Assembly (NCBI RefSeq): GCF_936916975.1
Contig: NZ_CAKZGO010000004.1
Coordinates: 1-64,000 of the forward strand
Reading direction: 5' to 3'
Length of the DNA stretch: 64,000 bases
Source: an uncultured Dongia sp.
GTDB taxonomy: Bacteria > Pseudomonadota > Alphaproteobacteria > Dongiales > Dongiaceae
Under the pieces are notes generated by a model that was given only the letters and a program-made list of their open reading frames with translations, searched no databases and was not told the origin of the DNA. The translations under genes and the position numbers were made by a program. Below, one piece after another: positions 1 through 64,000 of the stretch. The number at the start of each line of letters is the position of its first letter. Position 1 is the first letter of the stretch.

Positions 1-35
1 TTTTTTAATGATACGGCGACCACCGAGATCTACAC
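1..35. other. Sequencing-adapter contamination at the contig end
   Basis: Bases 7-35 are identical to the 29-base Illumina P5 flow-cell adapter (starting AATGATACGG and ending ATCTACAC), preceded by six T. This is library sequence, not genome. It marks position 36 as the first plausible biological base and explains why the recombinase that follows has no N-terminus. The match is from memory of a widely published oligonucleotide and is exact over its whole length. Confidence 0.96.
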
Positions 36-36
36 C

Positions 37-1554
37 GATGCCGCAATCTCTGGCGCGCGCCTGTTGAGCCGCCCGGCCGTGGTCCGGATGATGGCCGATG
101 CCAAGGCTGGCCAGATCGATGTCGTCATTACCGAAGCGATCGACCGCCTCAGCCGTGACCAGGAAGATATCGCCGGCATCTTCAAGCGCTTGACCCATGC
201 CGGGGTGCGCATCCTGTCGCTGGCGGAAGGTGAGATCTCGGAACTCCACATCGGCCTCAAGGGCACGATGAACGCGCTCTTCCTCAAGGACCTGGCGCAG
301 CGCGTGCGTCGTGGCCAAGGCGGGCGGGTTGAAGTCGGCCGGGCACCGGGCGGGCTCGGTTATGGCTACCGGGTGGTCCGGCAGTATGACGGGAAGGGTG
401 AGCCGATCCGGGGCCTGCGCGAGATCGATGGAACCCAAGCCGAGGTCGTCCGGCGCATCTACACGCTCTATGCCGGCGGCGCCTCATCCAAGGCAATTGC
501 CAGCCTGCTCAACAAGGAAGGCGTGCCGAGCGCCCGGGGCGGCACCTGGAATGCATCCACCATCGCGGGCCAGCGGCGGCGCCTCAATGGCATCCTGCAG
601 AACCCGATCTATATCGGCCGCATCATCTATAACCGGGTGGGCCAGCGCCGCGACCCGGACACCGGCATCCGCGCCGGTACCGTCAACCCGGAAGCGGCGC
701 GAATCACCAAGGATGTCCCGGCCCTGCGGATCGTCGACGATGACCTGTGGGAGGCCGTGCAGCGGCGCCTTCGCCTCAATCATCCCGGCAACCAGAACCC
801 GGCGCAGCGCCGCCGCCCGAAACATCTGCTGTCGGGCATCGTCGAGTGCGGCTGCTGCGGTGGCAAATACATCGTGATCGACAGCCGCAACATGGCGTGC
901 GGCGGCCGCAGGTCGGGGCGCCAGTGCTCGAATGGCCGCCGCGCCCGCCTTGATCGCCTCGAGGAAACGATCCTGCAGGCCCTGCGGCATCACATGACAC
1001 AGCCGGAGATCATCGCCGATTTCATGGCCGCTTACCGCGAGATCGCGCAAGAGGACAAGACGCGGCGGCGGCACCTGGCGACCGGCACGGCACGGCAGAT
1101 CCGCGATGCATCAGCAAGGATCGGCCGCCTAGTGGACGCCATTGCCGGCGGAACGGACACCCCGGCCATGCGCCGGCAGCTGATGGAATTGGAATCGAAG
1201 ATGCAGGGCCTGCGGGATCAGGCCGCCGAGGCCGAGGATGGCAGCATTGTGGAACTGCACCCGAACCTGGGGGAACTGTACCGCGCCCGCCTGGACACGA
1301 TCAGCGCCGCCCTGAGCGACGAAAACTATCGAACCGAAGCTCTGGAGATGATCCGCAGCCTGATTGATCGCATCGTGCTGCACCCGGTCAAGGACGGCCC
1401 GGGGCTGGAAGCTGAGATCCTGGGACAGATGGGTGCCATGGCCGAGATAGCGCTCGGCAAGAACCAAGCCGAACGCATTCGGAACATATCGCGTATAGGG
1501 CGAGTGACAACGCTGGCGTCCCCAACGGGAGTCGAACCCGTGTCTTCACCGTGA
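37..1554 (+). CDS. Large serine recombinase, 5'-truncated by the contig end
   Basis: Site-specific recombinase of the large serine family, which cuts and rejoins DNA at att sites to insert or excise mobile elements. The frame is open from base 37 and begins inside the resolvase catalytic domain (DAAISG...RP, then DRLSRDQED and EGEISELHIGLKGTMNALFLKDL). The N-terminal 45-60 residues, including the nucleophilic Ser, are missing because the contig ends. A Recombinase domain follows (GGLGYGYRVV; NGILQNPIYIGRIIYNR), then a zinc-ribbon with CGCCGG and later Cys (about 847-930), then a coiled-coil and a C-terminal part. A TTG at 64 is only an internal start candidate. The last about 13 residues (ASPTGVEPVSSP) are antisense tRNA-Glu sequence, which suggests insertion into or beside the tRNA. 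Typical family length is about 550, so roughly 505 residues are seen. Confidence 0.92.
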   Translation, partial: DAAISGARLLSRPAVVRMMADAKAGQIDVVITEAIDRLSRDQEDIAGIFKRLTHAGVRILSLAEGEISELHIGLKGTMNALFLKDLAQRVRRGQGGRVEVGRAPGGLGYGYRVVRQYDGKGEPIRGLREIDGTQAEVVRRIYTLYAGGASSKAIASLLNKEGVPSARGGTWNASTIAGQRRRLNGILQNPIYIGRIIYNRVGQRRDPDTGIRAGTVNPEAARITKDVPALRIVDDDLWEAVQRRLRLNHPGNQNPAQRRRPKHLLSGIVECGCCGGKYIVIDSRNMACGGRRSGRQCSNGRRARLDRLEETILQALRHHMTQPEIIADFMAAYREIAQEDKTRRRHLATGTARQIRDASARIGRLVDAIAGGTDTPAMRRQLMELESKMQGLRDQAAEAEDGSIVELHPNLGELYRARLDTISAALSDENYRTEALEMIRSLIDRIVLHPVKDGPGLEAEILGQMGAMAEIALGKNQAERIRNISRIGRVTTLASPTGVEPVSSP

Positions 1555-1589
1555 AAGGGTGGTGTCCTAGGCCTCTAGACGATGGGGAC
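1514..1589 (-). tRNA. tRNA-Glu (anticodon TTC)
   Basis: Read on the minus strand the gene starts GTCCCCATCGTCTAGAGG and has a 7-bp acceptor stem (GTCCCCA with TGGGGAC), a D arm, an anticodon arm with TTC (complement of 1553-1555), a T arm with GGTTCGACTCC, discriminator G and an encoded CCA (1514-1516). TTC in this position reads Glu codons. The 3' half overlaps the end of the recombinase frame on the other strand, so the sequence downstream of the mature 3' end belongs to the inserted element and not to an ordinary tRNA trailer. Confidence 0.96.
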
Positions 1590-1611
1590 GTATGGAGGCG
1601 GCTGCGGGGGC

Positions 1612-1640
1612 CTTTTAGCCGGGGCAGGCGCGGAATGCAA
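1612..1640 (-). promoter_or_regulatory. Possible promoter of tRNA-Glu
   Basis: On the minus strand TTGCAT, 17 bases, then TAAAAG lie about 22 bases before the tRNA 5' end. The spacing fits a sigma-70 promoter, but both hexamers are imperfect. The rest of the 217-base gap up to the RidA-family gene shows no coding sequence. Confidence 0.35.
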
Positions 1641-1806
1641 CAGGTGGCGTGGGCCCCGGCTCACATTACCCGCACATTATCCGGCGCCCCCTTTGCGCCA
1701 ACCGGCCACATCTGCATAATGCGCCGCCCGGCCGCCGCCGCCAATCTGCGGCGATCACTACGTCGGGCCTGAATTTCTCATCTTTTTCAATATATTAGAG
1801 GTCAAC

Positions 1807-2157
1807 ATGTCACTGAAGCGTCTGGGCGATCCGTCGGTCATCTCTGATGCCGTCATCCACAACAATATCGTCTACCTCGCCGGCCAGGTGGCGGAAGACC
1901 CGGTTTCGGCCTCGGTCTATGAGCAGACCAAAAACATTCTGGGCCAGATCGATGCCCTCCTCAAGGAAGCCGGCACCGACAAAACCAAGATCATCAAGAC
2001 CAATATCTGGCTTTCCGACATCTCGACCTTCCAGGACATGAACAAGGCCTGGAAGGAATGGGTCGTGAAGGGCGAAGCCCCGGCCCGCGCCACCGTCGAA
2101 GCCAAGCTCGCCGACCCGAAGTGGAAGGTCGAGATCATGATGACGGCCGCGATCTAA
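1807..2157 (+). CDS. RidA/YjgF/YER057c/UK114 family protein (Rid deaminase-like)
   Basis: A 116-residue protein of the Rid fold, a small trimeric enzyme that in characterised members hydrolyses reactive enamine/imine intermediates released by amino-acid-metabolising enzymes. The sequence has the N-terminal strand (VYLAGQVAEDP), the central helix region (QTKNILGQIDALLKEAGTDKTKI) and the C-terminal segment with PARATVEAKLADPKWKVEI, in which the Arg matches the carboxylate-binding Arg of RidA. Its sub-group is nearer the YoaB/Rid2-type than E. coli RidA, so its exact substrate is open. An AGAGG ribosome site lies 6 bases before ATG. It converges on an amine-type FAD oxidase and shares a terminator with it; oxidases of that class produce imines, so a functional link is plausible. 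Confidence 0.88.
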   Translation: MSLKRLGDPSVISDAVIHNNIVYLAGQVAEDPVSASVYEQTKNILGQIDALLKEAGTDKTKIIKTNIWLSDISTFQDMNKAWKEWVVKGEAPARATVEAKLADPKWKVEIMMTAAI

Positions 2158-2172
2158 GCAGCCTGTTGTTAA

Positions 2173-2216
2173 GCAAAGCCCGGGCCGGCGCAACCTGGCC
2201 CGGGCTTTGCGTTTTT
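2173..2216. terminator. Intrinsic terminator between convergent genes
   Basis: A 14-bp perfect stem (GCAAAGCCCGGGCC paired with GGCCCGGGCTTTGC) with a 10-base loop is followed by GTTTTT on the plus strand. It ends the RidA-family transcript. The T-run overlaps the TAA stop of the oppositely oriented oxidase, whose transcript would meet the same hairpin but only a weak T-tract. Confidence 0.9.
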
Positions 2217-3489
2217 AGCGCTCGCGCCAGGCATCCATCGCCTGATAGGCCCAATAGGTGAGCTGGACTGCTGCCCGTCCGAACGGCCCGCCATTCCAAT
2301 CGAGCCCGAAGGGCGCATAGAGGCGGTAGCGGTCGCTCTCGCCGGTGATGCCCTGTGCGATGACCTTGCCGCCGATCGCCGTGGTGTTCATGCCATGGCC
2401 GCCAAAGGCCGTGCCGTACCAGACACCTTCCTCCAGCCGCCCGATCTGCGGCATCAGATGCCGCGCATAGGACATGAGGCCCGACCACGCCGCCTCGATC
2501 TTCACGTCTTTCAGCTGCGGATAGGTGCCGATCATCTGCCGCCGCAGCACGTTGGCGAGATCCTGGGGGTCCGCCGTGCGCGTGGTGATGCGCCCGCCCC
2601 ACAGAATGCGATCACCATCGACCACGCGGTAATAATCGCCGGCGCGGCGATCATCGCCGATCGCGGCCTTGGTGCGGATGGTCTGCTGCAACAAATCACC
2701 CAGCTTCTCGGTCAGCAGGACATAGGTTGCGATCGGCAAATAGGCCCGCTGCAATTGCTTTGCGACAGCGTCAGTATAGCCGCCGCCGGCAAAGACCACG
2801 TGCTGCGCGGTGATCTTGCCGCCAGCCGTGCCGATCACATGCGCGGCCCCATGGCGCGCAACCGATGTGGCCGCAGTTTCCTCGAACACCGCACCACCCA
2901 GGCGCACGATCTCGGCGGCGATAGCCCTGGCATAGTTCAGCGGATGGAAATGGAACGCATCCGGATCATAGAGACCCTGATGATACGCGTCGGAAACGAG
3001 CTCCGCCTGCACCTCTGCGCGGTCGCGGAAGGCGAGCTTCTCGCCAAAGCGGGTGTTCATCTCCGCCTGATAGGTCTTGAGGCCATCGGCGCCGTCATGG
3101 CGGATCACGCGCAGGATGCCCGGTGTCACATCGGCCCCCGCCATACCAAGTGCTGCGATGTTCTCGCGCACGATCTCGACCCCTTCCATCGACAGGCGAT
3201 AGAGGCTGTCGGCATCGGCCGCATTCATGCGCTTGCGGATATTGTCGAGGCCCGTGGAATAGCCCGCAGTGACAAAGCCGCCATTGCGCCCCGAGGCACC
3301 CCAGGCCACGCGGTTCTGCTCGATCACCGCAACCTGCCGCCCACGCCGCGCCAGTTCCAGCGCCGTGCTGAGCCCCGCCAGGCCACCGCCGATGATGCAG
3401 GCATCAACGGCAAGATCGCCGGCCAGCGCCGGATAGCGTTGATCATTGCCCAAGGTGCGGCGGTAATAGGTGTCGATATAGCCGGACAT
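2215..3489 (-). CDS. FAD-dependent amine/amino-acid oxidoreductase (DAO family, PuuB/OrdL-like)
   Basis: Flavoprotein of the D-amino-acid oxidase (DAO) superfamily, similar to gamma-glutamylputrescine oxidase and glycine oxidase types; these oxidise a C-N bond and release an imine or aldehyde plus ammonia. The N-terminus has YYRRTL then the dinucleotide-binding motif IIGGGLAGLSTALELARRG and the typical WGASGRNGGF segment; the C-terminal FAD-binding part has the GGHGMNTTAIGGK stretch. I choose the ATG at 3489 because it overlaps the TGA of the uup gene by one base (TGATG), which suggests translational coupling. The upstream in-frame ATG at 3531 lies inside uup and is less likely. About 424 residues, normal for the family. 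The true substrate is not determined by the sequence. Confidence 0.88.
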   Translation of the reverse strand: MSGYIDTYYRRTLGNDQRYPALAGDLAVDACIIGGGLAGLSTALELARRGRQVAVIEQNRVAWGASGRNGGFVTAGYSTGLDNIRKRMNAADADSLYRLSMEGVEIVRENIAALGMAGADVTPGILRVIRHDGADGLKTYQAEMNTRFGEKLAFRDRAEVQAELVSDAYHQGLYDPDAFHFHPLNYARAIAAEIVRLGGAVFEETAATSVARHGAAHVIGTAGGKITAQHVVFAGGGYTDAVAKQLQRAYLPIATYVLLTEKLGDLLQQTIRTKAAIGDDRRAGDYYRVVDGDRILWGGRITTRTADPQDLANVLRRQMIGTYPQLKDVKIEAAWSGLMSYARHLMPQIGRLEEGVWYGTAFGGHGMNTTAIGGKVIAQGITGESDRYRLYAPFGLDWNGGPFGRAAVQLTYWAYQAMDAWRER

Positions 3490-5309
3490 CACGCCCCCAT
3501 CTCGCTGCGCCGCTCTTCCAGTTCCAGCCATTTCAACTCGGCGGTTTCAAGATCGCCTTGTTTGGCAGCCAGCAACGCGCTTGCCTTCTCGAACTTGGCG
3601 GCATCGCGGGCGTAGAGATTGGGATCGGCCAAGGCCGCCTCGATGGTCTTGATCTCGGCTTCCAGCGTGGTCATCCGGTCCGCCACCTGGTCGAGCTGGC
3701 GCTGGTCCTTCGACGACCAGCGCGGCGTGTCATCGGTGACAACCGCGCGCGGGACGCCCTTACCAGCGGGCTTTATCTGCACCGCATGGCGTTCGGCTTC
3801 CTTGCGCTGGTCGAGATAATCGGAATAGCCACCGGGATATTCCTCGACCACGCCGTCGCCTTCGACCGCGATGATCGAGGTCGCCAGCCGATCCAGGAAG
3901 TCGCGGTCGTGGGAGACCACGATCACCGTGCCGTCGAACTCGCCCAGCACTTCCTGCAGGAGATCCAACGTATCCATGTCGAGATCATTGGTCGGTTCGT
4001 CGAGGATGATGAGGTTGGCGGGCTGCGCGAACAGTTTCGCCAGCAGCAGCCGTGCCCGCTCGCCGCCAGAGAGGGCGCGCACCGGCATGGTCGCCTGCTT
4101 CTCGTCGAACAGGAAATCGCGCAGGTAAGCCACCACATGGCGCGAGCGTCCTTGCGCGATGATCGAATCGCCGCCGCCAGATGCCAGGGTCTGCCACAAG
4201 GTCTTGTCGAGATCGAAGCTCTCGCGCCTTTGGTCGAGGTAAAGCGGCGTCACATTGGTGCCGAGCTTCAGCTTGCCGCCATCGGGCTTGATATGCCCCG
4301 TCAGGATCTTGATGAGCGTCGTCTTGCCGGCGCCATTGGGCCCGATGACACCGATGCGATCACCGCGCTGGATGCGCGTCGAGAAGTTGTTGACGATCGG
4401 GCGCAGTGTCCCATCCGGCCGCGTGAAGGTCTTGGCGATCTTCTCCGCCTCGATCACCACCTGCCCGCCCTGCACCGCCTCGCCCAGTTCGAGCTTGGCG
4501 CGGCCGATCGCGCGCAACGCCTCGGCTCGTTCCTTGCGCAAGGCCATCAGGCCACGCCGGCGGCCTTCGTTGCGCGAACGCCGGGCGGTGACACCGCGCG
4601 CCATCCAATATTCTTCCTGCTCGATCTTCTTCTCCAGGCGCCGCGATTCCGCCGCTTCCTGTGCCGCGATATTGCCGGACCATTCCTCGAAGCCGGCGAA
4701 ATTGCCGTCCATCTCGAACATGCGGCCGCGATCCAGCCACAGCACGCGCTTGGAGAGGGCCGTCAAAAAGGTACGGTCATGGCTGATCATCAGGATGCCA
4801 CCGGAGAACGCCGCCAATTCCTGCTCCAGCCATTCGATGGTGGGGAGATCGAGATGATTGGTAGGCTCATCGAGCAGCAGGATTTCCGGCTCCGCGACCA
4901 GGGCTCTTGCCATCGCCGCCCGCCTGCCCTCGCCGCCCGACAATGTCGCGATATCGCGCGCCGGATCGAGGTCGAGATGATCGAGGACACGGGCGATCCG
5001 GTAGTCATCCTCATCGGCGCCGGGCAGTGCCGCCGTCACGAACTTCGCGACGCTGCCGCCGGTCGACAACTCCGGGCTCTGTGAGAGATAGCCGATGCGG
5101 GTCCCCGGCTGCAGGAAGCGGGTCCCGCCATCCAGCTCGATCTGCCCCGCCAAGGCCTTGAGAATGGTCGATTTCCCCGATCCGTTGGCGCCCACCAGCG
5201 CCACCCGCTCGCCCTTCCCCAGGGTGAGCGTGATGCCGGCAAACAGCGGCTTGCCGCCGAAGGTGATCTTGGCGTCGCGGAGCGCGATCAGCGGTGGTGC
5301 GGGGGGCAT
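3489..5309 (-). CDS. uup: ABC-F ATPase, Uup type
   Basis: Soluble ABC-F protein with two nucleotide-binding domains and no membrane segment; relatives act on ribosomes, and Uup also affects transposon excision. The first domain has Walker A GANGSGKST (residues 40-48), signature LSGGEGRRAAMARAL and Walker B ILLLDEPTNHLDL. The second has GPNGAGKTTL, LSGGERARLLLAKLF and LIILDEPTNDLDMDTL. A linker of charged residues joins the domains, and a C-terminal coiled coil (about 530-606) is the Uup-type DNA/RNA-binding tail. Length 606 fits. It lies 42 bases behind the djlA-like gene and is coupled to the FAD oxidase downstream, so the three probably form an operon. Confidence 0.93.
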   Translation of the reverse strand: MPPAPPLIALRDAKITFGGKPLFAGITLTLGKGERVALVGANGSGKSTILKALAGQIELDGGTRFLQPGTRIGYLSQSPELSTGGSVAKFVTAALPGADEDDYRIARVLDHLDLDPARDIATLSGGEGRRAAMARALVAEPEILLLDEPTNHLDLPTIEWLEQELAAFSGGILMISHDRTFLTALSKRVLWLDRGRMFEMDGNFAGFEEWSGNIAAQEAAESRRLEKKIEQEEYWMARGVTARRSRNEGRRRGLMALRKERAEALRAIGRAKLELGEAVQGGQVVIEAEKIAKTFTRPDGTLRPIVNNFSTRIQRGDRIGVIGPNGAGKTTLIKILTGHIKPDGGKLKLGTNVTPLYLDQRRESFDLDKTLWQTLASGGGDSIIAQGRSRHVVAYLRDFLFDEKQATMPVRALSGGERARLLLAKLFAQPANLIILDEPTNDLDMDTLDLLQEVLGEFDGTVIVVSHDRDFLDRLATSIIAVEGDGVVEEYPGGYSDYLDQRKEAERHAVQIKPAGKGVPRAVVTDDTPRWSSKDQRQLDQVADRMTTLEAEIKTIEAALADPNLYARDAAKFEKASALLAAKQGDLETAELKWLELEERRSEMGA

Positions 5310-5351
5310 GTCACAAGGAACCAGTTCAATCGGTCAAAACCAGTGGGTGAC

Positions 5352-6098
5352 CTACTTGATGCCGCGTTCCTTGGCAATCCTGTCATAGGCGGCGTTGAGG
5401 GTTGCCACCTTCTCATTGGCCAGCGCCACGAACTCCGCCGGCAGGCCCTGGGCCATCAGCTTGTCCGGGTGGTTTTCCAGCATCTGCCGGCGCCAGGTGG
5501 CCCGGATTTCCTCATCGCTCTGCTCCTGCCGGACGCCGAGGATCGTATAGGGATCGGCATGGTCGGGCCCGACATTGAGCTCGCGTATCCGCGCAAAATC
5601 CGCGCCTGAGAATCCGAAGATCGCGGCGACGTCGCGGATGAAGGCAATCTCCGCGTCATGCACCCCGCCATCAGCGCGGGCGATATGGAACAGGCCATCG
5701 ATCAGTTCTTCGAGCACCGGATGGCGTTCATCGAACATGCCGGCCAATTGGCGGGCATAGGCATCGAATCCGGCGACATCGCGTTTGGCGAGATCGAACA
5801 CCCGCGCCACATTGTTGAGTTCGTCGGCGGGGATCTTGAAGACCTGCTTGAAGGCCGCGACCTCGGCCCGGCTGACCGTGCCGTCGGCCTTGGCCATCTT
5901 GGCGCCCAAGGCGATCACCGCGATGGTGAAGGCGATCTCGCGCGTCGCCCGCCGGTCGTCGGTGAGTTCCGGCACATCGTCCGGTTCCATCTGCTTGTCG
6001 ATCGCATGTCCCGCCAACGCGCCCAGCAGCGCACCCAAGGGTCCGCCCAAAGCGAAGAAGCCGGCGGCACCGCCGATGATCTTGCCCCAGATGCTCAT
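5352..6098 (-). CDS. djlA: DjlA-type co-chaperone (TerB-like domain plus C-terminal J domain)
   Basis: Member of the DjlA/DjiA family, which stimulates DnaK ATPase activity. A glycine-rich N-terminal segment (KIIGGAAGFFALGGPLGALLGALAG) resembles the membrane/dimerisation segment of DjlA. Residues about 40-165 are a TerB-like helical domain with acidic metal-binding-type positions (AKADGTVSRAEV and ARADGGVHDAEI). The last about 65 residues are a J domain with the HPD motif (ENHPDKLM). The ATG at 6098 is preferred to an in-frame GTG at 6113 because the protein then begins MSIWGKIIGG, as family members do. It is first in the likely djlA-uup-oxidase operon. Confidence 0.85.
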   Translation of the reverse strand: MSIWGKIIGGAAGFFALGGPLGALLGALAGHAIDKQMEPDDVPELTDDRRATREIAFTIAVIALGAKMAKADGTVSRAEVAAFKQVFKIPADELNNVARVFDLAKRDVAGFDAYARQLAGMFDERHPVLEELIDGLFHIARADGGVHDAEIAFIRDVAAIFGFSGADFARIRELNVGPDHADPYTILGVRQEQSDEEIRATWRRQMLENHPDKLMAQGLPAEFVALANEKVATLNAAYDRIAKERGIK

Positions 6099-6213
6099 GA
6101 TGTCGGGAAGCACTCACGCGCAGTCATGCTGCTGCAACCATAACCAGCATGGGCCCGGATTGCCAGCACTCGGACGCCGACCGCCGCGACGGATTGGCGC
6201 AGAGAAGGAAAGG

Positions 6214-6364
6214 CCCCCTCTCCCCCACCCTCCCCCACCGCCGACGAATGTCGGCCTTCGCCGACTGTGGGGGGAGGGAGCTACAGCGAACCTAGTCTCA
6301 ATATCGAGAACAAATTCGCTGGAATCCCCTCCCCCCAACGTGGGGGAGGGTGGGGGAGAGGGGG
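6214..6364. repeat. REP/BIME-like intergenic repeat, copy 1
   Basis: A 151-base element bounded by a perfect 25-bp inverted repeat (6214-6238 and 6340-6364; C/T-rich on the left, G/A-rich on the right). Inside are a second palindrome (CCGACGAATGTCGG at 6241-6254, followed by CCTTCGCCGAC) and a central stretch with ATATCGAGAACAA. The right arm contains CCCCCAACGTGGGGG. The same building blocks recur at six other intergenic places here. It fills most of the gap between the djlA-like gene and the GMC oxidoreductase; no gene is seen in the gap. Confidence 0.9.
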
Positions 6365-6405
6365 TCACCTCGCTTTGACGTCAATGTCACCGAACCGCAA
6401 TACTC

Positions 6406-8031
6406 TCACCCCGCCCCCAAAACAAACCCCGCCCCCATCTCCGCCACCATCATCGTGGGTGCGTTGGTGTTGGCGGACGGAATGCTGGGAAAGATCGAGG
6501 CGTCGATGACGCGCAACCCGCCCACCCCATGGACCCGCAATTGCGGATCGACCACGGCACCGGCAGCATCCGGCCCCATGCGGCAGGTGCCCGACGGGTG
6601 AAAGATCGAATAGACCGATTCCCGCACATAGGCCGCGAGTTCACCCGGCGATTGCGCGGCCGGACCCGGCTTGGTCTCGCTGCGGATGATGGCGCCGAGC
6701 GCTGCGGTAGTCGCATAGCGGCGCATCAACAACGCTGCTTCCACGATTTCCGCCATGTCCTCAGGTGCCGCCAGCAGATTGGGCTGGATCTCCGGTGCCA
6801 CATGGGCATCGGCCGCGCGCAGTTTGAGATAGCCGCGGCTCAGCGGCCGGCACGGCGAGACGCTGAGTGAGAAGGCCGGCTGCGCCGACACCTTGATCAG
6901 CGCGCGGCTGCCGGGCCGTGGCTTTTCATAGGCGAGCGGGCAGAAATAGAGCTGGATGTTGGGCCGCGCACGACCCGGCGATGAACGGACGAAGCCACCG
7001 GCCTGGTTGAGGCTCATCGACAACGGCCCGCGCCGCAGCAGCGCATATTGCGCGCCTGCCTTGATCCGTCCCAGCCAGCCGCCCAACTCGCTGTTGAGCG
7101 TCGGCACACGCGCGTCGAAGTAATGGTCGTAACAGACATGGTCCTGCAGGTTCTGGCCCACTGCCGACACGTCGCGCTTGACCTCGATGCCCAGCGCCCG
7201 CAGCTCATCCGCCGGTCCAATGCCCGACAGCATGAGAAGTTGCGGTGAGCCGATGGCACCCGCACTCAGGATCACCTCGCGCCGTGCGCGAATCTCGGTC
7301 TCGACACCGTCGCGCCGATAGCGGAGGCCGACGACGCGGCTGCCATCGAACACCAGCCGCTGAACATGGGCATGAGTGAGGACCTGAAGATTTGGTCGCT
7401 TGAGGGCCCGCCGCAGATAGGCCTTGGCCGATGAATGGCGCTGTCCGTTCTTGGTGTTCACCTGATAATGCGCGACGCCTTCCAGCAAAGCGCCATTGAG
7501 ATCGGCAAGATGCGGAAAGCCCAGCTCTTCCGACGCCTTGAAGAACGCCTCGCAGATCGGATGCGCATCGCGCCCCATCTGCGTCACATGAATGGGCCCG
7601 CCTTTGCCGTGGAGAGCACTTTCGCCCAGATCATGGTCTTCCATCGCACGGTAGACCGGCAGCACGTCGGCCCAGCCCCAGCCCGCATTGCCCGCCGCCG
7701 CCCAATCGTCGTAATCCGCCGGCTGGCCGCGGGCATAGACCATCGCGTTGATCGACCCCGACCCGCCCAACACCTTGCCGCGCGGGTAATAGATGACACG
7801 GCCGTCCAAGGATGGCACCGGGGCGCTGTCGAACATCCAGTTGACCTTGGGGTCGAAGAAGGTGTGGGCATAGCCGACCGGCACATCGATATCGACACGC
7901 CGGTCGCTCGGCCCCGCTTCGATCAGCAGCACCTTGTGGCGACCATCTTCACTCAGACGATCGGCGAGCACGCAGCCGGCCGACCCGCCGCCGACGATGA
8001 TGAAGTCACTTTCCATGTGAGGGGGGACCAT
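6406..8031 (-). CDS. GMC family flavin oxidoreductase (choline/alcohol dehydrogenase-like)
   Basis: FAD enzyme of the glucose-methanol-choline family that oxidises an alcohol to an aldehyde or ketone. The N-terminus has the nucleotide motif IIVGGGSAGCVLADRLSE; family signature 1 is at YPRGKVLGGSGSINAMVYARG, signature 2 at SAGAIGSPQLLMLSGIG, and the C-terminal catalytic His is in IFHPSGTCRMG with the partner Asn in NTNAPTMM. The start at 8031 is chosen because GGAG lies 6 bases before that ATG; a second ATG at 8016 has no such site. About 541 residues, normal length. It is transcribed after the LysR-type gene, whose end it overlaps by 26 bases. Substrate unknown. Confidence 0.9.
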   Translation of the reverse strand: MVPPHMESDFIIVGGGSAGCVLADRLSEDGRHKVLLIEAGPSDRRVDIDVPVGYAHTFFDPKVNWMFDSAPVPSLDGRVIYYPRGKVLGGSGSINAMVYARGQPADYDDWAAAGNAGWGWADVLPVYRAMEDHDLGESALHGKGGPIHVTQMGRDAHPICEAFFKASEELGFPHLADLNGALLEGVAHYQVNTKNGQRHSSAKAYLRRALKRPNLQVLTHAHVQRLVFDGSRVVGLRYRRDGVETEIRARREVILSAGAIGSPQLLMLSGIGPADELRALGIEVKRDVSAVGQNLQDHVCYDHYFDARVPTLNSELGGWLGRIKAGAQYALLRRGPLSMSLNQAGGFVRSSPGRARPNIQLYFCPLAYEKPRPGSRALIKVSAQPAFSLSVSPCRPLSRGYLKLRAADAHVAPEIQPNLLAAPEDMAEIVEAALLMRRYATTAALGAIIRSETKPGPAAQSPGELAAYVRESVYSIFHPSGTCRMGPDAAGAVVDPQLRVHGVGGLRVIDASIFPSIPSANTNAPTMMVAEMGAGFVLGAG

Positions 8032-8965
8032 AAGAACTCCGTCGGCGCAGGGCCGGTTTGCCGTTTGATTGCGATATTGCTTGGGATGTTTCGTCTTGCA
8101 GTTTCTGGCGCAGCCAATCGGCAAACAGCAGCACTTCGGCGCGTGGCGCATCCAGGCTGTTGGGCGTCAGCAGATAATGCGATTGATCCTGCGGCACGAC
8201 GATGCCGGGTACACGGCGCACACGGCCATTGGCTTCATAGGCGGCGGCAAAGCGCGACAGCACCAAGGCGGCGCCATGGCCGGACGCGACGAGCTCAAGG
8301 GCGGCAAGGCTGGTGTCGACGATGATGCCGGCGCCACCGGCGGGCAATGCCATGCCCGCGGATTCAAACAGGCGCAGCCAATCGCTCTCGACGCCCATGA
8401 TCTGGATCATCTCGGCGGGACCGATATCGCGCGGCCCCTTGATTCTGGATCCCGGTGCGGTCACCAGCACGATGGGGTCGTTGACCAGCAATTGCGCCGA
8501 GGCATCCGGCCAATTGCCGTGGCCGAAGCGGATATCGACATCGGTCTTGTCGGCCGGCAGCGCATCGGCCCAGATCGCCGAGAACAGACGGATGCGGAAA
8601 CCGGGATGCGCCTTGGCAAATTCGCTGAGCCGCGGCGTCAGCCACAGCACGGCGAAGGAGACCGGCACGCGGATGTTGAGCGTCGTCTCGCCTTCCGGCC
8701 CGAAGATCGAGAGGGTCGAGATGGAGAGCTCGCTGAAGGCCTGGCGCACGGGAATGAGATAGGCCTTGCCCATGTCGGTGACGCGCAGGCCGCGCGCCAG
8801 CCGCTCAAACAGGGGATAGCCCAACTGGCTCTCCAACGCCCGCACCTGATAGCTCACCGCTGCCGAGGTCAGCGCCAGCTCATTTGCCGCTGCGGCGAAC
8901 GACCCCCGCCGCGCTGCCGCTTCAAAGGCACGCAACCAGGGCAAGGGCGGCAAATGATAGGACAT
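8006..8965 (-). CDS. LysR-family transcriptional regulator, GcvA-like
   Basis: A winged helix-turn-helix N-terminus (LPPLPWLRAFEAAARRGSFAAAANELALTSAAVSYQVRALE; residues about 4-62) is followed by a periplasmic-binding-protein-like effector domain. The PLPWLRAFEAAARR opening is typical of the GcvA sub-family. The ATG at 8965 starts this motif directly; the open frame extends further upstream to 9037 but that part does not look like protein. It is divergent from the solute-binding-protein gene, with 158 bases between them, and runs into the GMC oxidoreductase, so it could control both. No clear T-N11-A operator could be singled out. Confidence 0.9.
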   Translation of the reverse strand: MSYHLPPLPWLRAFEAAARRGSFAAAANELALTSAAVSYQVRALESQLGYPLFERLARGLRVTDMGKAYLIPVRQAFSELSISTLSIFGPEGETTLNIRVPVSFAVLWLTPRLSEFAKAHPGFRIRLFSAIWADALPADKTDVDIRFGHGNWPDASAQLLVNDPIVLVTAPGSRIKGPRDIGPAEMIQIMGVESDWLRLFESAGMALPAGGAGIIVDTSLAALELVASGHGAALVLSRFAAAYEANGRVRRVPGIVVPQDQSHYLLTPNSLDAPRAEVLLFADWLRQKLQDETSQAISQSNGKPALRRRSSYGPPSHGK

Positions 8966-9123
8966 TCGGGATTCCGAGCAACAAATGAATTTAGGCCTTA
9001 GCCCAATAATACATCGTTTTACTTTCCACTCTGTCAAGGGCGGAATGGGTGCCGCACCCGTCTAACCCACGGGCAAGGCGTCGTGCCAATTCAGAAACCG
9101 CACTCTCAGGGGAGAAAAGCTCG

Positions 9124-10707
9124 ATGGATATCAAGTCGATGACCAAATTGGCGGCGAAGGGCAAAATGTCCCGCCGCGATTTCGTACAGCTCGCCATCGG
9201 TGCCGGCATCAGCGCCACCGCGGCGCAGACCATGTTTGCCAAGGCCGCCCGCGCCGAACCGAAGAAGGGCGGCAAATTCCGCATGGCCTTAGGGTCCGGC
9301 TCGACCACCGATACGCTCGACCCGGCGACCTTCCCGGATACTTTCAACGGCGTGTTCGGCTGGGGCTCAACCCGCTCCAGCCTCACCGAAGTCTCGCCCA
9401 AGGGCGAGGTCGTCTCGGATGTGGCCGAAAGCTTCGAAGCGTCCGGCGATGCCAAGACCTGGGTGTTCACCTTGCGCAATGGTGTCGAGTTTCATTCCGG
9501 CAAGTCGCTTGAGGCCGAGGATGTCGTGGCCTCCCTCAATCACCACCGCAGCGATGCGTCGAAATCGGCGGCGAAATCGCTGCTGACGACCGTCAAGGAC
9601 ATCAAGGCCGATGGCAAGAACAAGGTCGTCGTGACCTTGAGCGACGGCAATGCCGACTTTCCCTTCGTCGTCTCCGACTATCATCTCGCCATGATGCCGG
9701 CCAAGGACGGTGCCGCGGATTGGAAATCAGGCGACGGCACCGGCCCCTATGCGATGACCGGCTTCAATCCCGGCGTGAAGGCGACGGGCAAGCGCTTTGC
9801 CAATTACCACCGCGAGACCTATTTCGATGAGATCGAGGTTCAATCCATCTCCGACGTGGTGGCGCGCAGCAATGCTCTCACCTCCGGCGAAGTCGACTAT
9901 ATCGATCGCGTTGACCTCAAAACCGTCGACCACATGGCCGGCGGCGGCAATATCGATATCTCCGAAGTCAGCGGCTTTGCCCATTACGTGGCGCCGATGA
10001 ACTGCACCATGGCGCCGTTCGACAATGTCGATGTCCGCCTCGCCGTCAAATATGCGATCGACCGCGAGGAGATCGTGAAAAAGGTGCTGCGCGGCCATGG
10101 CTCGGTCGGCAATGACAACCCGATCGCGTCCGGCGTGCCCTTTGCCAAAGATCCGGCCACCAAGCACAGCTATGACCCGGAGAAGGTGAAGTTCCACCTG
10201 AAGAAGGCGGGCTTGTCCTCGCTCAAGGTCGACCTCTCGGCGTCCGATGCCGCCTTCGCCGGCGCCCTCGATGCTGCCCAGCTGATGAAGGAATCGGCTG
10301 CCAAGGCGGGTGTCGAGATCAACGTGATCCGCGAGGCCGAGGACGCCTATTGGGACAGCGTCTGGATGAAGAAGGCCTGGTGCCTGTCCTATTGGTCGGG
10401 CCGCCCCACGCCGGACCTCATGTTCACCACCGCCTATGCCGACAGCGCGGCGTGGAACGATACCTTCTGGAAGAACGCCAAGTTCAACGAGCTGCTGGTG
10501 GCAGCCCGCGCCGAGCTCGACCAGGCCAAGCGCACCGCCATGTATGGCGAAATGCAGGATATCGTCGCCGAGGATGGCGGCGTCATGGTCCTGATGTTCT
10601 ATAATTACATGAATGCATGCGCTAAAACCGTTGCACATGCCGATTTGGTCGCGCCAAACTGGGATGTCGACGGCATGAAGATCACCCAGCGCTGGTGGTT
10701 CGCCTAA
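9124..10707 (+). CDS. ABC transporter substrate-binding protein, family 5, Tat-exported
   Basis: Periplasmic solute-binding protein of the peptide/nickel/opine class (SBP family 5). Residues 1-38 carry a twin-arginine signal (KMSRRDFVQLAIGAGIS, ending AKAARAE). The mature part has the family features LDPATFPDTFNGVFGWGS, FTLRNGVEFHSGK and GTGPYAMTGFNPG, and the C-terminal WWFA. An AGGGGAG ribosome site lies 9 bases before the ATG at 9124. About 527 residues. No permease or ATPase gene is next to it, so it either works with a transporter encoded elsewhere or is an orphan binding protein. A stable hairpin separates it from the enzyme genes downstream. Confidence 0.92.
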   Translation: MDIKSMTKLAAKGKMSRRDFVQLAIGAGISATAAQTMFAKAARAEPKKGGKFRMALGSGSTTDTLDPATFPDTFNGVFGWGSTRSSLTEVSPKGEVVSDVAESFEASGDAKTWVFTLRNGVEFHSGKSLEAEDVVASLNHHRSDASKSAAKSLLTTVKDIKADGKNKVVVTLSDGNADFPFVVSDYHLAMMPAKDGAADWKSGDGTGPYAMTGFNPGVKATGKRFANYHRETYFDEIEVQSISDVVARSNALTSGEVDYIDRVDLKTVDHMAGGGNIDISEVSGFAHYVAPMNCTMAPFDNVDVRLAVKYAIDREEIVKKVLRGHGSVGNDNPIASGVPFAKDPATKHSYDPEKVKFHLKKAGLSSLKVDLSASDAAFAGALDAAQLMKESAAKAGVEINVIREAEDAYWDSVWMKKAWCLSYWSGRPTPDLMFTTAYADSAAWNDTFWKNAKFNELLVAARAELDQAKRTAMYGEMQDIVAEDGGVMVLMFYNYMNACAKTVAHADLVAPNWDVDGMKITQRWWFA

Positions 10708-10720
10708 GACCCTGATGACC

Positions 10721-10754
10721 GGTTGCGGGCCGATCAGTCATCCGGCCCGCAACC
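10721..10754 (+). promoter_or_regulatory. Intergenic hairpin, probable attenuator or 3' mRNA stabiliser
   Basis: A perfect 12-bp inverted repeat (GGTTGCGGGCCG and CGGCCCGCAACC) with a 10-base loop lies between the solute-binding-protein gene and the enolase-superfamily gene. Only GCCCTCTTTCG follows, so a strong intrinsic terminator is not formed. Such hairpins commonly let a binding protein be made in excess over the downstream genes; that role is inferred. Confidence 0.7.
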
Positions 10755-10783
10755 GCCCTCTTTCGTGAAGCAAGACTGACCCC

Positions 10784-11977
10784 ATGAAAATCGCTGGTCT
10801 CAAAACATTCGTCGTCGGCAATCCGCCGCCCTCTTTCGGCGGCCAGTATTTCATCTTCGTGAAGCTGGTGACTGATGACGGCATCGAAGGTGTCGGCGAA
10901 GTCTATGGCACCGCCTTCGGCCCCAAGGTCATGGTGGCGGCGATCGAGGATGTCTATCAGCGCTATGTCGAAGGCATGGACCCGTTCCATATCGAGAAGC
11001 TATGGCGCCAGGTCTATGGCTCCGGCTACACCCTGCGCCCCGACGTCACCGCGATGAGCGTCCTCTCGGCAATCGAGATCGCGCTGTGGGACATCAAGGG
11101 CAAGGCCACGGGCAAGCCGGTCTATGAGCTGCTGGGCGGCAAGGTGCATGACCGCCTGCGCTCCTACACCTATATCTATCCCGACACGGCGAAGGGCCAG
11201 GACAGCAGCATCTATTGGAACCCGGAAGCCTCGGCCGAGCGCGCAGCACACTATGTGAAGATGGGTTTCACCGGCATCAAATTCGATCCGGCCGCCCCCT
11301 ATTCGGCCTTCGATCCCAGGCAGCCCTCGCTGGAGTCGATGGATCTCTGCGAGAAGTTCTGCAAACTCATCCGCGAAGCGGTGGGGTCGAAGGCCGATCT
11401 CCTCTTCGGGACCCACGGTCAGTTCACCACATCGGGCGCGATCCGCTTTGCCCAGCGTTTGGAGAAATACCAGCCGCTCTGGTTCGAGGAACCGACTCCG
11501 CCGGAAAAACCCGAGGACATGGCGCTGGTCGCCCGCAGCACGACCATTCCCATCGCGACCGGCGAGCGCCTCGTCACCAAATACGAATTCGCCCGCGTGC
11601 TGGAAAACCGCGCCGCCTCGATCCTGCAGATGCAGGTCGGGCGCGTCGGCGGCCTGCTGGAGGCCAAGAAGATCACCACCATGGCGGAAAGCTATTACGC
11701 CCAGATCGCACCGCATCTTTACGCCGGCCCGGTGATCGGCATGGCCAATGTGCATCTCGCGACCTGCAGTCCCAATTTCCTGATCCTGGAAAGCATCGAA
11801 ACCTGGGGCGGCTTCCACGGCAAGATCATCAAGAAGCCGGTGCAGTGGGAGGCAGGCTACGTCATCCCGCCGACCGAACCCGGTTTGGGCATCGAACTCG
11901 ACGAAGACGTGGCCCGGGCGCACCCCTATACTGGCAACAATCTGCATCTGGAGATGACCAACAAGGTCATCCAATAG
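10784..11977 (+). CDS. Mandelate racemase/muconate lactonizing enzyme (enolase superfamily) protein
   Basis: Enolase-superfamily enzyme; members remove the proton alpha to a carboxylate, often to dehydrate sugar acids. The N-terminal capping domain covers residues about 1-125 and a TIM barrel the rest, with GIKFDP on strand 2, LWFEEPTPPEKPEDM (metal-ligand Glu), ATGERL (metal-ligand Glu), QVGRVGG and APHLYAGP (His). At the first metal-ligand place the sequence reads LLFGTHGQF, with Gly where Asp is usual, and the Asp of the His-Asp dyad of D-galactonate dehydratase appears as Gln. So it belongs to a divergent sub-group and its reaction should not be assumed. 397 residues. It is followed by a reductase gene 20 bases downstream. 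Confidence 0.88.
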   Translation: MKIAGLKTFVVGNPPPSFGGQYFIFVKLVTDDGIEGVGEVYGTAFGPKVMVAAIEDVYQRYVEGMDPFHIEKLWRQVYGSGYTLRPDVTAMSVLSAIEIALWDIKGKATGKPVYELLGGKVHDRLRSYTYIYPDTAKGQDSSIYWNPEASAERAAHYVKMGFTGIKFDPAAPYSAFDPRQPSLESMDLCEKFCKLIREAVGSKADLLFGTHGQFTTSGAIRFAQRLEKYQPLWFEEPTPPEKPEDMALVARSTTIPIATGERLVTKYEFARVLENRAASILQMQVGRVGGLLEAKKITTMAESYYAQIAPHLYAGPVIGMANVHLATCSPNFLILESIETWGGFHGKIIKKPVQWEAGYVIPPTEPGLGIELDEDVARAHPYTGNNLHLEMTNKVIQ

Positions 11978-11997
11978 AAACGACACGGGGAGGCACC

Positions 11998-12906
11998 ATG
12001 CGTTACGGGTTCATCGGTCTCGGCCATATCGGTACGCATCTCGCGGCCTGCCTGCAGCGCGGCGGCTTCCCGCTCGTCGTCCACGATCTCCACCAATCCG
12101 CGGCAAAGCCGCTGCTTGATATGGGCGCCACATGGGCCGATTGCCCGCGCAGTGTCGCCGAACAGGTCGACACCGTCATCACCTGCCTGCCCAGCCCCGG
12201 CGCCACACAGGAAGTGCTGGCCGACAAGGACGGCATTCTCTCCGGCATGGAGGAAGGCGCCCATTGGATCGAGATGGGGACACTGGGGCGGGACGAGATC
12301 CTGCGCTTTTCGGAACTCGCGGCCCAGCAGGGCGTCCGCACCATGGAATCGCCGGTGACCGGCGGCGTGCATCTGGCAGCAGCCGGCGACGTCACGATTC
12401 TGGCCGGCGGCGACAAGGACATGTTCGACATTCACCAGCCCGCCTTGAAGGCGATGGGCAGCAAGATCTTCCATATGGGCCCGCTGGGTTCCGCCGCGGT
12501 GATCAAGGTCATCACCAACATGCTGGCCTTCATCCATCTCAAAGCCGTCGGCGAAGCCCTGATGCTGGCCAAGCGCGGTGGCCTCGACCTCTCCCAGGCC
12601 TATCACGCCATCGCGGCAAGCTCCGGCAACAGCTTCGTCCATGAAACCGAAGGCCAGCTGATTCTCAACGGCAGCTATGATATCGGCTTCTCCATGGACC
12701 TCGCCTTGAAGGATCTGGGCTTTGCCCTGGGCTTCGGCCGCGAATTCGGCGTGCCGCTCGACCTCGCCTCGATCACCAACCAGACTTATGTCGAGGCAAA
12801 GGCGGTCTATGGCGGCAAGGCGGAATCGCCGATGATCGTCAAGCTGCTGGAAGACGCGCTCAAGACCGAATTGCGCGCACCGGGCTTCCCGGCCAAGCTT
12901 CTCTAA
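11998..12906 (+). CDS. NAD(P)-dependent beta-hydroxyacid dehydrogenase (3-hydroxyisobutyrate dehydrogenase / tartronate semialdehyde reductase family)
   Basis: A 302-residue oxidoreductase with the Rossmann motif FIGLGHIGTHLAACL at the N-terminus, substrate-binding segment SPVTGGVHLAAAGDVTILAGG, and the catalytic-Lys helix VIKVITNMLAF; the C-terminal helical domain has the usual LALKDLGFALGFG. Family members interconvert a 3-hydroxy acid and its semialdehyde. The start at 11998 has GGGGAGG 4 bases upstream; the frame remains open much further upstream inside the preceding gene, but that is not coding. It ends by overlapping the convergent IclR gene by four bases. Working behind a sugar-acid-type enolase, it could reduce or oxidise the resulting product; this is inference. 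Confidence 0.9.
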   Translation: MRYGFIGLGHIGTHLAACLQRGGFPLVVHDLHQSAAKPLLDMGATWADCPRSVAEQVDTVITCLPSPGATQEVLADKDGILSGMEEGAHWIEMGTLGRDEILRFSELAAQQGVRTMESPVTGGVHLAAAGDVTILAGGDKDMFDIHQPALKAMGSKIFHMGPLGSAAVIKVITNMLAFIHLKAVGEALMLAKRGGLDLSQAYHAIAASSGNSFVHETEGQLILNGSYDIGFSMDLALKDLGFALGFGREFGVPLDLASITNQTYVEAKAVYGGKAESPMIVKLLEDALKTELRAPGFPAKLL

Positions 12907-13655
12907 AGCAACAATGTCGCGACCCGCTGCGCCTCCCGCTGCAGCATCGCCAGCAGCTTCGGCTGGCGCGCAGCACTGATGCGCTCCGATGAGCCATGCA
13001 TGCTGAGCGTCGCATGCATGCGCCCCAAGGAATCGATGATCGGCACCGCGATTGCCACCGTATCGGGCGTGAACTCGTCCTCCTCCGTCGCATAGCCCTG
13101 GGCGCGGATCTCTTTCAGGCTCTTCTCCAGCCGCTTGAGATCGCTGATCGTGCGGCTGGTCACCTTGGTGAGGTTGAGCGTCTCGAATACCGCCGCCCGC
13201 ACATCGATGGTCGAGAAGGCGAGGAAGCACTTGCCCGACGCCGTGCCATGCAGCGGCAGGTCGCGACCCTTGAGCGGCGTCGCCTTCAGCACCACGCGTC
13301 CTTTCAGACTCTCCGCCACGATCATCGAGGTGACCGAGGGGACCAGCAAGTTGACCATCTCCCCGCTCTCCTGGCAGAGACGAATGAGCGATGGCCGCGC
13401 CAGCATGATGATGTCGAGCCGCGCCTCGACCTTGCGCCCCAGCTGCAGCAGCCGGGGGCCCAGCCGGTAGCGGCGCTCGAGCTTCACCTTCTCGACCAGG
13501 CGCAAATCGACCAGGCTCTCCAGCAGGGTGTAGGCGGTCGTCCGGGTGAGCCCGGTCCGCGCCGCGACGTCGATGAGGCGTAATCCCTCAATCGGTCCCG
13601 TGGCGAGGGATTCGATGATATCATCCGCCCGTTTCAAGCTTTGAATGCGTCGCAT
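12903..13655 (-). CDS. IclR-family transcriptional regulator
   Basis: A 250-residue regulator with an N-terminal winged HTH (SLKRADDIIESLA...LIDVAARTGLTRTTAYTLLESL) and a C-terminal effector-binding domain (LPLHGTASGKCFLAF and GYATEEDEF...IAVPIIDSLGRMHATLSM), as in IclR. It is divergent from the M24/oxoprolinase/flavoenzyme operon and convergent with the reductase. A perfect 19-bp palindrome lies 13 bases upstream of its start codon, so it probably represses itself and the divergent operon and is released by a pathway metabolite. Confidence 0.93.
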   Translation of the reverse strand: MRRIQSLKRADDIIESLATGPIEGLRLIDVAARTGLTRTTAYTLLESLVDLRLVEKVKLERRYRLGPRLLQLGRKVEARLDIIMLARPSLIRLCQESGEMVNLLVPSVTSMIVAESLKGRVVLKATPLKGRDLPLHGTASGKCFLAFSTIDVRAAVFETLNLTKVTSRTISDLKRLEKSLKEIRAQGYATEEDEFTPDTVAIAVPIIDSLGRMHATLSMHGSSERISAARQPKLLAMLQREAQRVATLLL

Positions 13656-13667
13656 TCATAACTCCGA

Positions 13668-13686
13668 TATTCGACAATGTCGAATA
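13668..13686. promoter_or_regulatory. Probable IclR operator (perfect palindrome)
   Basis: TATTCGACAATGTCGAATA is a perfect 9-1-9 palindrome in the 107-base gap between the IclR gene (start 13655) and the M24-family gene (start 13763). Its A/T-rich ends and central symmetry fit the operators of dimeric IclR-type repressors. It is close enough to both starts to govern the two divergent promoters. Confidence 0.72.
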
Positions 13687-13762
13687 AATGTCACTTTCGG
13701 CTTGGGCCGACAAGCCCGCCGTGATCTCCTCCACTCCTCACCTTTTCCGACCGGAGACGACG

Positions 13763-14914
13763 ATGCCCCTCCACTTCACCCGCGACGAATTTGCCACCCG
13801 CCGCAAGGCCACTCTCGCTGCCCTGGCATCCCGTGGCCTCGACGGCCTGCTCATGTTCCGGCAGGAGAGCATGTTCTATCTCACCGGCTACGACACCTTC
13901 GGCTACGTGTTCTTCCAGTGCTATTACCTCGGCGCCGACGGTCGGCAGTTCCTCCTCACCCGCGCCCCCGATCTCCGCCAGGCGCAGCTGACCTCGGACA
14001 TCGCCGACATCCGCATCTGGGTTGATGGACCGGAAGCGAGCCCCGCGACCGAACTCAAGAACATGCTGAAAGACTGGGGTCTTGGTGGCAAGAAGCTCGG
14101 CGTCGAATGGGAATCCTACGGCCTCACCGCGCGCAACGGCATGCGACTGCAGGCAGCCTTTGACGGGTTCGCGACGTTGATCGATGCCAGCGACCTCGTC
14201 TCGCAGCAGCGGCTCGTGAAGTCAGCAAGCGAGCTCGCTTATGTCGAGAAGGCAGCGCATCTGGCCGATTTGGCACTTGATGAAGCACACCGGCTGACGG
14301 CGCCCGGCGTGTCGGAAGCTGACATTCTCGCGGCGATGCAGAGCATCATCATCCGCAACGATGGCGACGATCCGGCCAATGAATTCATCATCGGCTCTGG
14401 GCCGGAGGCGCTGCTGTGCCGCTATCACAGCGGGCGCCGCGTATTGGACAAGGACGACCAGCTGACCTTGGAGTTCGCCGGCGTGTTCCGGCATTACCAC
14501 TCGGCCTTGATGCGCACGATCCCGGTAGGCAAGGTGCCGCCGCGCCAGATCGAGATGCACAAGGTCGCCGTCGATGCGCTCGAAGCCAGCAAGGCGGCGC
14601 TCAAACCTGGTCGTCCGGTCGGCGAGGCGTTCGACGCCCATGCGCGCGTGCTGGATGCGGCCGGCTATCAGGCGTACCGGATGAATGCCACCGGCTATAG
14701 TCTCGGCACCACCTATGCGCCGAACTGGATGGATTGGCCGATGCTCTATCACGGCAACCCGGTGCTGGCGGCACCCAACCAGGTGTTCTTCATCCATCTC
14801 ATCATTTTCGATTCGGAACGCGGCCTCGCCATGACCTCGGGCCAGACGGTGGTGGTGACGGAGACCGGCTGCCGCGTGCTATCAAAGCGGTCGACCGACC
14901 TCGTCACGCGTTGA
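13763..14914 (+). CDS. M24 'pita-bread' fold hydrolase, creatinase / ectoine-hydrolase-like
   Basis: A protein of the M24 peptidase/creatinase fold: N-terminal creatinase domain (residues about 1-140, with [21 protein letters not shown] and [10 protein letters not shown]) and C-terminal pita-bread domain. The five metal ligands of aminopeptidase P are all absent: LEFAG and HSALMRT where two Asp are expected, TGYSLG where His is expected, FFIHLI and TSGQTVV where two Glu are expected. The His in CRYHSG is kept, at the place of the catalytic His of creatinase. It therefore resembles metal-free creatinase and ectoine hydrolase (DoeA) and probably cleaves a C-N bond in a small molecule. GGAG lies 6 bases before the ATG at 13763. 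383 residues; the oxoprolinase gene starts 11 bases behind it. Confidence 0.86.
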
Positions 14915-14925
14915 ATGGGCAAGCG

Positions 14926-17900
14926 ATGAGCAACTGGCAGTTCTGGATCGATCGCGGCGGCACGTTTACCGACATCGTGGCGAAGGCGCCGGATGGCAAG
15001 CTCATCACGCATAAGCTGCTGTCCGAGAATCTGGAACGCTATCGTGATGCGGCTATGGCCGGCATTCGCGCCATCCTCGGCCTTGGCGCCGACGATGCGC
15101 TGCCCGTGACGGTGGGTGCGATCAAGATGGGAACCACGGTTGCCACCAACGCCCTCCTTGAACGCAAGGGCGAGGCGGTTGTGCTGGCGGTGACGCGTGG
15201 CTTCAAGGACGCGCTGCGCATCGCCTATCAGAACCGACCCAAGATCTTTGCGCGGAAGATCGAGCTGCCGGAACTACTGCACCGGGATGTGATCGAAATC
15301 GAGGAACGGGTCGACACGCATGGCGAGGTCCTCACACCGCTCGACCTCGCCAAGGCGCGCAATGACTTCAAGGCCGCCTATGACAAGGGCTACCGTGCCA
15401 TTGCCATCCTGCTGATGCATGGCTTCCGCTATCAGGCCCATGAAGCGGCGCTGAAGGAGATCGCGCAGGATATCGGCTTCACCCAGATCTCGGTCAGCCA
15501 CGAAGTTTCGCCGCTGATGAAGCTGGTGAGCCGGGGTGATACCACGGTGGTCGATGCCTATCTCTCACCCATCCTGCGGCGCTATGTCGACCAGGTGGCG
15601 CGCGAGATCGGTAACAAGACCACGCGCCTCATGTTCATGCAGTCGAATGGCGGCCTGACCGATGCCGGCAATTTCCAGGGTAAGGACAGTATCCTTTCCG
15701 GGCCAGCCGGCGGGATCGTCGGTGCGGTGGAGACGGCACGCCAGGCCGGCTTCGACAAGATCATCGGCTTCGACATGGGCGGCACCTCGACCGACGTCTC
15801 GCACTATAATGGCCAGTTCGAGCGCACCTATGAGGCGCAGGTGGCCGGTGTCCGCATGCGGGCGCCGATGATGCTGATCCATACAGTGGCGGCTGGCGGT
15901 GGCTCGATCCTGCATTTCGACGGCAGCCGCTTCCGCGTCGGGCCGGATTCCGCAGGCGCCAATCCGGGGCCGGCGAGCTATCGCCGCAATGGGCCGCTCG
16001 CCGTCACCGATTGCAATGTGATGATGGGGCGCCTTAATCCAGATTTCTTCCCGAAAGTTTTCGGGCCAAAGGGCGATGCGCCGCTCGACCGCGATGTGGT
16101 GGTGGCGAAGTTCACCAAACTGGCGGCCGAAATTTCCAAAGCCATCGGCCAGACACGTCGGCCGGAGGATGTGGCGGAAGGCTTCCTCGACATCGCCATT
16201 GCCAACATGGCCAATGCGATCAAGGAAATCTCGATCCAGCGCGGTTATGATGTTTCCAAATATGCTCTCGCCTGCTTCGGCGGCGCTGGTGGCCAGCATG
16301 CCTGCGGGGTCGCGGATGCGCTCGGCATGACGCGCATCTTCCTGCATCCGCTGGCGGGTGTGCTCTCGGCCTATGGCATGGGCCTCGCCGACATGCGCGC
16401 CATCCGCCACAAGACCATCGAAGCAGCCCTCGACCAGCATCTGGTGACGGCGCTCGCGGTCGAACTGGATGCGATGGCCGAATCCGCCCGCAGCGACATC
16501 GCCGCACAAGGCATCGATCCCGAGAACATCCACACCCTCCTGCAGGTACATCTAAAATATGCTGGCACGGACTCGGCGCTCATCACCGATTTCGGCACGG
16601 CGGCTGAGATCCAGGCCGGCTTCGAGGAATCGCACCGCCAGCGTTACGGCTTCATCGTGCCGCATAAGCAGCTGATCGTGGATTCGATCTCGGTCGAGGC
16701 GATCGGCAAGACCGAGCAGGTTGAGGATGCGCTTGTCCCCGCCGGGACGAATGACGCGGCGCCGCTGGCCAGCGTGCCGTTCTGGGCACAAGGCAAGCCG
16801 CTCACAGCACCCGTCTATGACCGCGCCAATCTTCGTCCCGGCCAGCAGATCGACGGGCCGGCCATCATCCTGGAGCCGATCTCGACCAATGTGGTGGAAC
16901 CCGGCTGGCGCGCTGTCCTCAACGACCGCGGCCATCTGGTGATGGAGCGCTATATCGCCGCCGTGCGGACCCATGCCATCGGCACCTCGGTCGATCCGGT
17001 GATGCTGGAGATCTTCAACAACCTGTTCATGTCGATCGCCGAACAGATGGGCTCGACCCTGGAGAAAACCAGCCATTCGGTGAACATCAAGGAACGGCTC
17101 GACTTCTCCTGTGCCCTCTTCGACGGCCAGGGCCATCTCATCGCCAATGCGCCGCACATGCCGGTGCATCTGGGTTCGATGGGCGAAAGTGTCGAGAGCG
17201 TCATCCGCGCGCACAGGATTCCGACCGGCACGAATATGCAGCCGGGCGATGTCTATGTGCTGAATGCGCCCTATAACGGCGGCACGCATCTCCCCGACAT
17301 CACCGTCGTCACACCCGTCTTCGACGAAGCCGGGAAAGACATCCTCTTTTATGTGGCCAGCCGCGGCCATCACGCCGATATCGGCGGGCTGACGCCGGGC
17401 TCGATGCCGCCCTACAGCCGCACGGTCGAGGAGGAAGGCGTCCTCATCGACAATGTAAAACTGGTCGATCGCGGCACCCTGCTGGAAGCGGAGATGCGCA
17501 AGCTGCTGGGGTCCGGCAAATATCCGGCGCGCAATATCGACCAGAACATCGCCGATCTCGGCGCGCAGATCGCCGCCAATGAAAAGGGTGTGCAGGAACT
17601 CCGTCGCATGGTGGGCCAGTTCACGTTGCCTGTCGTGCAAGCCTATATGGGGCATGTGAAAGACAATGCCGCCGAACAGGTGCGCCGTGTCCTCGACCGG
17701 CTCACCGATGGCAGCTTTGCCTATGACATGGATGATGGGGCGGTGATCAAGGTCAGCGTCACTGTCGATCACAAAGCGCGGCGTGCGAAGATCGACTTCA
17801 CGGGCACGTCCGGTCAGCTCGACACCAACTTCAATGCGCCGTCCGCGGTGGCGAAGGCGGCGGTGCTCTATGTCTTCCGCACCCTCATCGACGACGACAT

Positions 17901-18534
17901 TCCGATGAACCAGGGTTGCCTGGAACCGCTCGACATCGTCATCCCCGACGGCTCCATGCTGAAGCCGAAATATCCCGCGGCTGTCGTGGCCGGCAATGTC
18001 GAGACCTCGCAATGCATCACCGACGCACTCTATGGCGCGATGGGGGTGATGGCGGCGGCGCAGGGCACGATGAACAACTTCACCTTCGGCAACGACCGCC
18101 ATCAATATTACGAGACGATCTCCGGCGGGTCAGGCGCCGGGCCGGATTTCGACGGCACCGATGCCGTGCAGACCCATATGACCAACTCGCGCCTGACCGA
18201 CCCCGAGGTGCTGGAGTTCCGCTTCCCGGTGCTGCTGGAGGATTTCCATATCCGGCGCGGCAGCGGCGGCAAGGGGCAATATCGCGGCGGCGACGGCGTC
18301 GTGCGCCGGGTGCGTTTCCTGGAACAGATGACCGCCGGCATGCTGTCCGGCCACCGGGTCGTGGCGCCCTATGGGCTCAAGGGCGGCGGCGAGGGTCAGC
18401 TGGGGCGGAATTCGGTGATTCGGACGGATGGGCGGGTGGAGGTGCTGAAAGGCACCGATGGCGCCGAAATGTCGCCGGGCGATGTCTTTCTTGTCGAGAC
18501 GCCGGGCGGTGGGGGGTATGGTAGGGCCACGTGA
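14926..18534 (+). CDS. Fused HyuA-HyuB hydantoinase/5-oxoprolinase family ATP-dependent amidohydrolase
   Basis: A 1202-residue single chain in which HyuA (N-terminal about 670 residues) and HyuB (C-terminal about 520) are fused, as in eukaryotic and some bacterial 5-oxoprolinases. These enzymes use ATP to open a cyclic amide such as 5-oxoproline or N-methylhydantoin. HyuA shows the ASKHA ATPase motifs [37 protein letters not shown] and the metal/acid segment [11 protein letters not shown]. HyuB begins at [20 protein letters not shown] and has [37 protein letters not shown] and a Gly-rich end PGGGGYG. Start at ATG 14926; the longer frame upstream lies in the M24 gene. Together with that gene and the flavoenzyme it points to breakdown of a cyclic amide or ureide. 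Confidence 0.92.
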
Positions 18535-18558
18535 GCTAATCGCCAAAGGATGACCGCC

Positions 18559-19965
18559 ATGACCGCCGCCCCCTTGCGCAAGCAGCGCAACCTCAATGTT
18601 CCGGATCTCGTCGTCGCCCTGCAGCGCGTGCTGCAACCGGACCAGGTCAGCACCAATGCCGGCATTCGCGAGCGGCACGGCCATGACGAATCCTATCACG
18701 AAGCCCATGCGCCCGATGTCGTCGTGTTCCCGCACACGACCGAGGAAGTCGCCGCCATTGCCAAGATCTCGGCCGAATATGGCGCGCCGATGATTCCGTT
18801 CGGTGTCGGTACCGGGCTCGAGGGCCATGTGGCAGCGCTTGAGGGCGGCATCTGCATCGATATGGGCCGCATGAACAAGGTGCTGGAGGTCAATGCCGAC
18901 GACCTCGACGTGAAGGTGCAGGCCGGCGTGACACGCAAGGCCCTTAACGCCTATATCAAGGACCAGGGATTGTTCTTCCCGATCGATCCGGGGGCCGATG
19001 CCACCATCGGCGGCATGACGGCGACGCGGGCGTCGGGCACCAATGCTGTCCGCTACGGCACCATGCGCGAGAACGTGCTGGGCCTCACCGTGGTGATGGC
19101 CGATGGCCGCATCATCCAGACCGGCGGCCGTTCGCGGAAATCGGCGGCGGGCTATGATCTCACCCGGTTGTTCGTGGGATCGGAAGGCACGCTCGGCATC
19201 ATCACCGAGATCCGCCTGCGCCTCTACGGTGTCCCGGAAGCGATGGCGTCAGCGGTGGCGAACTTCCCTGATATCGGGTCGGCGGTGAACACGGTCATCC
19301 GCATCATCCAGAGCGGCATTCCGGTGGCGCGCATCGAGCTCATCGACGAGGTGCAGATCGACGCCATCAACAAATATTCCAAGCTGAGCTTCCCGGTGCG
19401 GCCGACCCTGTTCTTCGAATTCCACGGCACCGAGGCCGGTGTTGCCGAGCAGTCCGAGATGGCCAAGGAGATCGGCGCCGATTACGGCATGAGCGACTTT
19501 GCCTGGACCTTGAAGGCCGAGGAACGCAGCAAGATGTGGCAGGCGCGCCACGACGCCTTCTATGCCGGCCTTGCCTTGCGGCCCGGCGCCAAGGGGTGGC
19601 CGACCGATGTCTGCGTGCCGATCTCGCGCCTCGCCGATTGCATCCTGGAGACCAAGGCCGATGTCGCGGCCTCCGGTTTGCTCACACCTTTGGTCGGCCA
19701 TGTCGGTGACGGCAATTTCCACCTCTGCATCATCCTCGATCCGGAAGACAAGGAAGAAGCCGCGCGTGCCCAGGCGTTGACCGATCGTCTGGCGCACCGT
19801 GCGATTTCCATGGGCGGCACCTGCACCGGCGAACACGGCATCGGCTTCGGCAAGATCGCGTTCCTCGAAGCGGAGCACGGCTCGGCCGTCGCGGTGATGC
19901 GCCAGCTGAAGACGACACTGGATCCCGACAACCGGATGAACCCGGGGAAGATTTTCCGGGCTTAG
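18559..19965 (+). CDS. FAD-binding 2-hydroxyacid dehydrogenase (D-lactate dehydrogenase / GlcD type)
   Basis: Flavoenzyme of the vanillyl-alcohol-oxidase fold, like D-lactate dehydrogenase (cytochrome) and glycolate oxidase GlcD, which oxidise a D-2-hydroxy acid to a keto acid. FAD_binding_4 domain: MIPFGVGTGLEGHVAAL, IDPGADATIGGM, ASGTNAVRYGTMRENV, LFVGSEGTLGIITEI. C-terminal FAD-oxidase domain: TPLVGHVGDGNFHL and TGEHGIGFGK, then LDPDNRMNPGKIF. The ATG at 18559 is preferred over one at 18550 because AAGGA lies 8 bases before it. 468 residues. It lies 24 bases behind the oxoprolinase gene and completes the operon. Confidence 0.92.
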   Translation: MTAAPLRKQRNLNVPDLVVALQRVLQPDQVSTNAGIRERHGHDESYHEAHAPDVVVFPHTTEEVAAIAKISAEYGAPMIPFGVGTGLEGHVAALEGGICIDMGRMNKVLEVNADDLDVKVQAGVTRKALNAYIKDQGLFFPIDPGADATIGGMTATRASGTNAVRYGTMRENVLGLTVVMADGRIIQTGGRSRKSAAGYDLTRLFVGSEGTLGIITEIRLRLYGVPEAMASAVANFPDIGSAVNTVIRIIQSGIPVARIELIDEVQIDAINKYSKLSFPVRPTLFFEFHGTEAGVAEQSEMAKEIGADYGMSDFAWTLKAEERSKMWQARHDAFYAGLALRPGAKGWPTDVCVPISRLADCILETKADVAASGLLTPLVGHVGDGNFHLCIILDPEDKEEAARAQALTDRLAHRAISMGGTCTGEHGIGFGKIAFLEAEHGSAVAVMRQLKTTLDPDNRMNPGKIFRA

Positions 19966-19967
19966 GT

Positions 19968-20510
19968 GTGCTCTTGCCAAATCCTCGAAACGGATATGAT
20001 CTGAATTATCTCTGTCTGGTGCTAGGCCTAATAATCGCCCCAGCTGCTGGGATTCTTTTGGTGGCCGGGCCGATGGGGCTATTGATCGCCCTCAAGGATC
20101 GCGACCTGAGTGTTCTCAAGATTTTTGGTGTCGTCGCTGCTGTGATTTACATACCAAGCCTTGTTTGGTCTTTGGTGGCTGGCGCCGCATACATGTTGTT
20201 CGTCGTCCGTCGACGTGGCCGAATTTCATCGCCTGAATGCCTCCTGATCGGCGCGATCGTCGCATTTGCTCTGCCAAGCGTTTTATTGGCAATTATCGGC
20301 CTTAACGAAAGCCTTTCCGGCCGGACAGGTGGGTTTGGCTCTGGCTGGATATCAAGCCAAATACTAAGCGCTCTAGGTGGCGGTCTATTGTTGATACCCT
20401 CCGGTATCTTTGGGGGGTGGGTGTTTTGGTGGATCACTAGCCTCAGAAACAACGGAAGCGCTGCGCCAGAGATGGAAGTGCTGTCCCAGTCGTCTAATTC
20501 AGCCAAGTGA
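19968..20510 (+). CDS. Hypothetical membrane protein, about four transmembrane segments
   Basis: Not recognised. The frame begins with GTG two bases after the stop of the flavoenzyme and encodes about 180 residues with hydrophobic stretches at about 14-40, 50-80, 90-112 and 130-158 and a polar C-terminal tail. Base composition is visibly lower in G+C than its neighbours and codon choice is less biased, which suggests a recently acquired or weakly expressed gene. The exact start is uncertain because no good ribosome site is seen. Confidence 0.55.
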   Translation: MLLPNPRNGYDLNYLCLVLGLIIAPAAGILLVAGPMGLLIALKDRDLSVLKIFGVVAAVIYIPSLVWSLVAGAAYMLFVVRRRGRISSPECLLIGAIVAFALPSVLLAIIGLNESLSGRTGGFGSGWISSQILSALGGGLLLIPSGIFGGWVFWWITSLRNNGSAAPEMEVLSQSSNSAK

Positions 20511-20518
20511 AGGGAGAT

Positions 20519-20556
20519 ACCCCCTCCCTGGCCCTCCCCCTCAAGGGGGGAGGGGA
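20519..20556. repeat. REP-like intergenic repeat, copy 2 (single short hairpin)
   Basis: A single arm of the repeat family: CCCTCCCCCTCAAGGGGGGA with flanking C and G runs, forming one hairpin with a CTCAAG tip. It sits between the small membrane protein gene and the FosA-like gene. It lacks the second arm seen in the longer copies. Confidence 0.75.
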
Positions 20557-20594
20557 ATTAGGACGAGCTTGATCGTTTGGTGAGAACTGCCGCG

Positions 20595-21014
20595 ATGATC
20601 ACAGGGATCAATCATCTGACGCTCGCTGTACGGAAGTTGGAACAGTCCTTCGACTTCTACGCCAATGTCCTCGGCTTCCGACCCATCGCCAGATGGCCCA
20701 AGGGCGCTTATTTCCTCGCCGGCGATCTTTGGGTTGCGATCACTGTTGATGCCCATCCGAGATCAGGTCCACCGGCCGACTACACGCATATCGCTTTTTC
20801 GGTGGCGGCTGCCGATTTCGAGGCTATGCACCAGCGGATCATCGCCGCAGGATGCCCTATCTGGCAGGAGAATGCGTCGGAAGGGGATTCGGTTTACTTC
20901 CTCGACCCCAATGGACACAAACTCGAAATTCACGCCTCGGATCTTGCAGCACGGATGAAAGCGGCGCGCGAGAAACCCTGGGAAGGTTTCGAAATTCTCG
21001 ATGATTCTGTTTAG
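20595..21014 (+). CDS. FosA-like glyoxalase/bleomycin-resistance fold protein
   Basis: A 139-residue vicinal-oxygen-chelate protein closely resembling FosA, the Mn-dependent glutathione transferase that inactivates fosfomycin. The start MITGINHLTLAV, the middle DYTHIAFSVAAADFE and the end ASEGDSVYFLDPNGHKLEIHASDL align along the whole FosA length, with the metal ligands His7, the His of YTH and the Glu of KLEIH kept and the Arg of DLAARM also kept. But the loop reads WQENASEGDS where FosA has WKQNRSEGDS: the Lys that contacts the phosphonate is Gln and the following Arg is Ala. So it may be a FosA-like enzyme of altered or weaker activity. A genuine resistance function is not shown. ATG at 20595 gives the canonical N-terminus. 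Confidence 0.85.
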   Translation: MITGINHLTLAVRKLEQSFDFYANVLGFRPIARWPKGAYFLAGDLWVAITVDAHPRSGPPADYTHIAFSVAAADFEAMHQRIIAAGCPIWQENASEGDSVYFLDPNGHKLEIHASDLAARMKAAREKPWEGFEILDDSV

Positions 21015-21040
21015 TGTACGCATCGAGTGCGCGGGGGCAT

Positions 21041-21164
21041 CCCCCTCTCCCCGACCCTCCCCCACGTTGGGGGGAGGGAGTTCGAGCGAGGGTGTGTTCG
21101 ATATCGAGTGCAAGCTGGCTGATGTTCCCTCCCCCCAACGTGGGGGAGGGTTAGGGAGAGGGGG
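21041..21164. repeat. REP/BIME-like intergenic repeat, copy 3
   Basis: Two hairpin arms, 21041-21079 (core CCCCCACGTTGGGGG) and 21127-21164 (core CCCCCAACGTGGGGG), in inverted orientation around a centre containing ATATCGAG, as in copy 1. It lies between the convergent FosA-like and aminopeptidase genes and nearly touches the latter's stop codon. Confidence 0.9.
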
Positions 21165-21168
21165 CCTC

Positions 21169-23220
21169 TTAGATCGCCCGCGTTGCCTGCTGCAACCACG
21201 CGAGATCATCGCCCACAAGCTGCGGCGCCAGCGCGTCGCGCACGCGCACGTGATAGGCGTTGAGCCAAGCGATCTCGGTTTCGGTGAGCAGCGACTTCTC
21301 GATCGCGTTGAGATCGATCGGCGCCAACGTCAGCGTCTCGAACTCCAACATGTCGGGAAAGGCTTTGCTTTCCTGCACCACGACGAGGTTCTCGATGCGG
21401 ATGCCGAATTCGCCTTCCTTGTAATAGCCGGGCTCGTTCGAGATGATCATGCCGGGTTCCAAGGCCGTGCGGTTGGGCACTTTCGAAATGCGCTGCGGGC
21501 CTTCATGCACGGAAAGATACGAGCCGACGCCGTGACCGGTGCCGTGATCGTAATCGAGACCCACTTCCCACAAGGGACGACGCGCCAGCGCATCCAGCGC
21601 TGAACCGGTGGTACCACGCGGGAAGCGTGCGGTGCCCAGCGCGATATGCCCCTTGAGCACGCGGGTGAAGCAATCCTTCATCTCCTGCGTGGGCTGGCCC
21701 ACCGCGACCGTGCGCGTGATATCCGTCGTGCCGTCGAGATATTGCCCGCCGGAATCGATGAGGTAGAGGGAATTGACCGGGATCTCGCGCTGGGTTTCCG
21801 GCATCGCATGATAATGGCAGATGGCGCCGTTGGGGCCGGCGGCCGAGATGGAATCGAAGGAGAGGTTGCGGAAATACTCGTTGGGATGGCGGAAGGAGGC
21901 GAGCTTGTCCGAGGCCTCGATCTCCTTGAGGCCACCCTTGGGCGCAGCATGGCTCAGCCAGGCGAGGTAGCGGGCCACGGCGGCACCGTCACGGGTATGG
22001 GCGTTGCGCGAACCCTGCACTTCGACCGCGTTCTTCGCGGCCTTGGGCAAGGCGCAGATGCATTCGGCCACAAAGACGCGCGCACCGGATTTGGCGAGCT
22101 TGTCATAGACCCACTCAGATGCCGTCGCCGCGTCGATGGCGACTACACTCTTGCCGGCACCCAGCGTGGTGAGGCCATCGGCAAATGAATCCGGCGAGGC
22201 GACCGCGACCTCGTTGCCGAGATGGGCGAGGGTCTGCGGCGTCAGCTTGCGGCGGTCCATGTAGAGATCGACGCGGGCATCGTCGTGCAGGATGGCAAAG
22301 CCCAGCGCGAACGGTGTCCGCGGGACATCGGCGCCGCGGATGTTGAGGAGCCAGCAAAGTGAGTCCGGCCCGGAGATGACGGCAGCGGCCTTGCCCTCCG
22401 CCTTCAGCTTGGCAGCCAAGGCGCGGCGCTTCTCAGCCGTCCCCTGTCCGGCGAATTTGAGGTCGTGGGGCAGGACGGGGGAAATCGGGTCGGCGGGGCG
22501 GCCGGCCCAGATCTCATCCACAGGGTTGCTGTCGACCGCGACCAGCTCGGCACCCGCACGCTGGGCGGCGGCGCGGAAGCGCTGCGCCGCGTCGGGGGTA
22601 AACAGTTTCGGGTCGAAACCGATCTTGTCGCCCTTCTTACCTTCAGCGGCGAGATACGCGTCGGCCGGTTCGGTGATCAGGTGACGATATATATAGAGAG
22701 CGGGGTCGACCTGGTCCTTCACCTGGATGGTGTAGCGGCCATCGACGAAGATCGCGGCCTTCTCGGCCAGTACCACGGCGAGACCGGCCGAGCCGGTAAA
22801 GCCGCTGACATAGTTGAGGCGCTCGGCATTCTTGGGAACATATTCTCCCTGATGATCGTCGGCGCGGCCGATGATGAAGCCGGCGAGACCGCGGCGGGCG
22901 AGTGCCGCCCGGAGCAAAGCGAGGCGCGCGGCGATCGGCGGGGTCCGGGTGACGGCTTCCCGGGATTCGCGGTCGCGGCGGAAGGCCTGCAACTGACTGA
23001 TCAGGGCCGGGCTCGGGTTTTCGGCGACCAGATCGATCCAGGCGTCAGGCCGTTCGCCGGCCGGCGCTGCGCCGATCCCCGGCAGAAGTTCAGTCAGCGT
23101 GTTAAGATTTACATGGGATTGGTGTTTTTTAAGCAGTCCAGAGAGAGCCTCATCCCCTTGATAGGTCTCGCGGCACGCCGAATCCGGGGAAGTTACCATC
23201 TGAATCTCCAAATTAACCAT
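21169..23220 (-). CDS. Aminopeptidase P family metallopeptidase (Xaa-Pro aminopeptidase, M24B)
   Basis: Cytosolic peptidase that removes an N-terminal residue before proline. It has the three-domain layout of the long (APP1-type) form: two creatinase-like domains and a C-terminal catalytic domain. All metal ligands are present: IDSGGQYLDGTTDITRT (two Asp), HGTGHGVGSYLSVHEG (His), ISNEPGYY (Glu) and GIRIEN (Glu). This contrasts with the metal-free M24 protein at 13763. The first 60-70 residues before ENPSPALISQ are unusual for the family, so the true start may be internal; 683 residues is at the long end. Confidence 0.92.
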   Translation of the reverse strand: MVNLEIQMVTSPDSACRETYQGDEALSGLLKKHQSHVNLNTLTELLPGIGAAPAGERPDAWIDLVAENPSPALISQLQAFRRDRESREAVTRTPPIAARLALLRAALARRGLAGFIIGRADDHQGEYVPKNAERLNYVSGFTGSAGLAVVLAEKAAIFVDGRYTIQVKDQVDPALYIYRHLITEPADAYLAAEGKKGDKIGFDPKLFTPDAAQRFRAAAQRAGAELVAVDSNPVDEIWAGRPADPISPVLPHDLKFAGQGTAEKRRALAAKLKAEGKAAAVISGPDSLCWLLNIRGADVPRTPFALGFAILHDDARVDLYMDRRKLTPQTLAHLGNEVAVASPDSFADGLTTLGAGKSVVAIDAATASEWVYDKLAKSGARVFVAECICALPKAAKNAVEVQGSRNAHTRDGAAVARYLAWLSHAAPKGGLKEIEASDKLASFRHPNEYFRNLSFDSISAAGPNGAICHYHAMPETQREIPVNSLYLIDSGGQYLDGTTDITRTVAVGQPTQEMKDCFTRVLKGHIALGTARFPRGTTGSALDALARRPLWEVGLDYDHGTGHGVGSYLSVHEGPQRISKVPNRTALEPGMIISNEPGYYKEGEFGIRIENLVVVQESKAFPDMLEFETLTLAPIDLNAIEKSLLTETEIAWLNAYHVRVRDALAPQLVGDDLAWLQQATRAI

Positions 23221-23436
23221 AAATCGTGTGACGGCTAAGTCACTACACTGTCTTAATTAGTTCTTAGTGATATGCATCACACTGCCATCTTGACCGTTTT
23301 GCATGCACCAAACGCATTGCTGCGATGCGGCGAAAACACTACTAAATGGGTCGGGTTAAGCCTACATTCCGGCTGTCCGCAAAACAAGCGATGGCAACGG
23401 TGCCATCTGAATTTAGAGCCGGATTGGAAGGTTACT
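23221..23436. promoter_or_regulatory. Divergent promoter region with imperfect palindromes
   Basis: The 216-base gap between the aminopeptidase and the triple-DUF1127 gene is richer in A+T than its flanks and holds GTGATATGCATCAC (23267-23280, 5-bp arms) and a TTAATTAG stretch. No -35/-10 pair is clear enough to assign. The frame of the next gene is open through part of it, but the sequence does not look coding. Confidence 0.35.
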
Positions 23437-24114
23437 ATGAATCGGATCGTGATCAATCAGAACGTGACGTCGCACGGGGCGCAAACGCCCGCCGTCACCC
23501 GCGAAATTGGCTTGGCCGCGTTTGCACGCTTCGGCCGCGCCCTCACCGACACGGCACGCCGCGTCTATGCGCGTACCCAGTTGGAAAACGAGCTCTACGG
23601 TCTCGATGACCGCTCGCTCAACGATATCGGCGTCAGCCGTGGTTCGATCCCGGCCTTGGCCCGTGAAGCCCTGCCGGCCAGCGAAGATGGCCTGTTTGCC
23701 GAATTCAGCCGCATGATCGTCAACGGCGTTCTGCGCCCGGTGATCGACTGGAACCGCCGCCGCAAGGCGCGCGCGACCCTGTCGGCCCTCGACGATCGTT
23801 TGCTGGCTGACATCGGTCTCGCCCGTTACGAGATCGATGCCCATGTGGCCCGCCTTTCCGGCGCCATCAATGGTCCGCTCCCGGCGGCCGTTGCGGCGAT
23901 GGAAGACGACATGACTGCGCCGCTGCGTGCCTGGTCGGCCGCAAGAGCGACGGTGAAGGAACTGTCGCGCCTCACGGATCGTCAGCTGATGGATATCGGC
24001 GTCATCCGCGGCGACATCAGCGACCTCGCCGGCGATTTGGCTGAGCGTGGCCTGATTGGAACAACTGGGGCTGCGAACACCAATATGCAGTCTTCCGCCC
24101 CGAAGGCTGCGTAA
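23437..24114 (+). CDS. Protein with three DUF1127 (YjiS-like) units
   Basis: A 225-residue protein with three copies of the short DUF1127 motif: LENELYGLDDRSLNDIGVSRGSI (about 46-70), RATLSALDDRLLADIGLARYEID (about 110-133) and VKELSRLTDRQLMDIGVIRGDI (about 170-192). The units are preceded by basic, helix-forming stretches (ARRVYARTQ, WNRRRKARAT, WSAARAT). DUF1127 proteins are usually 45-100 residues with one unit; small ones in alphaproteobacteria affect RNA turnover and phosphate or carbon metabolism. The ATG at 23437 has GGAAGG 5 bases upstream. A good terminator follows. The gene stands alone. Confidence 0.85.
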   Translation: MNRIVINQNVTSHGAQTPAVTREIGLAAFARFGRALTDTARRVYARTQLENELYGLDDRSLNDIGVSRGSIPALAREALPASEDGLFAEFSRMIVNGVLRPVIDWNRRRKARATLSALDDRLLADIGLARYEIDAHVARLSGAINGPLPAAVAAMEDDMTAPLRAWSAARATVKELSRLTDRQLMDIGVIRGDISDLAGDLAERGLIGTTGAANTNMQSSAPKAA

Positions 24115-24148
24115 CGACCTACTAGAGTTTTCCCTAAGTAGTGCGCCG

Positions 24149-24187
24149 AAACGGCGGTCCGGGTAACCGGGCCGCCGTTTTGCGTTT
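24149..24187 (+). terminator. Intrinsic terminator
   Basis: AAACGGCGGTCCGG and CCGGGCCGCCGTTT form a 14-bp stem (one G-T pair) with a four-base loop, followed by TTGCGTTT. It ends the DUF1127 transcript, and the stem can also stop convergent transcription from lrgB, whose stop codon lies at its right edge. Confidence 0.85.
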
Positions 24188-24915
24188 CAGCCGATCATGC
24201 CTTTGAGCAGGCCGACAATCACCGGCACCACGATTGGCGTGATCAGCGCATTGAGGCAGAGCGCCATGGCGGCGAAGACGCCTGCCACCTCATGCACCTG
24301 GAAGGCGCGGGCAACACCGACACCGTGCGAGACGGTCCCGACCGCAAAGCCGCGCGCCCGCCAATCCCGGATGCGCAAGAGATTGAGAAGCGGCGTCACG
24401 ATGATGGCGCCCAGCACCCCAGTCCCCACCACCATCGCCGCCGTCAAGGATGGCAGGCCGCCGATCCGTTCCGAAATACCCATGGCGATCGGCGTTGTCA
24501 CCGATTTGGGCGCCATGGAGAGTGTGACGGCGGGTGTGGCGCCCAGCCATACCGCCGTGAGGACAGCACTTATCACCGCCGTGCTGGCGCCGACGAACAA
24601 AGCCGCGATCATCGGAATAAGTGACGCGCGCACCTTGGGCAGATTGCGCACCAGCGGGACCGCTAAAGCAATGATCGCCGGCCCCAGCATGAAATGGACG
24701 AATTGCGCGCCTTCGAAATAGGTCTGGTAGCTGGTGCCGCTGCCCTGCAGCAGCAGGATGATCAGGATGGCGGCGATCGCCACCGGGTTGACGGCGGGGT
24801 TGTTGCCGCTCTTTTGCATGCACCAATGGCCGAAGCCATAGACCAGCAGTGTCACCGTCAGCCAGAGCAGCGGTGAGCTGGCAAGATAGACCCAGATGTT
24901 GACCAGATCGTTCAT
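24187..24915 (-). CDS. lrgB: LrgB/CidB-type membrane protein
   Basis: Polytopic inner-membrane protein of the LrgB family, 242 residues with about seven hydrophobic segments. Typical stretches include NPVAIAAILIIL, LGPAIIALAVPLVRNLP, SMAPKSVTTPIAMGISERIGG and GFAVGTVSHGVGVARAFQ. With LrgA it forms the pair first linked to murein hydrolase control in Staphylococcus; in Gram-negatives and plants relatives act as holin/antiholin-like proteins or as transporters of pyruvate, glycolate or similar. Start overlaps the lrgA stop (ATGA). Confidence 0.93.
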   Translation of the reverse strand: MNDLVNIWVYLASSPLLWLTVTLLVYGFGHWCMQKSGNNPAVNPVAIAAILIILLLQGSGTSYQTYFEGAQFVHFMLGPAIIALAVPLVRNLPKVRASLIPMIAALFVGASTAVISAVLTAVWLGATPAVTLSMAPKSVTTPIAMGISERIGGLPSLTAAMVVGTGVLGAIIVTPLLNLLRIRDWRARGFAVGTVSHGVGVARAFQVHEVAGVFAAMALCLNALITPIVVPVIVGLLKGMIG

Positions 24916-25289
24916 GGCGCTGCCTTGCGCTCGTCATCGCGCGGCGCAGCGCCCACAAGTTTCGCCACGGCAACGAAGGTGAGTGCGCTGGCGGCAATGC
25001 TGATCACGGTGCTGACGATGAGCGTCACCACGATCGGCAGCCATTCAGCCTCGATACGGCTGAGATATTGCATGAGCCCGACGCTGGCGGGGACGAACAG
25101 CAGGGAGAAATGCCGCAGCAGAACGTCGGCTGTTTCGTTCAACCAGTCAGGCGTGCGGCCGAAACCCAGCAGGGCCAGCATGAGCAGCGCCATGCCGAGC
25201 ACCGGCCCCGGCAAGGGCAGCCCGGCAAACTGGGCCAGGATTTCGCCAGCCAGTTGGAAGACCAGGAGCGTCGTGATCGCCTTCAGCAT
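24912..25289 (-). CDS. lrgA: LrgA/CidA-type membrane protein
   Basis: A 125-residue holin-like membrane protein of the CidA/LrgA family with about four hydrophobic helices (LVFQLAGEIL, LPGPVLGMALLMLALLG, FSLLFVPASVGLMQYL, IVVTLIVSTVISIAAS). The PGPVLGM and FVPASVG motifs are characteristic. It overlaps lrgB by four bases and starts 15 bases behind prmA, so it may be transcribed with uvrD-prmA. Confidence 0.93.
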   Translation of the reverse strand: MLKAITTLLVFQLAGEILAQFAGLPLPGPVLGMALLMLALLGFGRTPDWLNETADVLLRHFSLLFVPASVGLMQYLSRIEAEWLPIVVTLIVSTVISIAASALTFVAVAKLVGAAPRDDERKAAP

Positions 25290-25304
25290 GGCCGAAGGCT
25301 AGCA

Positions 25305-26198
25305 TCAGCGGCGCGGTTTGGCAGCCCTGCGCTTCAAGACCAGCACCGACCAATCGTTCTGGCGAAGGCGAAAGTCGAGCTCCAGCCCGACCGCTTCATG
25401 GGCCGCCAGCACGTCCTTCTCCTGCGTCTTCAAAAGGCCGGAGAGAATGGCGCGGCCATTGCGGGCGAGGTTCTTCGCCAGATCCGGTGCCAGCGAGATG
25501 AGCGGGTTGGCGAGGATGTTGGCGGTGACGAGGTCATAGGGCCCGCCATTGCGGATCGCCGCCGCGCGGTAGCCATCGGATGTCACGATGCGGACCGATT
25601 TCTTCAAGCCGTTGATGGCGGCGTTCTCACGCGCGACGCGGACCGCATCCTTGTCATTGTCGCCGGCCAGTACCGGCACGTTGAAAAGATGCTGGGTGGC
25701 GAAGGCGAGGATGCCGGTGCCTGTGCCGATATCGAGCGGTTTCTTCACCTTCATCGATTTCGCAAGACGCAGCAGCGCTTTGACACAGCCGCTCGTCGTC
25801 TCGTGGCGCCCGGTGCCGAACGCCATGCCGGCGTCGATCTCAAGCGGGATGGCGCCCTTCGGCGCGCGGCCACGATCATGTTCGCCGTGGATGAAGAACG
25901 GCCCCATGCGCAACGGTGCGAGACCCTTGCGGCTTTCAGCGAGCCAATCCTTGTCCGGTACAGGACCGATGGTGGCCGCGAGCTTGCCGAAGGGCTTGAG
26001 CGCAGTCTTGACCGCGGTGGCCGCCGGTTTTTCCTGACCGATCACCTCGATATGCCAGCCCTTGCCGCCATCGGTCTCGAAGCTGACCAACGCCTCGCCG
26101 AACGGCTCCAGCGCTTCCTCCAGAGCAAGGCGCCAGGAGGTCTCGGGTTTGAAGTCGAAATCGACATTGACGGCGTAGAGCTTCACCTTGGTTTTCAT
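25305..26198 (-). CDS. prmA: Ribosomal protein L11 methyltransferase
   Basis: SAM-dependent methyltransferase that trimethylates ribosomal protein L11. Residues 1-110 form the L11-binding domain; the catalytic domain has the family motif EIDAGMAFGTGRHETTSGC, the SAM site LDIGTGTGILAFA, acidic GDNDKDAV and the NILANPLISLAP motif (the NPPY-like motif of PrmA). 297 residues, normal. GGGGAT precedes the ATG. It lies 11 bases behind uvrD. Confidence 0.94.
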   Translation of the reverse strand: MKTKVKLYAVNVDFDFKPETSWRLALEEALEPFGEALVSFETDGGKGWHIEVIGQEKPAATAVKTALKPFGKLAATIGPVPDKDWLAESRKGLAPLRMGPFFIHGEHDRGRAPKGAIPLEIDAGMAFGTGRHETTSGCVKALLRLAKSMKVKKPLDIGTGTGILAFATQHLFNVPVLAGDNDKDAVRVARENAAINGLKKSVRIVTSDGYRAAAIRNGGPYDLVTANILANPLISLAPDLAKNLARNGRAILSGLLKTQEKDVLAAHEAVGLELDFRLRQNDWSVLVLKRRAAKPRR

Positions 26199-26209
26199 AA
26201 TATCCCCTG

Positions 26210-28477
26210 TTATCCGGCCTTCTCGGCCGGCACCACGAAGCCGGCCATGACCTTTTTGACACCCGCCTTGTCGAAGGCGATCTCGAGCTTGTCACCATCG
26301 GAGGTCAAGACCTTGCCGTAGCCGAACTTCTGATGAAACACGCGCTTGCCGGAGGGGTAACTGCCGCTGGACGGCGGCAGCACCTCGGCATCGAGATCGA
26401 TGGTGGGCGGTTTCGGCCGCGAGGTGAAGGAACGGCCGTTGCCGGTCCATCCGCCCGCATTGCCGCCGAACGTCATGCTGCCGAAATTGCCGCTCTGCTT
26501 GGGTGCCGAGAAACCGGCATGATCCTGGCGGTCGATATTTTCCTTGGGCAGTTCAGCCAGGAACCGCGACGGCAGAGCGTTCTGCCACTGATTATGAATG
26601 CGTCGGCTGCCGGCATGGGCGACGATGGCGCGCTTGCGGGCGCGGGTGAGGCCGACATAGGCAAGTCGCCGTTCTTCCTCCAACCCCTTGATGCCGTTTT
26701 CGTCGAGGGAACGAGGATGCGGGAACAGGCCTTCTTCCCAGCCCGGCAGAAAGACGGTGTCGAATTCCAATCCCTTGGCGCCGTGGAGCGTCATGATTGA
26801 GAGCTGATCGCGCGAGTTGCCCTCGGTGTTTTCCATGACCAGCGAGACGTGATCGAGAAAACCTTCGAGGCTTTCGAAATCTTCCAGCGCCCGCACCAGC
26901 TCCTTCAGATTCTCCAGCCGCCCCGGCGCCTCAATCGACTTGTCCTGTTGCCACATGCCGGTATAGCCGCTCTCATCGAGCACGATCTGGGCGAGCTCGG
27001 CATGCGGCGTCACCTCGGCCATCTGCCGCCAGCGGCCGAGATCGTTCATGAAGGCGGTCAAGGCGCGGCGCGCGGCCGGCTTCAATTCATCGGTGCCGAT
27101 GATCTGACGCGCCACTTCCGGCACCGAGAGCGATTGTGCCCGCGAGATCTCGTTCAATTGCTTCAGCGTGGTGTCGCCGAGCCCGCGGCGCGGTGTGTTG
27201 ACGATGCGCTCGAACGCCAACCCATCATCCGGCTGATGGATGAGACGGAGATAGGCCAGCGCATCGCGGATTTCGAGGCGTTCATAGAAGCGCGGGCCGC
27301 CGATGACGCGGTAAGGAATGCCCAGCGTGATGAAGCGCTCTTCGAATTCACGGGTCTGGAAGCCGGCGCGCACCAGGATGGCGATGTCCTTCAGCTCAGA
27401 GCCACGGCGCTGCAGCGTCTCGATCTCCTCGCCGATCATGCGCGCTTCTTCGGTGCCGTCCCAGGCGCCGAGGATGCGCACCTTCTCGCCCTCGCTCTCC
27501 TCGGTCCACAAGGTCTTGCCGAGGCGGCCTTCGTTGTGCGCGATGAGGCCGGAGGCGGCTGCCAGGATATGCGGCGTCGAGCGGTAGTTCTGTTCCAGGC
27601 GGATGACCTTGGCGCCGGGAAAATCTTTCTCAAACTTCAGGATGTTCTCGACCTCGGCCCCGCGCCAGCCATAGACCGATTGATCATCGTCGCCGACACA
27701 GCAGATGTTCTTGTGCGACTGAGCGAGTGCCCGCAGCCACAAATACTGCGCCACATTGGTGTCCTGGTATTCGTCGACCAGGATGTAGCGGAACTGTTGC
27801 TGGTAGCGCTCCAACTGCTCGGGCGCCGTGCGGAAGATGGTGAGGTTGTGCAGCAGCAGATCGCCGAAATCGCAGGCGTTCAAGGTGAGCAGCCGCTGCT
27901 GATAGGCGTGATAGAGATCGAGGATGCGCCCGGACGCCACTTCGGCCAGCTCAGCACGGCTGACCTTGTCCGGTGTCAGGCCGCGATCCTTCCAGCGCTC
28001 GATGATGCCCAGCACCACGCGCGACGGCCAGCGCTGGGAATCGAGACCTTCCGCCTCGATCAACTGCTTCACCAGGCGCAATTGGTCATCGGTGCTGACG
28101 ATCGTGAAATTGGGCTTCAACCCAACGAGTTCCGCCTGGCTACGCAGGATGCGTGCGGCGAGTGAGTGGAACGTGCCCAGCCACCAGCCCTCGACCGGAC
28201 GGCCGATGAGATGGCCGATGCGTTCCTTCATCTCGTTGGCGGCTTTGTTGGTGAAGGTCACCGCCAGAAGCTGCGACGGCCAGGCAAGGCCGGTGGTGAG
28301 AATATGCGCAAGACGCGTAGTCAGCACCCGGGTCTTGCCCGTGCCGGCACCCGCCAGCACCAGTACCGGGCCATCCAGCGCCAGGACGGCCTCCGTCTGC
28401 CGGTCGTTAAGACCGGCGAGATAAGGGGCGCGCAAAGTGGCGGTGCCGAGGTCGGATATTTCCATCGAATCAGTCAT
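26210..28477 (-). CDS. uvrD: UvrD/PcrA-type superfamily 1 DNA helicase
   Basis: 3'-5' DNA helicase for nucleotide excision and mismatch repair. Motifs in order: Q motif LNDRQTEAV, Walker A LAGAGTGKTRVL, Ia TFTNKAANEMKERI, II VDEYQDTN, III GDDDQSVYGWRGA, IV RLEQNYRS, V TLHGAKGLEFDTVFLPGWEEGLFPH, VI RLAYVGLTRARK. The C-terminus holds a Tudor-like domain (VFHQKFGYGKVLTSDGDKLEIAF) used for RNA-polymerase contact in PcrA/UvrD. 755 residues, normal. Begins the uvrD-prmA-lrgA-lrgB run. Confidence 0.95.
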   Translation of the reverse strand: MTDSMEISDLGTATLRAPYLAGLNDRQTEAVLALDGPVLVLAGAGTGKTRVLTTRLAHILTTGLAWPSQLLAVTFTNKAANEMKERIGHLIGRPVEGWWLGTFHSLAARILRSQAELVGLKPNFTIVSTDDQLRLVKQLIEAEGLDSQRWPSRVVLGIIERWKDRGLTPDKVSRAELAEVASGRILDLYHAYQQRLLTLNACDFGDLLLHNLTIFRTAPEQLERYQQQFRYILVDEYQDTNVAQYLWLRALAQSHKNICCVGDDDQSVYGWRGAEVENILKFEKDFPGAKVIRLEQNYRSTPHILAAASGLIAHNEGRLGKTLWTEESEGEKVRILGAWDGTEEARMIGEEIETLQRRGSELKDIAILVRAGFQTREFEERFITLGIPYRVIGGPRFYERLEIRDALAYLRLIHQPDDGLAFERIVNTPRRGLGDTTLKQLNEISRAQSLSVPEVARQIIGTDELKPAARRALTAFMNDLGRWRQMAEVTPHAELAQIVLDESGYTGMWQQDKSIEAPGRLENLKELVRALEDFESLEGFLDHVSLVMENTEGNSRDQLSIMTLHGAKGLEFDTVFLPGWEEGLFPHPRSLDENGIKGLEEERRLAYVGLTRARKRAIVAHAGSRRIHNQWQNALPSRFLAELPKENIDRQDHAGFSAPKQSGNFGSMTFGGNAGGWTGNGRSFTSRPKPPTIDLDAEVLPPSSGSYPSGKRVFHQKFGYGKVLTSDGDKLEIAFDKAGVKKVMAGFVVPAEKAG

Positions 28478-28582
28478 GGGTCCTTATAGCATTCCGTGGC
28501 CGTTGAAAGACCCCCTCTTGACCTTGACAGGCCGGGGGCGGATCGGCCCAATGCGGCCGAAAGATTGGGAGTATTTGTGACC

Positions 28583-29728
28583 ATGAGCAAGACGATCGAG
28601 CGCATTTCGCTGGGGCAGATGAGCCCGGGCACCGAGCGCATTATCAGTGTCCACCGCTACGGCCAAAAGGGCGCCCGGCCCAAGGCCTATCTGCAGGCCT
28701 CGCTGCATTCGGATGAAATTCCCGGCATGCTGGCGGCGCATCATTTGCTGCGGCTCCTCGATGCGGCCGATGCGCGCGGCGAGATCAAGGGCGAGATCGT
28801 CGTGGTCCCGGTCGCCAACCCGATCGGCCTCGGCCAGATCGTCAATGGCAGCCATAGCGGCCGCTATGAATTGCGCGGCGGCGGCAATTTCAACCGGCAA
28901 TGGCCTGATCTCTATGATGGTCTTCTGGATGCCGTCCGGCCGAAGCTGGGGGCCGACGAAGCGGCCAACGTCAAAGCCATCCGCGCGGCGCTAGCCGCCA
29001 AGATCAACCAGATGACGCCGGATACGGAAATCTCGCGCCTCAAGGTGGAGCTGGCGCGCCTCGCTTATGATGCCGACATGGTGCTGGATCTCCATTGCGA
29101 CGACGAAGCCTTGATGCATGTCTACATGCAGCCGGTGCATTGGCCGACATTCGGCGACATCGCCGCCGAGATCGGCGCGGTCGCCAGCCTGCTCTGCTCG
29201 GATTCCAAGGCCAACAGTTTCGATGAGACCTTCTCGCTGCCCTGGACCAAGTTGGCACAAGAGATCGGCGACAAATTCCCGATTCCGGCTGCGTGCTTTG
29301 CCACCACGGTCGAGTTCCGCGGCCAGGCCGATGTGTTCGACGAGATGGCGAGTGCGGACGCCGCCGGCCTCTACCGATTCCTGCAGCGTCATGGCGCCTT
29401 GGCCGGCAATCCGGGTCCGGCACCCGCACCCACTTGCGAGGGCACGGATCTCGAAGCCACCGACATCGTGCGGGCACCCAAGGCCGGCATCATCGCCTAT
29501 AAGGCGGCGCTGGGCGCCGAGGTGAAGAAGGGCGACCTTATCGGTGAGTTGGTCGACCCCCTGGCCGACGACCCCAACAAGGCCCGCACACCGGTCCGCG
29601 CCGGCACGGACGGTCTGGTGCTGTCCCGCTGCCTCAAGAAACTGGTCTCACCCGGTGATGGTGTGGCGATGATCGTCGGGACCAGCAAGCTTGCGCATCG
29701 CAAGCCGGGGGCGTTGCTGGGGGATTGA
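28583..29728 (+). CDS. Succinylglutamate desuccinylase/aspartoacylase (M14-like) family deacylase
   Basis: Zinc-dependent carboxypeptidase-fold protein of the AstE/AspA family. The first zinc site is LHSDEIPG (His and Glu), then NPIGL, FNRQWPDL (Arg/Asn positions used for the substrate carboxylate), the second zinc His in LDLHCDDEA and catalytic Glu in TTVEFRGQ. The C-terminal about 90 residues look like a beta-barrel lipoyl-like extension (VRAPKAGIIAYKAALGAEVKKGDLIGELVDP). ATG at 28583 is chosen; a GTG at 28577 lies 5 bases behind GGGAG and is an equally possible start. It deacylates an N-acyl amino acid or similar; the substrate is open. Confidence 0.88.
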   Translation: MSKTIERISLGQMSPGTERIISVHRYGQKGARPKAYLQASLHSDEIPGMLAAHHLLRLLDAADARGEIKGEIVVVPVANPIGLGQIVNGSHSGRYELRGGGNFNRQWPDLYDGLLDAVRPKLGADEAANVKAIRAALAAKINQMTPDTEISRLKVELARLAYDADMVLDLHCDDEALMHVYMQPVHWPTFGDIAAEIGAVASLLCSDSKANSFDETFSLPWTKLAQEIGDKFPIPAACFATTVEFRGQADVFDEMASADAAGLYRFLQRHGALAGNPGPAPAPTCEGTDLEATDIVRAPKAGIIAYKAALGAEVKKGDLIGELVDPLADDPNKARTPVRAGTDGLVLSRCLKKLVSPGDGVAMIVGTSKLAHRKPGALLGD

Positions 29729-29757
29729 GCGGGCTGCTGGTGCGGGCTCGTTAGAAA

Positions 29758-29903
29758 CCCCCTCTCCCCGCAGTCGGCGAAGGCCGACATACGTCGGCGG
29801 TGGGAGAGGGTCGGGGAGAGGGGGTGGAGCGACCGGACTCGCTGTTAGATCCCCCTCACCCGCTCGCTAACGCTCGCCACCCTCCCCCACGTTGGGGGGA
29901 GGG
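29758..29903. repeat. REP/BIME-like intergenic repeat, copy 4
   Basis: Left arm 29758-29825 contains CCCCTCTCCCC, the inner palindrome segment CGGCGAAGGCCGACATACGT and a G/A-rich return. The right arm 29879-29903 has CCCTCCCCCACGTTGGGGGG. Between them is GCTCGCTAACGCTCGCC. It fills the gap between the convergent deacylase and ispE genes. Confidence 0.85.
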
Positions 29904-29921
29904 TTTACTCGGCGGGGGTAG

Positions 29922-30767
29922 TTACCCAGCAATCTTCGCAGCCACCGCCCACCATGCTGGATACCGCGTCTTGATCTGCTGTCTTGCCGCCTCAGCCGTC
30001 GCGGCATCCGCGAAAATACCAAAACACGTCGCGCCGCTGCCTGACAAACGCGAGAGCAGGCAATCCTTGGTGGCGGCAATCGCGGACAGCACGTCGGCCA
30101 CGACCGGCGCCACGATGATCGCGGGTGCCGTGAGGTCGTTCTTGCGGGTCACCAAGAAGGTCGCAAGTTCCTGCGCCGTCTTTGGCGGCTGATCCCAACG
30201 CGCGGCGGGTGAGAAATCACCGCGTCGTGCTTTGAACACCGCTGGCGTCGGCGTTTCGACCAATGGGTTGACGAGGAGGATATAGGCCGGCGGCAGTTTG
30301 CCGGCAGGCTGGATATCCTCGCCGATGCCGCCCACGAAGCTGGGATGGCCATCGAGGCAGACCGGCACGTCGGCGCCGAGTTTTTCGGCGAGCGCATAAA
30401 GCAACGCGCGTTCGGGCGTCACCTGCCACAGATTGATCAGCGCCAGCAGCGTCGTCGCTGCATCGGCCGAGCCGCCGCCGATGCCGGATGCGATCGGCAG
30501 ATTCTTCGTGAGGCGAATGGCGGCACCCTGTTTGACGCCGGTGAGATCACGCAAGCCTTGCGCCGCGCGCAGCACGAGATTCGTAGGACCCGCGTCGAGA
30601 CCGGCACCGAACGGACCATCGATGACGAGGGATAGATCATCCGCCGCCGCGACCGCGATCTCATCGCCGGTCTCGGCAAAGACGATCAATGAGTCGAGCA
30701 GGTGATAGCCATCGGCCCGCTTACCGGTGACATGCAGATAGAGATTGACCTTGGCGCGCGCGAGCAT
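29922..30767 (-). CDS. ispE: 4-diphosphocytidyl-2-C-methyl-D-erythritol kinase
   Basis: GHMP kinase of the non-mevalonate isoprenoid pathway; phosphorylates CDP-methylerythritol. Signature parts: N-terminal ARAKVNLYLHVTGKRADGYHLLDSL, GHMP motif LPIASGIGGGSADAATTL, DVPVCLDGHPSFVGGIGE, and C-terminal LSGSGATCFGIF. ATG at 30767 gives 281 residues and the canonical start MLARAKVN; the frame is open further upstream into the preceding gene but that is not the product. It lies 29 bases behind the TPR lipoprotein gene on the same strand. Confidence 0.95.
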   Translation of the reverse strand: MLARAKVNLYLHVTGKRADGYHLLDSLIVFAETGDEIAVAAADDLSLVIDGPFGAGLDAGPTNLVLRAAQGLRDLTGVKQGAAIRLTKNLPIASGIGGGSADAATTLLALINLWQVTPERALLYALAEKLGADVPVCLDGHPSFVGGIGEDIQPAGKLPPAYILLVNPLVETPTPAVFKARRGDFSPAARWDQPPKTAQELATFLVTRKNDLTAPAIIVAPVVADVLSAIAATKDCLLSRLSGSGATCFGIFADAATAEAARQQIKTRYPAWWAVAAKIAG

Positions 30768-30796
30768 GGGCCGTCTGCCGTCAAACGGGTGATGGA

Positions 30797-32584
30797 TCAG
30801 CCGCCGGACGGCGGCGTGGTTTCCGCCTTGGCGTCGCCCAGGCCGCTTTTCAGCTTTTCCTGGATGATCGTGATCTGCTCGTCCTCCGGCTTGAAGGAGA
30901 GCGAGCGATTCCATTGGAAGCGCGCCTCGTTCTTGCGCCCGACACGCCAATAGGCGTCGCCGAGATGGTCGTTCAACACCGGATCGGTCGGCTGCAATTC
31001 AACCGCGCGCTCGAGATAGGTGACCGCCTTCTCAAACTCGCCCAGCTGGAAATAGGCCCACCCTAAGCTGTCGACGATGAAGCCTTCTTCCGGCCGCTGC
31101 TCGACGGCGTTGTTGAGCATCTTCAAGGCCTGATCGAGATTCTGGCGCCGCTCGACCCAGGTATAGGCAAGATAGTTGAGGGCGTAAGGCTGGTCCGGCG
31201 AGAGTTCCAGAGCCTTCTTGAAATCCGGTTCTGCCTTTTCCCATTGCTTGTTGCGCTCATGGGCGACACCACGCGAATAGAACAGCGTCCAATCACTGGC
31301 GGTCGGTTCCTTGATGGTATCGATCACCACGCTATAGGCATCGACCGCCTCGGCAAAGCGCTTCTCGCGGCGGAACAGGTCACCCAGCTCCACCACGGCT
31401 TCAGTACGGTTGGGGCGCGCCTTCACCAGACCCTGCAAGGTGGCGATGGCACCGTCGAGGTCTTCCAGCTTCTGCTGGCAATCGGCGATCGAGATATCGG
31501 CCGACCAGCGATAGATCGAGTCAGCGTTGATGCTGCGATACATGTCGATCGCCTCAGCGCAACGCTCGCGCTGCTGCATGATGTTGCCGAGCAGCATGCG
31601 GGCAATGTCCAGTTCGGGGTCGAGCTCAAGGGCGAGACGGCCGAACACCTTGGCCTGATCCTCGACATTCTCCGATTGCAGGATCGAGCCCAGGTCGAAG
31701 AAGGCCTCAGCCATGCCCTGCGCCGGCGTCTTGAGGATCGGCCCCTTGACGGCGGGCTTCGCCAAACGCTCGGTCAGCGGATCGGCGATGGCGCCGGCGA
31801 TGCCGGCATTCGTGCTGCGGAAGAGATCGAGGAAGGCCTTGGCGTCGCCGTCATCGCCACTGCGATGCAGGAACTCGACATAGAGTTCGATGAAGCGCGC
31901 ACTGGCGGCACCGCCATCGGCGGCACCCTTCATGCGGTCGACGGCCTGCTGCGTGCGGCCCATCTGGTCTTCCATCAGCGCGGTGTGCTGGATCACCACC
32001 GGGCCAAGACCATTGAAATCGCTGAGCGGCGCCATCGCGGCCAATGCAGGGTCGAGCTTGCCGTCGATCCCCAACGAGATCCACGCGGCGAAGAAGGGCT
32101 TGGCAATGCGGCCGATACCGTCATCGCTGATGGATTCCAGCGCCACCTTGGCAGCCTTGAAATCGCCGGCCTTCACACGGTCGACCATTTCGACAAGGCC
32201 GATGAAGGGCGTCTTGGCACCCTGTGCCTTGACCTCGGCAGCCAGCGCCGTCGCTGCCTTGAAGTCGCCGCTGCTGAGCAGCGCGGAGAGTGTCCTTGCC
32301 GCCAGCACCTGGTCGCCGGGCGCCGCCTGGCGCGCAAGCCCCAGGAGTTTCGCCGCCATCACGTCGTCGCCCTGGTCATAGGCGAGACGGCCGGCGAGCA
32401 AGGCGCCCGAGATCGTCCAGTTCGGCGTGCCGGCCTGGTCGGCCGCGGCCTGTACCGCCGTGCTGGCATCGGCCCGGGCCGTGCCGTCGCCATCCTCCTG
32501 CCCCGCGCAGGCGAGCATCGCCGGCAGCAAAGCGAGAGCGAACAGAGCCGGTTTAAAACGTGGCGCGCGGAAAGAGCGGGTCAT
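30797..32584 (-). CDS. TPR-repeat lipoprotein
   Basis: A protein of about 595 residues with an N-terminal signal and a lipobox (ALALLPAMLACAGQ, Cys as +1), so probably a periplasm-facing lipoprotein. The rest is helical tetratricopeptide repeats, clearest in the C-terminal half: DWTLFYSRGVAHERNKQWEKAEPDF, PYALNYLAYTWVERRQNLDQALKML, GFIVDSLGWAYFQLGEFEKAVTYLERAV, PVLNDHLGDAYWRVGRKNEA. TPR proteins act as assembly scaffolds. This gene before ispE is a common alphaproteobacterial arrangement. ATG 32584 is preferred to a TTG at 32593. Partner unknown. Confidence 0.87.
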   Translation of the reverse strand: MTRSFRAPRFKPALFALALLPAMLACAGQEDGDGTARADASTAVQAAADQAGTPNWTISGALLAGRLAYDQGDDVMAAKLLGLARQAAPGDQVLAARTLSALLSSGDFKAATALAAEVKAQGAKTPFIGLVEMVDRVKAGDFKAAKVALESISDDGIGRIAKPFFAAWISLGIDGKLDPALAAMAPLSDFNGLGPVVIQHTALMEDQMGRTQQAVDRMKGAADGGAASARFIELYVEFLHRSGDDGDAKAFLDLFRSTNAGIAGAIADPLTERLAKPAVKGPILKTPAQGMAEAFFDLGSILQSENVEDQAKVFGRLALELDPELDIARMLLGNIMQQRERCAEAIDMYRSINADSIYRWSADISIADCQQKLEDLDGAIATLQGLVKARPNRTEAVVELGDLFRREKRFAEAVDAYSVVIDTIKEPTASDWTLFYSRGVAHERNKQWEKAEPDFKKALELSPDQPYALNYLAYTWVERRQNLDQALKMLNNAVEQRPEEGFIVDSLGWAYFQLGEFEKAVTYLERAVELQPTDPVLNDHLGDAYWRVGRKNEARFQWNRSLSFKPEDEQITIIQEKLKSGLGDAKAETTPPSGG

Positions 32585-32658
32585 GGGCGGCAATGGCCTT
32601 GAAATATGAGTGAATATCGCAGTCTAACAATAGTCTTAGCAGGAAGTGCCCCAACCAG

Positions 32659-32694
32659 AAAGGGGCCGCCATCACAGCGGATGGCGACCCCTTT
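32659..32694 (-). terminator. Hairpin after the ETF-QO gene
   Basis: A 15-bp stem (on the minus strand AAAGGGGTCGCCATC with GATGGCGGCCCCTTT, one G-T pair) and six-base loop begin 30 bases behind the ETF-QO stop codon. Only CTGGTT follows, so the T-tract is poor, but the stem is very stable and likely ends or protects the transcript. Confidence 0.7.
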
Positions 32695-32724
32695 AGTTCC
32701 CAATTCGGGCATTTTGGCGGCAAA

Positions 32725-34377
32725 TCACATATTCGGATAGTTCGGGCCACCGCCGCCTTCGGGGGTCACCCAGTTGATGTTCTGGGTGGGGTCCTTGATG
32801 TCGCAGGTTTTGCAGTGGACGCAGTTCTGGGCGTTGATCTGCAAACGCGGCTTGCTGCCGTCCGCCTCGCGCACGATTTCGTAGACACCGGCCGGGCAAT
32901 AGCGCTGCTCGGGCGCGTCATAGAGGGGCAGGTTGATCTCGATCGGGACCTTGGGGTCCTTCAAGGTCAGATGGCAGGGTTGGTCTTCCTCGTGATTGGT
33001 CGAGGAGACGAAGACCGAGGAGAGGCGATCGAAGGACAGCTTGCCATCCGGTTTCGGATAGACGATCGGCTTGAACTTGTCCTTGTTCTTGATCTTGGCA
33101 TTGTCGGGCGTGCGTGTGTGGAGCGTCCAGGGCGCCTTGCCACCGAACAGCTTCTGATCGATGCCGGCCATCACCGTGCCGATGAGCAGGCCCTTGCTCA
33201 TCCACGGCTTGAAATTGCGCGCCTTGTAGAGCTCTTCATGCAGCCAGGATTTTTCGAACGCCGCCGGGTAGGCCGCAAGCTCGTCATGGGACCGCTCGGC
33301 ACCCAGCGCCTCGAAAGCGGCTTCGGCGGCCAGCATGCCGGTCTTGATCGCGGCATGGCTGCCCTTGATGCGTGGCACGTTGAGGAAGCCCGCATTGTCG
33401 CCGACCAAAGCACCGCCGGGGAAGGTGAGCTTGGGCAAAGCCTGCAGGCCGCCGGTGACAATGGCACGGGCGCCGTAAGCGACGCGACGGCCGCCTTCGA
33501 GCTGCTCGGCGATCGCCGGATGGTGCTTGTAGCGCTGGAATTCCTCGAACGGATAGAGATAGGGATTGTCGTAGCCAAGGCCGATGACGAAGCCCACCAT
33601 CACCTGGTTGTTGTCACCGTGATAGAGAAACGAGCCGCCATAGGTGCTGTTGTCCATCGGCCAGCCGGCGGTGTGCATGACCAGGCCCGGCTTGTGTTTC
33701 GCGGGATCGATGTCCCACAGCTCCTTGATGCCGATCGAATAGCTCTGTGCGTCGCGACCGTCATCCAGCTTGTAATGGGCGATGAGGCGCTTGCCCAGCG
33801 ACCCGCGGCAGCCTTCAGCAAAGAGCGTGTATTTGCCGGTGAGTGCCATGCCGGGCGTGAATTCCGGCTTCTCGCTGCCATCCTTGGCGCGGCCCATATC
33901 GCCGGTGATGATGCCCAGCACCTTCTTCTTCTCATCGTCGAACAGAATGTCGGCGGCGGCGAAGCCTGGGAAAATCTCTACCCCTAAGCTTTCAGCCTGG
34001 GTCGCCAGCCAGCGGCAGACATTGCCGAGGCTGACAATGTAATTGCCCTCGTTGTGGAGCGTGTCCGGCAGGAGCGCGTTGGGGAAGCGGACCGAGTTCT
34101 GGTCGTTGGTCAGGAACAGGAAGCGGTCCTCGGTCACCGGGCAGGTGAGCGGCGCCTCTTTCTCCTTCCAATCGGGAATGAGCTCGCTGAGCGCCTTCGG
34201 GTCCATGATGGCGCCGGAGAGAATATGGGCGCCGATCTCGGAGCCCTTCTCGATGACGACGACCGAGACTTCCTTGCCGGCTTCCGCGGCCAGCTGCTTG
34301 AGACGGATGGCGGCGCTGAGGCCGGCGGGTCCGCCGCCGACGACGACCACATCATATTCCATCACTTCGCGGTCCAT
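32725..34377 (-). CDS. Electron transfer flavoprotein-ubiquinone oxidoreductase
   Basis: Membrane-associated FAD and [4Fe-4S] enzyme that passes electrons from ETF (fatty-acid and amino-acid oxidation) to ubiquinone. FAD motif VVVVGGGPAGLSAAIRLKQ at the N-terminus; EKGSEIGAHILSGAIMDP; TFPGGALVGDNAGFLNVPRIKGSHAAIK; the ubiquinone-domain helices about residues 350-400; and the iron-sulfur region at the C-terminus with CPAGVYE and NCVHCKTCDIKDP. 550 residues, normal. GGGAGGGG lies just before the ATG at 34377, which supports that start over the ATG at 34362. Confidence 0.96.
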   Translation of the reverse strand: MDREVMEYDVVVVGGGPAGLSAAIRLKQLAAEAGKEVSVVVIEKGSEIGAHILSGAIMDPKALSELIPDWKEKEAPLTCPVTEDRFLFLTNDQNSVRFPNALLPDTLHNEGNYIVSLGNVCRWLATQAESLGVEIFPGFAAADILFDDEKKKVLGIITGDMGRAKDGSEKPEFTPGMALTGKYTLFAEGCRGSLGKRLIAHYKLDDGRDAQSYSIGIKELWDIDPAKHKPGLVMHTAGWPMDNSTYGGSFLYHGDNNQVMVGFVIGLGYDNPYLYPFEEFQRYKHHPAIAEQLEGGRRVAYGARAIVTGGLQALPKLTFPGGALVGDNAGFLNVPRIKGSHAAIKTGMLAAEAAFEALGAERSHDELAAYPAAFEKSWLHEELYKARNFKPWMSKGLLIGTVMAGIDQKLFGGKAPWTLHTRTPDNAKIKNKDKFKPIVYPKPDGKLSFDRLSSVFVSSTNHEEDQPCHLTLKDPKVPIEINLPLYDAPEQRYCPAGVYEIVREADGSKPRLQINAQNCVHCKTCDIKDPTQNINWVTPEGGGGPNYPNM

Positions 34378-34547
34378 AGGCCCCTCCCCTCGGTCTCAAT
34401 GCGGCTGGGCCGGACGCTGTCGCGCGGCCGCCCTGGCGGTGTGTGCTTACAACGGCCGGACGCGCGCATGCAACCGGTCGCCGGCACTATGTATATAGGA
34501 GTTCCGTTAACTGGACCTTCCCCTGCCCCGGATGCTAGCCTTGGGGC

Positions 34548-35435
34548 ATGATCTCGACTGACTCCGTTTCCGACAATCTCGCGTCATTTTCCGACGCAAA
34601 TCAGGCTATTGCGCTCCTCAAATTCTATCTGGAATCGGGCGCGGACGCCGCGGTCGAGGATCTGCCGCGCAGTCGTTTCGGCGTGGCAGGGGTTCCGGCA
34701 GAACCGGCGGCAGCAGCGAAACCGGCACCCGCCGTGCCGGCAACCCCTGTGCCAGCGCGGTCGGCGCCACCTCGCGCCACCGTCACCAGTCCCGCCGCGG
34801 TGCTGGCGGCCGGTGATCTTGCCGTCGCGGAATCAGCGCGGGCGGCAGCGGCCGGCGCCAACAGCCTTGCCGAGCTGCAGGAGATTTTGCGCCGGTTCGA
34901 GGGTGTCGAGGCATTGCGGGCGCGTGCCACCAATATGGTCTTTGCCGATGGCAACCCGGAAGCCAGCGTGATGCTGGTCGGCGAAGCGCCGGGTGCCGAT
35001 GAAGATCGCCTCGGCAAACCGTTCGTCGGCGTCTCCGGCCAGTTGCTGGATCGGATGCTGGGGGCGATCGGCCTCGACCGCACCACCTTTTATATAACGA
35101 ATGTCTGTTTCTGGCGGCCGCCCGGCAACCGGAAACCCACAGAAGCGGAACTGGTGGCACAACAACCCTTCGTGCAGCGCCATATTGAGCTGGTGAAGCC
35201 CAAGGTGCTGGTGCTGGTGGGGGCGGCGTCGGCCCATGCGCTGCTCAACACCAATGACGGCATCACGCGGCTGCGCGGCCGCTGGTTCGAGTACAACTCG
35301 CCGGGCCTCGGCGCCCCGATCCCGACGCTGCCGATCTTCCATCCGGCCTATCTGCTGCGTCAGCCCGCGCAAAAACGCGAGACCTGGGCGGACCTCCTGA
35401 AGCTCAAAAGCCGCATCGCCGAAATCATTCATTAA
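34548..35435 (+). CDS. Family 4-like uracil-DNA glycosylase
   Basis: DNA-repair glycosylase that removes uracil. After an N-terminal Ala/Pro-rich linker (about 40-110) the core shows motif 1 [60 protein letters not shown] and motif 2 [10 protein letters not shown]. It aligns with family 4 enzymes, yet the whole protein has a single Cys (in NVCFWRPP); the four Cys that hold the [4Fe-4S] cluster in the archetype are not present. 295 residues. It is followed by the lytic transglycosylase and moaB, a familiar neighbourhood in this class. Confidence 0.88.
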
Positions 35436-35742
35436 CCATCCGGCGGGCAATTTCACACACCCGGTGAATCGTTGGCATTTTATCTATCGATCATCGTTAA
35501 CCAATTTGGCGATCCTGTGACATAGCCGCGACCAATCGCCCGTTCACATAAAATTTTACCGATCAAATCAATATGTAGTGGTTAAGACCGCCTGCGACAC
35601 CATATCTGTAGATCGCGACGGGCTTTTTTTCTGGACGTCACAGCTTCGAATCGGTAACGCTGGGAACCAGAAAATACAAATGTCCGTTAATGACGGGTGA
35701 CGTCGGACTGTCCGGCGCGAGCGCTCTAAGGGGGGCGACAGA
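35436..35742. other. Intergenic region before the lytic transglycosylase gene
   Basis: These 307 bases are lower in G+C than their flanks and contain no convincing gene. They hold several TTAA-containing words (for example CGTTAACC at 35490-35497 and GGTTAAGACC at 35580-35589) that resemble half-sites of the cell-cycle regulator CtrA, but no full TTAA-N7-TTAA pair was seen. The transglycosylase promoter is presumably here; I could not place it. Confidence 0.4.
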
Positions 35743-37308
35743 TTGCAGAGTAAGAATCAACAGCACGGCTGGCGCCGTCTTCTGGCGTCGACCGCGATGG
35801 TAGCCTTTTTGTCGCCGATCGCTCTCTTCGGCGCGACGGCGGCCAAAGCGGATGAGCTCAGCGCGGCGACGCTCAGCGATGGCAGCACCACTGCGTCGCT
35901 GGAGACGGGCCCGGAAGTCTTCGGGGCGACCCTGCCGCAGCCGCTCGATGCCGTGAATGCCGATCGCTACCGCGAAATCTTCCGCCGCCAGGCCCAGGGC
36001 GATTTCGCCGGGTCCGACCGGCTGATCAGCGACCTCACCGATCCCGCCTTGCTGGGCCATGTGCTCGCCAACCGCTATCTGGCGCCGGGCTATAAGAGCA
36101 AGCCGAAGGAACTCAGCGACTGGCTGAAATCCTATTCCAACCTGCCCGAGGCCGATGCGATCTACAAGCTGGCCGGAATCAAGGGTGTGAAGAAGGCGGC
36201 GCTCACCAAGCCGAAATTCGACATCACCCGTGTCGGCTCGCCGGATGGGAATTCCAGCGACAATGATCCGAACTGGAAGGCCGGCCTCGAATCCTGGCGC
36301 GGTCGCCAATACGAGCAGGCCGCCAAGCAGTTCGAGAAAGCCGCCGTCCGCACTGATTCCTCTGCCTGGGACCGTTCGGCCGCCGCCTATTGGGCGAGCC
36401 GCGCCCATGTGCGTGCCAAACATCCGGACAAGGTCAGCCATTGGCTGAAGGTCGCTGCAGAATTCCCGCGTACGTTCTATGGCCAGCTCGCCACCCGTGC
36501 GCTGGGCCTGGAGCCGCAATTCGATTGGCGCGTGCCGACGCTGACCGGCAGCCATGGCGCACAGCTGATGACCTCACGCATCGGCAAGCGGGCGTTGGGC
36601 CTTCTTCAGATCGGCCAGACTGATCTCGCGGAAAAAGAACTGCTCATCCTGCAGAGCGAAGCCGGTCCCGAGATCAGCGACGCGCTTGTTGCCATCTCTC
36701 AGGCCCATCGCCTCCCCTCGCTCGCCTTGAAGATCGGCGCTTGGCGCCAGCTCAAGGGCGGTGCGCGCATGGATGCCGCGCTCTATCCGCTGCCGTCGTG
36801 GAAGCCGGGCAATGGCTTTACCGTCGATCAGGCTTTGCTGTTCGCCGTCATGCGTCAGGAATCCGGCTTCAACCCCAACGCCGTCTCCGGCGCCGGTGCT
36901 GTCGGCCTGATGCAGCTGATGCCGGGGACGGCAAAGGCCATCGGTGCGCCTGCCGGCATGCGCCTCAAGGATCCGCTGACCTCGCTCGCCTATGGGCAGA
37001 AGTACATCCAGCGTCTGCTCGAAGATCCGGCCGTCAAAGGCGATCTGTTCATGATGGCAGCCGCCTATAACGCCGGCCCCGGCAATCTCGCCAAATGGAA
37101 GAAGAGCATCCGCGGCTCGGAAGATCCGTTGCTGTTCATCGAAAGCATGCCGTCGCTCGAGACCCGTAATTTCGTCGAGCGCGTGATCGGCGCATATTGG
37201 GTCTATCAGGCCCGCCTCGGCCAGCCGCAGCGTTCGCTGGAATCGGTCGCCAACGGTGCTTGGCCGACCTATCAGCGCGGCGACAACATCGCGGCCGCGT
37301 CCAACTAA
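35743..37308 (+). CDS. Periplasmic lytic murein transglycosylase (SLT domain)
   Basis: Cuts the glycan strands of peptidoglycan to form 1,6-anhydro ends. Signal peptide at residues 1-37 (WRRLLASTAMVAFLSPIALFGATAAKA). Residues about 60-330 are the helical superhelix seen in Slt70-type enzymes, and the C-terminal SLT domain has the catalytic Glu in VMRQESGFNPNAVSGAGAVGLMQLMPGTA and YNAGPGNLAKWK. 521 residues. The start is TTG, supported by AAGGGGGG 7 bases upstream. moaB begins 6 bases after its stop. Confidence 0.93.
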   Translation: MQSKNQQHGWRRLLASTAMVAFLSPIALFGATAAKADELSAATLSDGSTTASLETGPEVFGATLPQPLDAVNADRYREIFRRQAQGDFAGSDRLISDLTDPALLGHVLANRYLAPGYKSKPKELSDWLKSYSNLPEADAIYKLAGIKGVKKAALTKPKFDITRVGSPDGNSSDNDPNWKAGLESWRGRQYEQAAKQFEKAAVRTDSSAWDRSAAAYWASRAHVRAKHPDKVSHWLKVAAEFPRTFYGQLATRALGLEPQFDWRVPTLTGSHGAQLMTSRIGKRALGLLQIGQTDLAEKELLILQSEAGPEISDALVAISQAHRLPSLALKIGAWRQLKGGARMDAALYPLPSWKPGNGFTVDQALLFAVMRQESGFNPNAVSGAGAVGLMQLMPGTAKAIGAPAGMRLKDPLTSLAYGQKYIQRLLEDPAVKGDLFMMAAAYNAGPGNLAKWKKSIRGSEDPLLFIESMPSLETRNFVERVIGAYWVYQARLGQPQRSLESVANGAWPTYQRGDNIAAASN

Positions 37309-37314
37309 AGCTTC

Positions 37315-37851
37315 ATGTCTCGCATCGACGAGCAGCGCCCGTTCCTCGCCGTCAGGATCGCGATCCTGACTGTCTCCGACACGCGCACCGCCACCGATGA
37401 CCGTTCCGGCGACACGCTGGTCGAGTTGCTGACGCGCGACGGGCACACCCTCGCCGCACGAGCCATCGTCAAGGATGAAGTCTCCGCCATCGCCGGCCAG
37501 CTCTATGACTGGATCGAGAACCCGGATGTGGACGTGGTGATCTCGACCGGCGGTACCGGCGTCACCGGGCGTGATGTCACCCCGGAAGCCTTCGAGAGCG
37601 TATTCGAGAAAAAGATCGACGGCTTTGGCGAATTGTTCCGCTGGATTTCCTATCAGAAGATCAAGACCTCAACGATCCAGTCGCGGGCCGTGGGCGGCGT
37701 TGCCGGCGGCACCTATCTCTTCGCCCTGCCAGGCTCGCCCAGCGCCTGTCGCGATGGTTGGGACGAGATCCTCAAATGGCAGCTCGACTACCGCCACCTG
37801 CCCTGCAATCTCGTCGAGCTGATGCCGCGCCTCACGGAACATCTGAAGTAA
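37315..37851 (+). CDS. moaB: Molybdenum cofactor biosynthesis protein B
   Basis: MoaB/MogA-fold protein that adenylylates molybdopterin or supports that step. The motifs LTVSDTRTATDDRSGDTL, VVISTGGTGVTGRDVTPEA, GFGELFRWISYQKI and ALPGSPSACRDGWDEIL are diagnostic. 178 residues, normal. The gene starts 6 bases after the lytic transglycosylase, so the two are likely co-transcribed although functionally unrelated. Confidence 0.94.
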   Translation: MSRIDEQRPFLAVRIAILTVSDTRTATDDRSGDTLVELLTRDGHTLAARAIVKDEVSAIAGQLYDWIENPDVDVVISTGGTGVTGRDVTPEAFESVFEKKIDGFGELFRWISYQKIKTSTIQSRAVGGVAGGTYLFALPGSPSACRDGWDEILKWQLDYRHLPCNLVELMPRLTEHLK

Positions 37852-37981
37852 GACTGGGCATCTCAAATAGAACCCGCCCGGATATCTCGATTGCGGTAGC
37901 GCCGGCAGATCCATCGTGCCCGCCGCGGCGTATAGGTCGAGGCTGAAAAAGCCCAAACCCAACCGCATACCGCGAGGCACA

Positions 37982-38857
37982 ATGGCTGAGATCCACGCGC
38001 CGGCCCAGCCGTCGCCCCCTACCATGAGCGCGCGCGAGATCGCAGTGCGGGCCGAGAATATCGATTCCATGGCCTGGATGGACCAGTTTGCCGCCGCGCC
38101 ACCACATGTTGCCGAGATGCTCGGCCTGCGGTCGAGCCGGAACGATCTGCTGGCGATGGTCGGCAGCCGGATACCCTTCAGTCATTTCAACATGGTGCTG
38201 ACCCTAGGCTGTCCCGCACCGGTCGATGCGAACGCCTTTGACGCCATCGACGAATTCTACCGGCCGGGCGGCAGTTCGCATTGGGTATTGGTCAACGATC
38301 ACAGCTTGCCGTTCGACCTGGATGTTGAACTGTTGAGGCGAGGATACCAGGCGGCCGGCACGTGGGACCGCGTGATCCTGCAGGATACGCCGCGCGACAG
38401 ATGGCGCGCGCATGCGGCAGGCTGCGAGCGCGTCGATCACACCAATGCAGCGGATTGGACGGCGTTCATTATCGGCTGCTACGGCATGCCGGCGCCGATT
38501 GGCGACTGGCTCTATGCACTGGTCGGTCGGAAGGGCTGGGTTCATTTCCTGCGTCGCGAGAACGGCTTGCCGGGCGCCAAGATCGTCATGGTTCGAAGCG
38601 CCTTCATCGCCGATGACGGCTGGTGTTGGCTTGGCATCGATGCGCCGGTTCCCGGTGTCATGGCGCCCTGCTTCGACGACGATCAGAAGGTGACCGCAGC
38701 CCTGCTCCTGGCAGCGGCAGAGGCCGGGGCGACGCAATTTGTGAGCGATATCGAGGCGGTCAGTGATAGCCGTCAGGGCCCCGGCTACGCTGCCTGGTCA
38801 GCCCTCGGCTTCACCTGCAGCTATCGGCGGCGCCTGTTCAAGCGCGACGGGAAATGA
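37982..38857 (+). CDS. Hypothetical protein, possibly GNAT-acetyltransferase-like
   Basis: A 291-residue soluble protein not firmly recognised. Its C-terminal part resembles the end of GNAT acetyltransferases: a WCWLGIDAPVPGV strand, an Ala-rich helix (VTAALLLAAAEAGATQFVSDI) and AAWSALGFTCSYRRRLF, in which a helix is followed by GF and a beta strand. The acetyl-CoA pyrophosphate loop (R/Q-x-x-G-x-G/A) is not clear. The start at 37982 lacks a strong ribosome site and the frame opens further upstream. No signal peptide or membrane segment. Confidence 0.6.
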   Translation: MAEIHAPAQPSPPTMSAREIAVRAENIDSMAWMDQFAAAPPHVAEMLGLRSSRNDLLAMVGSRIPFSHFNMVLTLGCPAPVDANAFDAIDEFYRPGGSSHWVLVNDHSLPFDLDVELLRRGYQAAGTWDRVILQDTPRDRWRAHAAGCERVDHTNAADWTAFIIGCYGMPAPIGDWLYALVGRKGWVHFLRRENGLPGAKIVMVRSAFIADDGWCWLGIDAPVPGVMAPCFDDDQKVTAALLLAAAEAGATQFVSDIEAVSDSRQGPGYAAWSALGFTCSYRRRLFKRDGK

Positions 38858-38901
38858 TTATTCGTTCTTGAAATGTTCCAGTGCGCGTGGCAAGGTTTGC
38901 C

Positions 38902-40116
38902 ATGCGCTACGAACGTGATCCTGTCGACCCTTTTGAAGATTCCACGCGGCCCCAAACCGCCCGGAAAGGCCGCGGCGCCGTCACCAACCGGGCTGGCCGC
39001 TTCGAGCCGGGTCAGCGGCCGTTAGAGGACGATGGCTGGTCATCTAGCGAGGCTTTCTCCGGCCTCACCTTCAACGGCGCACCGGTCAGCCTCGTCGGCA
39101 GGAAGCCTGCGCCGAACACGGATGACGAACTGCCGCCGCTAAAGACGCATGTGGCGCTCGACAATGCGCGCTCGATTATCGCCCACAACAAATCACCCGA
39201 CATTCCCTTCGATCAATCGATCAATCCCTATCGTGGCTGCGAGCATGGCTGCATCTACTGCTATGCGCGGCCGACCCATGCCTATCTCGGTCATTCGCCG
39301 GGGCTCGATTTCGAGACCAAGCTCTACATGAAGGCGGACGCGGCGAAACTCCTGGAAAAGGAATTGCGCAAGCCCGGCTATAAGCCCAGCGTCATTGCCC
39401 TTGGTGCCAATACCGATTGTTACCAGCCGATCGAAAAGCGTTTTGGCATCACGCGCGAAGTCCTGCATGTGCTGTCGGCCTACAATCATCCGCTCGGCAT
39501 CACGACGAAATCGGCCAATGTCTTGCGCGACATCGACATCCTGGCGCCAATGGCGGCAAAGAAACTGGCCAAGGTCTATATCTCGGTGACGACGCTCGAC
39601 CGCGACCTCGCGCGCGTGATGGAACCGCGCGCTTCGACGCCGCAGAAGCGGCTCGAGGCCATCCGGAAATTGAGTGAGGCCGGCATCCCAGTCGGCGTCT
39701 CGGTGGCGCCGATCATTCCAGCCCTCACCGACCATGAGATCGAGCACATCGTGGAAGCAGCCCACGCCGCCGGCGCCAGCAGCGTCAATTGGACGCTGCT
39801 GCGACTGCCGCTCGAGATCAAGGATCTGTTCACCGAATGGCTCGAGGCGCATCATCCCTTACGCGCCAAGCGCGTGCTCGACATGGTGCGCGAATGCCGC
39901 GACGGCGCGCTTTATAAATCGGATTTCGGTGAACGCATGCGTGGCACCGGTCCCTACGCCACCCTCATCCGACAGCGCGTCCAGGCCGCCGCCAAGCGCT
40001 TTGGCATGAACGGCTATCGCTGGGATGTCGATACCAGCCTGTTCAAGGTGCCGGCCGATCGCATGACCGGGCCTGAGAAACCAGCAGACACGACGCAATT
40101 AAGCCTGTTCGGTTAA
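38902..40116 (+). CDS. PA0069-family radical SAM protein
   Basis: Radical SAM enzyme related to spore photoproduct lyase. The cluster motif is CEHGCIYCYARP (C-x3-C-x2-C, with the Arg-Pro-Thr that follows), after NPYRG. Other family marks are RKGRGAVTNRAGRFE at the N-terminus, ALGANTDCYQPIEK, GITTKSANVLRDIDIL and SVTTLDRDLARVMEPRASTPQKRLEAI. 404 residues from the ATG at 38902; a GTG at 38881 is an alternative. The last residues are QLSLFG, which match the consensus beta-sliding-clamp binding pentapeptide QL(S/D)LF, suggesting work at replication or repair sites. Its natural substrate is unknown. Confidence 0.9.
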   Translation: MRYERDPVDPFEDSTRPQTARKGRGAVTNRAGRFEPGQRPLEDDGWSSSEAFSGLTFNGAPVSLVGRKPAPNTDDELPPLKTHVALDNARSIIAHNKSPDIPFDQSINPYRGCEHGCIYCYARPTHAYLGHSPGLDFETKLYMKADAAKLLEKELRKPGYKPSVIALGANTDCYQPIEKRFGITREVLHVLSAYNHPLGITTKSANVLRDIDILAPMAAKKLAKVYISVTTLDRDLARVMEPRASTPQKRLEAIRKLSEAGIPVGVSVAPIIPALTDHEIEHIVEAAHAAGASSVNWTLLRLPLEIKDLFTEWLEAHHPLRAKRVLDMVRECRDGALYKSDFGERMRGTGPYATLIRQRVQAAAKRFGMNGYRWDVDTSLFKVPADRMTGPEKPADTTQLSLFG

Positions 40117-40197
40117 CGCGACATTCCTGTAAAAATCCGGAACGAATAGGTGCACCGCCGGTTCATGCGGTACCTGAATTTTCAAACGAGCCCATTT

Positions 40198-40533
40198 ATG
40201 AGAAAGCCATTTTTGATAGTCGCCGTCGCCATCGGCTTGTCTGTCGTCTGTACAATTGCACCAGCGATGTCATCAGCACGCGCCGACAATACAGCGGCAA
40301 CGACGCCCACTGAATTCGTGACAGCCAACGACGTCAGCTGCACCAATGGCGAGGTCCTGGATGACTCGACCGCCGCCCAGGCGCAGCAGCGGATCGAGGC
40401 CGTCGGCTATAGCGACGTCGAAATCCTTGCCAAGGGCTGCGACAATTTCTGGCATGCGACCGGCATCAAAGGCGGCGAGACGCGCAACCTCATCGTGACG
40501 CCTGATGGCGGTGTTTTGCCAGGCGGCAATTGA
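40198..40533 (+). CDS. Small secreted protein, paralogue A
   Basis: A 111-residue protein with a signal peptide (KPFLIVAVAIGLSVVCTIAPAMSSARA) and a mature part SCTNGEVLDDSTAAQAQQRIEAVGYSDVEILAKGCDNFWHATGIKGGETRNLIVTPDGGVLPGGN in outline: two Cys that may pair, a helix, then a PepSY-like alpha/beta unit with a strand ending in a Gly-rich tail. Function unknown. The gene at 40772 codes for a close paralogue with the same CTNGE, GCDNFWHATG and G-G-N ends, with a REP-like repeat between them. Confidence 0.8.
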   Translation: MRKPFLIVAVAIGLSVVCTIAPAMSSARADNTAATTPTEFVTANDVSCTNGEVLDDSTAAQAQQRIEAVGYSDVEILAKGCDNFWHATGIKGGETRNLIVTPDGGVLPGGN

Positions 40534-40547
40534 GGCGCGGAGAAATA

Positions 40548-40686
40548 CCCCCCTCCCCGACCCTCCCCCTCAAGGGGGGAGGGGGTTTCCACCGAGTAGT
40601 GGCGACAACTTCGTTCTAGTCCTCTCCCCCCTTGCCGACGAATGTCGGCATTCACCGACGGGGAGGGGGAGAGTTAGAGAGGGGGG
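40548..40686. repeat. REP/BIME-like intergenic repeat, copy 5
   Basis: Left arm 40548-40585 (CCCTCCCCCTCAAGGGGGGA type) and right arm 40621-40686, which includes CCGACGAATGTCGGCATTCACCGAC and the G/A-rich return. This copy carries the CTCAAG tip on the left and the CGACGAATGTCG insert on the right, so it joins features of the two arm classes. It separates the tandem secreted paralogues. Confidence 0.88.
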
Positions 40687-40771
40687 TGTGGAACGATCGG
40701 ACTCTGAGCCGAGGAACCCCTTCCCGGGTCTCGGGTTATTCCCCCAAACCGAACTTCTCATGAGGCTCATC

Positions 40772-41095
40772 ATGCGTGCCGTTCTTAGGACCATCGCTCT
40801 TTCCAGCGGCCTGCTCACCGCCATCGCCGTCACGCCCGCTTTGGCCGATAACGCCATCACCACGGCGCCGACCCAGCTCAGCCCTGCCAGCGGCAACAAC
40901 TGCACCAATGGCGAAATCATCGACGGCTCGACTGCCGAACAGGCGATCGCCAAGTTCCAGGCGGCCGGCTACAGCAACGTTCAGATCGTCGAAAAAGGCT
41001 GCGATAATTTCTGGCATGCAACCGGCGTGAAGGGTGGCCAGGGCGGCAACATCGTGCTCTCCCCCGACGGCATGGTCATGCCCGAAGGCAACTGA
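40772..41095 (+). CDS. Small secreted protein, paralogue B
   Basis: A 107-residue protein with a signal peptide (RTIALSSGLLTAIAVTPALA) and mature part resembling that of the gene at 40198: NNCTNGEIIDGSTAEQAIAKFQAAGYSNV, then EKGCDNFWHATGVKGG and SPDGMVMPEGN. Both mature proteins have two Cys at matching places. The start at 40772 has GAGG 6 bases upstream; an in-frame ATG at 40760 is possible. The pair arose by tandem duplication. Function unknown. Confidence 0.8.
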   Translation: MRAVLRTIALSSGLLTAIAVTPALADNAITTAPTQLSPASGNNCTNGEIIDGSTAEQAIAKFQAAGYSNVQIVEKGCDNFWHATGVKGGQGGNIVLSPDGMVMPEGN

Positions 41096-41132
41096 CGCCC
41101 AGCCTGGTTGCCCCAGCCTAGTTACCAGGGCG

Positions 41133-41603
41133 TCAGCTCGATAATTCCTCACACGTGCCACCGACCAATTTCTGGATCTTGAACGGATCACCTGGGGCCT
41201 GGCCAAGGACGGTGACCTCCGTGGCATCAGCCGGGGCATCGCCGCGGCTGACGAGGTCATAGCCGCCATCGCCCCTGGGCAGAAACTGGAAACAATAGTG
41301 GGCGGCGGGATCCAGGTCGTTATAGCTGTAGCAAACCTCGCTCCCCTCCAGCCACCATTTGCCGCGGAGGATATCCAGGCCGCGGACATAGATCGAGCGG
41401 CCGTTGGCACAGTGATATTCGCTCCATTTGAATTCGACCACGCCATCCTTCGTGTTGGCACCGAACAAGGTGTTGCCGGTGATGAGATGGCGTAATTCCG
41501 CCGGGTCGCCGATCACATCCCCTGTGCCTTGCGCGAAGGCAAATCCCGTCGCCAGGCTGCTGATGATCATCAGCACGCCGGCCAATCCACGCACCGCCCC
41601 CAT
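41133..41603 (-). CDS. Hypothetical secreted protein
   Basis: A 156-residue protein with a signal peptide (VRGLAGVLMIISSLATGFAFA). The mature part has ELRHLITGNTLFGANTKDG, YHCANGRSIYVRGLDILRGKWWLEGSEVCYSYNDLDPAAHYCFQF, with four to five Cys; this pattern of 'I-x-G-N-T' followed by a small beta-barrel with a WW and CY segment is seen in several uncharacterised secreted alphaproteobacterial proteins. Function unknown. Transcribed towards the end of paralogue B. Confidence 0.72.
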   Translation of the reverse strand: MGAVRGLAGVLMIISSLATGFAFAQGTGDVIGDPAELRHLITGNTLFGANTKDGVVEFKWSEYHCANGRSIYVRGLDILRGKWWLEGSEVCYSYNDLDPAAHYCFQFLPRGDGGYDLVSRGDAPADATEVTVLGQAPGDPFKIQKLVGGTCEELSS

Positions 41604-41790
41604 CCATTTAGCCCCAATATAGTTGCAACGTTCCGCGGCATTCCGGCACGCGCGATGGTCGTGCCGGGGCTACGATGACAAGCAATGGTGTCGAGGGCAA
41701 GCGATGGGAAAGGGGGCTGGCGTTATTCTGTCTTTGCTGCGACTCCCGGGACACAGCAATATACCGGCTGGAATTGCTGGAAGCTGGGAC

Positions 41791-42412
41791 ATGCCGGATT
41801 GGTCGTTTGAAATCGCTGCGGGGCTGCATGACGGGCAGATCATCTGCGGCGTCGATGAAGTAGGGCGCGGTCCGCTGGCCGGGCCGGTGCTGGCCTGTGC
41901 TGCCATCCTGGACCCGGCGCGGGTCCCGAAGAATCTGCAGCAACGCCTGGATGATTCCAAAAAGTTGAATGCGCAGATCCGCGCCGAGATTGCCGAGGCG
42001 CTGCGCGAGATCGTCGTCTTTGCGATCGCCGAGGCGAGCGTCGCCGAGATCGACGAGTTCAATATCTTACGCGCCAGCCACCTCGCAATGCGCCGCGCCG
42101 TGGCCGCGCTGGTGCAAATTCCCACCCATGCTTTGGTCGATGGCAACATGGCGCCGGGTCTGGCGTGTCAAACGACCTGTGTCATCCAGGGGGATGGAAA
42201 ATCGCTGTCCATCGCTGCCGCCTCGATTCTCGCGAAGGTGGAGCGGGACAAGATCATGAGTCAGCTGGCGCTCACCCATACCGTATATGGTTGGGAGCGC
42301 AATGCGGGGTACGGAACAGCCCACCATCTCAGTGCCATCAAGAGCCATGGCATCACCCCCCATCACCGACGGTCGTTTCGACCTGTCTCTGAGAACATTC
42401 CGATAACCGACT

Positions 42413-42414
<2 letters not shown>
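41791..42414 (+). CDS. rnhB: Ribonuclease HII
   Basis: Endonuclease that removes ribonucleotides and RNA primers from DNA-RNA hybrids. The catalytic acidic residues lie in ICGVDEVGRGPLAGPV (Asp, Glu), HALVDGNMAPG (Asp) and further in SILAKVERDKIM (Asp); YGWERNAGYGTAHHLSAIKSHG is the RNase HII end motif. The ATG at 41791 gives 207 residues; the open frame upstream lacks family features. It is followed by ccrM, as in Caulobacter and relatives. Confidence 0.94.
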
Positions 42415-43571
<1,157 letters not shown>

Positions 43572-43579
43572 TTTTTCTT

Positions 43580-43707
43580 ACCTCCCCCCTTGAGGGGGAG
43601 GTCGCGTGGAACACGCGGGCGGGGGTATCGGCGCATCAGTCTCGCTGCTTCTCAGCGGCGGAGAGATACCCCCCTCCCCGACCCTCCCCCTCAAGGGGGG
43701 AGGGGGA
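43580..43707. repeat. REP/BIME-like intergenic repeat, copy 6
   Basis: Two hairpin arms: 43580-43602 (CCTCCCCCCTTGAGGGGGAGG) and 43671-43707 (CCCTCCCCCTCAAGGGGGGA type), with GGAACACGCGGGCGGGGG in the centre. Both arms have the CTTGAG/CTCAAG tip. It lies between ccrM and the small membrane protein gene. Confidence 0.85.
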
Positions 43708-43815
43708 AGCAACCCGCACTTTCACCAGCAGACATCGTTGCCCAAATGTGAACGAGTCTCGCGCTCTCGCGATTGTGCCAAACACGTCCATCCTGCCCAA
43801 TTGCGATGGAGGTAT

Positions 43816-44109
43816 ATGATGTGGCAACTCATTGGCGTGACGCTGACGTTGACCTTGCGATGGCCGATCTATGTTGCTTCCGCAATATCCATGGCGCTGT
43901 TTGCGGCGCGGAATCACTCTTCCCAGGCATGGCCATACTTCGCCATCGTCGCCATAGGCGCTGTGCTGCTTGCCGCCTTGGATTGGATGAGTATTAGCCT
44001 GAGCTCTGACCGAGAGCTCGGCCCGATGGCCAAATTCACAACATATCTGGCGATCGAAAGCGCGCTGAGTGCGTTCGTTTGTATGGCGACGATCGTCGCT
44101 TTCAAATAG
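43816..44109 (+). CDS. Hypothetical small membrane protein
   Basis: A 97-residue protein with three hydrophobic helices (LIGVTLTLTLRWPIYVASAISMALFAA, YFAIVAIGAVLLAALDW, YLAIESALSAFVCMATIVAF). GGAGG lies 4-6 bases before two adjacent ATG codons (43816 and 43819). Not recognised. Lower G+C than its neighbours. Confidence 0.6.
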   Translation: MMWQLIGVTLTLTLRWPIYVASAISMALFAARNHSSQAWPYFAIVAIGAVLLAALDWMSISLSSDRELGPMAKFTTYLAIESALSAFVCMATIVAFK

Positions 44110-44126
44110 GGACCCGATAGAGGTAA

Positions 44127-45206
44127 CTAAACCAACTTCCCCAACCCATGCTCAACCACTTTTCGCATGACCGTCGGCAGCGCCACGTTGCCGAGATTGT
44201 CGATCTCGACCCATTGATAGCGTGGGTCGGGCTTCACACCCGTGGCCGCGAACACGATCAGATGCAAAGCAAAATGGGTGAAGACGTGGGTGACGCCGCC
44301 ATCCAGCCGGCGCCACTTGAGTTTCGCGGGAGCAAGCTCGTCGGCCATGCCTTCGTCGAAAGCCTGCCCCAGCCAGTCGCTGGTCGGCACTTGCATCATG
44401 CCGCCAAGGAGCCCCTTCTCCGGGCGTTTCTCCAGCGCGATGCGCCCCTGTTTGTCGAGCATGACATAGCAAAGGCCGAACCGTTGCGGCCGCGCGGCCT
44501 TCGGCAGTTTCTTGGGGTAGGCCTCCATGTCGCCGGCGGCGTGCGCGGCACAGATCTCGCGCCAGGGGCATAAGATGCATTTCGGTTTCGTCGGCGTGCA
44601 GATGGTGGCGCCGAGATCCATGATCGCCTGCGCGTAATCGCCCGGCCGTTTTTGCGGCGTGAAACGCGACGCCAGTTCACGCAATTCTTCCTTGGCCTTC
44701 GGCAAGGGCGTCGCCACACGGTAAAGCCGCGCCATGACGCGTTCGACATTGCCGTCGAGGATGGTGGTCGGCCGGTCAAAGGCGATGGCCGCCACGGCGG
44801 CGGCCGTGTAAGGGCCGATGCCGGGCAGGCCGCGCAATCCGTCCTCGGTATCGGGGAAGACGCCGCGATGGTCCGCCACCACGGCCTCGGCGCATTTCTT
44901 CAAGTTCCGGGCGCGGGCGTAATAGCCGAGACCGGCCCAGGCTGTCAGCACATCATCAAGCGGGGCTGCGGCGAGGTTCTGGACGCGCGGCCAGCGCTTG
45001 AGAAAGTCCTGATAGTAGGGGCCGACAGTCACGACCGTGGTCTGCTGCAGCATGATTTCAGCGAGCCAGACATGATAGGGATCGGCGTACTCGCCAGGGG
45101 CGGAGCGCCAGGGCAGATGACGGCGATGGCGGTCATACCAGGCGAGCAAGAGGCTTGCCTGGTTATCGCTGGCATCGGCTGTGGCTTTTGGCTGTTTGCG
45201 CGGCAT
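44127..45206 (-). CDS. mutY: A/G-specific adenine glycosylase
   Basis: Removes adenine paired with 8-oxoguanine. N-terminal catalytic domain: WRSAPGEYADPYHVWLAEIMLQQTTV (Glu near the catalytic site), HhH motif GLPGIGPYTAAAVAAIAF with the catalytic Asp in TTILDGNVERV. The [4Fe-4S] site is CTPTKPKCILCPWREIC (C-x6-C-x2-C-x5-C). The C-terminal NUDIX-like domain recognises 8-oxoG. 359 residues from ATG 45206; divergent from dciA with 25 bases between start codons. Confidence 0.95.
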   Translation of the reverse strand: MPRKQPKATADASDNQASLLLAWYDRHRRHLPWRSAPGEYADPYHVWLAEIMLQQTTVVTVGPYYQDFLKRWPRVQNLAAAPLDDVLTAWAGLGYYARARNLKKCAEAVVADHRGVFPDTEDGLRGLPGIGPYTAAAVAAIAFDRPTTILDGNVERVMARLYRVATPLPKAKEELRELASRFTPQKRPGDYAQAIMDLGATICTPTKPKCILCPWREICAAHAAGDMEAYPKKLPKAARPQRFGLCYVMLDKQGRIALEKRPEKGLLGGMMQVPTSDWLGQAFDEGMADELAPAKLKWRRLDGGVTHVFTHFALHLIVFAATGVKPDPRYQWVEIDNLGNVALPTVMRKVVEHGLGKLV

Positions 45207-45231
45207 GGCGCCGGACCTTAGACTGCCGCCC

Positions 45232-45789
45232 ATGAGCGCCCAAGAAGAAAAACCGAAACCCAAACCCGCAGAGTCGGAACGCCGCAACCGGCTGTCGGCG
45301 CTGGCGAGCAACGTCCCACACCTCACCAAGCTCGCTTTGGGTCGCAAGGGTTTTGCCGAAGCCGGCCTCATCGGCGAATGGCCGCTCATCGTCGGCGAGG
45401 AGATTTCGCGCCTCGCTGTCCCGGTGAAGCTGCGCCTGCCGCGCCCGAAAGGCGACAAAGCTGCAGTGGCCGTCACAGTTGATGGGATCGCCCCTGGCCG
45501 GATCGCCCCCAACATCGCCGGCGGCACGCTCACCTTGCGGGCGAGCCCGGCGGCCAGCCTCGAGGTGCAGCATTTGAAGCCGCGCATCCTGGAGCGCATC
45601 ACGCGCTATTTCGGTTATCCCGCCATCACCGAGATCAAAATCGAGATCGGCGATCGCCGGAAAGCAGCGCCCAAGGCACGGCGGCCCGCTTCCGGGCCCG
45701 CGACGCAGCCGGACCTTTCCAAGGTCACCGATCCCGACATTCGCGAAGCCTTGCGGCGACTCGGGGCGGCCCGCGCCAAGCGGCCCTAA
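45232..45789 (+). CDS. dciA: DciA/DUF721 family protein, probable helicase-loading factor
   Basis: A 185-residue DUF721 protein. DciA helps load the replicative helicase DnaB in bacteria lacking DnaC. The KH-like domain covers about residues 30-140 (LTKLALGRKGFAEAGLIGEWPLIVGEEISRLAVPVKL, then GTLTLRASPAASLEVQHLKPRILERITRYFGYPAITEIKI). A lysine/proline-rich tail with an I-REALRRLGAARAK end follows. ATG at 45232 is preferred; the frame extends upstream. It leads into dsbA and smc in the order typical of this class. Confidence 0.85.
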   Translation: MSAQEEKPKPKPAESERRNRLSALASNVPHLTKLALGRKGFAEAGLIGEWPLIVGEEISRLAVPVKLRLPRPKGDKAAVAVTVDGIAPGRIAPNIAGGTLTLRASPAASLEVQHLKPRILERITRYFGYPAITEIKIEIGDRRKAAPKARRPASGPATQPDLSKVTDPDIREALRRLGAARAKRP

Positions 45790-45993
45790 AGCCCCGGAAA
45801 CATTGGCCAAGCATCAGATTCCGGCTGGACAATGGGCGACTCGCCCGAATCCAACGGCTTACGCGGCGACGTTCAACAGGGCGCATGCGCCCGGCCGGCA
45901 GGTCACCGATCCCTTGCTTGCAAGCCCCCCTGAATCCTGCCAAATAGCGGCGAAATCGGGCCTCAATTTCCGGGCCCCGAAAGGGAGGTTCTG

Positions 45994-46662
45994 TTGAACG
46001 CGCGCAATCTCGTCATCGGTGTTGTCGTTCTGGCGCTGGTGGGTGTCGGTGGCTTCTATGCCTGGACCCATTACGGACCCAATGCCGCCAGCAGCGACCC
46101 GGCCCTCACTGGCCTGCCCGCCGCCATCAACGATCCCCTCGCCCAAGCCCAGGAAGGCGACATGGTGATGGGCGATGCCAACGCCCCCATCACCTTCATC
46201 GAATATTCGTCGCTGTCCTGCCCGCATTGCGCCCGTCACCACCGGGACGTGCTGCCGGAAATCAAGAAGCAGTTCATCGATACCGGCAAGGTCAAGCTGG
46301 TGGTACGCGACTTCCCCTTGAACGGCCCGGCCGTGCAGGCGTCGCTCCTCGCCCATTGCGTCTCGCCGATGGCCTATTGGGGCATGACCGAGCAGCTGTT
46401 CGCGACACAGGCCGCCTGGGTCACGGAACAATCCGGCCCGGCCTTGGCCAGCATTGCCGCCGCTGCCGGCATGAATGGCGAGGCTTTCCAGGCCTGTCTC
46501 AACGACAAGGCCGCCAAGGACAAGATCATCGCCTCGGCCGAAAATGCCGACAAGGTGTTCAAGGTGAAATCGACCCCGACCTTCGTGGTCAACGGCATCG
46601 TCATCGAAGGCGAACGCACGTTCGAAGACTTCAAGAAGATCTTCGAGGCGGTCGCGAAGTAA
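45994..46662 (+). CDS. DsbA-family thioredoxin-fold protein
   Basis: Membrane-anchored periplasmic thiol oxidoreductase. The N-terminal hydrophobic helix (NLVIGVVVLALVGVGGFYAW) is an anchor or uncleaved signal, and the active site is SSLSCPHCARHH (CPHC as in DsbA); the cis-Pro is in KSTPTFVVNG. 222 residues; member of the Com1/BdbD-like DsbA group. TTG start, with GGGAGG 5 bases upstream. Precedes smc by 29 bases. Confidence 0.9.
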   Translation: MNARNLVIGVVVLALVGVGGFYAWTHYGPNAASSDPALTGLPAAINDPLAQAQEGDMVMGDANAPITFIEYSSLSCPHCARHHRDVLPEIKKQFIDTGKVKLVVRDFPLNGPAVQASLLAHCVSPMAYWGMTEQLFATQAAWVTEQSGPALASIAAAAGMNGEAFQACLNDKAAKDKIIASAENADKVFKVKSTPTFVVNGIVIEGERTFEDFKKIFEAVAK

Positions 46663-46691
46663 TCGGTCGCATATCTTAAGGAACGCGTGTC

Positions 46692-49600
46692 TTGGTCCAG
46701 TTCAACAAAGTCCGCCTGACCGGCTTCAAATCCTTCGTCGAATCCACGGAGCTGTCGATTCAGGCCGGGATGACCGGGATCGTCGGCCCCAATGGCTGCG
46801 GCAAGTCGAATTTGGTCGAAGCCCTGCGCTGGGTGATGGGCGAGACGTCCGCCAAGCGCATGCGCGGCGGCGAGATGGACGACGTCATCTTCGGCGGCAG
46901 CGGCAGCCGTCCGGCCCGCAATGTGGCCGAAGTGGTGCTCACCCTCGACAATGCCGACCGCCGCGCTTCCTCGCAGTTCAATGACAGCGATGATCTGGAA
47001 ATCTCGCGCCGCATCGATCGCGGCGAAGGCTCGACCTACAAGGTCAACGGCAAGGAAGCCCGCGCCCGTGATGTGCAGCTGCTGTTCGCCGACATCTCGG
47101 CCGGCGCGCATTCGACCGCTTTGGTGAGCCAGGGCCGCGTCGGCGCCATCGTGAATGCGAAGCCCACCGATCGCCGCTCGCTGCTTGAAGAAGCGGCCGG
47201 TATCACTGGGTTGCACACGCGCCGCCATGAAGCGGAACTGCGCTTGAAGGCCGCCGAAGCCAATCTCGCGCGGCTTGATGACGTGATCATCACGCTGGAA
47301 AGCCAGCTCGGCCAGTTGAAGAAGCAAGCGCGCCAAGCCTCGCGCTATCGCAATTTGCAGGACCATATCCGCCGCGCCGAGGCGATCCTGTTCCACATCC
47401 AATGGCAGGATGCGCGCCAGCGCCTGGATTATTCCGAAAAGACCCTGATGGCGGCTGAGACGGCCGTCGTCTCGCTGACCTCGGCCGCGGCCATCGCCGC
47501 CACGCGCCAGACCGAGGCCGCCACCATCCTGCCCAGCCTGCGCCAGGCGGAAGCCGAGGCCGCAGCGGAACTGCAGCGCCTCACCATCGCCCGCGGCGCG
47601 CTCGACAAGGAAGAAGAGCGCATTGCCCAGGCGCGCTCTGACGCCGACCGGCAGCTGCGCGAGAACGAAGCCGATCATGGCCGTGAGCTGGCGCTGACCA
47701 CCGATGCCGCCGCTGCCGCCGAGCGTCTTGCCGAAGAACGCGCCATCATCACCGAGACCGCCGGCGAAGAAGCTGCGGTTTCGGAAGAGACGCAGCGCCG
47801 CGTCGAAGGCGCGCAAGCCGAGGTCGATGAGAGCGAGGCCGAGCTTGGCCGCCTCACCCAGGATCTCGCCGCCGCCGAGGCCCGCGCCCACGCGCTCACC
47901 CGCCGCCTCGATGAATTGCAGCAGCGCCGCCAGCGTTTGGGCAACCGCGCGCAGGAAGTCGATGCCGAGCGTCAGCGCCTCACCGCCGAAATCGAGAACG
48001 ATGCCGAGACGCAAGGTGCCCGCGCCGCCGTGGCCGAAGCCGAAGCGGCCCTTGAAGAAGCGCAGGCTATCTTGGCCGAGATCGAAGGCCAGCGCGGCCT
48101 TGCCGGCGAAGCAGAGACCAATGCCCGCACGCAGCTGCAACAGGCGCAGGATGCCCGCCAGCGCCTGAAGGCCGAGGCCGACGCCCTCTCCTCCATCTTC
48201 GCCACCTCGGATTCCGAGATGTGGCCGCCGCTCATCGACAGCCTGACCGTGGCGCCGGGCTATGAGACCGCGATCGCGGCGGCGCTCGGCGATGATCTGC
48301 AGGCTTCGACCGATCTGGGCGCCCCCTCGCATTGGCGCGACGGCGAGACCGTTGGCACGGCGCCCGGCCTCCCCGGCAATGCCGAACCTTTGTCGCGTTT
48401 CGTCACCGGCTCGGTGGCGCTGGGCCGGCGCCTGGCGCAGATCGGCGTCGTCGCGGATGAAGCGACCTGCCGCGCCTTGGGGCCGCAATTGCAACAGGGC
48501 CAGCGCCTCGTCTCCAAGGACGGCGCGATGTGGCGCTGGGATGGCTTCACCATCGCCGCCGGCACCGAGACTGCCGCCGCGACCCGGTTGAAGCAGCGCA
48601 ACCGCCTGCGCCAGCTCGATGATGAACTTAACGCCGCTGAAGCAGCCCTTGCGGAAGTCGAAGCCTTGTTCGGCACGGCCCGTGACGAAGCGCAGAACCT
48701 CATCGACCGCGAGCGCAATCAGCGCCAGACCTTGCAGGCGGCCTATAACGCAGCGCGGCAAGCGCGCGATGCCGCCGCCCGCGTCGAGCAGCGGGCGACG
48801 CAGATGCAATCGCGCCTGGCTGCGATCGGCGAACAGGCCGAGGCCGTCGCCGGTGATATCGCCGAGCTTGAAGGCCAGTTGGAAGCAGCTGCCACTGAGC
48901 GCGCAGAACTGCCCGATCTCGATGCCGCCCGCCACCGCATCAACGAATTGCGACCCGAAGTGGCCGAGCGCCGTACCAGCCTCGTGGAAGCGCGCTCTGC
49001 CCTCGATCGTCTGCAGCGCGAAGCACAGCAGCGCCAGACGCGCCTCCTCGCCATCGCCGACGAGCTCCGCTCCTGGGAACAGCGTGGCCAGCGCGCACAG
49101 CAACATCTCAGCGAACTGGTCGAACGCCGCGCCCATATCGAAGCCGAAATCGAGCGTCTGGCCGCCCTGCCCGGCGAGATCGCGCAGCAGCGCAGCGACC
49201 TCATGGACCTCCTCGAAGTCTCCGAGGAAAAGCGCCGCGATGCCGCCGATGCGCTCGCCTCCGCCGAGACGGCGCTGGGTGAAGCCGATCGCGGGTTGAA
49301 GGGTGAAGAGCACCGGCTCATCGAAGCGCGCGAGCAGCGCGTGCGTGCAGAAGCTGCCATCGAGCAGGCAAAGGAAGCCGCCACCACCTTGACCGAGCGC
49401 ATCCGCGAAAAGCTCGAATGCTCACCGGAAGAAGTTCTCAACCTCGCCGAACTCGATCCCGGCGAAGGCCTGCCGGCGCGCGAGGAGACCGAACAGCGCC
49501 TCAATAAGCTGCTGCGCGAGCGGGAGAATATCGGGCCGGTCAATCTGCGCGCCGAGACGGAATCGAACGAGCTCGATCAGCAATTGTCGGGTATGCAGAC

Positions 49601-50156
49601 CGAACGCTCCGACCTGATCAACGCCATTTCACGTTTGCGCCAGGGCATCGCCAGCCTCAACCGCGAAGGTCGCGAGCGGCTGCTGGCCGCGTTTGAATTG
49701 GTGAACGGCCACTTCACCTCGCTGTTCACGCGGTTGTTCGGCGGCGGCAAGGCGCATCTGCAATTGACCGAGGCCGAGGATCCGCTCGACGCCGGCCTCG
49801 AGATCTTCGCGAGCCCGCCGGGCAAAAAGACCCAGGTTCTCTCGCTGCTCTCGGGTGGCGAGCAGGCGCTGACGGCGCTGGCGCTTCTCTTTGCCGTGTT
49901 CCTCGTCAATCCAGCCCCCATCTGCGTGCTGGACGAGGTCGACGCGCCGCTGGATGACGCCAATGTCGAGCGCTTCTGCAACCTCGTGCAGGAACTGGCC
50001 GAGGCCTCGGGCACGCGCTTCCTGGTCATCACCCACCACCGCCTCACGATGGCCCGCATGGACCGCCTCTACGGCGTCACCATGGCCGAACGCGGCATCT
50101 CGCAGCTGGTCTCGGTGGACCTGCAGGAAATCGGCCATCTGAAGGCGGCTTCGTAA
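46692..50156 (+). CDS. smc: Chromosome segregation ATPase SMC
   Basis: Condensin subunit for chromosome organisation and segregation. Head: FNKVRLTGFKSFVE, Walker A IVGPNGCGKSNLVEAL at the N-terminus; ABC signature LSGGEQALTALALLFAVF and Walker B ICVLDEVDAPLDDANVERF at the C-terminus. Between them are two long coiled coils (about 165-500 and 655-990) around the hinge (about 505-640, with LIDSLTVAPGYETAIAAALGDDLQ). 1154 residues, normal. TTG start; AAGGA upstream. The highly biased coiled-coil codons create a long meaningless open frame on the other strand. Confidence 0.96.
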   Translation: MVQFNKVRLTGFKSFVESTELSIQAGMTGIVGPNGCGKSNLVEALRWVMGETSAKRMRGGEMDDVIFGGSGSRPARNVAEVVLTLDNADRRASSQFNDSDDLEISRRIDRGEGSTYKVNGKEARARDVQLLFADISAGAHSTALVSQGRVGAIVNAKPTDRRSLLEEAAGITGLHTRRHEAELRLKAAEANLARLDDVIITLESQLGQLKKQARQASRYRNLQDHIRRAEAILFHIQWQDARQRLDYSEKTLMAAETAVVSLTSAAAIAATRQTEAATILPSLRQAEAEAAAELQRLTIARGALDKEEERIAQARSDADRQLRENEADHGRELALTTDAAAAAERLAEERAIITETAGEEAAVSEETQRRVEGAQAEVDESEAELGRLTQDLAAAEARAHALTRRLDELQQRRQRLGNRAQEVDAERQRLTAEIENDAETQGARAAVAEAEAALEEAQAILAEIEGQRGLAGEAETNARTQLQQAQDARQRLKAEADALSSIFATSDSEMWPPLIDSLTVAPGYETAIAAALGDDLQASTDLGAPSHWRDGETVGTAPGLPGNAEPLSRFVTGSVALGRRLAQIGVVADEATCRALGPQLQQGQRLVSKDGAMWRWDGFTIAAGTETAAATRLKQRNRLRQLDDELNAAEAALAEVEALFGTARDEAQNLIDRERNQRQTLQAAYNAARQARDAAARVEQRATQMQSRLAAIGEQAEAVAGDIAELEGQLEAAATERAELPDLDAARHRINELRPEVAERRTSLVEARSALDRLQREAQQRQTRLLAIADELRSWEQRGQRAQQHLSELVERRAHIEAEIERLAALPGEIAQQRSDLMDLLEVSEEKRRDAADALASAETALGEADRGLKGEEHRLIEAREQRVRAEAAIEQAKEAATTLTERIREKLECSPEEVLNLAELDPGEGLPAREETEQRLNKLLRERENIGPVNLRAETESNELDQQLSGMQTERSDLINAISRLRQGIASLNREGRERLLAAFELVNGHFTSLFTRLFGGGKAHLQLTEAEDPLDAGLEIFASPPGKKTQVLSLLSGGEQALTALALLFAVFLVNPAPICVLDEVDAPLDDANVERFCNLVQELAEASGTRFLVITHHRLTMARMDRLYGVTMAERGISQLVSVDLQEIGHLKAAS

Positions 50157-50189
50157 CCCCAGGCTCCATTTCAGGCGACATTGCGGTCA

Positions 50190-50214
50190 GACCAAATTCG
50201 GACTATATTTGGTC
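50190..50214. promoter_or_regulatory. Operator of the toxin-antitoxin operon
   Basis: A perfect 8-bp inverted repeat GACCAAAT/ATTTGGTC with a nine-base spacer overlaps a TATATT sequence about 20-40 bases before the antitoxin start. Phd/YefM antitoxins bind such palindromes to repress their own operon. Confidence 0.68.
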
Positions 50215-50233
50215 GTCCGCATAGGAGGTCGCC

Positions 50234-50539
50234 ATGAAATTGTCCACCCAGATCAAGCCCATTAGCTATCTCAAAGCCAACGCAGCAGAAATCATGGAGC
50301 AGTTGACCGAGGACCGTCAGCCGATTGTCATTACGCAGAACGGCGAAGCCAAGGCGGTGCTCCAAGACGTGGCTTCCTACGAACAGGCCCAGGAAACCTT
50401 GGCGCTGCTGAAAATCATAGCTCTTGGGCAGGCACAGATCGCGCGTGGCGACGTGACTCCGGCGCGCGAGGCAATCACGCAAATCCGTGCCGATCTGCGC
50501 ACCAAAGCGGAAAGTGCCAAAACCAAAAAGCGCTCATGA
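50234..50539 (+). CDS. Phd/YefM-type antitoxin
   Basis: A 101-residue antitoxin of the Phd/YefM family: SYLKANAAEIMEQLTEDRQPIVITQNGEAKAVLQDVASYE is the conserved DNA-binding/dimer domain (residues 10-60), and the C-terminal helix binds the toxin. AGGAGG 8 bases upstream. It overlaps the toxin gene by four bases (ATGA). Confidence 0.92.
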   Translation: MKLSTQIKPISYLKANAAEIMEQLTEDRQPIVITQNGEAKAVLQDVASYEQAQETLALLKIIALGQAQIARGDVTPAREAITQIRADLRTKAESAKTKKRS

Positions 50540-50859
50540 AATACAGCGTTCTTCTGACCGGCGGTGCCAAACGCGACCTCACCGATCTTGCCGCCTATAT
50601 TGCGGAACACGACTCCCTGGCGAAAGCCGACCAGCTGCTTGATGGCATCGTCGACATAATAGACGCCTTGGAGACGATGCCGGAACGTGGCCGGCATCCG
50701 CCGGAGCTGCTCGACCTTGGTTTTCGTGATATCCGCGAGCGCTTCTTCAAGCCCTATCGCATCCTCTATCGCATCGATGGACACCGCGTCAGCATCCTGC
50801 TGATCGCCGACGGCCGGCGCGATATGAAGGCTCTTCTGATGCAGCGGTTGCTGGATTGA
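50536..50859 (+). CDS. ParE/RelE-family toxin
   Basis: A 107-residue toxin of the RelE/ParE superfamily: SVLLTGGAKRDLTDLAAYIAEHDS, LETMPERGRHPPELLDLGFRDIRERFFKPYRILYRIDGHRVSILLIADGRRDMKALL. ParE members poison gyrase; RelE members cut mRNA on the ribosome. The sequence shape (two N-terminal helices, no RelE catalytic Lys/Arg set) points rather to ParE, but this is not decided. Partner of the preceding antitoxin. Confidence 0.9.
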   Translation: MKYSVLLTGGAKRDLTDLAAYIAEHDSLAKADQLLDGIVDIIDALETMPERGRHPPELLDLGFRDIRERFFKPYRILYRIDGHRVSILLIADGRRDMKALLMQRLLD

Positions 50860-50865
50860 CCAGGG

Positions 50866-51201
50866 TTACTGCCAATGCATCGGTGAGGTGAGCACATCGG
50901 CCACCCCGTAGCCCCAAAATCCGCTGACGCCCAGCGAAACGGCCCAGGCGGTGCGAGTCCAGAGCTGTCGGGCTGGATGGCTTCTATAGAGCCATGTCGG
51001 CACCCGACCGGCGGCCCAAGCAGTGGCCAGCGCGGCAGCTAGCCCCAAAGGCGCGAAAGCCGCCCAGAAGGGATAGATCGGGTCGGTGAGGAGGGCAGCC
51101 AGAATGCCGGCCAGCACCATAAGCGCCATGCCGCCGACGCAGATGACGGCGGGCAGGATGATTGCGGCGATCTTTCTCAAAATTTGCCCCCAATGACGCA
51201 C
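50866..51201 (-). CDS. Hypothetical small membrane protein
   Basis: A 111-residue protein with about three hydrophobic segments (ILRKIAAIILPAVICVGGMALMVLAGILAALL, FWAAFAPLGLAAALATAWAAG, WAVSLGVSGFWGYGVADVL). Not recognised. It faces the toxin gene and ends just behind it. Confidence 0.55.
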   Translation of the reverse strand: MRHWGQILRKIAAIILPAVICVGGMALMVLAGILAALLTDPIYPFWAAFAPLGLAAALATAWAAGRVPTWLYRSHPARQLWTRTAWAVSLGVSGFWGYGVADVLTSPMHWQ

Positions 51202-51598
51202 TGATCATGGCAAGCCGGATAACAAAAATCGTCAGCAAAATTAACGGCGTCGGTTTTTCATGAATATCTGTCCCGTTTCCGCCAGAATCACTGTCCCGCG
51301 GAAAGAGCGCGCACATGATGATGATCCCGGTGGCGGCAGGCAGCGCGCGCGGCCAGCAAAACGGGTCCAGACGGGTCATGGTGCAGTGCGCGACGACAGT
51401 GATTCCGGAGCCTTCCCGGGCGGCCTGTCACAGGCCCTCATGCGTTGCGTTTTTAGCAATATAAATCAATCAGTTAATATGCCTCAATTCGCCTTGACAG
51501 CCCATCCCCCCTTGCCTATGTTGCGCGCGCTTCCGCCAATCTACCGATGGGCGGAGGTAGCGGCTTGTTGCTCGGGGATACCTTGAGGATTGGCGACA
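51202..51598 (+). promoter_or_regulatory. Promoter region of the F0 ATP synthase operon
   Basis: A 397-base gap. Towards its end TTGACA (51494-51499), 17 bases, then TATGTT (51517-51522) form a strong sigma-70 promoter about 77 bases before the atpI start. A short hairpin GGCCTGTCACAGGCC (51422-51436) lies further upstream, with T5 at 51450, but is not a convincing terminator. No gene is seen in the rest. Confidence 0.7.
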
Positions 51599-51919
51599 AT
51601 GACCGAACAGAACCCCGATAACCTGGACCAGTTCGACGCGAAGCTCAAAGCAGCGCGGGAACGGATCGGGGAATCGGATTCCGGTGTGCTGGCCCGCGAG
51701 GGCACGTCGCTGGGATATGGCTTCCGCCTCAGCATCGAATTGCTGGCGGGCCTGCTGGTCGGTCTCGGGATGGGCTACCTGCTTGACGGATGGCTGGGTA
51801 CGCGTCCCTGGTTGATGCTGGTTCTGATGATCCTGGGCCTCGGCGGGGGCGTCCTCAATGTGATGCGCGTGTCGAAGCAGATGGAGCAATTGGAAGCTTC
51901 CAAGAAGGATCAACGTTAA
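51599..51919 (+). CDS. atpI: F0F1 ATP synthase assembly factor AtpI
   Basis: A 106-residue AtpI/DUF-type membrane protein that helps assemble the c-ring. Two hydrophobic helices (FRLSIELLAGLLVGLGMGYLLD and WLMLVLMILGLGGGVLNVM) follow an acidic N-terminus, as in other AtpI. ATG at 51599 with GAGG 9 bases upstream. First of the F0 operon. Confidence 0.9.
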   Translation: MTEQNPDNLDQFDAKLKAARERIGESDSGVLAREGTSLGYGFRLSIELLAGLLVGLGMGYLLDGWLGTRPWLMLVLMILGLGGGVLNVMRVSKQMEQLEASKKDQR

Positions 51920-51995
51920 AGCGTCGACCCTTCGGGCCTAACCGGGACGTATGTCCAGGTGGGGTTCGCGGGCGGCAACAACCGGGGATGACATC

Positions 51996-52739
51996 GTGGC
52001 CGACGCCCATTCACCACTTGCCCAGTTCGAGATCAAGACGCTCATGCCGCTGGACCTCGGCGGCGTCGATGCATCCTTCACCAATGCCTCGCTGATCATG
52101 GCGGTGGTGGTCGGTCTCGTGACCCTCTTCATCGTAGCCGGCATGAACAAGGCCACCATCGTGCCGGGCCGATTCCAGGGCATGGTCGAGTTCTTCTACG
52201 AATTCATCGCCAATCTCCTCAAAGAGAACACCGGCCCCAAGGGCAAGCAGTTCTTCCCGCTGGTCTTCTCGCTGTTCATGTTCATCCTGGGCTGCAACCT
52301 CATCGGCCTCTTTGGTGCGATCACCGTCACCAGCCACATCGTCGTGACGTTTGCGCTGGCCTTCATGGTCATCACTGTCGTGACCGTGGTGGGCTTCATG
52401 AAACACGGCACGCATTACTTCAGCTATTTCGCCCCAGCCGGTGCGCCGATGTGGCTGATGCCGCTGATGATCCCCTTGGAAATCATCTCCTACCTCATTC
52501 GCCCGATCAGCCTTTCCGTGCGACTCTTTGCCAACATGGTGGCCGGCCACGTCATGCTGGGTGTCCTTGGCACCTTCGTCGTGGGCCTCGGCGGTTTGTT
52601 CTTTGCGCTGGGCGCCATTCCGCTCGCCGCCATTCCGCTGATCTTCGCGCTCGAGGTGCTGGTTGCCCTCCTGCAGGCCTATGTGTTCGCCATCCTCACC
52701 TGCATCTACCTCAACGACGCCATTCACCTGGCGCACTAA
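51996..52739 (+). CDS. atpB: ATP synthase F0 subunit a
   Basis: Proton-channel subunit next to the c-ring. The essential Arg lies in ISLSVRLFANMVAGHVML; other marks are GQFFPLVFSLFMFILGCNLIGL-type helix (reads KQFFPLVFSLFMFIL) and LQAYVFAILTCIYLNDAI at the C-terminus. GTG start at 51996 with GGGGAT 6 bases upstream gives 247 residues and the usual N-terminus (VADAHSPLAQFEI). Confidence 0.95.
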   Translation: MADAHSPLAQFEIKTLMPLDLGGVDASFTNASLIMAVVVGLVTLFIVAGMNKATIVPGRFQGMVEFFYEFIANLLKENTGPKGKQFFPLVFSLFMFILGCNLIGLFGAITVTSHIVVTFALAFMVITVVTVVGFMKHGTHYFSYFAPAGAPMWLMPLMIPLEIISYLIRPISLSVRLFANMVAGHVMLGVLGTFVVGLGGLFFALGAIPLAAIPLIFALEVLVALLQAYVFAILTCIYLNDAIHLAH

Positions 52740-52808
52740 GGGTCGGCAGGCGAAAAGCTTTCCATCAACACCAAGCAACGTTTTAATCCCCAAGAAAGGA
52801 CATCCATC

Positions 52809-53033
52809 ATGGAACTCGAAGCCGCGAAAATGATCGGCGCCGGTATTGCGGCACTCGCCCTCGGTGGCGCTGGTATCGGTCTCGGTACCCTGTTCGGCAG
52901 CTACATGGAGGGTGCGTTCCGCAACCCGGAAGCCCAGAGCAAGCTGAAGGTCAACCCGATGCTTGCCTTCGCGCTGATCGAAGCCACGGGCCTCTTCGGC
53001 TTCGTCATCGCCATGATCATCCTGTTCGGCTAA
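52809..53033 (+). CDS. atpE: ATP synthase F0 subunit c
   Basis: A 74-residue hairpin membrane protein forming the rotating ring. The essential acidic residue is Glu in FALIEATGLFGFVIAM, and the loop is RNPEAQ. The two Gly-rich helices are typical of H+-type c subunits. Good ribosome site (AAGGAC) before the ATG. Confidence 0.97.
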   Translation: MELEAAKMIGAGIAALALGGAGIGLGTLFGSYMEGAFRNPEAQSKLKVNPMLAFALIEATGLFGFVIAMIILFG

Positions 53034-53139
53034 GGCCGAACGAGACGATCTCTAGAACGTTGCGATTTGACGGCCGGCCGGCTCATATTTCTGAAGCCGG
53101 CCGGTTCGTAATCTTAAGTAGAAGATTTGGGAGGGGATG

Positions 53140-53631
53140 ATGCCCCAATTCGATCCCGCCATATTCTCACCGCTGCTGGTCTGGCTGGTCCTGACCTTCG
53201 TGGCGCTCTATCTGCTGATGTCGAAGCTGGCCCTGCCCAAGGTGGCAGCGATCATCGACCAGCGCGCCGAGCGCATCGAGGGCAACCTTGCCAAGGCGGA
53301 ACAGCTGCGCGCTGAAGCTGCCGGCGTGCTGGCCGCCTATGAAAAGGCCATCGCCGATGCGAAAGCCGGCGCCCAGGCGGAACTGGCCAAGGCCGGTGCC
53401 GACATCGCCGCCGAGACGGCCAAGCGCGAAGCCGAATTCGGGAAGCGCCTCGCCGAACAGACTCGCACTGCCGAAACCCGCATCAAGGCCGCCAAGACCG
53501 AGGCCCTGGCCCAGGTCAAGGCGATCGCCACGGATCTCGCTGGCGGCATTGCAGGTAAATTGACCGGCGCCGGTGTGGACGCCAATGCCGCCGGTGCCGC
53601 GGTCGACGCCGTCGTGAAGGAGCGTGCCTGA
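53140..53631 (+). CDS. atpG: ATP synthase F0 subunit b'
   Basis: A 163-residue peripheral-stalk subunit: one N-terminal membrane helix (FSPLLVWLVLTFVALYLLMSKLALPKV) and a long Ala/Glu/Lys coiled coil. In alphaproteobacteria b' and b are encoded by two genes and form a heterodimer. The second of two adjacent ATG codons (53140) is preferred because GGGAGG lies 5 bases before it. The stop overlaps the next start by one base (TGATG). Confidence 0.92.
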   Translation: MPQFDPAIFSPLLVWLVLTFVALYLLMSKLALPKVAAIIDQRAERIEGNLAKAEQLRAEAAGVLAAYEKAIADAKAGAQAELAKAGADIAAETAKREAEFGKRLAEQTRTAETRIKAAKTEALAQVKAIATDLAGGIAGKLTGAGVDANAAGAAVDAVVKERA

Positions 53632-54131
53632 TGGAACATGAAGCCAGCATGCTTGCCGACCCGCATTTCTGGGTCAATATCGGCGGCCTGATTTTCCTCG
53701 CCTTTGCCGGCCCGAAGCTGTGGAAGGCCATCACCCAGATGCTCGACCAGCGCGCCATCAAGATCAAAGCCGATCTTGATGAAGCACAGAAGCTGAAGGA
53801 CGAGGCCCAGGCCCTCCTCGGCGAGTACCAGCGCAAGCAGAAGGACGCCTTGCGCGAGGCAGCCGAGATCGTCGAGACCGCGAAGGCCGTGGCCCAGCGC
53901 CAGGCGCGCGAAGCCGCCACCAACCTCGAAGCGGCCCTGGCCCGCCGCGAGAAGCTGGCGCTCGAGAAGATCACCCAGGCTGAAGCTGCCGCCATCGCCG
54001 AAGTTCGCCGCGAGGCGGTCGATGTCGCGACGGCCGCCGCCCGCAAGCTGATCACAGCCAGCCTCACCGACGCCCGCGCCAGCGCGCTCGTCGACGCCGC
54101 CATCAAGGACGTCGACCAGCGCCTGCATTGA
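53631..54131 (+). CDS. atpF: ATP synthase F0 subunit b
   Basis: A 166-residue peripheral-stalk subunit: N-terminal membrane segment (FWVNIGGLIFLAFAGPKLW) and a coiled coil with regular Ala/charged pattern. Translationally coupled to b' through TGATG. It ends the F0 operon; F1 genes are not in this window, as usual in this class. Confidence 0.94.
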   Translation: MEHEASMLADPHFWVNIGGLIFLAFAGPKLWKAITQMLDQRAIKIKADLDEAQKLKDEAQALLGEYQRKQKDALREAAEIVETAKAVAQRQAREAATNLEAALARREKLALEKITQAEAAAIAEVRREAVDVATAAARKLITASLTDARASALVDAAIKDVDQRLH

Positions 54132-54156
54132 GCTGTTTGCTGCATTCGCCAGAAAC

Positions 54157-54192
54157 AAAGGCCCGGCGTGGAAACACACCGGGCCTTTTTCT
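54157..54192 (+). terminator. Terminator of the F0 operon
   Basis: AAAGGCCCGG and CCGGGCCTTT form a perfect 10-bp stem around a 12-base loop, followed by TTTTCTTT, directly behind atpF. Confidence 0.9.
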
Positions 54193-54201
54193 TTGTGCCG
54201 C

Positions 54202-54349
54202 TCCCTCTCCCTAACCCTCCCCCACGCCGACGAATGTTGGCCTTCGCCGACTGCGGGGGGAGGGAACAAGATCGAGCCTGGACCCACTCTTTCAACCGAC
54301 TGGCTATAGCTCCCTCCCCCCAACGTGGGGGAGGGTTGGGGAGAGGGGG
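54202..54349. repeat. REP/BIME-like intergenic repeat, copy 7
   Basis: Left arm 54202-54266 with CCCTCCCCCACG, the inner palindrome CCGACGAATGTTGG and CTTCGCCGACTG, then the right arm 54311-54349 with CCCCCAACGTGGGGG. The same layout as copy 1, between the F0 terminator and the kinase gene. The remaining bases of this 380-base gap (54350-54511) show no other gene. Confidence 0.9.
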
Positions 54350-54511
54350 TCGGCGGGTCAGTACGCACGACCTCGGCTTGTTGTCCTACGCTGCCCGGTG
54401 CTGCAAAAGTTAGGCTTCCGGCAATCGACTTGGCGTATCATCGGACGGCTCTCATGCGGAAAGAGCCGACGATCATACGCTCCATTGCCGCGCGAAGAAT
54501 GGACCGTTGTC

Positions 54512-57268
54512 ATGGGGATGGCGAGCGTTCCCGGCGAAACCACCAACGTGCGCGACCCGGTCGCGGACGATGCGCTGATGCTCTACCGCGCCATGCTCGA
54601 CAACGCTCCGTGGGGCGTCTTTCATTCGACCGCCGACGGACACTATATCAGCGTCAACCGGGCGCTCGCGACACTCTGCGGCTATGCCACCCAGGCAGAG
54701 ATGATGGCCGCCGTCACGGACATCGCCCGGCAGATTTATGTCGAGCCGGGCACGCGGGTGGAATTTCTGCGCCGGATGCAGACCGACGGGATCGTCAAAT
54801 CGTTTGAATCGCGCATGTACCGTGCGGACGGGTCGATCATCTGGGTGTCCGAGAACACCCGCCCGGTTCATGATTCCGCCGGTAATTTTCTCTATTTCGA
54901 GGGCACCGTCGAAGACATCTCGCGCGTCAAGCTCGCGGAGGAGGACTTTCGGCAGCGGGAGGCGGGGTTGCGCCAGCTCATCAACACGATCGGTGTCGGC
55001 GTCAGCTATTGGGACCGCAATCTTATCTGCCGCTTCGCCAACGATGCGCATCAAGGCTGGGCCGGTCTCGGACCGGACGACATGCTGGGCGCACATCTGG
55101 AAAGACTGATGGGGCCGGAACGCTTTGCGGCTCAGCGGGCCTATCGCGACGCTGTCTTCAGAGGTGAGATCACCGCGTTCCATCTGCCCCTCACCACACA
55201 GGCCGGCAAGGACGTCGTCCTGCAAATCGTGCTGACGCCGGACATCCGGGCCGGTGAAGTCGCGGGCTATTACGCCGTCGGCATGGACGTGACGGCCCTG
55301 GTCCGGGCGGAGTCCGAACTGGCGGCGCGCGAGCAGGAATTGCGCCTGCTGGTCAACAGCATCCCGGCCACCATTTCCTATTGGGACCGCGAGCTCATCT
55401 GTCGCTTCGCGAATGACAGGTACAGCCATTGGTATCCGTCGAAAGCGATCGTCGGCATGCATGCCAGCGATTTCCTTGGCGAGGCACAGTTCGCTGGCGA
55501 CCAGCATCGTCACGCGGCAGCCCTGCGCGGCGAGCGGATATCCTTCATGGCCACGATGACCGGCGACGATAATGTTGCGCGACATCTCCAGGTGGATTTC
55601 GTACCGAAGTTCGAGGGCCTCGAGGTCGTGGGCTTCTATGCCATCGGCACCGACTTGACCGATCTCAAGAACGCCGAGATCGCCCTGCGGGAAAACGAGG
55701 AACGCTACCGCGAGGTGTTCAACAACATCGCCGACGCGATCTTCCTCAATGAAGTGACACCGGACCGCCGCTTCCGGGTTCTGGAGGTCAACCCGGCCGC
55801 CGAACGCCAGATGGGCATCAGCGCCGCGGAACTGGTCGACCGCTGTGTCGAGGAATACCTGCCGCCGAAGACCGCCGAATTGATCAACTGGCACTTTCGT
55901 CACTGCCTGGAAAGTGGCGATGTCCACCGGTTCGAGGCGGGGCTGGATATCGTTGGCGGACATCGCATCATGCATGTCACCTTCGTGCCGATCCGCGATG
56001 ACACCGGCACGGTGCGGCGCATTCTGGGCCTCGGCCGCGACATGACCGAGGCGCGCGAACTGGAACAGGCGATCCTGGCCAGCGAGGATCGCGAGCGGCT
56101 CGCCCATGGCCGCCTGATGGACGCGATCGAAAGCCTGCATGACGGCTTTGTGCTGTGGGGGCCGGATGGACGCATCCGCATGCTCAACCGGGCGGTGACG
56201 GAACTCTACTTTCCGCCCGGACGCGGCTTTGTCATCGGCATGTCGTACCGCGACGCCCACGATCAGTTCGTGCATGCCTGGCGCTCGGTCGGCCTCGAAC
56301 CGCATCAGGTCTACCGCGCGGGAGAACGCATGCGGCAGTTTGCGGATCTCGCGGTCTCCGATGAGGGGATGGCCGCCTTCGCGGTCGATTGGCTGGCGAC
56401 ATTCACCGGGACGAGCCCGGAAATTCCCGGCGCCTATGGCCGCTGGTTCGTGATCCATCGGCAGCGAACCCGCGAAGGCGGCTTCGTCGAATTCTGGATC
56501 GACGTCACTGAACGCCGGAACAGGGAACGGGAACTGCACGCCGCCTTGCATGAGGCGGACGCCGCCAACCGGGCGAAGTCACGCTTCCTCGCGCAAATGA
56601 GCCATGAACTGCGTACGCCGCTCAACGCCGTCATCGGCTTCTCCGATCTGATGCTGCGGGGAATCGCCGGACAGATGAGCCCGGTGCAGTCGGAATATTG
56701 CGGCTATATCCACAACAGCGGTGAACATCTGCTGCAGCTGGTCCAAGGGGTGCTCGATTACGCCGCCATCGAATCCGAGGATGTGAAGGTCACCCTTGAG
56801 ACGATCGATGCGACACTGGTTCTCAGCCAGGCGCGCGAATTGATGTTGCCCATTGCGCAGAAGGCCGGGGTCCATCTGTCGCCGGCGCGCACGGGTGCCG
56901 CCTGGGTCCACGCCGACACGCTGCGGCTGCGCCAGATCCTCATCAATCTCATGGCCAACGCGGTGAAGTACAATCGGCCGGGCGGCGAAGTCCGGCTCGA
57001 CATCCTCTCTTTGCCGGCAGATGCGTGGCGGATCACTGTCGCCGATGACGGGATCGGCATTCCAAAGGAGCGGCTGGGCGAACTATTCCGCCCCTTTGAA
57101 CGATTGGGGCAGGAAGTCAGTGGCGTGGAAGGTACGGGTCTTGGTCTGGTGCTGGTGCATCGGCTGGCCGAACGTATCGGTGGCACCGTCGGCGTTGAGA
57201 GTGATGCCGGCCGTGGCAGCACATTCTGGATCGACCTACCGGCAGCGCCAGTACCGGACAACGGCTAG
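54512..57268 (+). CDS. Soluble multi-PAS sensor histidine kinase
   Basis: A 918-residue kinase with no transmembrane segment. Five PAS-like domains in a row (about 20-145, 150-270, 275-390, 395-520, 530-680); the second and third share YWDR-LICRFAND, an internal duplication. Then HisKA with the phosphate-accepting His in AQMSHELRTPLNAVIGF (about 692), and HATPase_c with N box INLMANAVKYN, G1 VADDGIGIP, G2 EGTGLGLVLVHRL. Hybrid receiver domain absent. Start at ATG 54512 is a choice; the frame is open to 54398. No response-regulator gene is next to it, so the partner is unknown. Ligand unknown. Confidence 0.87.
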   Translation: MGMASVPGETTNVRDPVADDALMLYRAMLDNAPWGVFHSTADGHYISVNRALATLCGYATQAEMMAAVTDIARQIYVEPGTRVEFLRRMQTDGIVKSFESRMYRADGSIIWVSENTRPVHDSAGNFLYFEGTVEDISRVKLAEEDFRQREAGLRQLINTIGVGVSYWDRNLICRFANDAHQGWAGLGPDDMLGAHLERLMGPERFAAQRAYRDAVFRGEITAFHLPLTTQAGKDVVLQIVLTPDIRAGEVAGYYAVGMDVTALVRAESELAAREQELRLLVNSIPATISYWDRELICRFANDRYSHWYPSKAIVGMHASDFLGEAQFAGDQHRHAAALRGERISFMATMTGDDNVARHLQVDFVPKFEGLEVVGFYAIGTDLTDLKNAEIALRENEERYREVFNNIADAIFLNEVTPDRRFRVLEVNPAAERQMGISAAELVDRCVEEYLPPKTAELINWHFRHCLESGDVHRFEAGLDIVGGHRIMHVTFVPIRDDTGTVRRILGLGRDMTEARELEQAILASEDRERLAHGRLMDAIESLHDGFVLWGPDGRIRMLNRAVTELYFPPGRGFVIGMSYRDAHDQFVHAWRSVGLEPHQVYRAGERMRQFADLAVSDEGMAAFAVDWLATFTGTSPEIPGAYGRWFVIHRQRTREGGFVEFWIDVTERRNRERELHAALHEADAANRAKSRFLAQMSHELRTPLNAVIGFSDLMLRGIAGQMSPVQSEYCGYIHNSGEHLLQLVQGVLDYAAIESEDVKVTLETIDATLVLSQARELMLPIAQKAGVHLSPARTGAAWVHADTLRLRQILINLMANAVKYNRPGGEVRLDILSLPADAWRITVADDGIGIPKERLGELFRPFERLGQEVSGVEGTGLGLVLVHRLAERIGGTVGVESDAGRGSTFWIDLPAAPVPDNG

Positions 57269-57480
57269 TTTTTGCGCAAAAGGCATGCTATGGTGTGATA
57301 TTAATGCTCATATGTTGATCAGGGAAATTTCCATCAAATTTGAGCTAATTACCGGGGTCTCGACACTTCATTAACTTCTTGCGCAGATAATCAGCGAATC
57401 GTGCAAGAGACCCGCCGCCTACAGGTTGCGGGCAGCGTGGGCAACGGGATAGCGAAGCCGCTATCCATGTGAGGTCGCGG

Positions 57481-57762
57481 ATGATGACATTGCCACCCGA
57501 CGACCTGAGCCAGTCGGACACCATTGACGACCAGTCAGCGCAAGACCAGATCACGCGGCTGGTTTCGGAACGCGCCAGCTATGGCGAGCAAAAGAATGCC
57601 ATCCACAGAGCCATCTACCGGCGCCGGCTGCGTGACGAAATGCAGCGTGTCTGGGGCACCGACGATTTACCCCAGGCACCGACAAGCCGGCCTCTATACT
57701 ACTATCTGGCCCTGACCGGGATGGCCGGATTTCTCGTGCTCCTGCTGGCCGTGCTGATCTGA
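57481..57762 (+). CDS. Hypothetical small protein with C-terminal membrane helix
   Basis: A 93-residue protein, acidic and helical in its N-terminal two-thirds (DDQSAQDQITRLVSERASYGEQKNAIHRAIYRRRLRDEMQRVWG) and ending with a membrane helix (YYYLALTGMAGFLVLLLAVLI). The ATG at 57481 has GAGG 6 bases upstream; a second ATG follows at 57484. Tail-anchored topology is suggested. Not recognised. Confidence 0.6.
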   Translation: MMTLPPDDLSQSDTIDDQSAQDQITRLVSERASYGEQKNAIHRAIYRRRLRDEMQRVWGTDDLPQAPTSRPLYYYLALTGMAGFLVLLLAVLI

Positions 57763-58091
57763 GCCCAGCTTGATCTGAGCCCGATTTGAGTCGGGTACCG
57801 GGCGTCGCTGTTAAGCTCCCCATTCCCTTCAACGCCACTCCCCGCCCACCCCGATTTTCTGTTGCGATGCAGCGGAAAGCGGATAGGCTGAGCTGGGGTA
57901 TGCGCAAATGACGCATATCCCCGGCGCTGTAGGGGAGCGCCGTGACTGTCTGATGAGGTGAAAGGAGTTCGGCGTGGTGCCGCGATCGGTGCCATGGACC
58001 TGAAACTGGCCAGAAACTGGCCAGAAACTACTCTGGGAGGAGCGACCTGATTTGCGCCAAACAATAAACGCAAACATGGAGAGCTTCACAG
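57763..58091 (+). promoter_or_regulatory. Structured leader of the ammonium transporter gene
   Basis: No gene in these 329 bases. In order: an 11-bp direct repeat GATCTGAGCCC (57756-57766 and 57772-57782, overlapping the stop codon of the previous gene), a hairpin of about 10 bp with a one-base bulge (57895-57921, TATGCG/CGCATA core), directly followed by a perfect 7-bp hairpin CGGCGCT/AGCGCCG (57922-57942), and 2.6 tandem copies of GAAACTGGCCA (58002-58030). The last is at helical-turn spacing and could bind a regulator. No sigma-54 (GG-N10-GC) promoter was found. Confidence 0.5.
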
Positions 58092-59426
58092 ATGGACATG
58101 ACCGAGATCCAGGCCAAGCTCGATGCGCTCGAGAAGGCCACAGCCATGACGAACACGCTCAATTCCGAGATGTTCTATTGGTGGTGTACCGCCCTGATGA
58201 TCGCCATTCACGCCGGGTTCCTGGCCTATGAAATGGGGGCGTCGCGGGCCAAGAATGCGCTCGCCTCCGGCATCAAGAACATCCTCGCCTTCGCCTTCAT
58301 CACGCCGACCTTCTTCTTCTTCGGCTGGTGGATCTATCTCGCCTTCCCGACCGGCTTCAGCATTTCGGAAGCAGGTGCTGCCGGCCTGCCCTGGTCAGCC
58401 AATATGGGTCCGAACCTCGCCGACAATGCCTCGGGCATCTTCTGGGCAGCCTTCACCCTCTTTGCCGCCACCACTGCCTCGATCATGTCCGGTTCGGTCA
58501 TCGAGCGCATCCGCATCTCCGGCTTTACCATCCTCGCCGTCATCCTGGGTTCCGCGGTATGGATTCTAGGCGCTGCCTGGGGCTGGCATCCGCAGGGCTG
58601 GCTGTCGACCGAATGGGGCCTCCACGATGTGGGCGCCGCGGGCTGCGTGCACATGATCGCCGGTTTCTTCACCTTGGGCGTCCTCATCAATCTGGGGCCG
58701 CGCATCGGACGCTTCAACACCGACGGCACGGCCAATGACATGCCGGGCCACAACATGCCGATGTCGCTCATCGGCCTGATGCTGATCGTCATGGGCTTCT
58801 TCGGCTTCCTCGGCGGCTGCATCATCTATACCGGGAGCGAATGGACCACGATCTACGGCACGCCGACAACGCTCTCGGCCTTCGCCTTCAACACCTTGAT
58901 GGGCGTTTCGGGCGGCATGATCGGCTGCTATCTCGCCACCCGTGATCCATTCTGGATGATGTCCGGCGCGCTTGTCGGCGTCATCTCATCGGCGTCCGGG
59001 CTAGATGTCTACTTCCCGGCCTTCGCCTTCATCATCAGTTTTGCCGGTGGGTTGGTGATCCCCTCGATCAACAATCTGCTGATCAAGCTGAAGATCGACG
59101 ATGCGGTCGGCGCGGTGGCGGTGCACGGCTTTGGTGGTGTCTGGGGCATCATGGCCGTCGGCATCTTCGCCGCCGGTTATCCCAACATCACCGGCCCGGA
59201 AGTCTCCTTCATGGGCCAGTTCAAAAGCATGATCGTGTTCGCCCTGCTGGGTTTTGTGCCGGGCTATGTGTGCTCGCTCGTCCTCAAGAAGGTGGGCCTG
59301 CTGCGCACCAACCAGGGCGCCGAGATCGCCGGTCTCGACATGGCGGAAGTGCCCGTCGCCGCCTATCCGGAAAGTGCCATTCCGGCCTATGCCAAGTCAC
59401 CCTCGGTCCCGGCACCGGCTGAGTAA
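58092..59426 (+). CDS. amt: Ammonium transporter (Amt/MEP/Rh family)
   Basis: A 444-residue protein with about 11 membrane helices that passes ammonium/ammonia. The twin His are present (GCVHMIAGF and AVHGFGGVWG), as is the Asp before the first one (HDVGAAG) and the selectivity-related SGSVIERIRISGF. The N-terminus has a polar stretch (MDMTEIQAKLDALEKATAM) instead of a clear signal. The C-terminus is shorter than in E. coli AmtB, where GlnK docks, and no glnK gene is adjacent, so PII control through a linked partner is not seen. GGAGAG precedes the ATG. Confidence 0.93.
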   Translation: MDMTEIQAKLDALEKATAMTNTLNSEMFYWWCTALMIAIHAGFLAYEMGASRAKNALASGIKNILAFAFITPTFFFFGWWIYLAFPTGFSISEAGAAGLPWSANMGPNLADNASGIFWAAFTLFAATTASIMSGSVIERIRISGFTILAVILGSAVWILGAAWGWHPQGWLSTEWGLHDVGAAGCVHMIAGFFTLGVLINLGPRIGRFNTDGTANDMPGHNMPMSLIGLMLIVMGFFGFLGGCIIYTGSEWTTIYGTPTTLSAFAFNTLMGVSGGMIGCYLATRDPFWMMSGALVGVISSASGLDVYFPAFAFIISFAGGLVIPSINNLLIKLKIDDAVGAVAVHGFGGVWGIMAVGIFAAGYPNITGPEVSFMGQFKSMIVFALLGFVPGYVCSLVLKKVGLLRTNQGAEIAGLDMAEVPVAAYPESAIPAYAKSPSVPAPAE

Positions 59427-59471
59427 GACACCTCCAGCACAGATGAGTCATCTTCAGAAAGGAACCAGCCT

Positions 59472-59639
59472 ATGAACACCTCACCGATCACCAGCTGGGA
59501 CGGGGCCGAGGCATACTTCACCTTTGCCGACAAGCCGGCCGTCCTGGTGGCACTCGTCCTTATCGCCGCCGGCATTTGCGTCGGTGGCATCATCAGCATG
59601 ATTCGCCACGAGAGCTATTCCTACAAAAAGTTCGAATAG
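59472..59639 (+). CDS. 55-residue single-span membrane protein behind the ammonium transporter
   Basis: A small gene starting with ATG at 59472, with AAAGGAA 7 bases upstream, 45 bases behind the amt stop and directly before the terminator at 59655. Translation gives MNTSPITSWDGAEAYFTFADK, then one hydrophobic helix (about residues 22-44, PAVLVALVLIAAGICVGGIISM) and a short polar tail IRHESYSYKKFE. The good ribosome site, the position between amt and terminator and the membrane helix all support translation. It is probably co-expressed with the transporter and may be a subunit or regulator of it. I know of no named family. Confidence 0.75.
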   Translation: MNTSPITSWDGAEAYFTFADKPAVLVALVLIAAGICVGGIISMIRHESYSYKKFE

Positions 59640-59654
59640 GTCGGTCTCAGCAGG

Positions 59655-59686
59655 AAGCCGCCGGCAGCGATGCCGGCGGCTTTCTT
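59655..59686 (+). terminator. Terminator of the amt operon
   Basis: AAGCCGCCGGCA, loop GCGA, TGCCGGCGGCTT (perfect 12-bp stem), followed by TCTT. The stem is very stable. Confidence 0.88.
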
Positions 59687-59704
59687 GCGGCCGATCGCGC
59701 CCGC

Positions 59705-59745
59705 CAAAACAAAACCGCCCGGCACCTTGTGGGCACCGGGCGGTT
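59705..59745 (-). terminator. Terminator of the phasin gene
   Basis: On the minus strand AACCGCCCGG and CCGGGCGGTT form a 10-bp stem with a 13-base loop, followed by TTGTTTTG. It ends the phasin transcript 47 bases behind its stop codon. Confidence 0.85.
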
Positions 59746-59791
59746 ATCATCGCGGCCTGGTCGGCCGGCGAGAATAGCTGGTCGACGAAGT

Positions 59792-60307
59792 TTACTTCTT
59801 CGCAACCTTGGCAACAGCGGCCTTCACTTCTTCGATCTGGTCGACGAAGCGGCTCTGGATGAGCGAGGCAACTTCCGTGTTCGACTTCTGCACGAGATCC
59901 GTGAGCTCACGAACGTTGGCAACGGCCTGCTCGAAGCCGGCCTTGGTCAGCTCGGCCTGCTTCACGAACTTCTCTTCGGCGCTGGTCGGCTCGGCCAGTT
60001 CCTTGGCAACCTTGCCGAACTCTTCAACCGCCTTGCGGGCGATTTCAGCCTGGCGCTGGGCCACGGCCTTGACGCCTTCGAAGGCGGCCTGGTTGGCGGC
60101 GGTCAGAACTTCGAAGTTCTTCTTCTGGGCAGCAACGACGCCTTCGAAATCGAAGAGGCCGGCTTTGCCGTTGGCGAAGGTCTTCGTGTAATCACCGAAC
60201 CACTTGCCGAAATCGGCCTGGATCTTGGTGAAGTCCATCTTGGTGAAATCCGGGAAAGCCGGGGTCGTCGGGGTGGCGGTCTCGAACGTGCTCTGGGTCT
60301 TGGCCAT
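59792..60307 (-). CDS. Phasin family protein
   Basis: A 171-residue, almost fully helical protein of the phasin family, which coats polyhydroxyalkanoate granules and controls their size. N-terminal part is Pro/Phe-rich (FPDFTKMDFTKIQADFGKWF), followed by amphipathic helices (GVVAAQKKNFEVLTAANQAAFEGVKAVAQRQAEIARKAVEEFGKVA) and an Ala/Lys tail. No Cys and no membrane segment. GGAGACG lies just before the ATG. Two PhaR-type boxes lie upstream. Confidence 0.93.
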   Translation of the reverse strand: MAKTQSTFETATPTTPAFPDFTKMDFTKIQADFGKWFGDYTKTFANGKAGLFDFEGVVAAQKKNFEVLTAANQAAFEGVKAVAQRQAEIARKAVEEFGKVAKELAEPTSAEEKFVKQAELTKAGFEQAVANVRELTDLVQKSNTEVASLIQSRFVDQIEEVKAAVAKVAKK

Positions 60308-60352
60308 GGTGGCGTCTCCTCAGTAAAAACGGTTTCTAGCGAAATTGGTTCG

Positions 60353-60430
60353 TTGTGCACTGCACAATCTGAAGGTCTATATGAGGCAGAACCGACCGGA
60401 AATCAAGGGCTTTTTTGCTGCAATGCAATA
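60353..60430 (-). promoter_or_regulatory. Two PhaR/AniA-type boxes upstream of the phasin gene
   Basis: TTGTGCACTGCACAA (60353-60367) is a perfect 15-base palindrome with one central base. TTGCTGCAATGCAATA (60415-60430) holds a second TGCA-N-TGCA core (60419-60427). PhaR, which represses phasin genes until polymer granules titrate it away, binds TGC/GCA-rich palindromes of this kind. The rest of the 60308-60571 gap is A+T-rich and shows no gene. Confidence 0.6.
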
Positions 60431-60571
60431 AACAACGAAGATATCATTATATATCAATTACTTAATTGTGAAATTTTCGCCCAAAAAAGCAGCACTAAAC
60501 AGCTTAATAAACAAGCACTCGCTTGCATCGCAATATATATGGTGCGCGGTCCATGGAATTGCCAGCCGCGA

Positions 60572-63500
60572 TCAGTAGTCCCATTCCCAATAGATTCCGG
60601 CCTTGCCGGTCGAGTTGGCGCCGACTTCGCCCTCGACCTTGACGTTGGGCGTCACTTCCACCTCCACCGTGGCGGCGCTCGAACTGCCGGCAGTCCCCTG
60701 CTTCACACCGACATAGACGCCCTCGCTGACATAGCGCCCTGCACCCAGGCTCGGGCCGGCGGTGCCGTCGCCGGCATCGACGCTGAGACGGTCGAGCCCG
60801 GTTTCCTTGCGGATCTTGTCGAGGAGATCGGTGCCGCCGCCGACACCCGCCAGCTCCGCCGTCGCCTGGGCGAGTTGGATCGCTTCGAGGGCGGAGAGCG
60901 AGCCGGACGCCTTGCCGAACAGCAGGCGGGACAAGATCTCATCTTCCGGCAAGGGCGGGGTTGAGCTCAGGCTGATGCGCACCAGGCTGACATGGCCACC
61001 GACATTGACCGCCACGTCATACCCTTCCGCCCGCGCATTGGCGGTGAAGTCGAGCACCGGGTCGATCTTGGGCGCACCGTCGAAGATCACCTGGCCCCGG
61101 CTGAAGGAGAGCTGGCGGCCGACGAGATCGAGCGTGCCGCGCCGCATTTTGATGGCGCCATTGATCAGCGGCTGGTCGGCCGTCCCGGTAATCTTGAGGG
61201 CGCCGCCCAACTCGGCATCGAGGCCACGGCCGCGGATCGACATCTGCTGCGGCACGTCGACTGCGATGTCGAGAGCAATCCCCAGCGACTTCGATGGCGG
61301 CTTGGCCGCCGCCTCGATCTTGGCCGCGCGGACCGGCGGGACATTGATCTCGACCGTCTCGATTTCCTGGATGCTGGGCGGCAGATTGTCCGGGATGCGG
61401 ATCTCCGCCTTGCGCAGTGTGATATTGCCGGCCAGCGTCACCTGTTCCGTGAGATCGCCGCCAGCCTGCAAGCGCGCATCGGCGACCGCAAAGGCGTCCG
61501 GCATGTTGAGCACCTGGGCCTTGTCGAGGTTGAGGGCGATCTCGACCGGCATCGCTTCACCCAATCCAACCTGCCCCTGGCCGCTGATACGCCCGCCGCC
61601 CGGCGTGTTGGCGGAGAGGCTGACAAGATCGATGCGCTGGCCATTGCCGCGGAGTTCCGCCATCAGCTTCCGCAGCTTGATGCCATAGCGCACATTGTCA
61701 TAGCGCCCATCGCTGACCTTGATGCTGCCGGAAAGACCGGGGGCGCCCAGCGTACCGTCGGCCAGCAGATCGACATCCGCCTTGCCGGAGACGCGGTCGG
61801 CACCACCTGCCAGCACGATATCGAGGATGGAGAGATCGAGCGTTCCCTTGGCATTCGCCTGCAAGGTCGCGTTGGGGTTGAATGCCGGAAAGCCTGTGGC
61901 TGGATCGGCCGGCAGTCCCAGTGCCGCGGAGAGATCGAGGCCGCCGCCAGTGGAAAAGCTGAAGCGTCCATCGGTTGTCACGCGCCCACCGCGCCACTCG
62001 CCCGTGAGGTCAAAGCCGGCGGAAAGGCCGCGCTGCCCGCGCAGACCCATTTCTTTGCCCGCGACACTGAACTGCGCTGTCGGATTGCTGCGCGGACCGG
62101 AGAGCGCCAGCGTCGCATCCACCGTGCCCACGGCATCGACGCCAGGATCGGCGACTTTCAGCAGTGCCAGCGGGAATTGCGCAATTTTGAGATCGACCTC
62201 ATTGCCGGCGGGGCTGGTCGCAGCATCGAGCGTGATCCGACCATCGCGGGCGCGAAGATCAAGGCCTGTCACGCGCATCGTCTCGCCTTCCCGCGTGAGG
62301 GTGGCCGGGCCGGCCAGAGTCACCTGTTCTGCGCGGTAGCTGGCGGTGAGTGCCGTCAAGGTGATGGCCTGGCGTTCCGGCAGGTTTGCAAGATCGGCGG
62401 CGAGATCGAGGGCGATCTCCGTGCCGCTTGCTTGCGCCGTGATCGCCATGCCATCGGCGATGCTGCGCGCGGTAAGGGCGACCGTGTCCAGCTTCTGCCC
62501 GCTCGCCGCCACGTCGCGCAAATCGACACGGCCGTCGATGGACGGCATGCCAGCCACATCGCCGATCTGCGCCGCAATCGTGCCATCACCGATGGTTGCC
62601 GTCTGCGCATAGGCCAGATCCCGCATCGTCGCGTTCACCCCGACATTCTGTTTGCCGCCGTCGTGGCTGAGCACGATGTCCGCCGTGATTGCGCCGGCAA
62701 GATCGAGGCCGGTAAGACGCTGCAACTCGGCCAGCGCCGGCATGTCGAGAGTAAGATTGCCGGCGACCAGAGTGCCTGTCACATCCGCCTGGCCACTCAC
62801 ACTGCTGCGACCGAAGCCGAGCCTCATGTCACGGATAGCGATGGTCCCGTTCTGCGGTTGCTGGATGGCGCGGGTGTTGATGCTGGCCTTCAACCCGTCG
62901 ACCATCGCCGTCCCATTGACGACCAGTTGCGGCGCGTTGACCAGATCCTGCCCGTCGATGTTGAGGGCTACCGCCGTCGCGCTGCGCTGGTCATAGGTGA
63001 TCTGTTTGGAGGTCAACACCGCCGCGATCTGCGGTGCTGCTTGTGTGCCGGAAATCTTCGCCTGCAACGCCACCGCGCCCTTCGCCGCCGGATCGAGGGC
63101 GGAAAGATCGCTGAGGGCAGCCTCGAGCGCCATGTCGATCACCGCCCCTTTGACGGTGCCGGACGCGTTGAGCGCGACAGTGCGGCCTTTCAAGGTCGCT
63201 TCCGTCAGGTCGATATCGCCGGCCGTGTCCTGTGTCGCCCGGAGCGCGACGGTCGGGCTGTCGCCCAGCAAGCCATCGACCGCTGCGATCCCGAGCGACA
63301 GAGCCTCCCCTTCTCCCGAGAGGTCGATACGAGCACCTTCGGCGTCCTTGTCGGCCAGGATCGACACGCTGACATTGCCGTTGAGCTGTGCCTGATCCGA
63401 CGTCACCCACGCTCCGAGATCGGTGGCCTTCGCGTCGATCTCGGCATGGAGCGATGTGGTGCCCCAGCCTTCGGCCTGCGCGCTGCCGAACAATGCGAGC

Positions 63501-64000
63501 GGGCCGGCGTTGAGATCGATGTTCCTGATGTCGGCCTTGCCGGTAAGATCGATACGCCCTTGCACGCCAAGTCTGGCGCCATCGGCAAGCAGAGGCTGCC
63601 AGGTCGGGTCGGTGAGCGTGATATCCGTTGCGTTGATCAATGCATCGATATCGATGCCTTCGGCAAAGGTACCGGCAGGATCGGCGGTGATGCTGATATC
63701 GGTGAAGCCCACCCTCTGCCCGCCGGCGACGAGATCGGTCAGCGTGCCGGTCGCCGCCACCTGCGGTGCTGCGATCTCGCCCTTGATCTCGCCTTGCAGA
63801 TCGACCGCGCCCCAGCTGACCTCCGGCAGCAACACGGCATAGGGTGCCGAGCTGCCGGTCCGCAAGGTGAAACCGAGCTTGCCCGGTGCATCGAGGCCGA
63901 CCGATCCCTGGGCCGACAGTATTGCCGAGGCAGCGGCAGCCTGGAAATCATGCACATGAAGGAGGCCGGCCGGTTGGTCGACCGTGACCTTGCCGCGCGC
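60572..64000 (-). CDS. tamB: Translocation and assembly module subunit TamB, partial
   Basis: C-terminal part of a TamB/DUF490 protein, a long periplasmic beta-taco that with TamA links inner and outer membranes for lipid or autotransporter transport. The end carries the conserved DUF490 domain (INGAIKMRRGTLDLVGRQLSFSRGQVIFDG, SSTPPLPEDEILSRLLFG, ELAGVGGGTDLLDKI) and the typical last residues GIYWEWDY. The rest is low-complexity, repeating beta-strand sequence. The frame is open at the window end, so at least 1143 residues are seen and the N-terminus, with its membrane anchor, lies outside. GTG at 63955 is not the start. Confidence 0.93.
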   Translation of the reverse strand, partial: ARGKVTVDQPAGLLHVHDFQAAAASAILSAQGSVGLDAPGKLGFTLRTGSSAPYAVLLPEVSWGAVDLQGEIKGEIAAPQVAATGTLTDLVAGGQRVGFTDISITADPAGTFAEGIDIDALINATDITLTDPTWQPLLADGARLGVQGRIDLTGKADIRNIDLNAGPLALFGSAQAEGWGTTSLHAEIDAKATDLGAWVTSDQAQLNGNVSVSILADKDAEGARIDLSGEGEALSLGIAAVDGLLGDSPTVALRATQDTAGDIDLTEATLKGRTVALNASGTVKGAVIDMALEAALSDLSALDPAAKGAVALQAKISGTQAAPQIAAVLTSKQITYDQRSATAVALNIDGQDLVNAPQLVVNGTAMVDGLKASINTRAIQQPQNGTIAIRDMRLGFGRSSVSGQADVTGTLVAGNLTLDMPALAELQRLTGLDLAGAITADIVLSHDGGKQNVGVNATMRDLAYAQTATIGDGTIAAQIGDVAGMPSIDGRVDLRDVAASGQKLDTVALTARSIADGMAITAQASGTEIALDLAADLANLPERQAITLTALTASYRAEQVTLAGPATLTREGETMRVTGLDLRARDGRITLDAATSPAGNEVDLKIAQFPLALLKVADPGVDAVGTVDATLALSGPRSNPTAQFSVAGKEMGLRGQRGLSAGFDLTGEWRGGRVTTDGRFSFSTGGGLDLSAALGLPADPATGFPAFNPNATLQANAKGTLDLSILDIVLAGGADRVSGKADVDLLADGTLGAPGLSGSIKVSDGRYDNVRYGIKLRKLMAELRGNGQRIDLVSLSANTPGGGRISGQGQVGLGEAMPVEIALNLDKAQVLNMPDAFAVADARLQAGGDLTEQVTLAGNITLRKAEIRIPDNLPPSIQEIETVEINVPPVRAAKIEAAAKPPSKSLGIALDIAVDVPQQMSIRGRGLDAELGGALKITGTADQPLINGAIKMRRGTLDLVGRQLSFSRGQVIFDGAPKIDPVLDFTANARAEGYDVAVNVGGHVSLVRISLSSTPPLPEDEILSRLLFGKASGSLSALEAIQLAQATAELAGVGGGTDLLDKIRKETGLDRLSVDAGDGTAGPSLGAGRYVSEGVYVGVKQGTAGSSSAATVEVEVTPNVKVEGEVGANSTGKAGIYWEWDY

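Follow-up and report, generated by a model that had tools for sequence, protein, structure and literature searches.

The window analysed here, a 64,000-nucleotide stretch of DNA from an uncultured Dongia sp., carries an ammonium transporter (amt) gene on its forward strand at 58092–59426, and 45 nt behind the stop codon of amt, on the same strand, a small gene at 59472–59639. Its 55-residue product (MNTSPITSWDGAEAYFTFADKPAVLVALVLIAAGICVGGIISMIRHESYSYKKFE, by translation of the frame) is a predicted membrane protein that is classed as an A-type Amt companion from its ATG-initiated frame, the location of its relatives behind Amt genes, and purifying selection. The original prediction, which was made from the sequence alone, pointed out an unlisted 55-residue frame with a good ribosome-binding site, and both are in place: the frame opens with ATG, and the ribosome-binding sequence AAGGA, at 59459–59463 on the forward strand, lies 8 nt ahead of it. 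The product is divided into an N-terminal segment (residues 1–21, MNTSPITSWDGAEAYFTFADK; 59472–59534), which is the best-conserved part in alignments and is predicted to lie outside, a single transmembrane helix of about residues 22–44 (59535–59603), and a basic C-terminal tail of 11 residues that starts with Arg-His-Glu (59604–59636), is predicted to lie inside, and contains the conserved residues His46 and Glu47.

A GC-rich hairpin, an inverted repeat with 15-nt arms that are 93% complementary, follows the small gene at 59652–59685. The hairpin is plausible as the operon terminator, with a weak T-run and no entry in the terminator-scan list; the proposed placement of the small gene between amt and a terminator thus stands on the amt side and is only plausible on the other. 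No sigma-54 site stood out in the window, where a loose pattern matched 26 times against 32 matches expected by chance, and no sigma-70 site stood out in the window scan. Convergent with the small gene is a phasin gene on the reverse strand at 59792–60307 (Phasin_2, E 1.5e-20), which has a terminator-like site of its own at 59745–59713, and upstream of amt lies a 97-residue ORF (57469–57762) that has a C-terminal hydrophobic stretch and matches neither Pfam nor NCBIfam.

No Pfam or NCBIfam model reached its cut-off for the window's small protein or for seven diverse relatives (eight proteins in all), and the P-II model PF00543 is absent among the window protein's matches up to E 1. Searched with its own sequence (E 0.001), the protein has one copy in its own genome. 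Kyte–Doolittle analysis reveals one hydrophobic segment, with a best 19-residue mean of 2.9 from residue 23, and AlphaFold2 models the protein alone as a short helix at residues 9–15 and a long helix at residues 22–54, the N-terminus being poorly fixed (pLDDT 64–66). The single membrane helix described earlier is therefore recovered by both approaches. In contrast, conservation does not center on the Gly motifs in the helix or on the Tyr/Lys-rich tail, which had also been singled out: W9, G11, and E47 are conserved in at least 90% of 41 diverse A-type rows, and W9, G11, T17, H46, and E47 are invariant in 48 closer A-type rows. The topology is likely N-out/C-in, since Lys and Arg are more numerous after the helix than ahead of it in 76 of 90 distinct A-type sequences (11 equal, 3 contrary) and in 32 of 33 distinct B-type sequences (1 equal). 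A conserved Glu marks the predicted inner membrane edge of the tail in both forms. The window protein thus displays the features by which the companion family is recognized, namely an aromatic N-terminus, one transmembrane helix, a basic tail, and a gene directly behind an Amt of the superclade formed by branches A and B.

A search of 84,980 species, each represented by one genome, with a peptide pattern conserved among six relatives yielded 126 confirmed places. Among the best 80 of these 126, which were kept, every small gene (80 of 80) lies behind a same-strand Amt gene, the Amt aligning only in part at three loci (L055, L065, and L070). These 80 include Alphaproteobacteria (Thalassospira, Salipiger, Rhizobiaceae, and Pelagibacterales), Gammaproteobacteria (Amphritea, Neptuniibacter, and Halochromatium), and Bacillota (Gracilibacillus, Alteribacillus, Aquibacillus, and Paenibacillus), and counts of taxa within them mean little because the set is uneven and was chosen on the small protein. 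On plasmids, BLAST with the small protein alone matched 1 record and BLAST with its Amt matched 11; BLAST misses diverged members of the small-protein family. In all seven of the 11 Amt-matched records that were examined, a CDS of 58–71 residues annotated as 'hypothetical protein' lies behind the Amt; six of these products score 27–69 bits with the profile and the seventh (L132) scores 54 bits. The L132 record is a Pseudomonas aeruginosa plasmid (LT969519.1, 433912–446049), in which the neighbors of the Amt and small protein are annotated as a betaine-aldehyde dehydrogenase, an aminomethyltransferase, and a dioxygenase subunit. Viral contigs contained no relative of the small protein and none of the window Amt, the latter in a query with one protein, which detects only close relatives.

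The association was also followed from the transporter. The window Amt, searched at E 1e-50 in 385 alphaproteobacterial genomes, gave 46 matches, 10 at 58–100% identity (branch A) and 36 at 45–51% identity (branch B), of which four that run off their contigs were left out. The small gene is present behind all 42 complete superclade Amt loci, a count that is not independent because most alphaproteobacterial loci trained the profile. A Pseudomonadota-wide sample of 398 genomes added 11 superclade Amts and contained 9 others that are more distant (31–35% identity); with a profile trained without these loci, the small gene was found behind 11 of the 11 superclade Amts, some of which are close kin of training rows, versus 0 of the 9 outgroup Amts. 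Even screening covered the Alphaproteobacteria and this one phylum-wide sample. The window's own genome encodes three Amts: that of the window, a second one accompanied by a B-type small protein (G000:C3:199627-203031; L128, L205), and a classical Amt, behind which the profile found no small gene.

The companions of B-branch Amts are different small ORFs of 58–84 residues (e.g., MSTIGYESWAVDLADVGAVYPFQGWEVTMTIIGVIFWLGWHRIQF...), which were unseen by the first profile. That profile, A1, was built from the first six sequences and made the family look rare, with 8 clear matches and five more at E 9e-4 to 9e-3; it saw the A type only, the B type being found behind Amts. A hand-made regular expression likewise gave way to profiles, since it failed to recognize 10 genuine members and picked up two unrelated ORFs, which lie behind the outgroup Amts L192 and L198. 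When the B-type protein was searched without reference to Amt, 34 places were found in the 385 alphaproteobacterial genomes, and 32 of them adjoin a B-branch Amt from the Amt-based search; of the other two, one (G379) lies behind the C-terminal part of an Amt that is split between contigs, and one (G199) lies 77 nt from a contig end, its Amt ending at the edge of another contig.

The A-type consensus is MNTSPITSWEGAEAYFTFAD, followed by the helix and HE, and the B-type consensus is SWAxxxADIGAIYPFxGxE, followed by the helix and xEN. The form of the small protein fits the branch of its Amt in 134 of 134 loci (A type with A-branch Amt, 101 of 101; B type with B-branch Amt, 33 of 33); the small proteins of these loci fall into 90 different A sequences and 33 different B sequences, and 61 of the A loci and 4 of the B loci lie outside the profiles. 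In some cases, the window included, one species contributes loci from two collections. The two profiles align with an hhalign probability of 83% (E 8.7e-6), and four Roseobacter-type A proteins score 12–23 bits with the B profile, the medians being about 6 bits for most A proteins with the B profile and about 6 bits for B proteins with the A profile. Because the cross-profile scores are this low, it is the profile comparison, together with a few bridging members, that links the two forms, and they probably constitute one family. In the Amt tree, which was built by a quick method and has long outgroup branches, A, B, and outgroup each occupy one side of a branch (SH-aLRT 97, 98, and 100). Two alphaproteobacterial genomes of 1.4 Mb, both from one family, have a further short ORF about 40–45 nt behind the small gene (L140 and L142); it is 55–56 residues long and has one hydrophobic stretch.

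A Ka/Ks ratio near 1, which the original prediction had named as the sign of a frame that is not conserved, is not what is observed. Between the window and Dongia mobilis, the small genes differ with a dN of 0.176 and a dS of 1.02, and among close pairs, dN/dS is below 0.5 in 249 of 249 usable cases, with a median of 0.125 compared with 0.067 for the Amts of the same pairs. Close pairs were those with Amts at least 85% identical and an Amt pS of at least 0.1, which left 318 pairs, and 69 of these were dropped because dS was zero or saturated or the small-gene pS was at least 0.65. A looser run over all pairs (pS 0.1–0.6) had given a median of 0.66, with 1157 of 1692 pairs above 0.5; it included very distant pairs with saturated synonymous sites, and was therefore repeated on close pairs. 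Judged by its pattern of substitution, the small gene is real, its protein is conserved, and it is under purifying selection.

The product of amt belongs to the Amt/Mep/Rh family (PF00909, E 4e-57; 194 bits, with a cut-off of 23.2) and falls in the A branch of the superclade in the tree. It scores below the cut-offs of the NCBIfam models TIGR00836 amt (205.5 versus 343.3) and TIGR03644 marine_trans_1 (184 versus 514), and the Amt of another genome, G005, is 86% identical to it. Pore and outer-site columns were compared in 139 aligned Amts (97 A, 32 B, and 10 outgroup, with Amts shorter than 380 residues left out); the columns were placed by the motifs of the same genome's classical Amt, and we take them to be those of E. 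coli AmtB S219, Q104, F103, F107, W148, D160, F215, H168, and H318. The pore His pair (window residues 187 and 345) is kept in 129 of 129 superclade rows, as are the Asp before the twin His, the outer-site Trp and Phe, and the Phe gate. The Ser of the outer ammonium-recruitment site, in contrast, is replaced by Cys throughout the superclade (129 of 129; residue 243 in the window) and is Ser in 10 of 10 outgroup Amts; the alignment to the solved Amt-1 of A. fulgidus likewise sets the superclade Cys opposite Ser. The Gln before the outer Phe is replaced by Phe in 129 of 129 superclade Amts and is Gln in 9 of 10 outgroup Amts, and the Phe neighboring this altered Gln position has become Ala in the superclade. 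These changes, Ser to Cys among them, share one branch with the small gene and hence count as one coincidence, not 129. Judged from these columns, the superclade Amts that are accompanied by the small protein share a rebuilt outer vestibule.

The cytosolic tail of the window Amt had been described as unlike that of E. coli AmtB, which applies to the sequence after the GLD motif only, GLD itself being kept; when the last 60 residues are inspected, the pattern G[LMFS][DN] is present in 77 A Amts out of 97, in all 32 B Amts, and in 8 of the 10 outgroup Amts. At its other end, the window Amt (58092–58240) is predicted to open with one 48-residue helix (residues 3–50), so that about 20 helix residues may precede the first membrane helix. 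This extra stretch of helix could lie outside, near the N-terminus of the small protein.

The surroundings of the best 80 of the 126 loci were searched by tblastn (E 1e-12) over stretches of up to 3 kb on each side. A relative of a TMAO demethylase, folate aminomethyltransferase, trimethylamine monooxygenase, or glutamine-synthetase-type gene lies near 61 of the 80, an ethanolamine lyase gene lies near 14, and 16 have none of these genes. Both halves of the TMAO demethylase are found at 20 of the 80 loci, its folate-binding half only at 14, and its front half only at 1; at the remaining 26 of the 61, a glutamine-synthetase-type gene is the only such relative, and it does not necessarily encode a gamma-glutamylmethylamide synthetase; the name 'methylamine-type' for the 61 was dropped as too specific. 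One representative each for TMAO demethylase, trimethylamine monooxygenase, EutB, and type III glutamate–ammonia ligase clears the respective NCBIfam cut-off, and of three glutamine-synthetase-type proteins scored against TIGR03105, one is above the cut-off and two (L120 and L066) are below. Among plasmids, dmm, glutamate-synthase-like, or glnT genes surround the Amt/small-gene pairs of Ruegeria, Ponticoccus (two), and one Thioclava record, and an aminomethyltransferase gene lies near the pair of a Falsirhodobacter plasmid; a second Thioclava record has none of these genes around its pair. In the window's genome, TMAO demethylase and trimethylamine monooxygenase genes lie near each other on contig C19, and a type III ligase gene (674 bits, above the cut-off) lies about 0.5 kb upstream of the B-type Amt on contig C3, on the same strand; no amine/one-carbon or glutamine-synthetase-type gene adjoins the window's own pair. 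It is the neighbor genes alone that suggest methylammonium as a substrate, and its relevance to much of the superclade is rated at somewhat under even odds, lowered from an even chance after a recount of these genes. An amt gene has already been drawn in methylated-amine gene clusters (PMC5520151, PMC7574528); the available portions of these texts mention no small gene behind amt or amtB.

Taken together, the strict pairing, the partner-matched forms, and the single helix argue for a subunit of an Amt complex. The earlier suggestion of a subunit or regulator that is co-encoded with the transporter thus gains strong genetic support, as the small gene occurs at every complete superclade locus examined and its form matches the branch. 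That the small gene encodes a dedicated accessory subunit of the superclade Amt is highly probable, and the explanation as a whole, a dedicated single-pass accessory subunit of one Amt superclade, is given a probability of about 0.7. The small protein would sit in the membrane with its N-terminus outside and its C-terminus inside, against the Amt trimer, with its aromatic N-terminus close to the ammonium-recruiting outer entrance, and it would help to assemble, stabilize, or tune this entrance for ammonium or methylammonium. Action of the N-terminus at the outer vestibule is proposed tentatively, because the conserved part is predicted to lie outside and the vestibule changed on the same branch. 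In an AlphaFold2 model of a read-through Amt–small protein chain, for which the nearest fold is Amt, the conserved N-terminus has a pLDDT of only 43–54, and docking at the vestibule is consequently not supported by the model. A broader proposal, in which superclade Amts, including those of the SAR11 type, would be two-protein transporters instead of homotrimers, with the outer segment completing the rebuilt recruitment site for the uptake or recapture of methylammonium and ammonium in amine-using bacteria, appears rather improbable.

Adjacency to Amt can reflect co-regulation only, and other roles for the product have to be weighed. The main rival is a factor for assembly or stability only, which would aid the insertion of Amt or block its proteolysis and have no role in transport. 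Its size, single helix, and strict co-encoding fit such a factor, MgtS and MgtU are described in the consulted part of a review as acting in this way on their transporters (PMC10710835), and the lack of vestibule docking in the AlphaFold2 model is in keeping with it; however, the best-conserved A-type residues lie in the N-terminal outer segment and not in the helix only, and the branch in question also shows changes at the outer entrance of Amt; this reading is on balance unlikely. Less likely than an accessory subunit, and doubtful in its own right, is the idea, taken from the possible alternative regulator of the original prediction, that the protein stands in for GlnK and controls Amt at its cytosolic face. 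As that prediction noted, no glnK adjoins the window amt, and the sole P-II match in the genome lies beside a glnA-type gene on contig C7. The conserved tail Glu at the inner membrane edge of both forms would also suit a cytosolic regulator. However, the tail of the window protein has just 11 residues, it is the N-terminus, predicted outside, that is best conserved, the Amt tail retains its GLD, and the same genome's classical Amt likewise has no linked glnK, yet has no small gene.

The two remaining alternatives remove the small gene from the transporter or from the proteome altogether. If the protein were a part of amine catabolism, an amine/one-carbon or glutamine-synthetase-type gene would be a natural neighbor, as is seen at the 61 of the best 80 loci; but the small gene also stands behind Amt at the 16 loci, of the window's kind, that have neither such a gene nor an ethanolamine lyase, and this reading is very improbable. 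A chance ORF, leader, or RNA feature, finally, could be suspected from the shortness of the frame and from the unfiltered all-pairs dN/dS median, and is the least credible of all, given the uniformly low dN/dS of the close pairs and the preservation of frame and motifs from Alphaproteobacteria to Bacillota. The preferred reading accordingly remains that of a dedicated accessory subunit.

Bacterial Amts have been studied as homotrimers controlled by P-II proteins. A large Amt branch may well have a second, unrecognized membrane subunit, and if this strictly co-encoded membrane partner is real, experiments with such Amts cloned without it may have been done on half of a transporter. The superclade includes SAR11-type and Roseobacter-type bacteria, ranges from ocean to soil, and is often found near amine-breakdown genes; the route by which ammonium or methylammonium enters such cells can thus be tested directly. 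The nearest solved structures to the window Amt, by sequence and fold, are those of receptor-type Amts, namely Sd-Amt1 (8qj3 and 8qpf; 27–28% identity) and 6eu6 (26% identity), which we take to be Ks-Amt5, and none of the solved chains matches the small-protein profiles. Among the open full-text papers that were listed, no description of a small membrane protein of bacterial Amts was found, and a review of small-protein transporter partners, in its accessible part, names only P-II proteins for Amt (PMC10710835).

Among known systems, the P-II proteins GlnK and GlnB with AmtB resemble the small protein in being tied to an Amt, which it may control in turn. P-II proteins, however, are described as soluble and as plugging the cytosolic side of Amt (PMC10710835, as far as its available text goes), whereas the product found in the window is a 55-residue membrane protein with no P-II match. 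The 61-residue sP36 of Methanosarcina mazei also acts on an ammonium transporter; according to the part of the report that was accessible, it is cytoplasmic under nitrogen limitation, moves to the membrane upon upshift, and works with GlnK1 (PMC10714827). The window protein, in contrast, has a membrane helix of its own. Further parallels are small transporter companions such as MgtS, MgtU, and AcrZ, which forms a single helix against AcrB (PMC10710835, in excerpt); judged by these descriptions, the window protein differs from them in that its partner is an Amt, its gene lies directly behind that of the partner at the loci examined, and it has a conserved outer segment.
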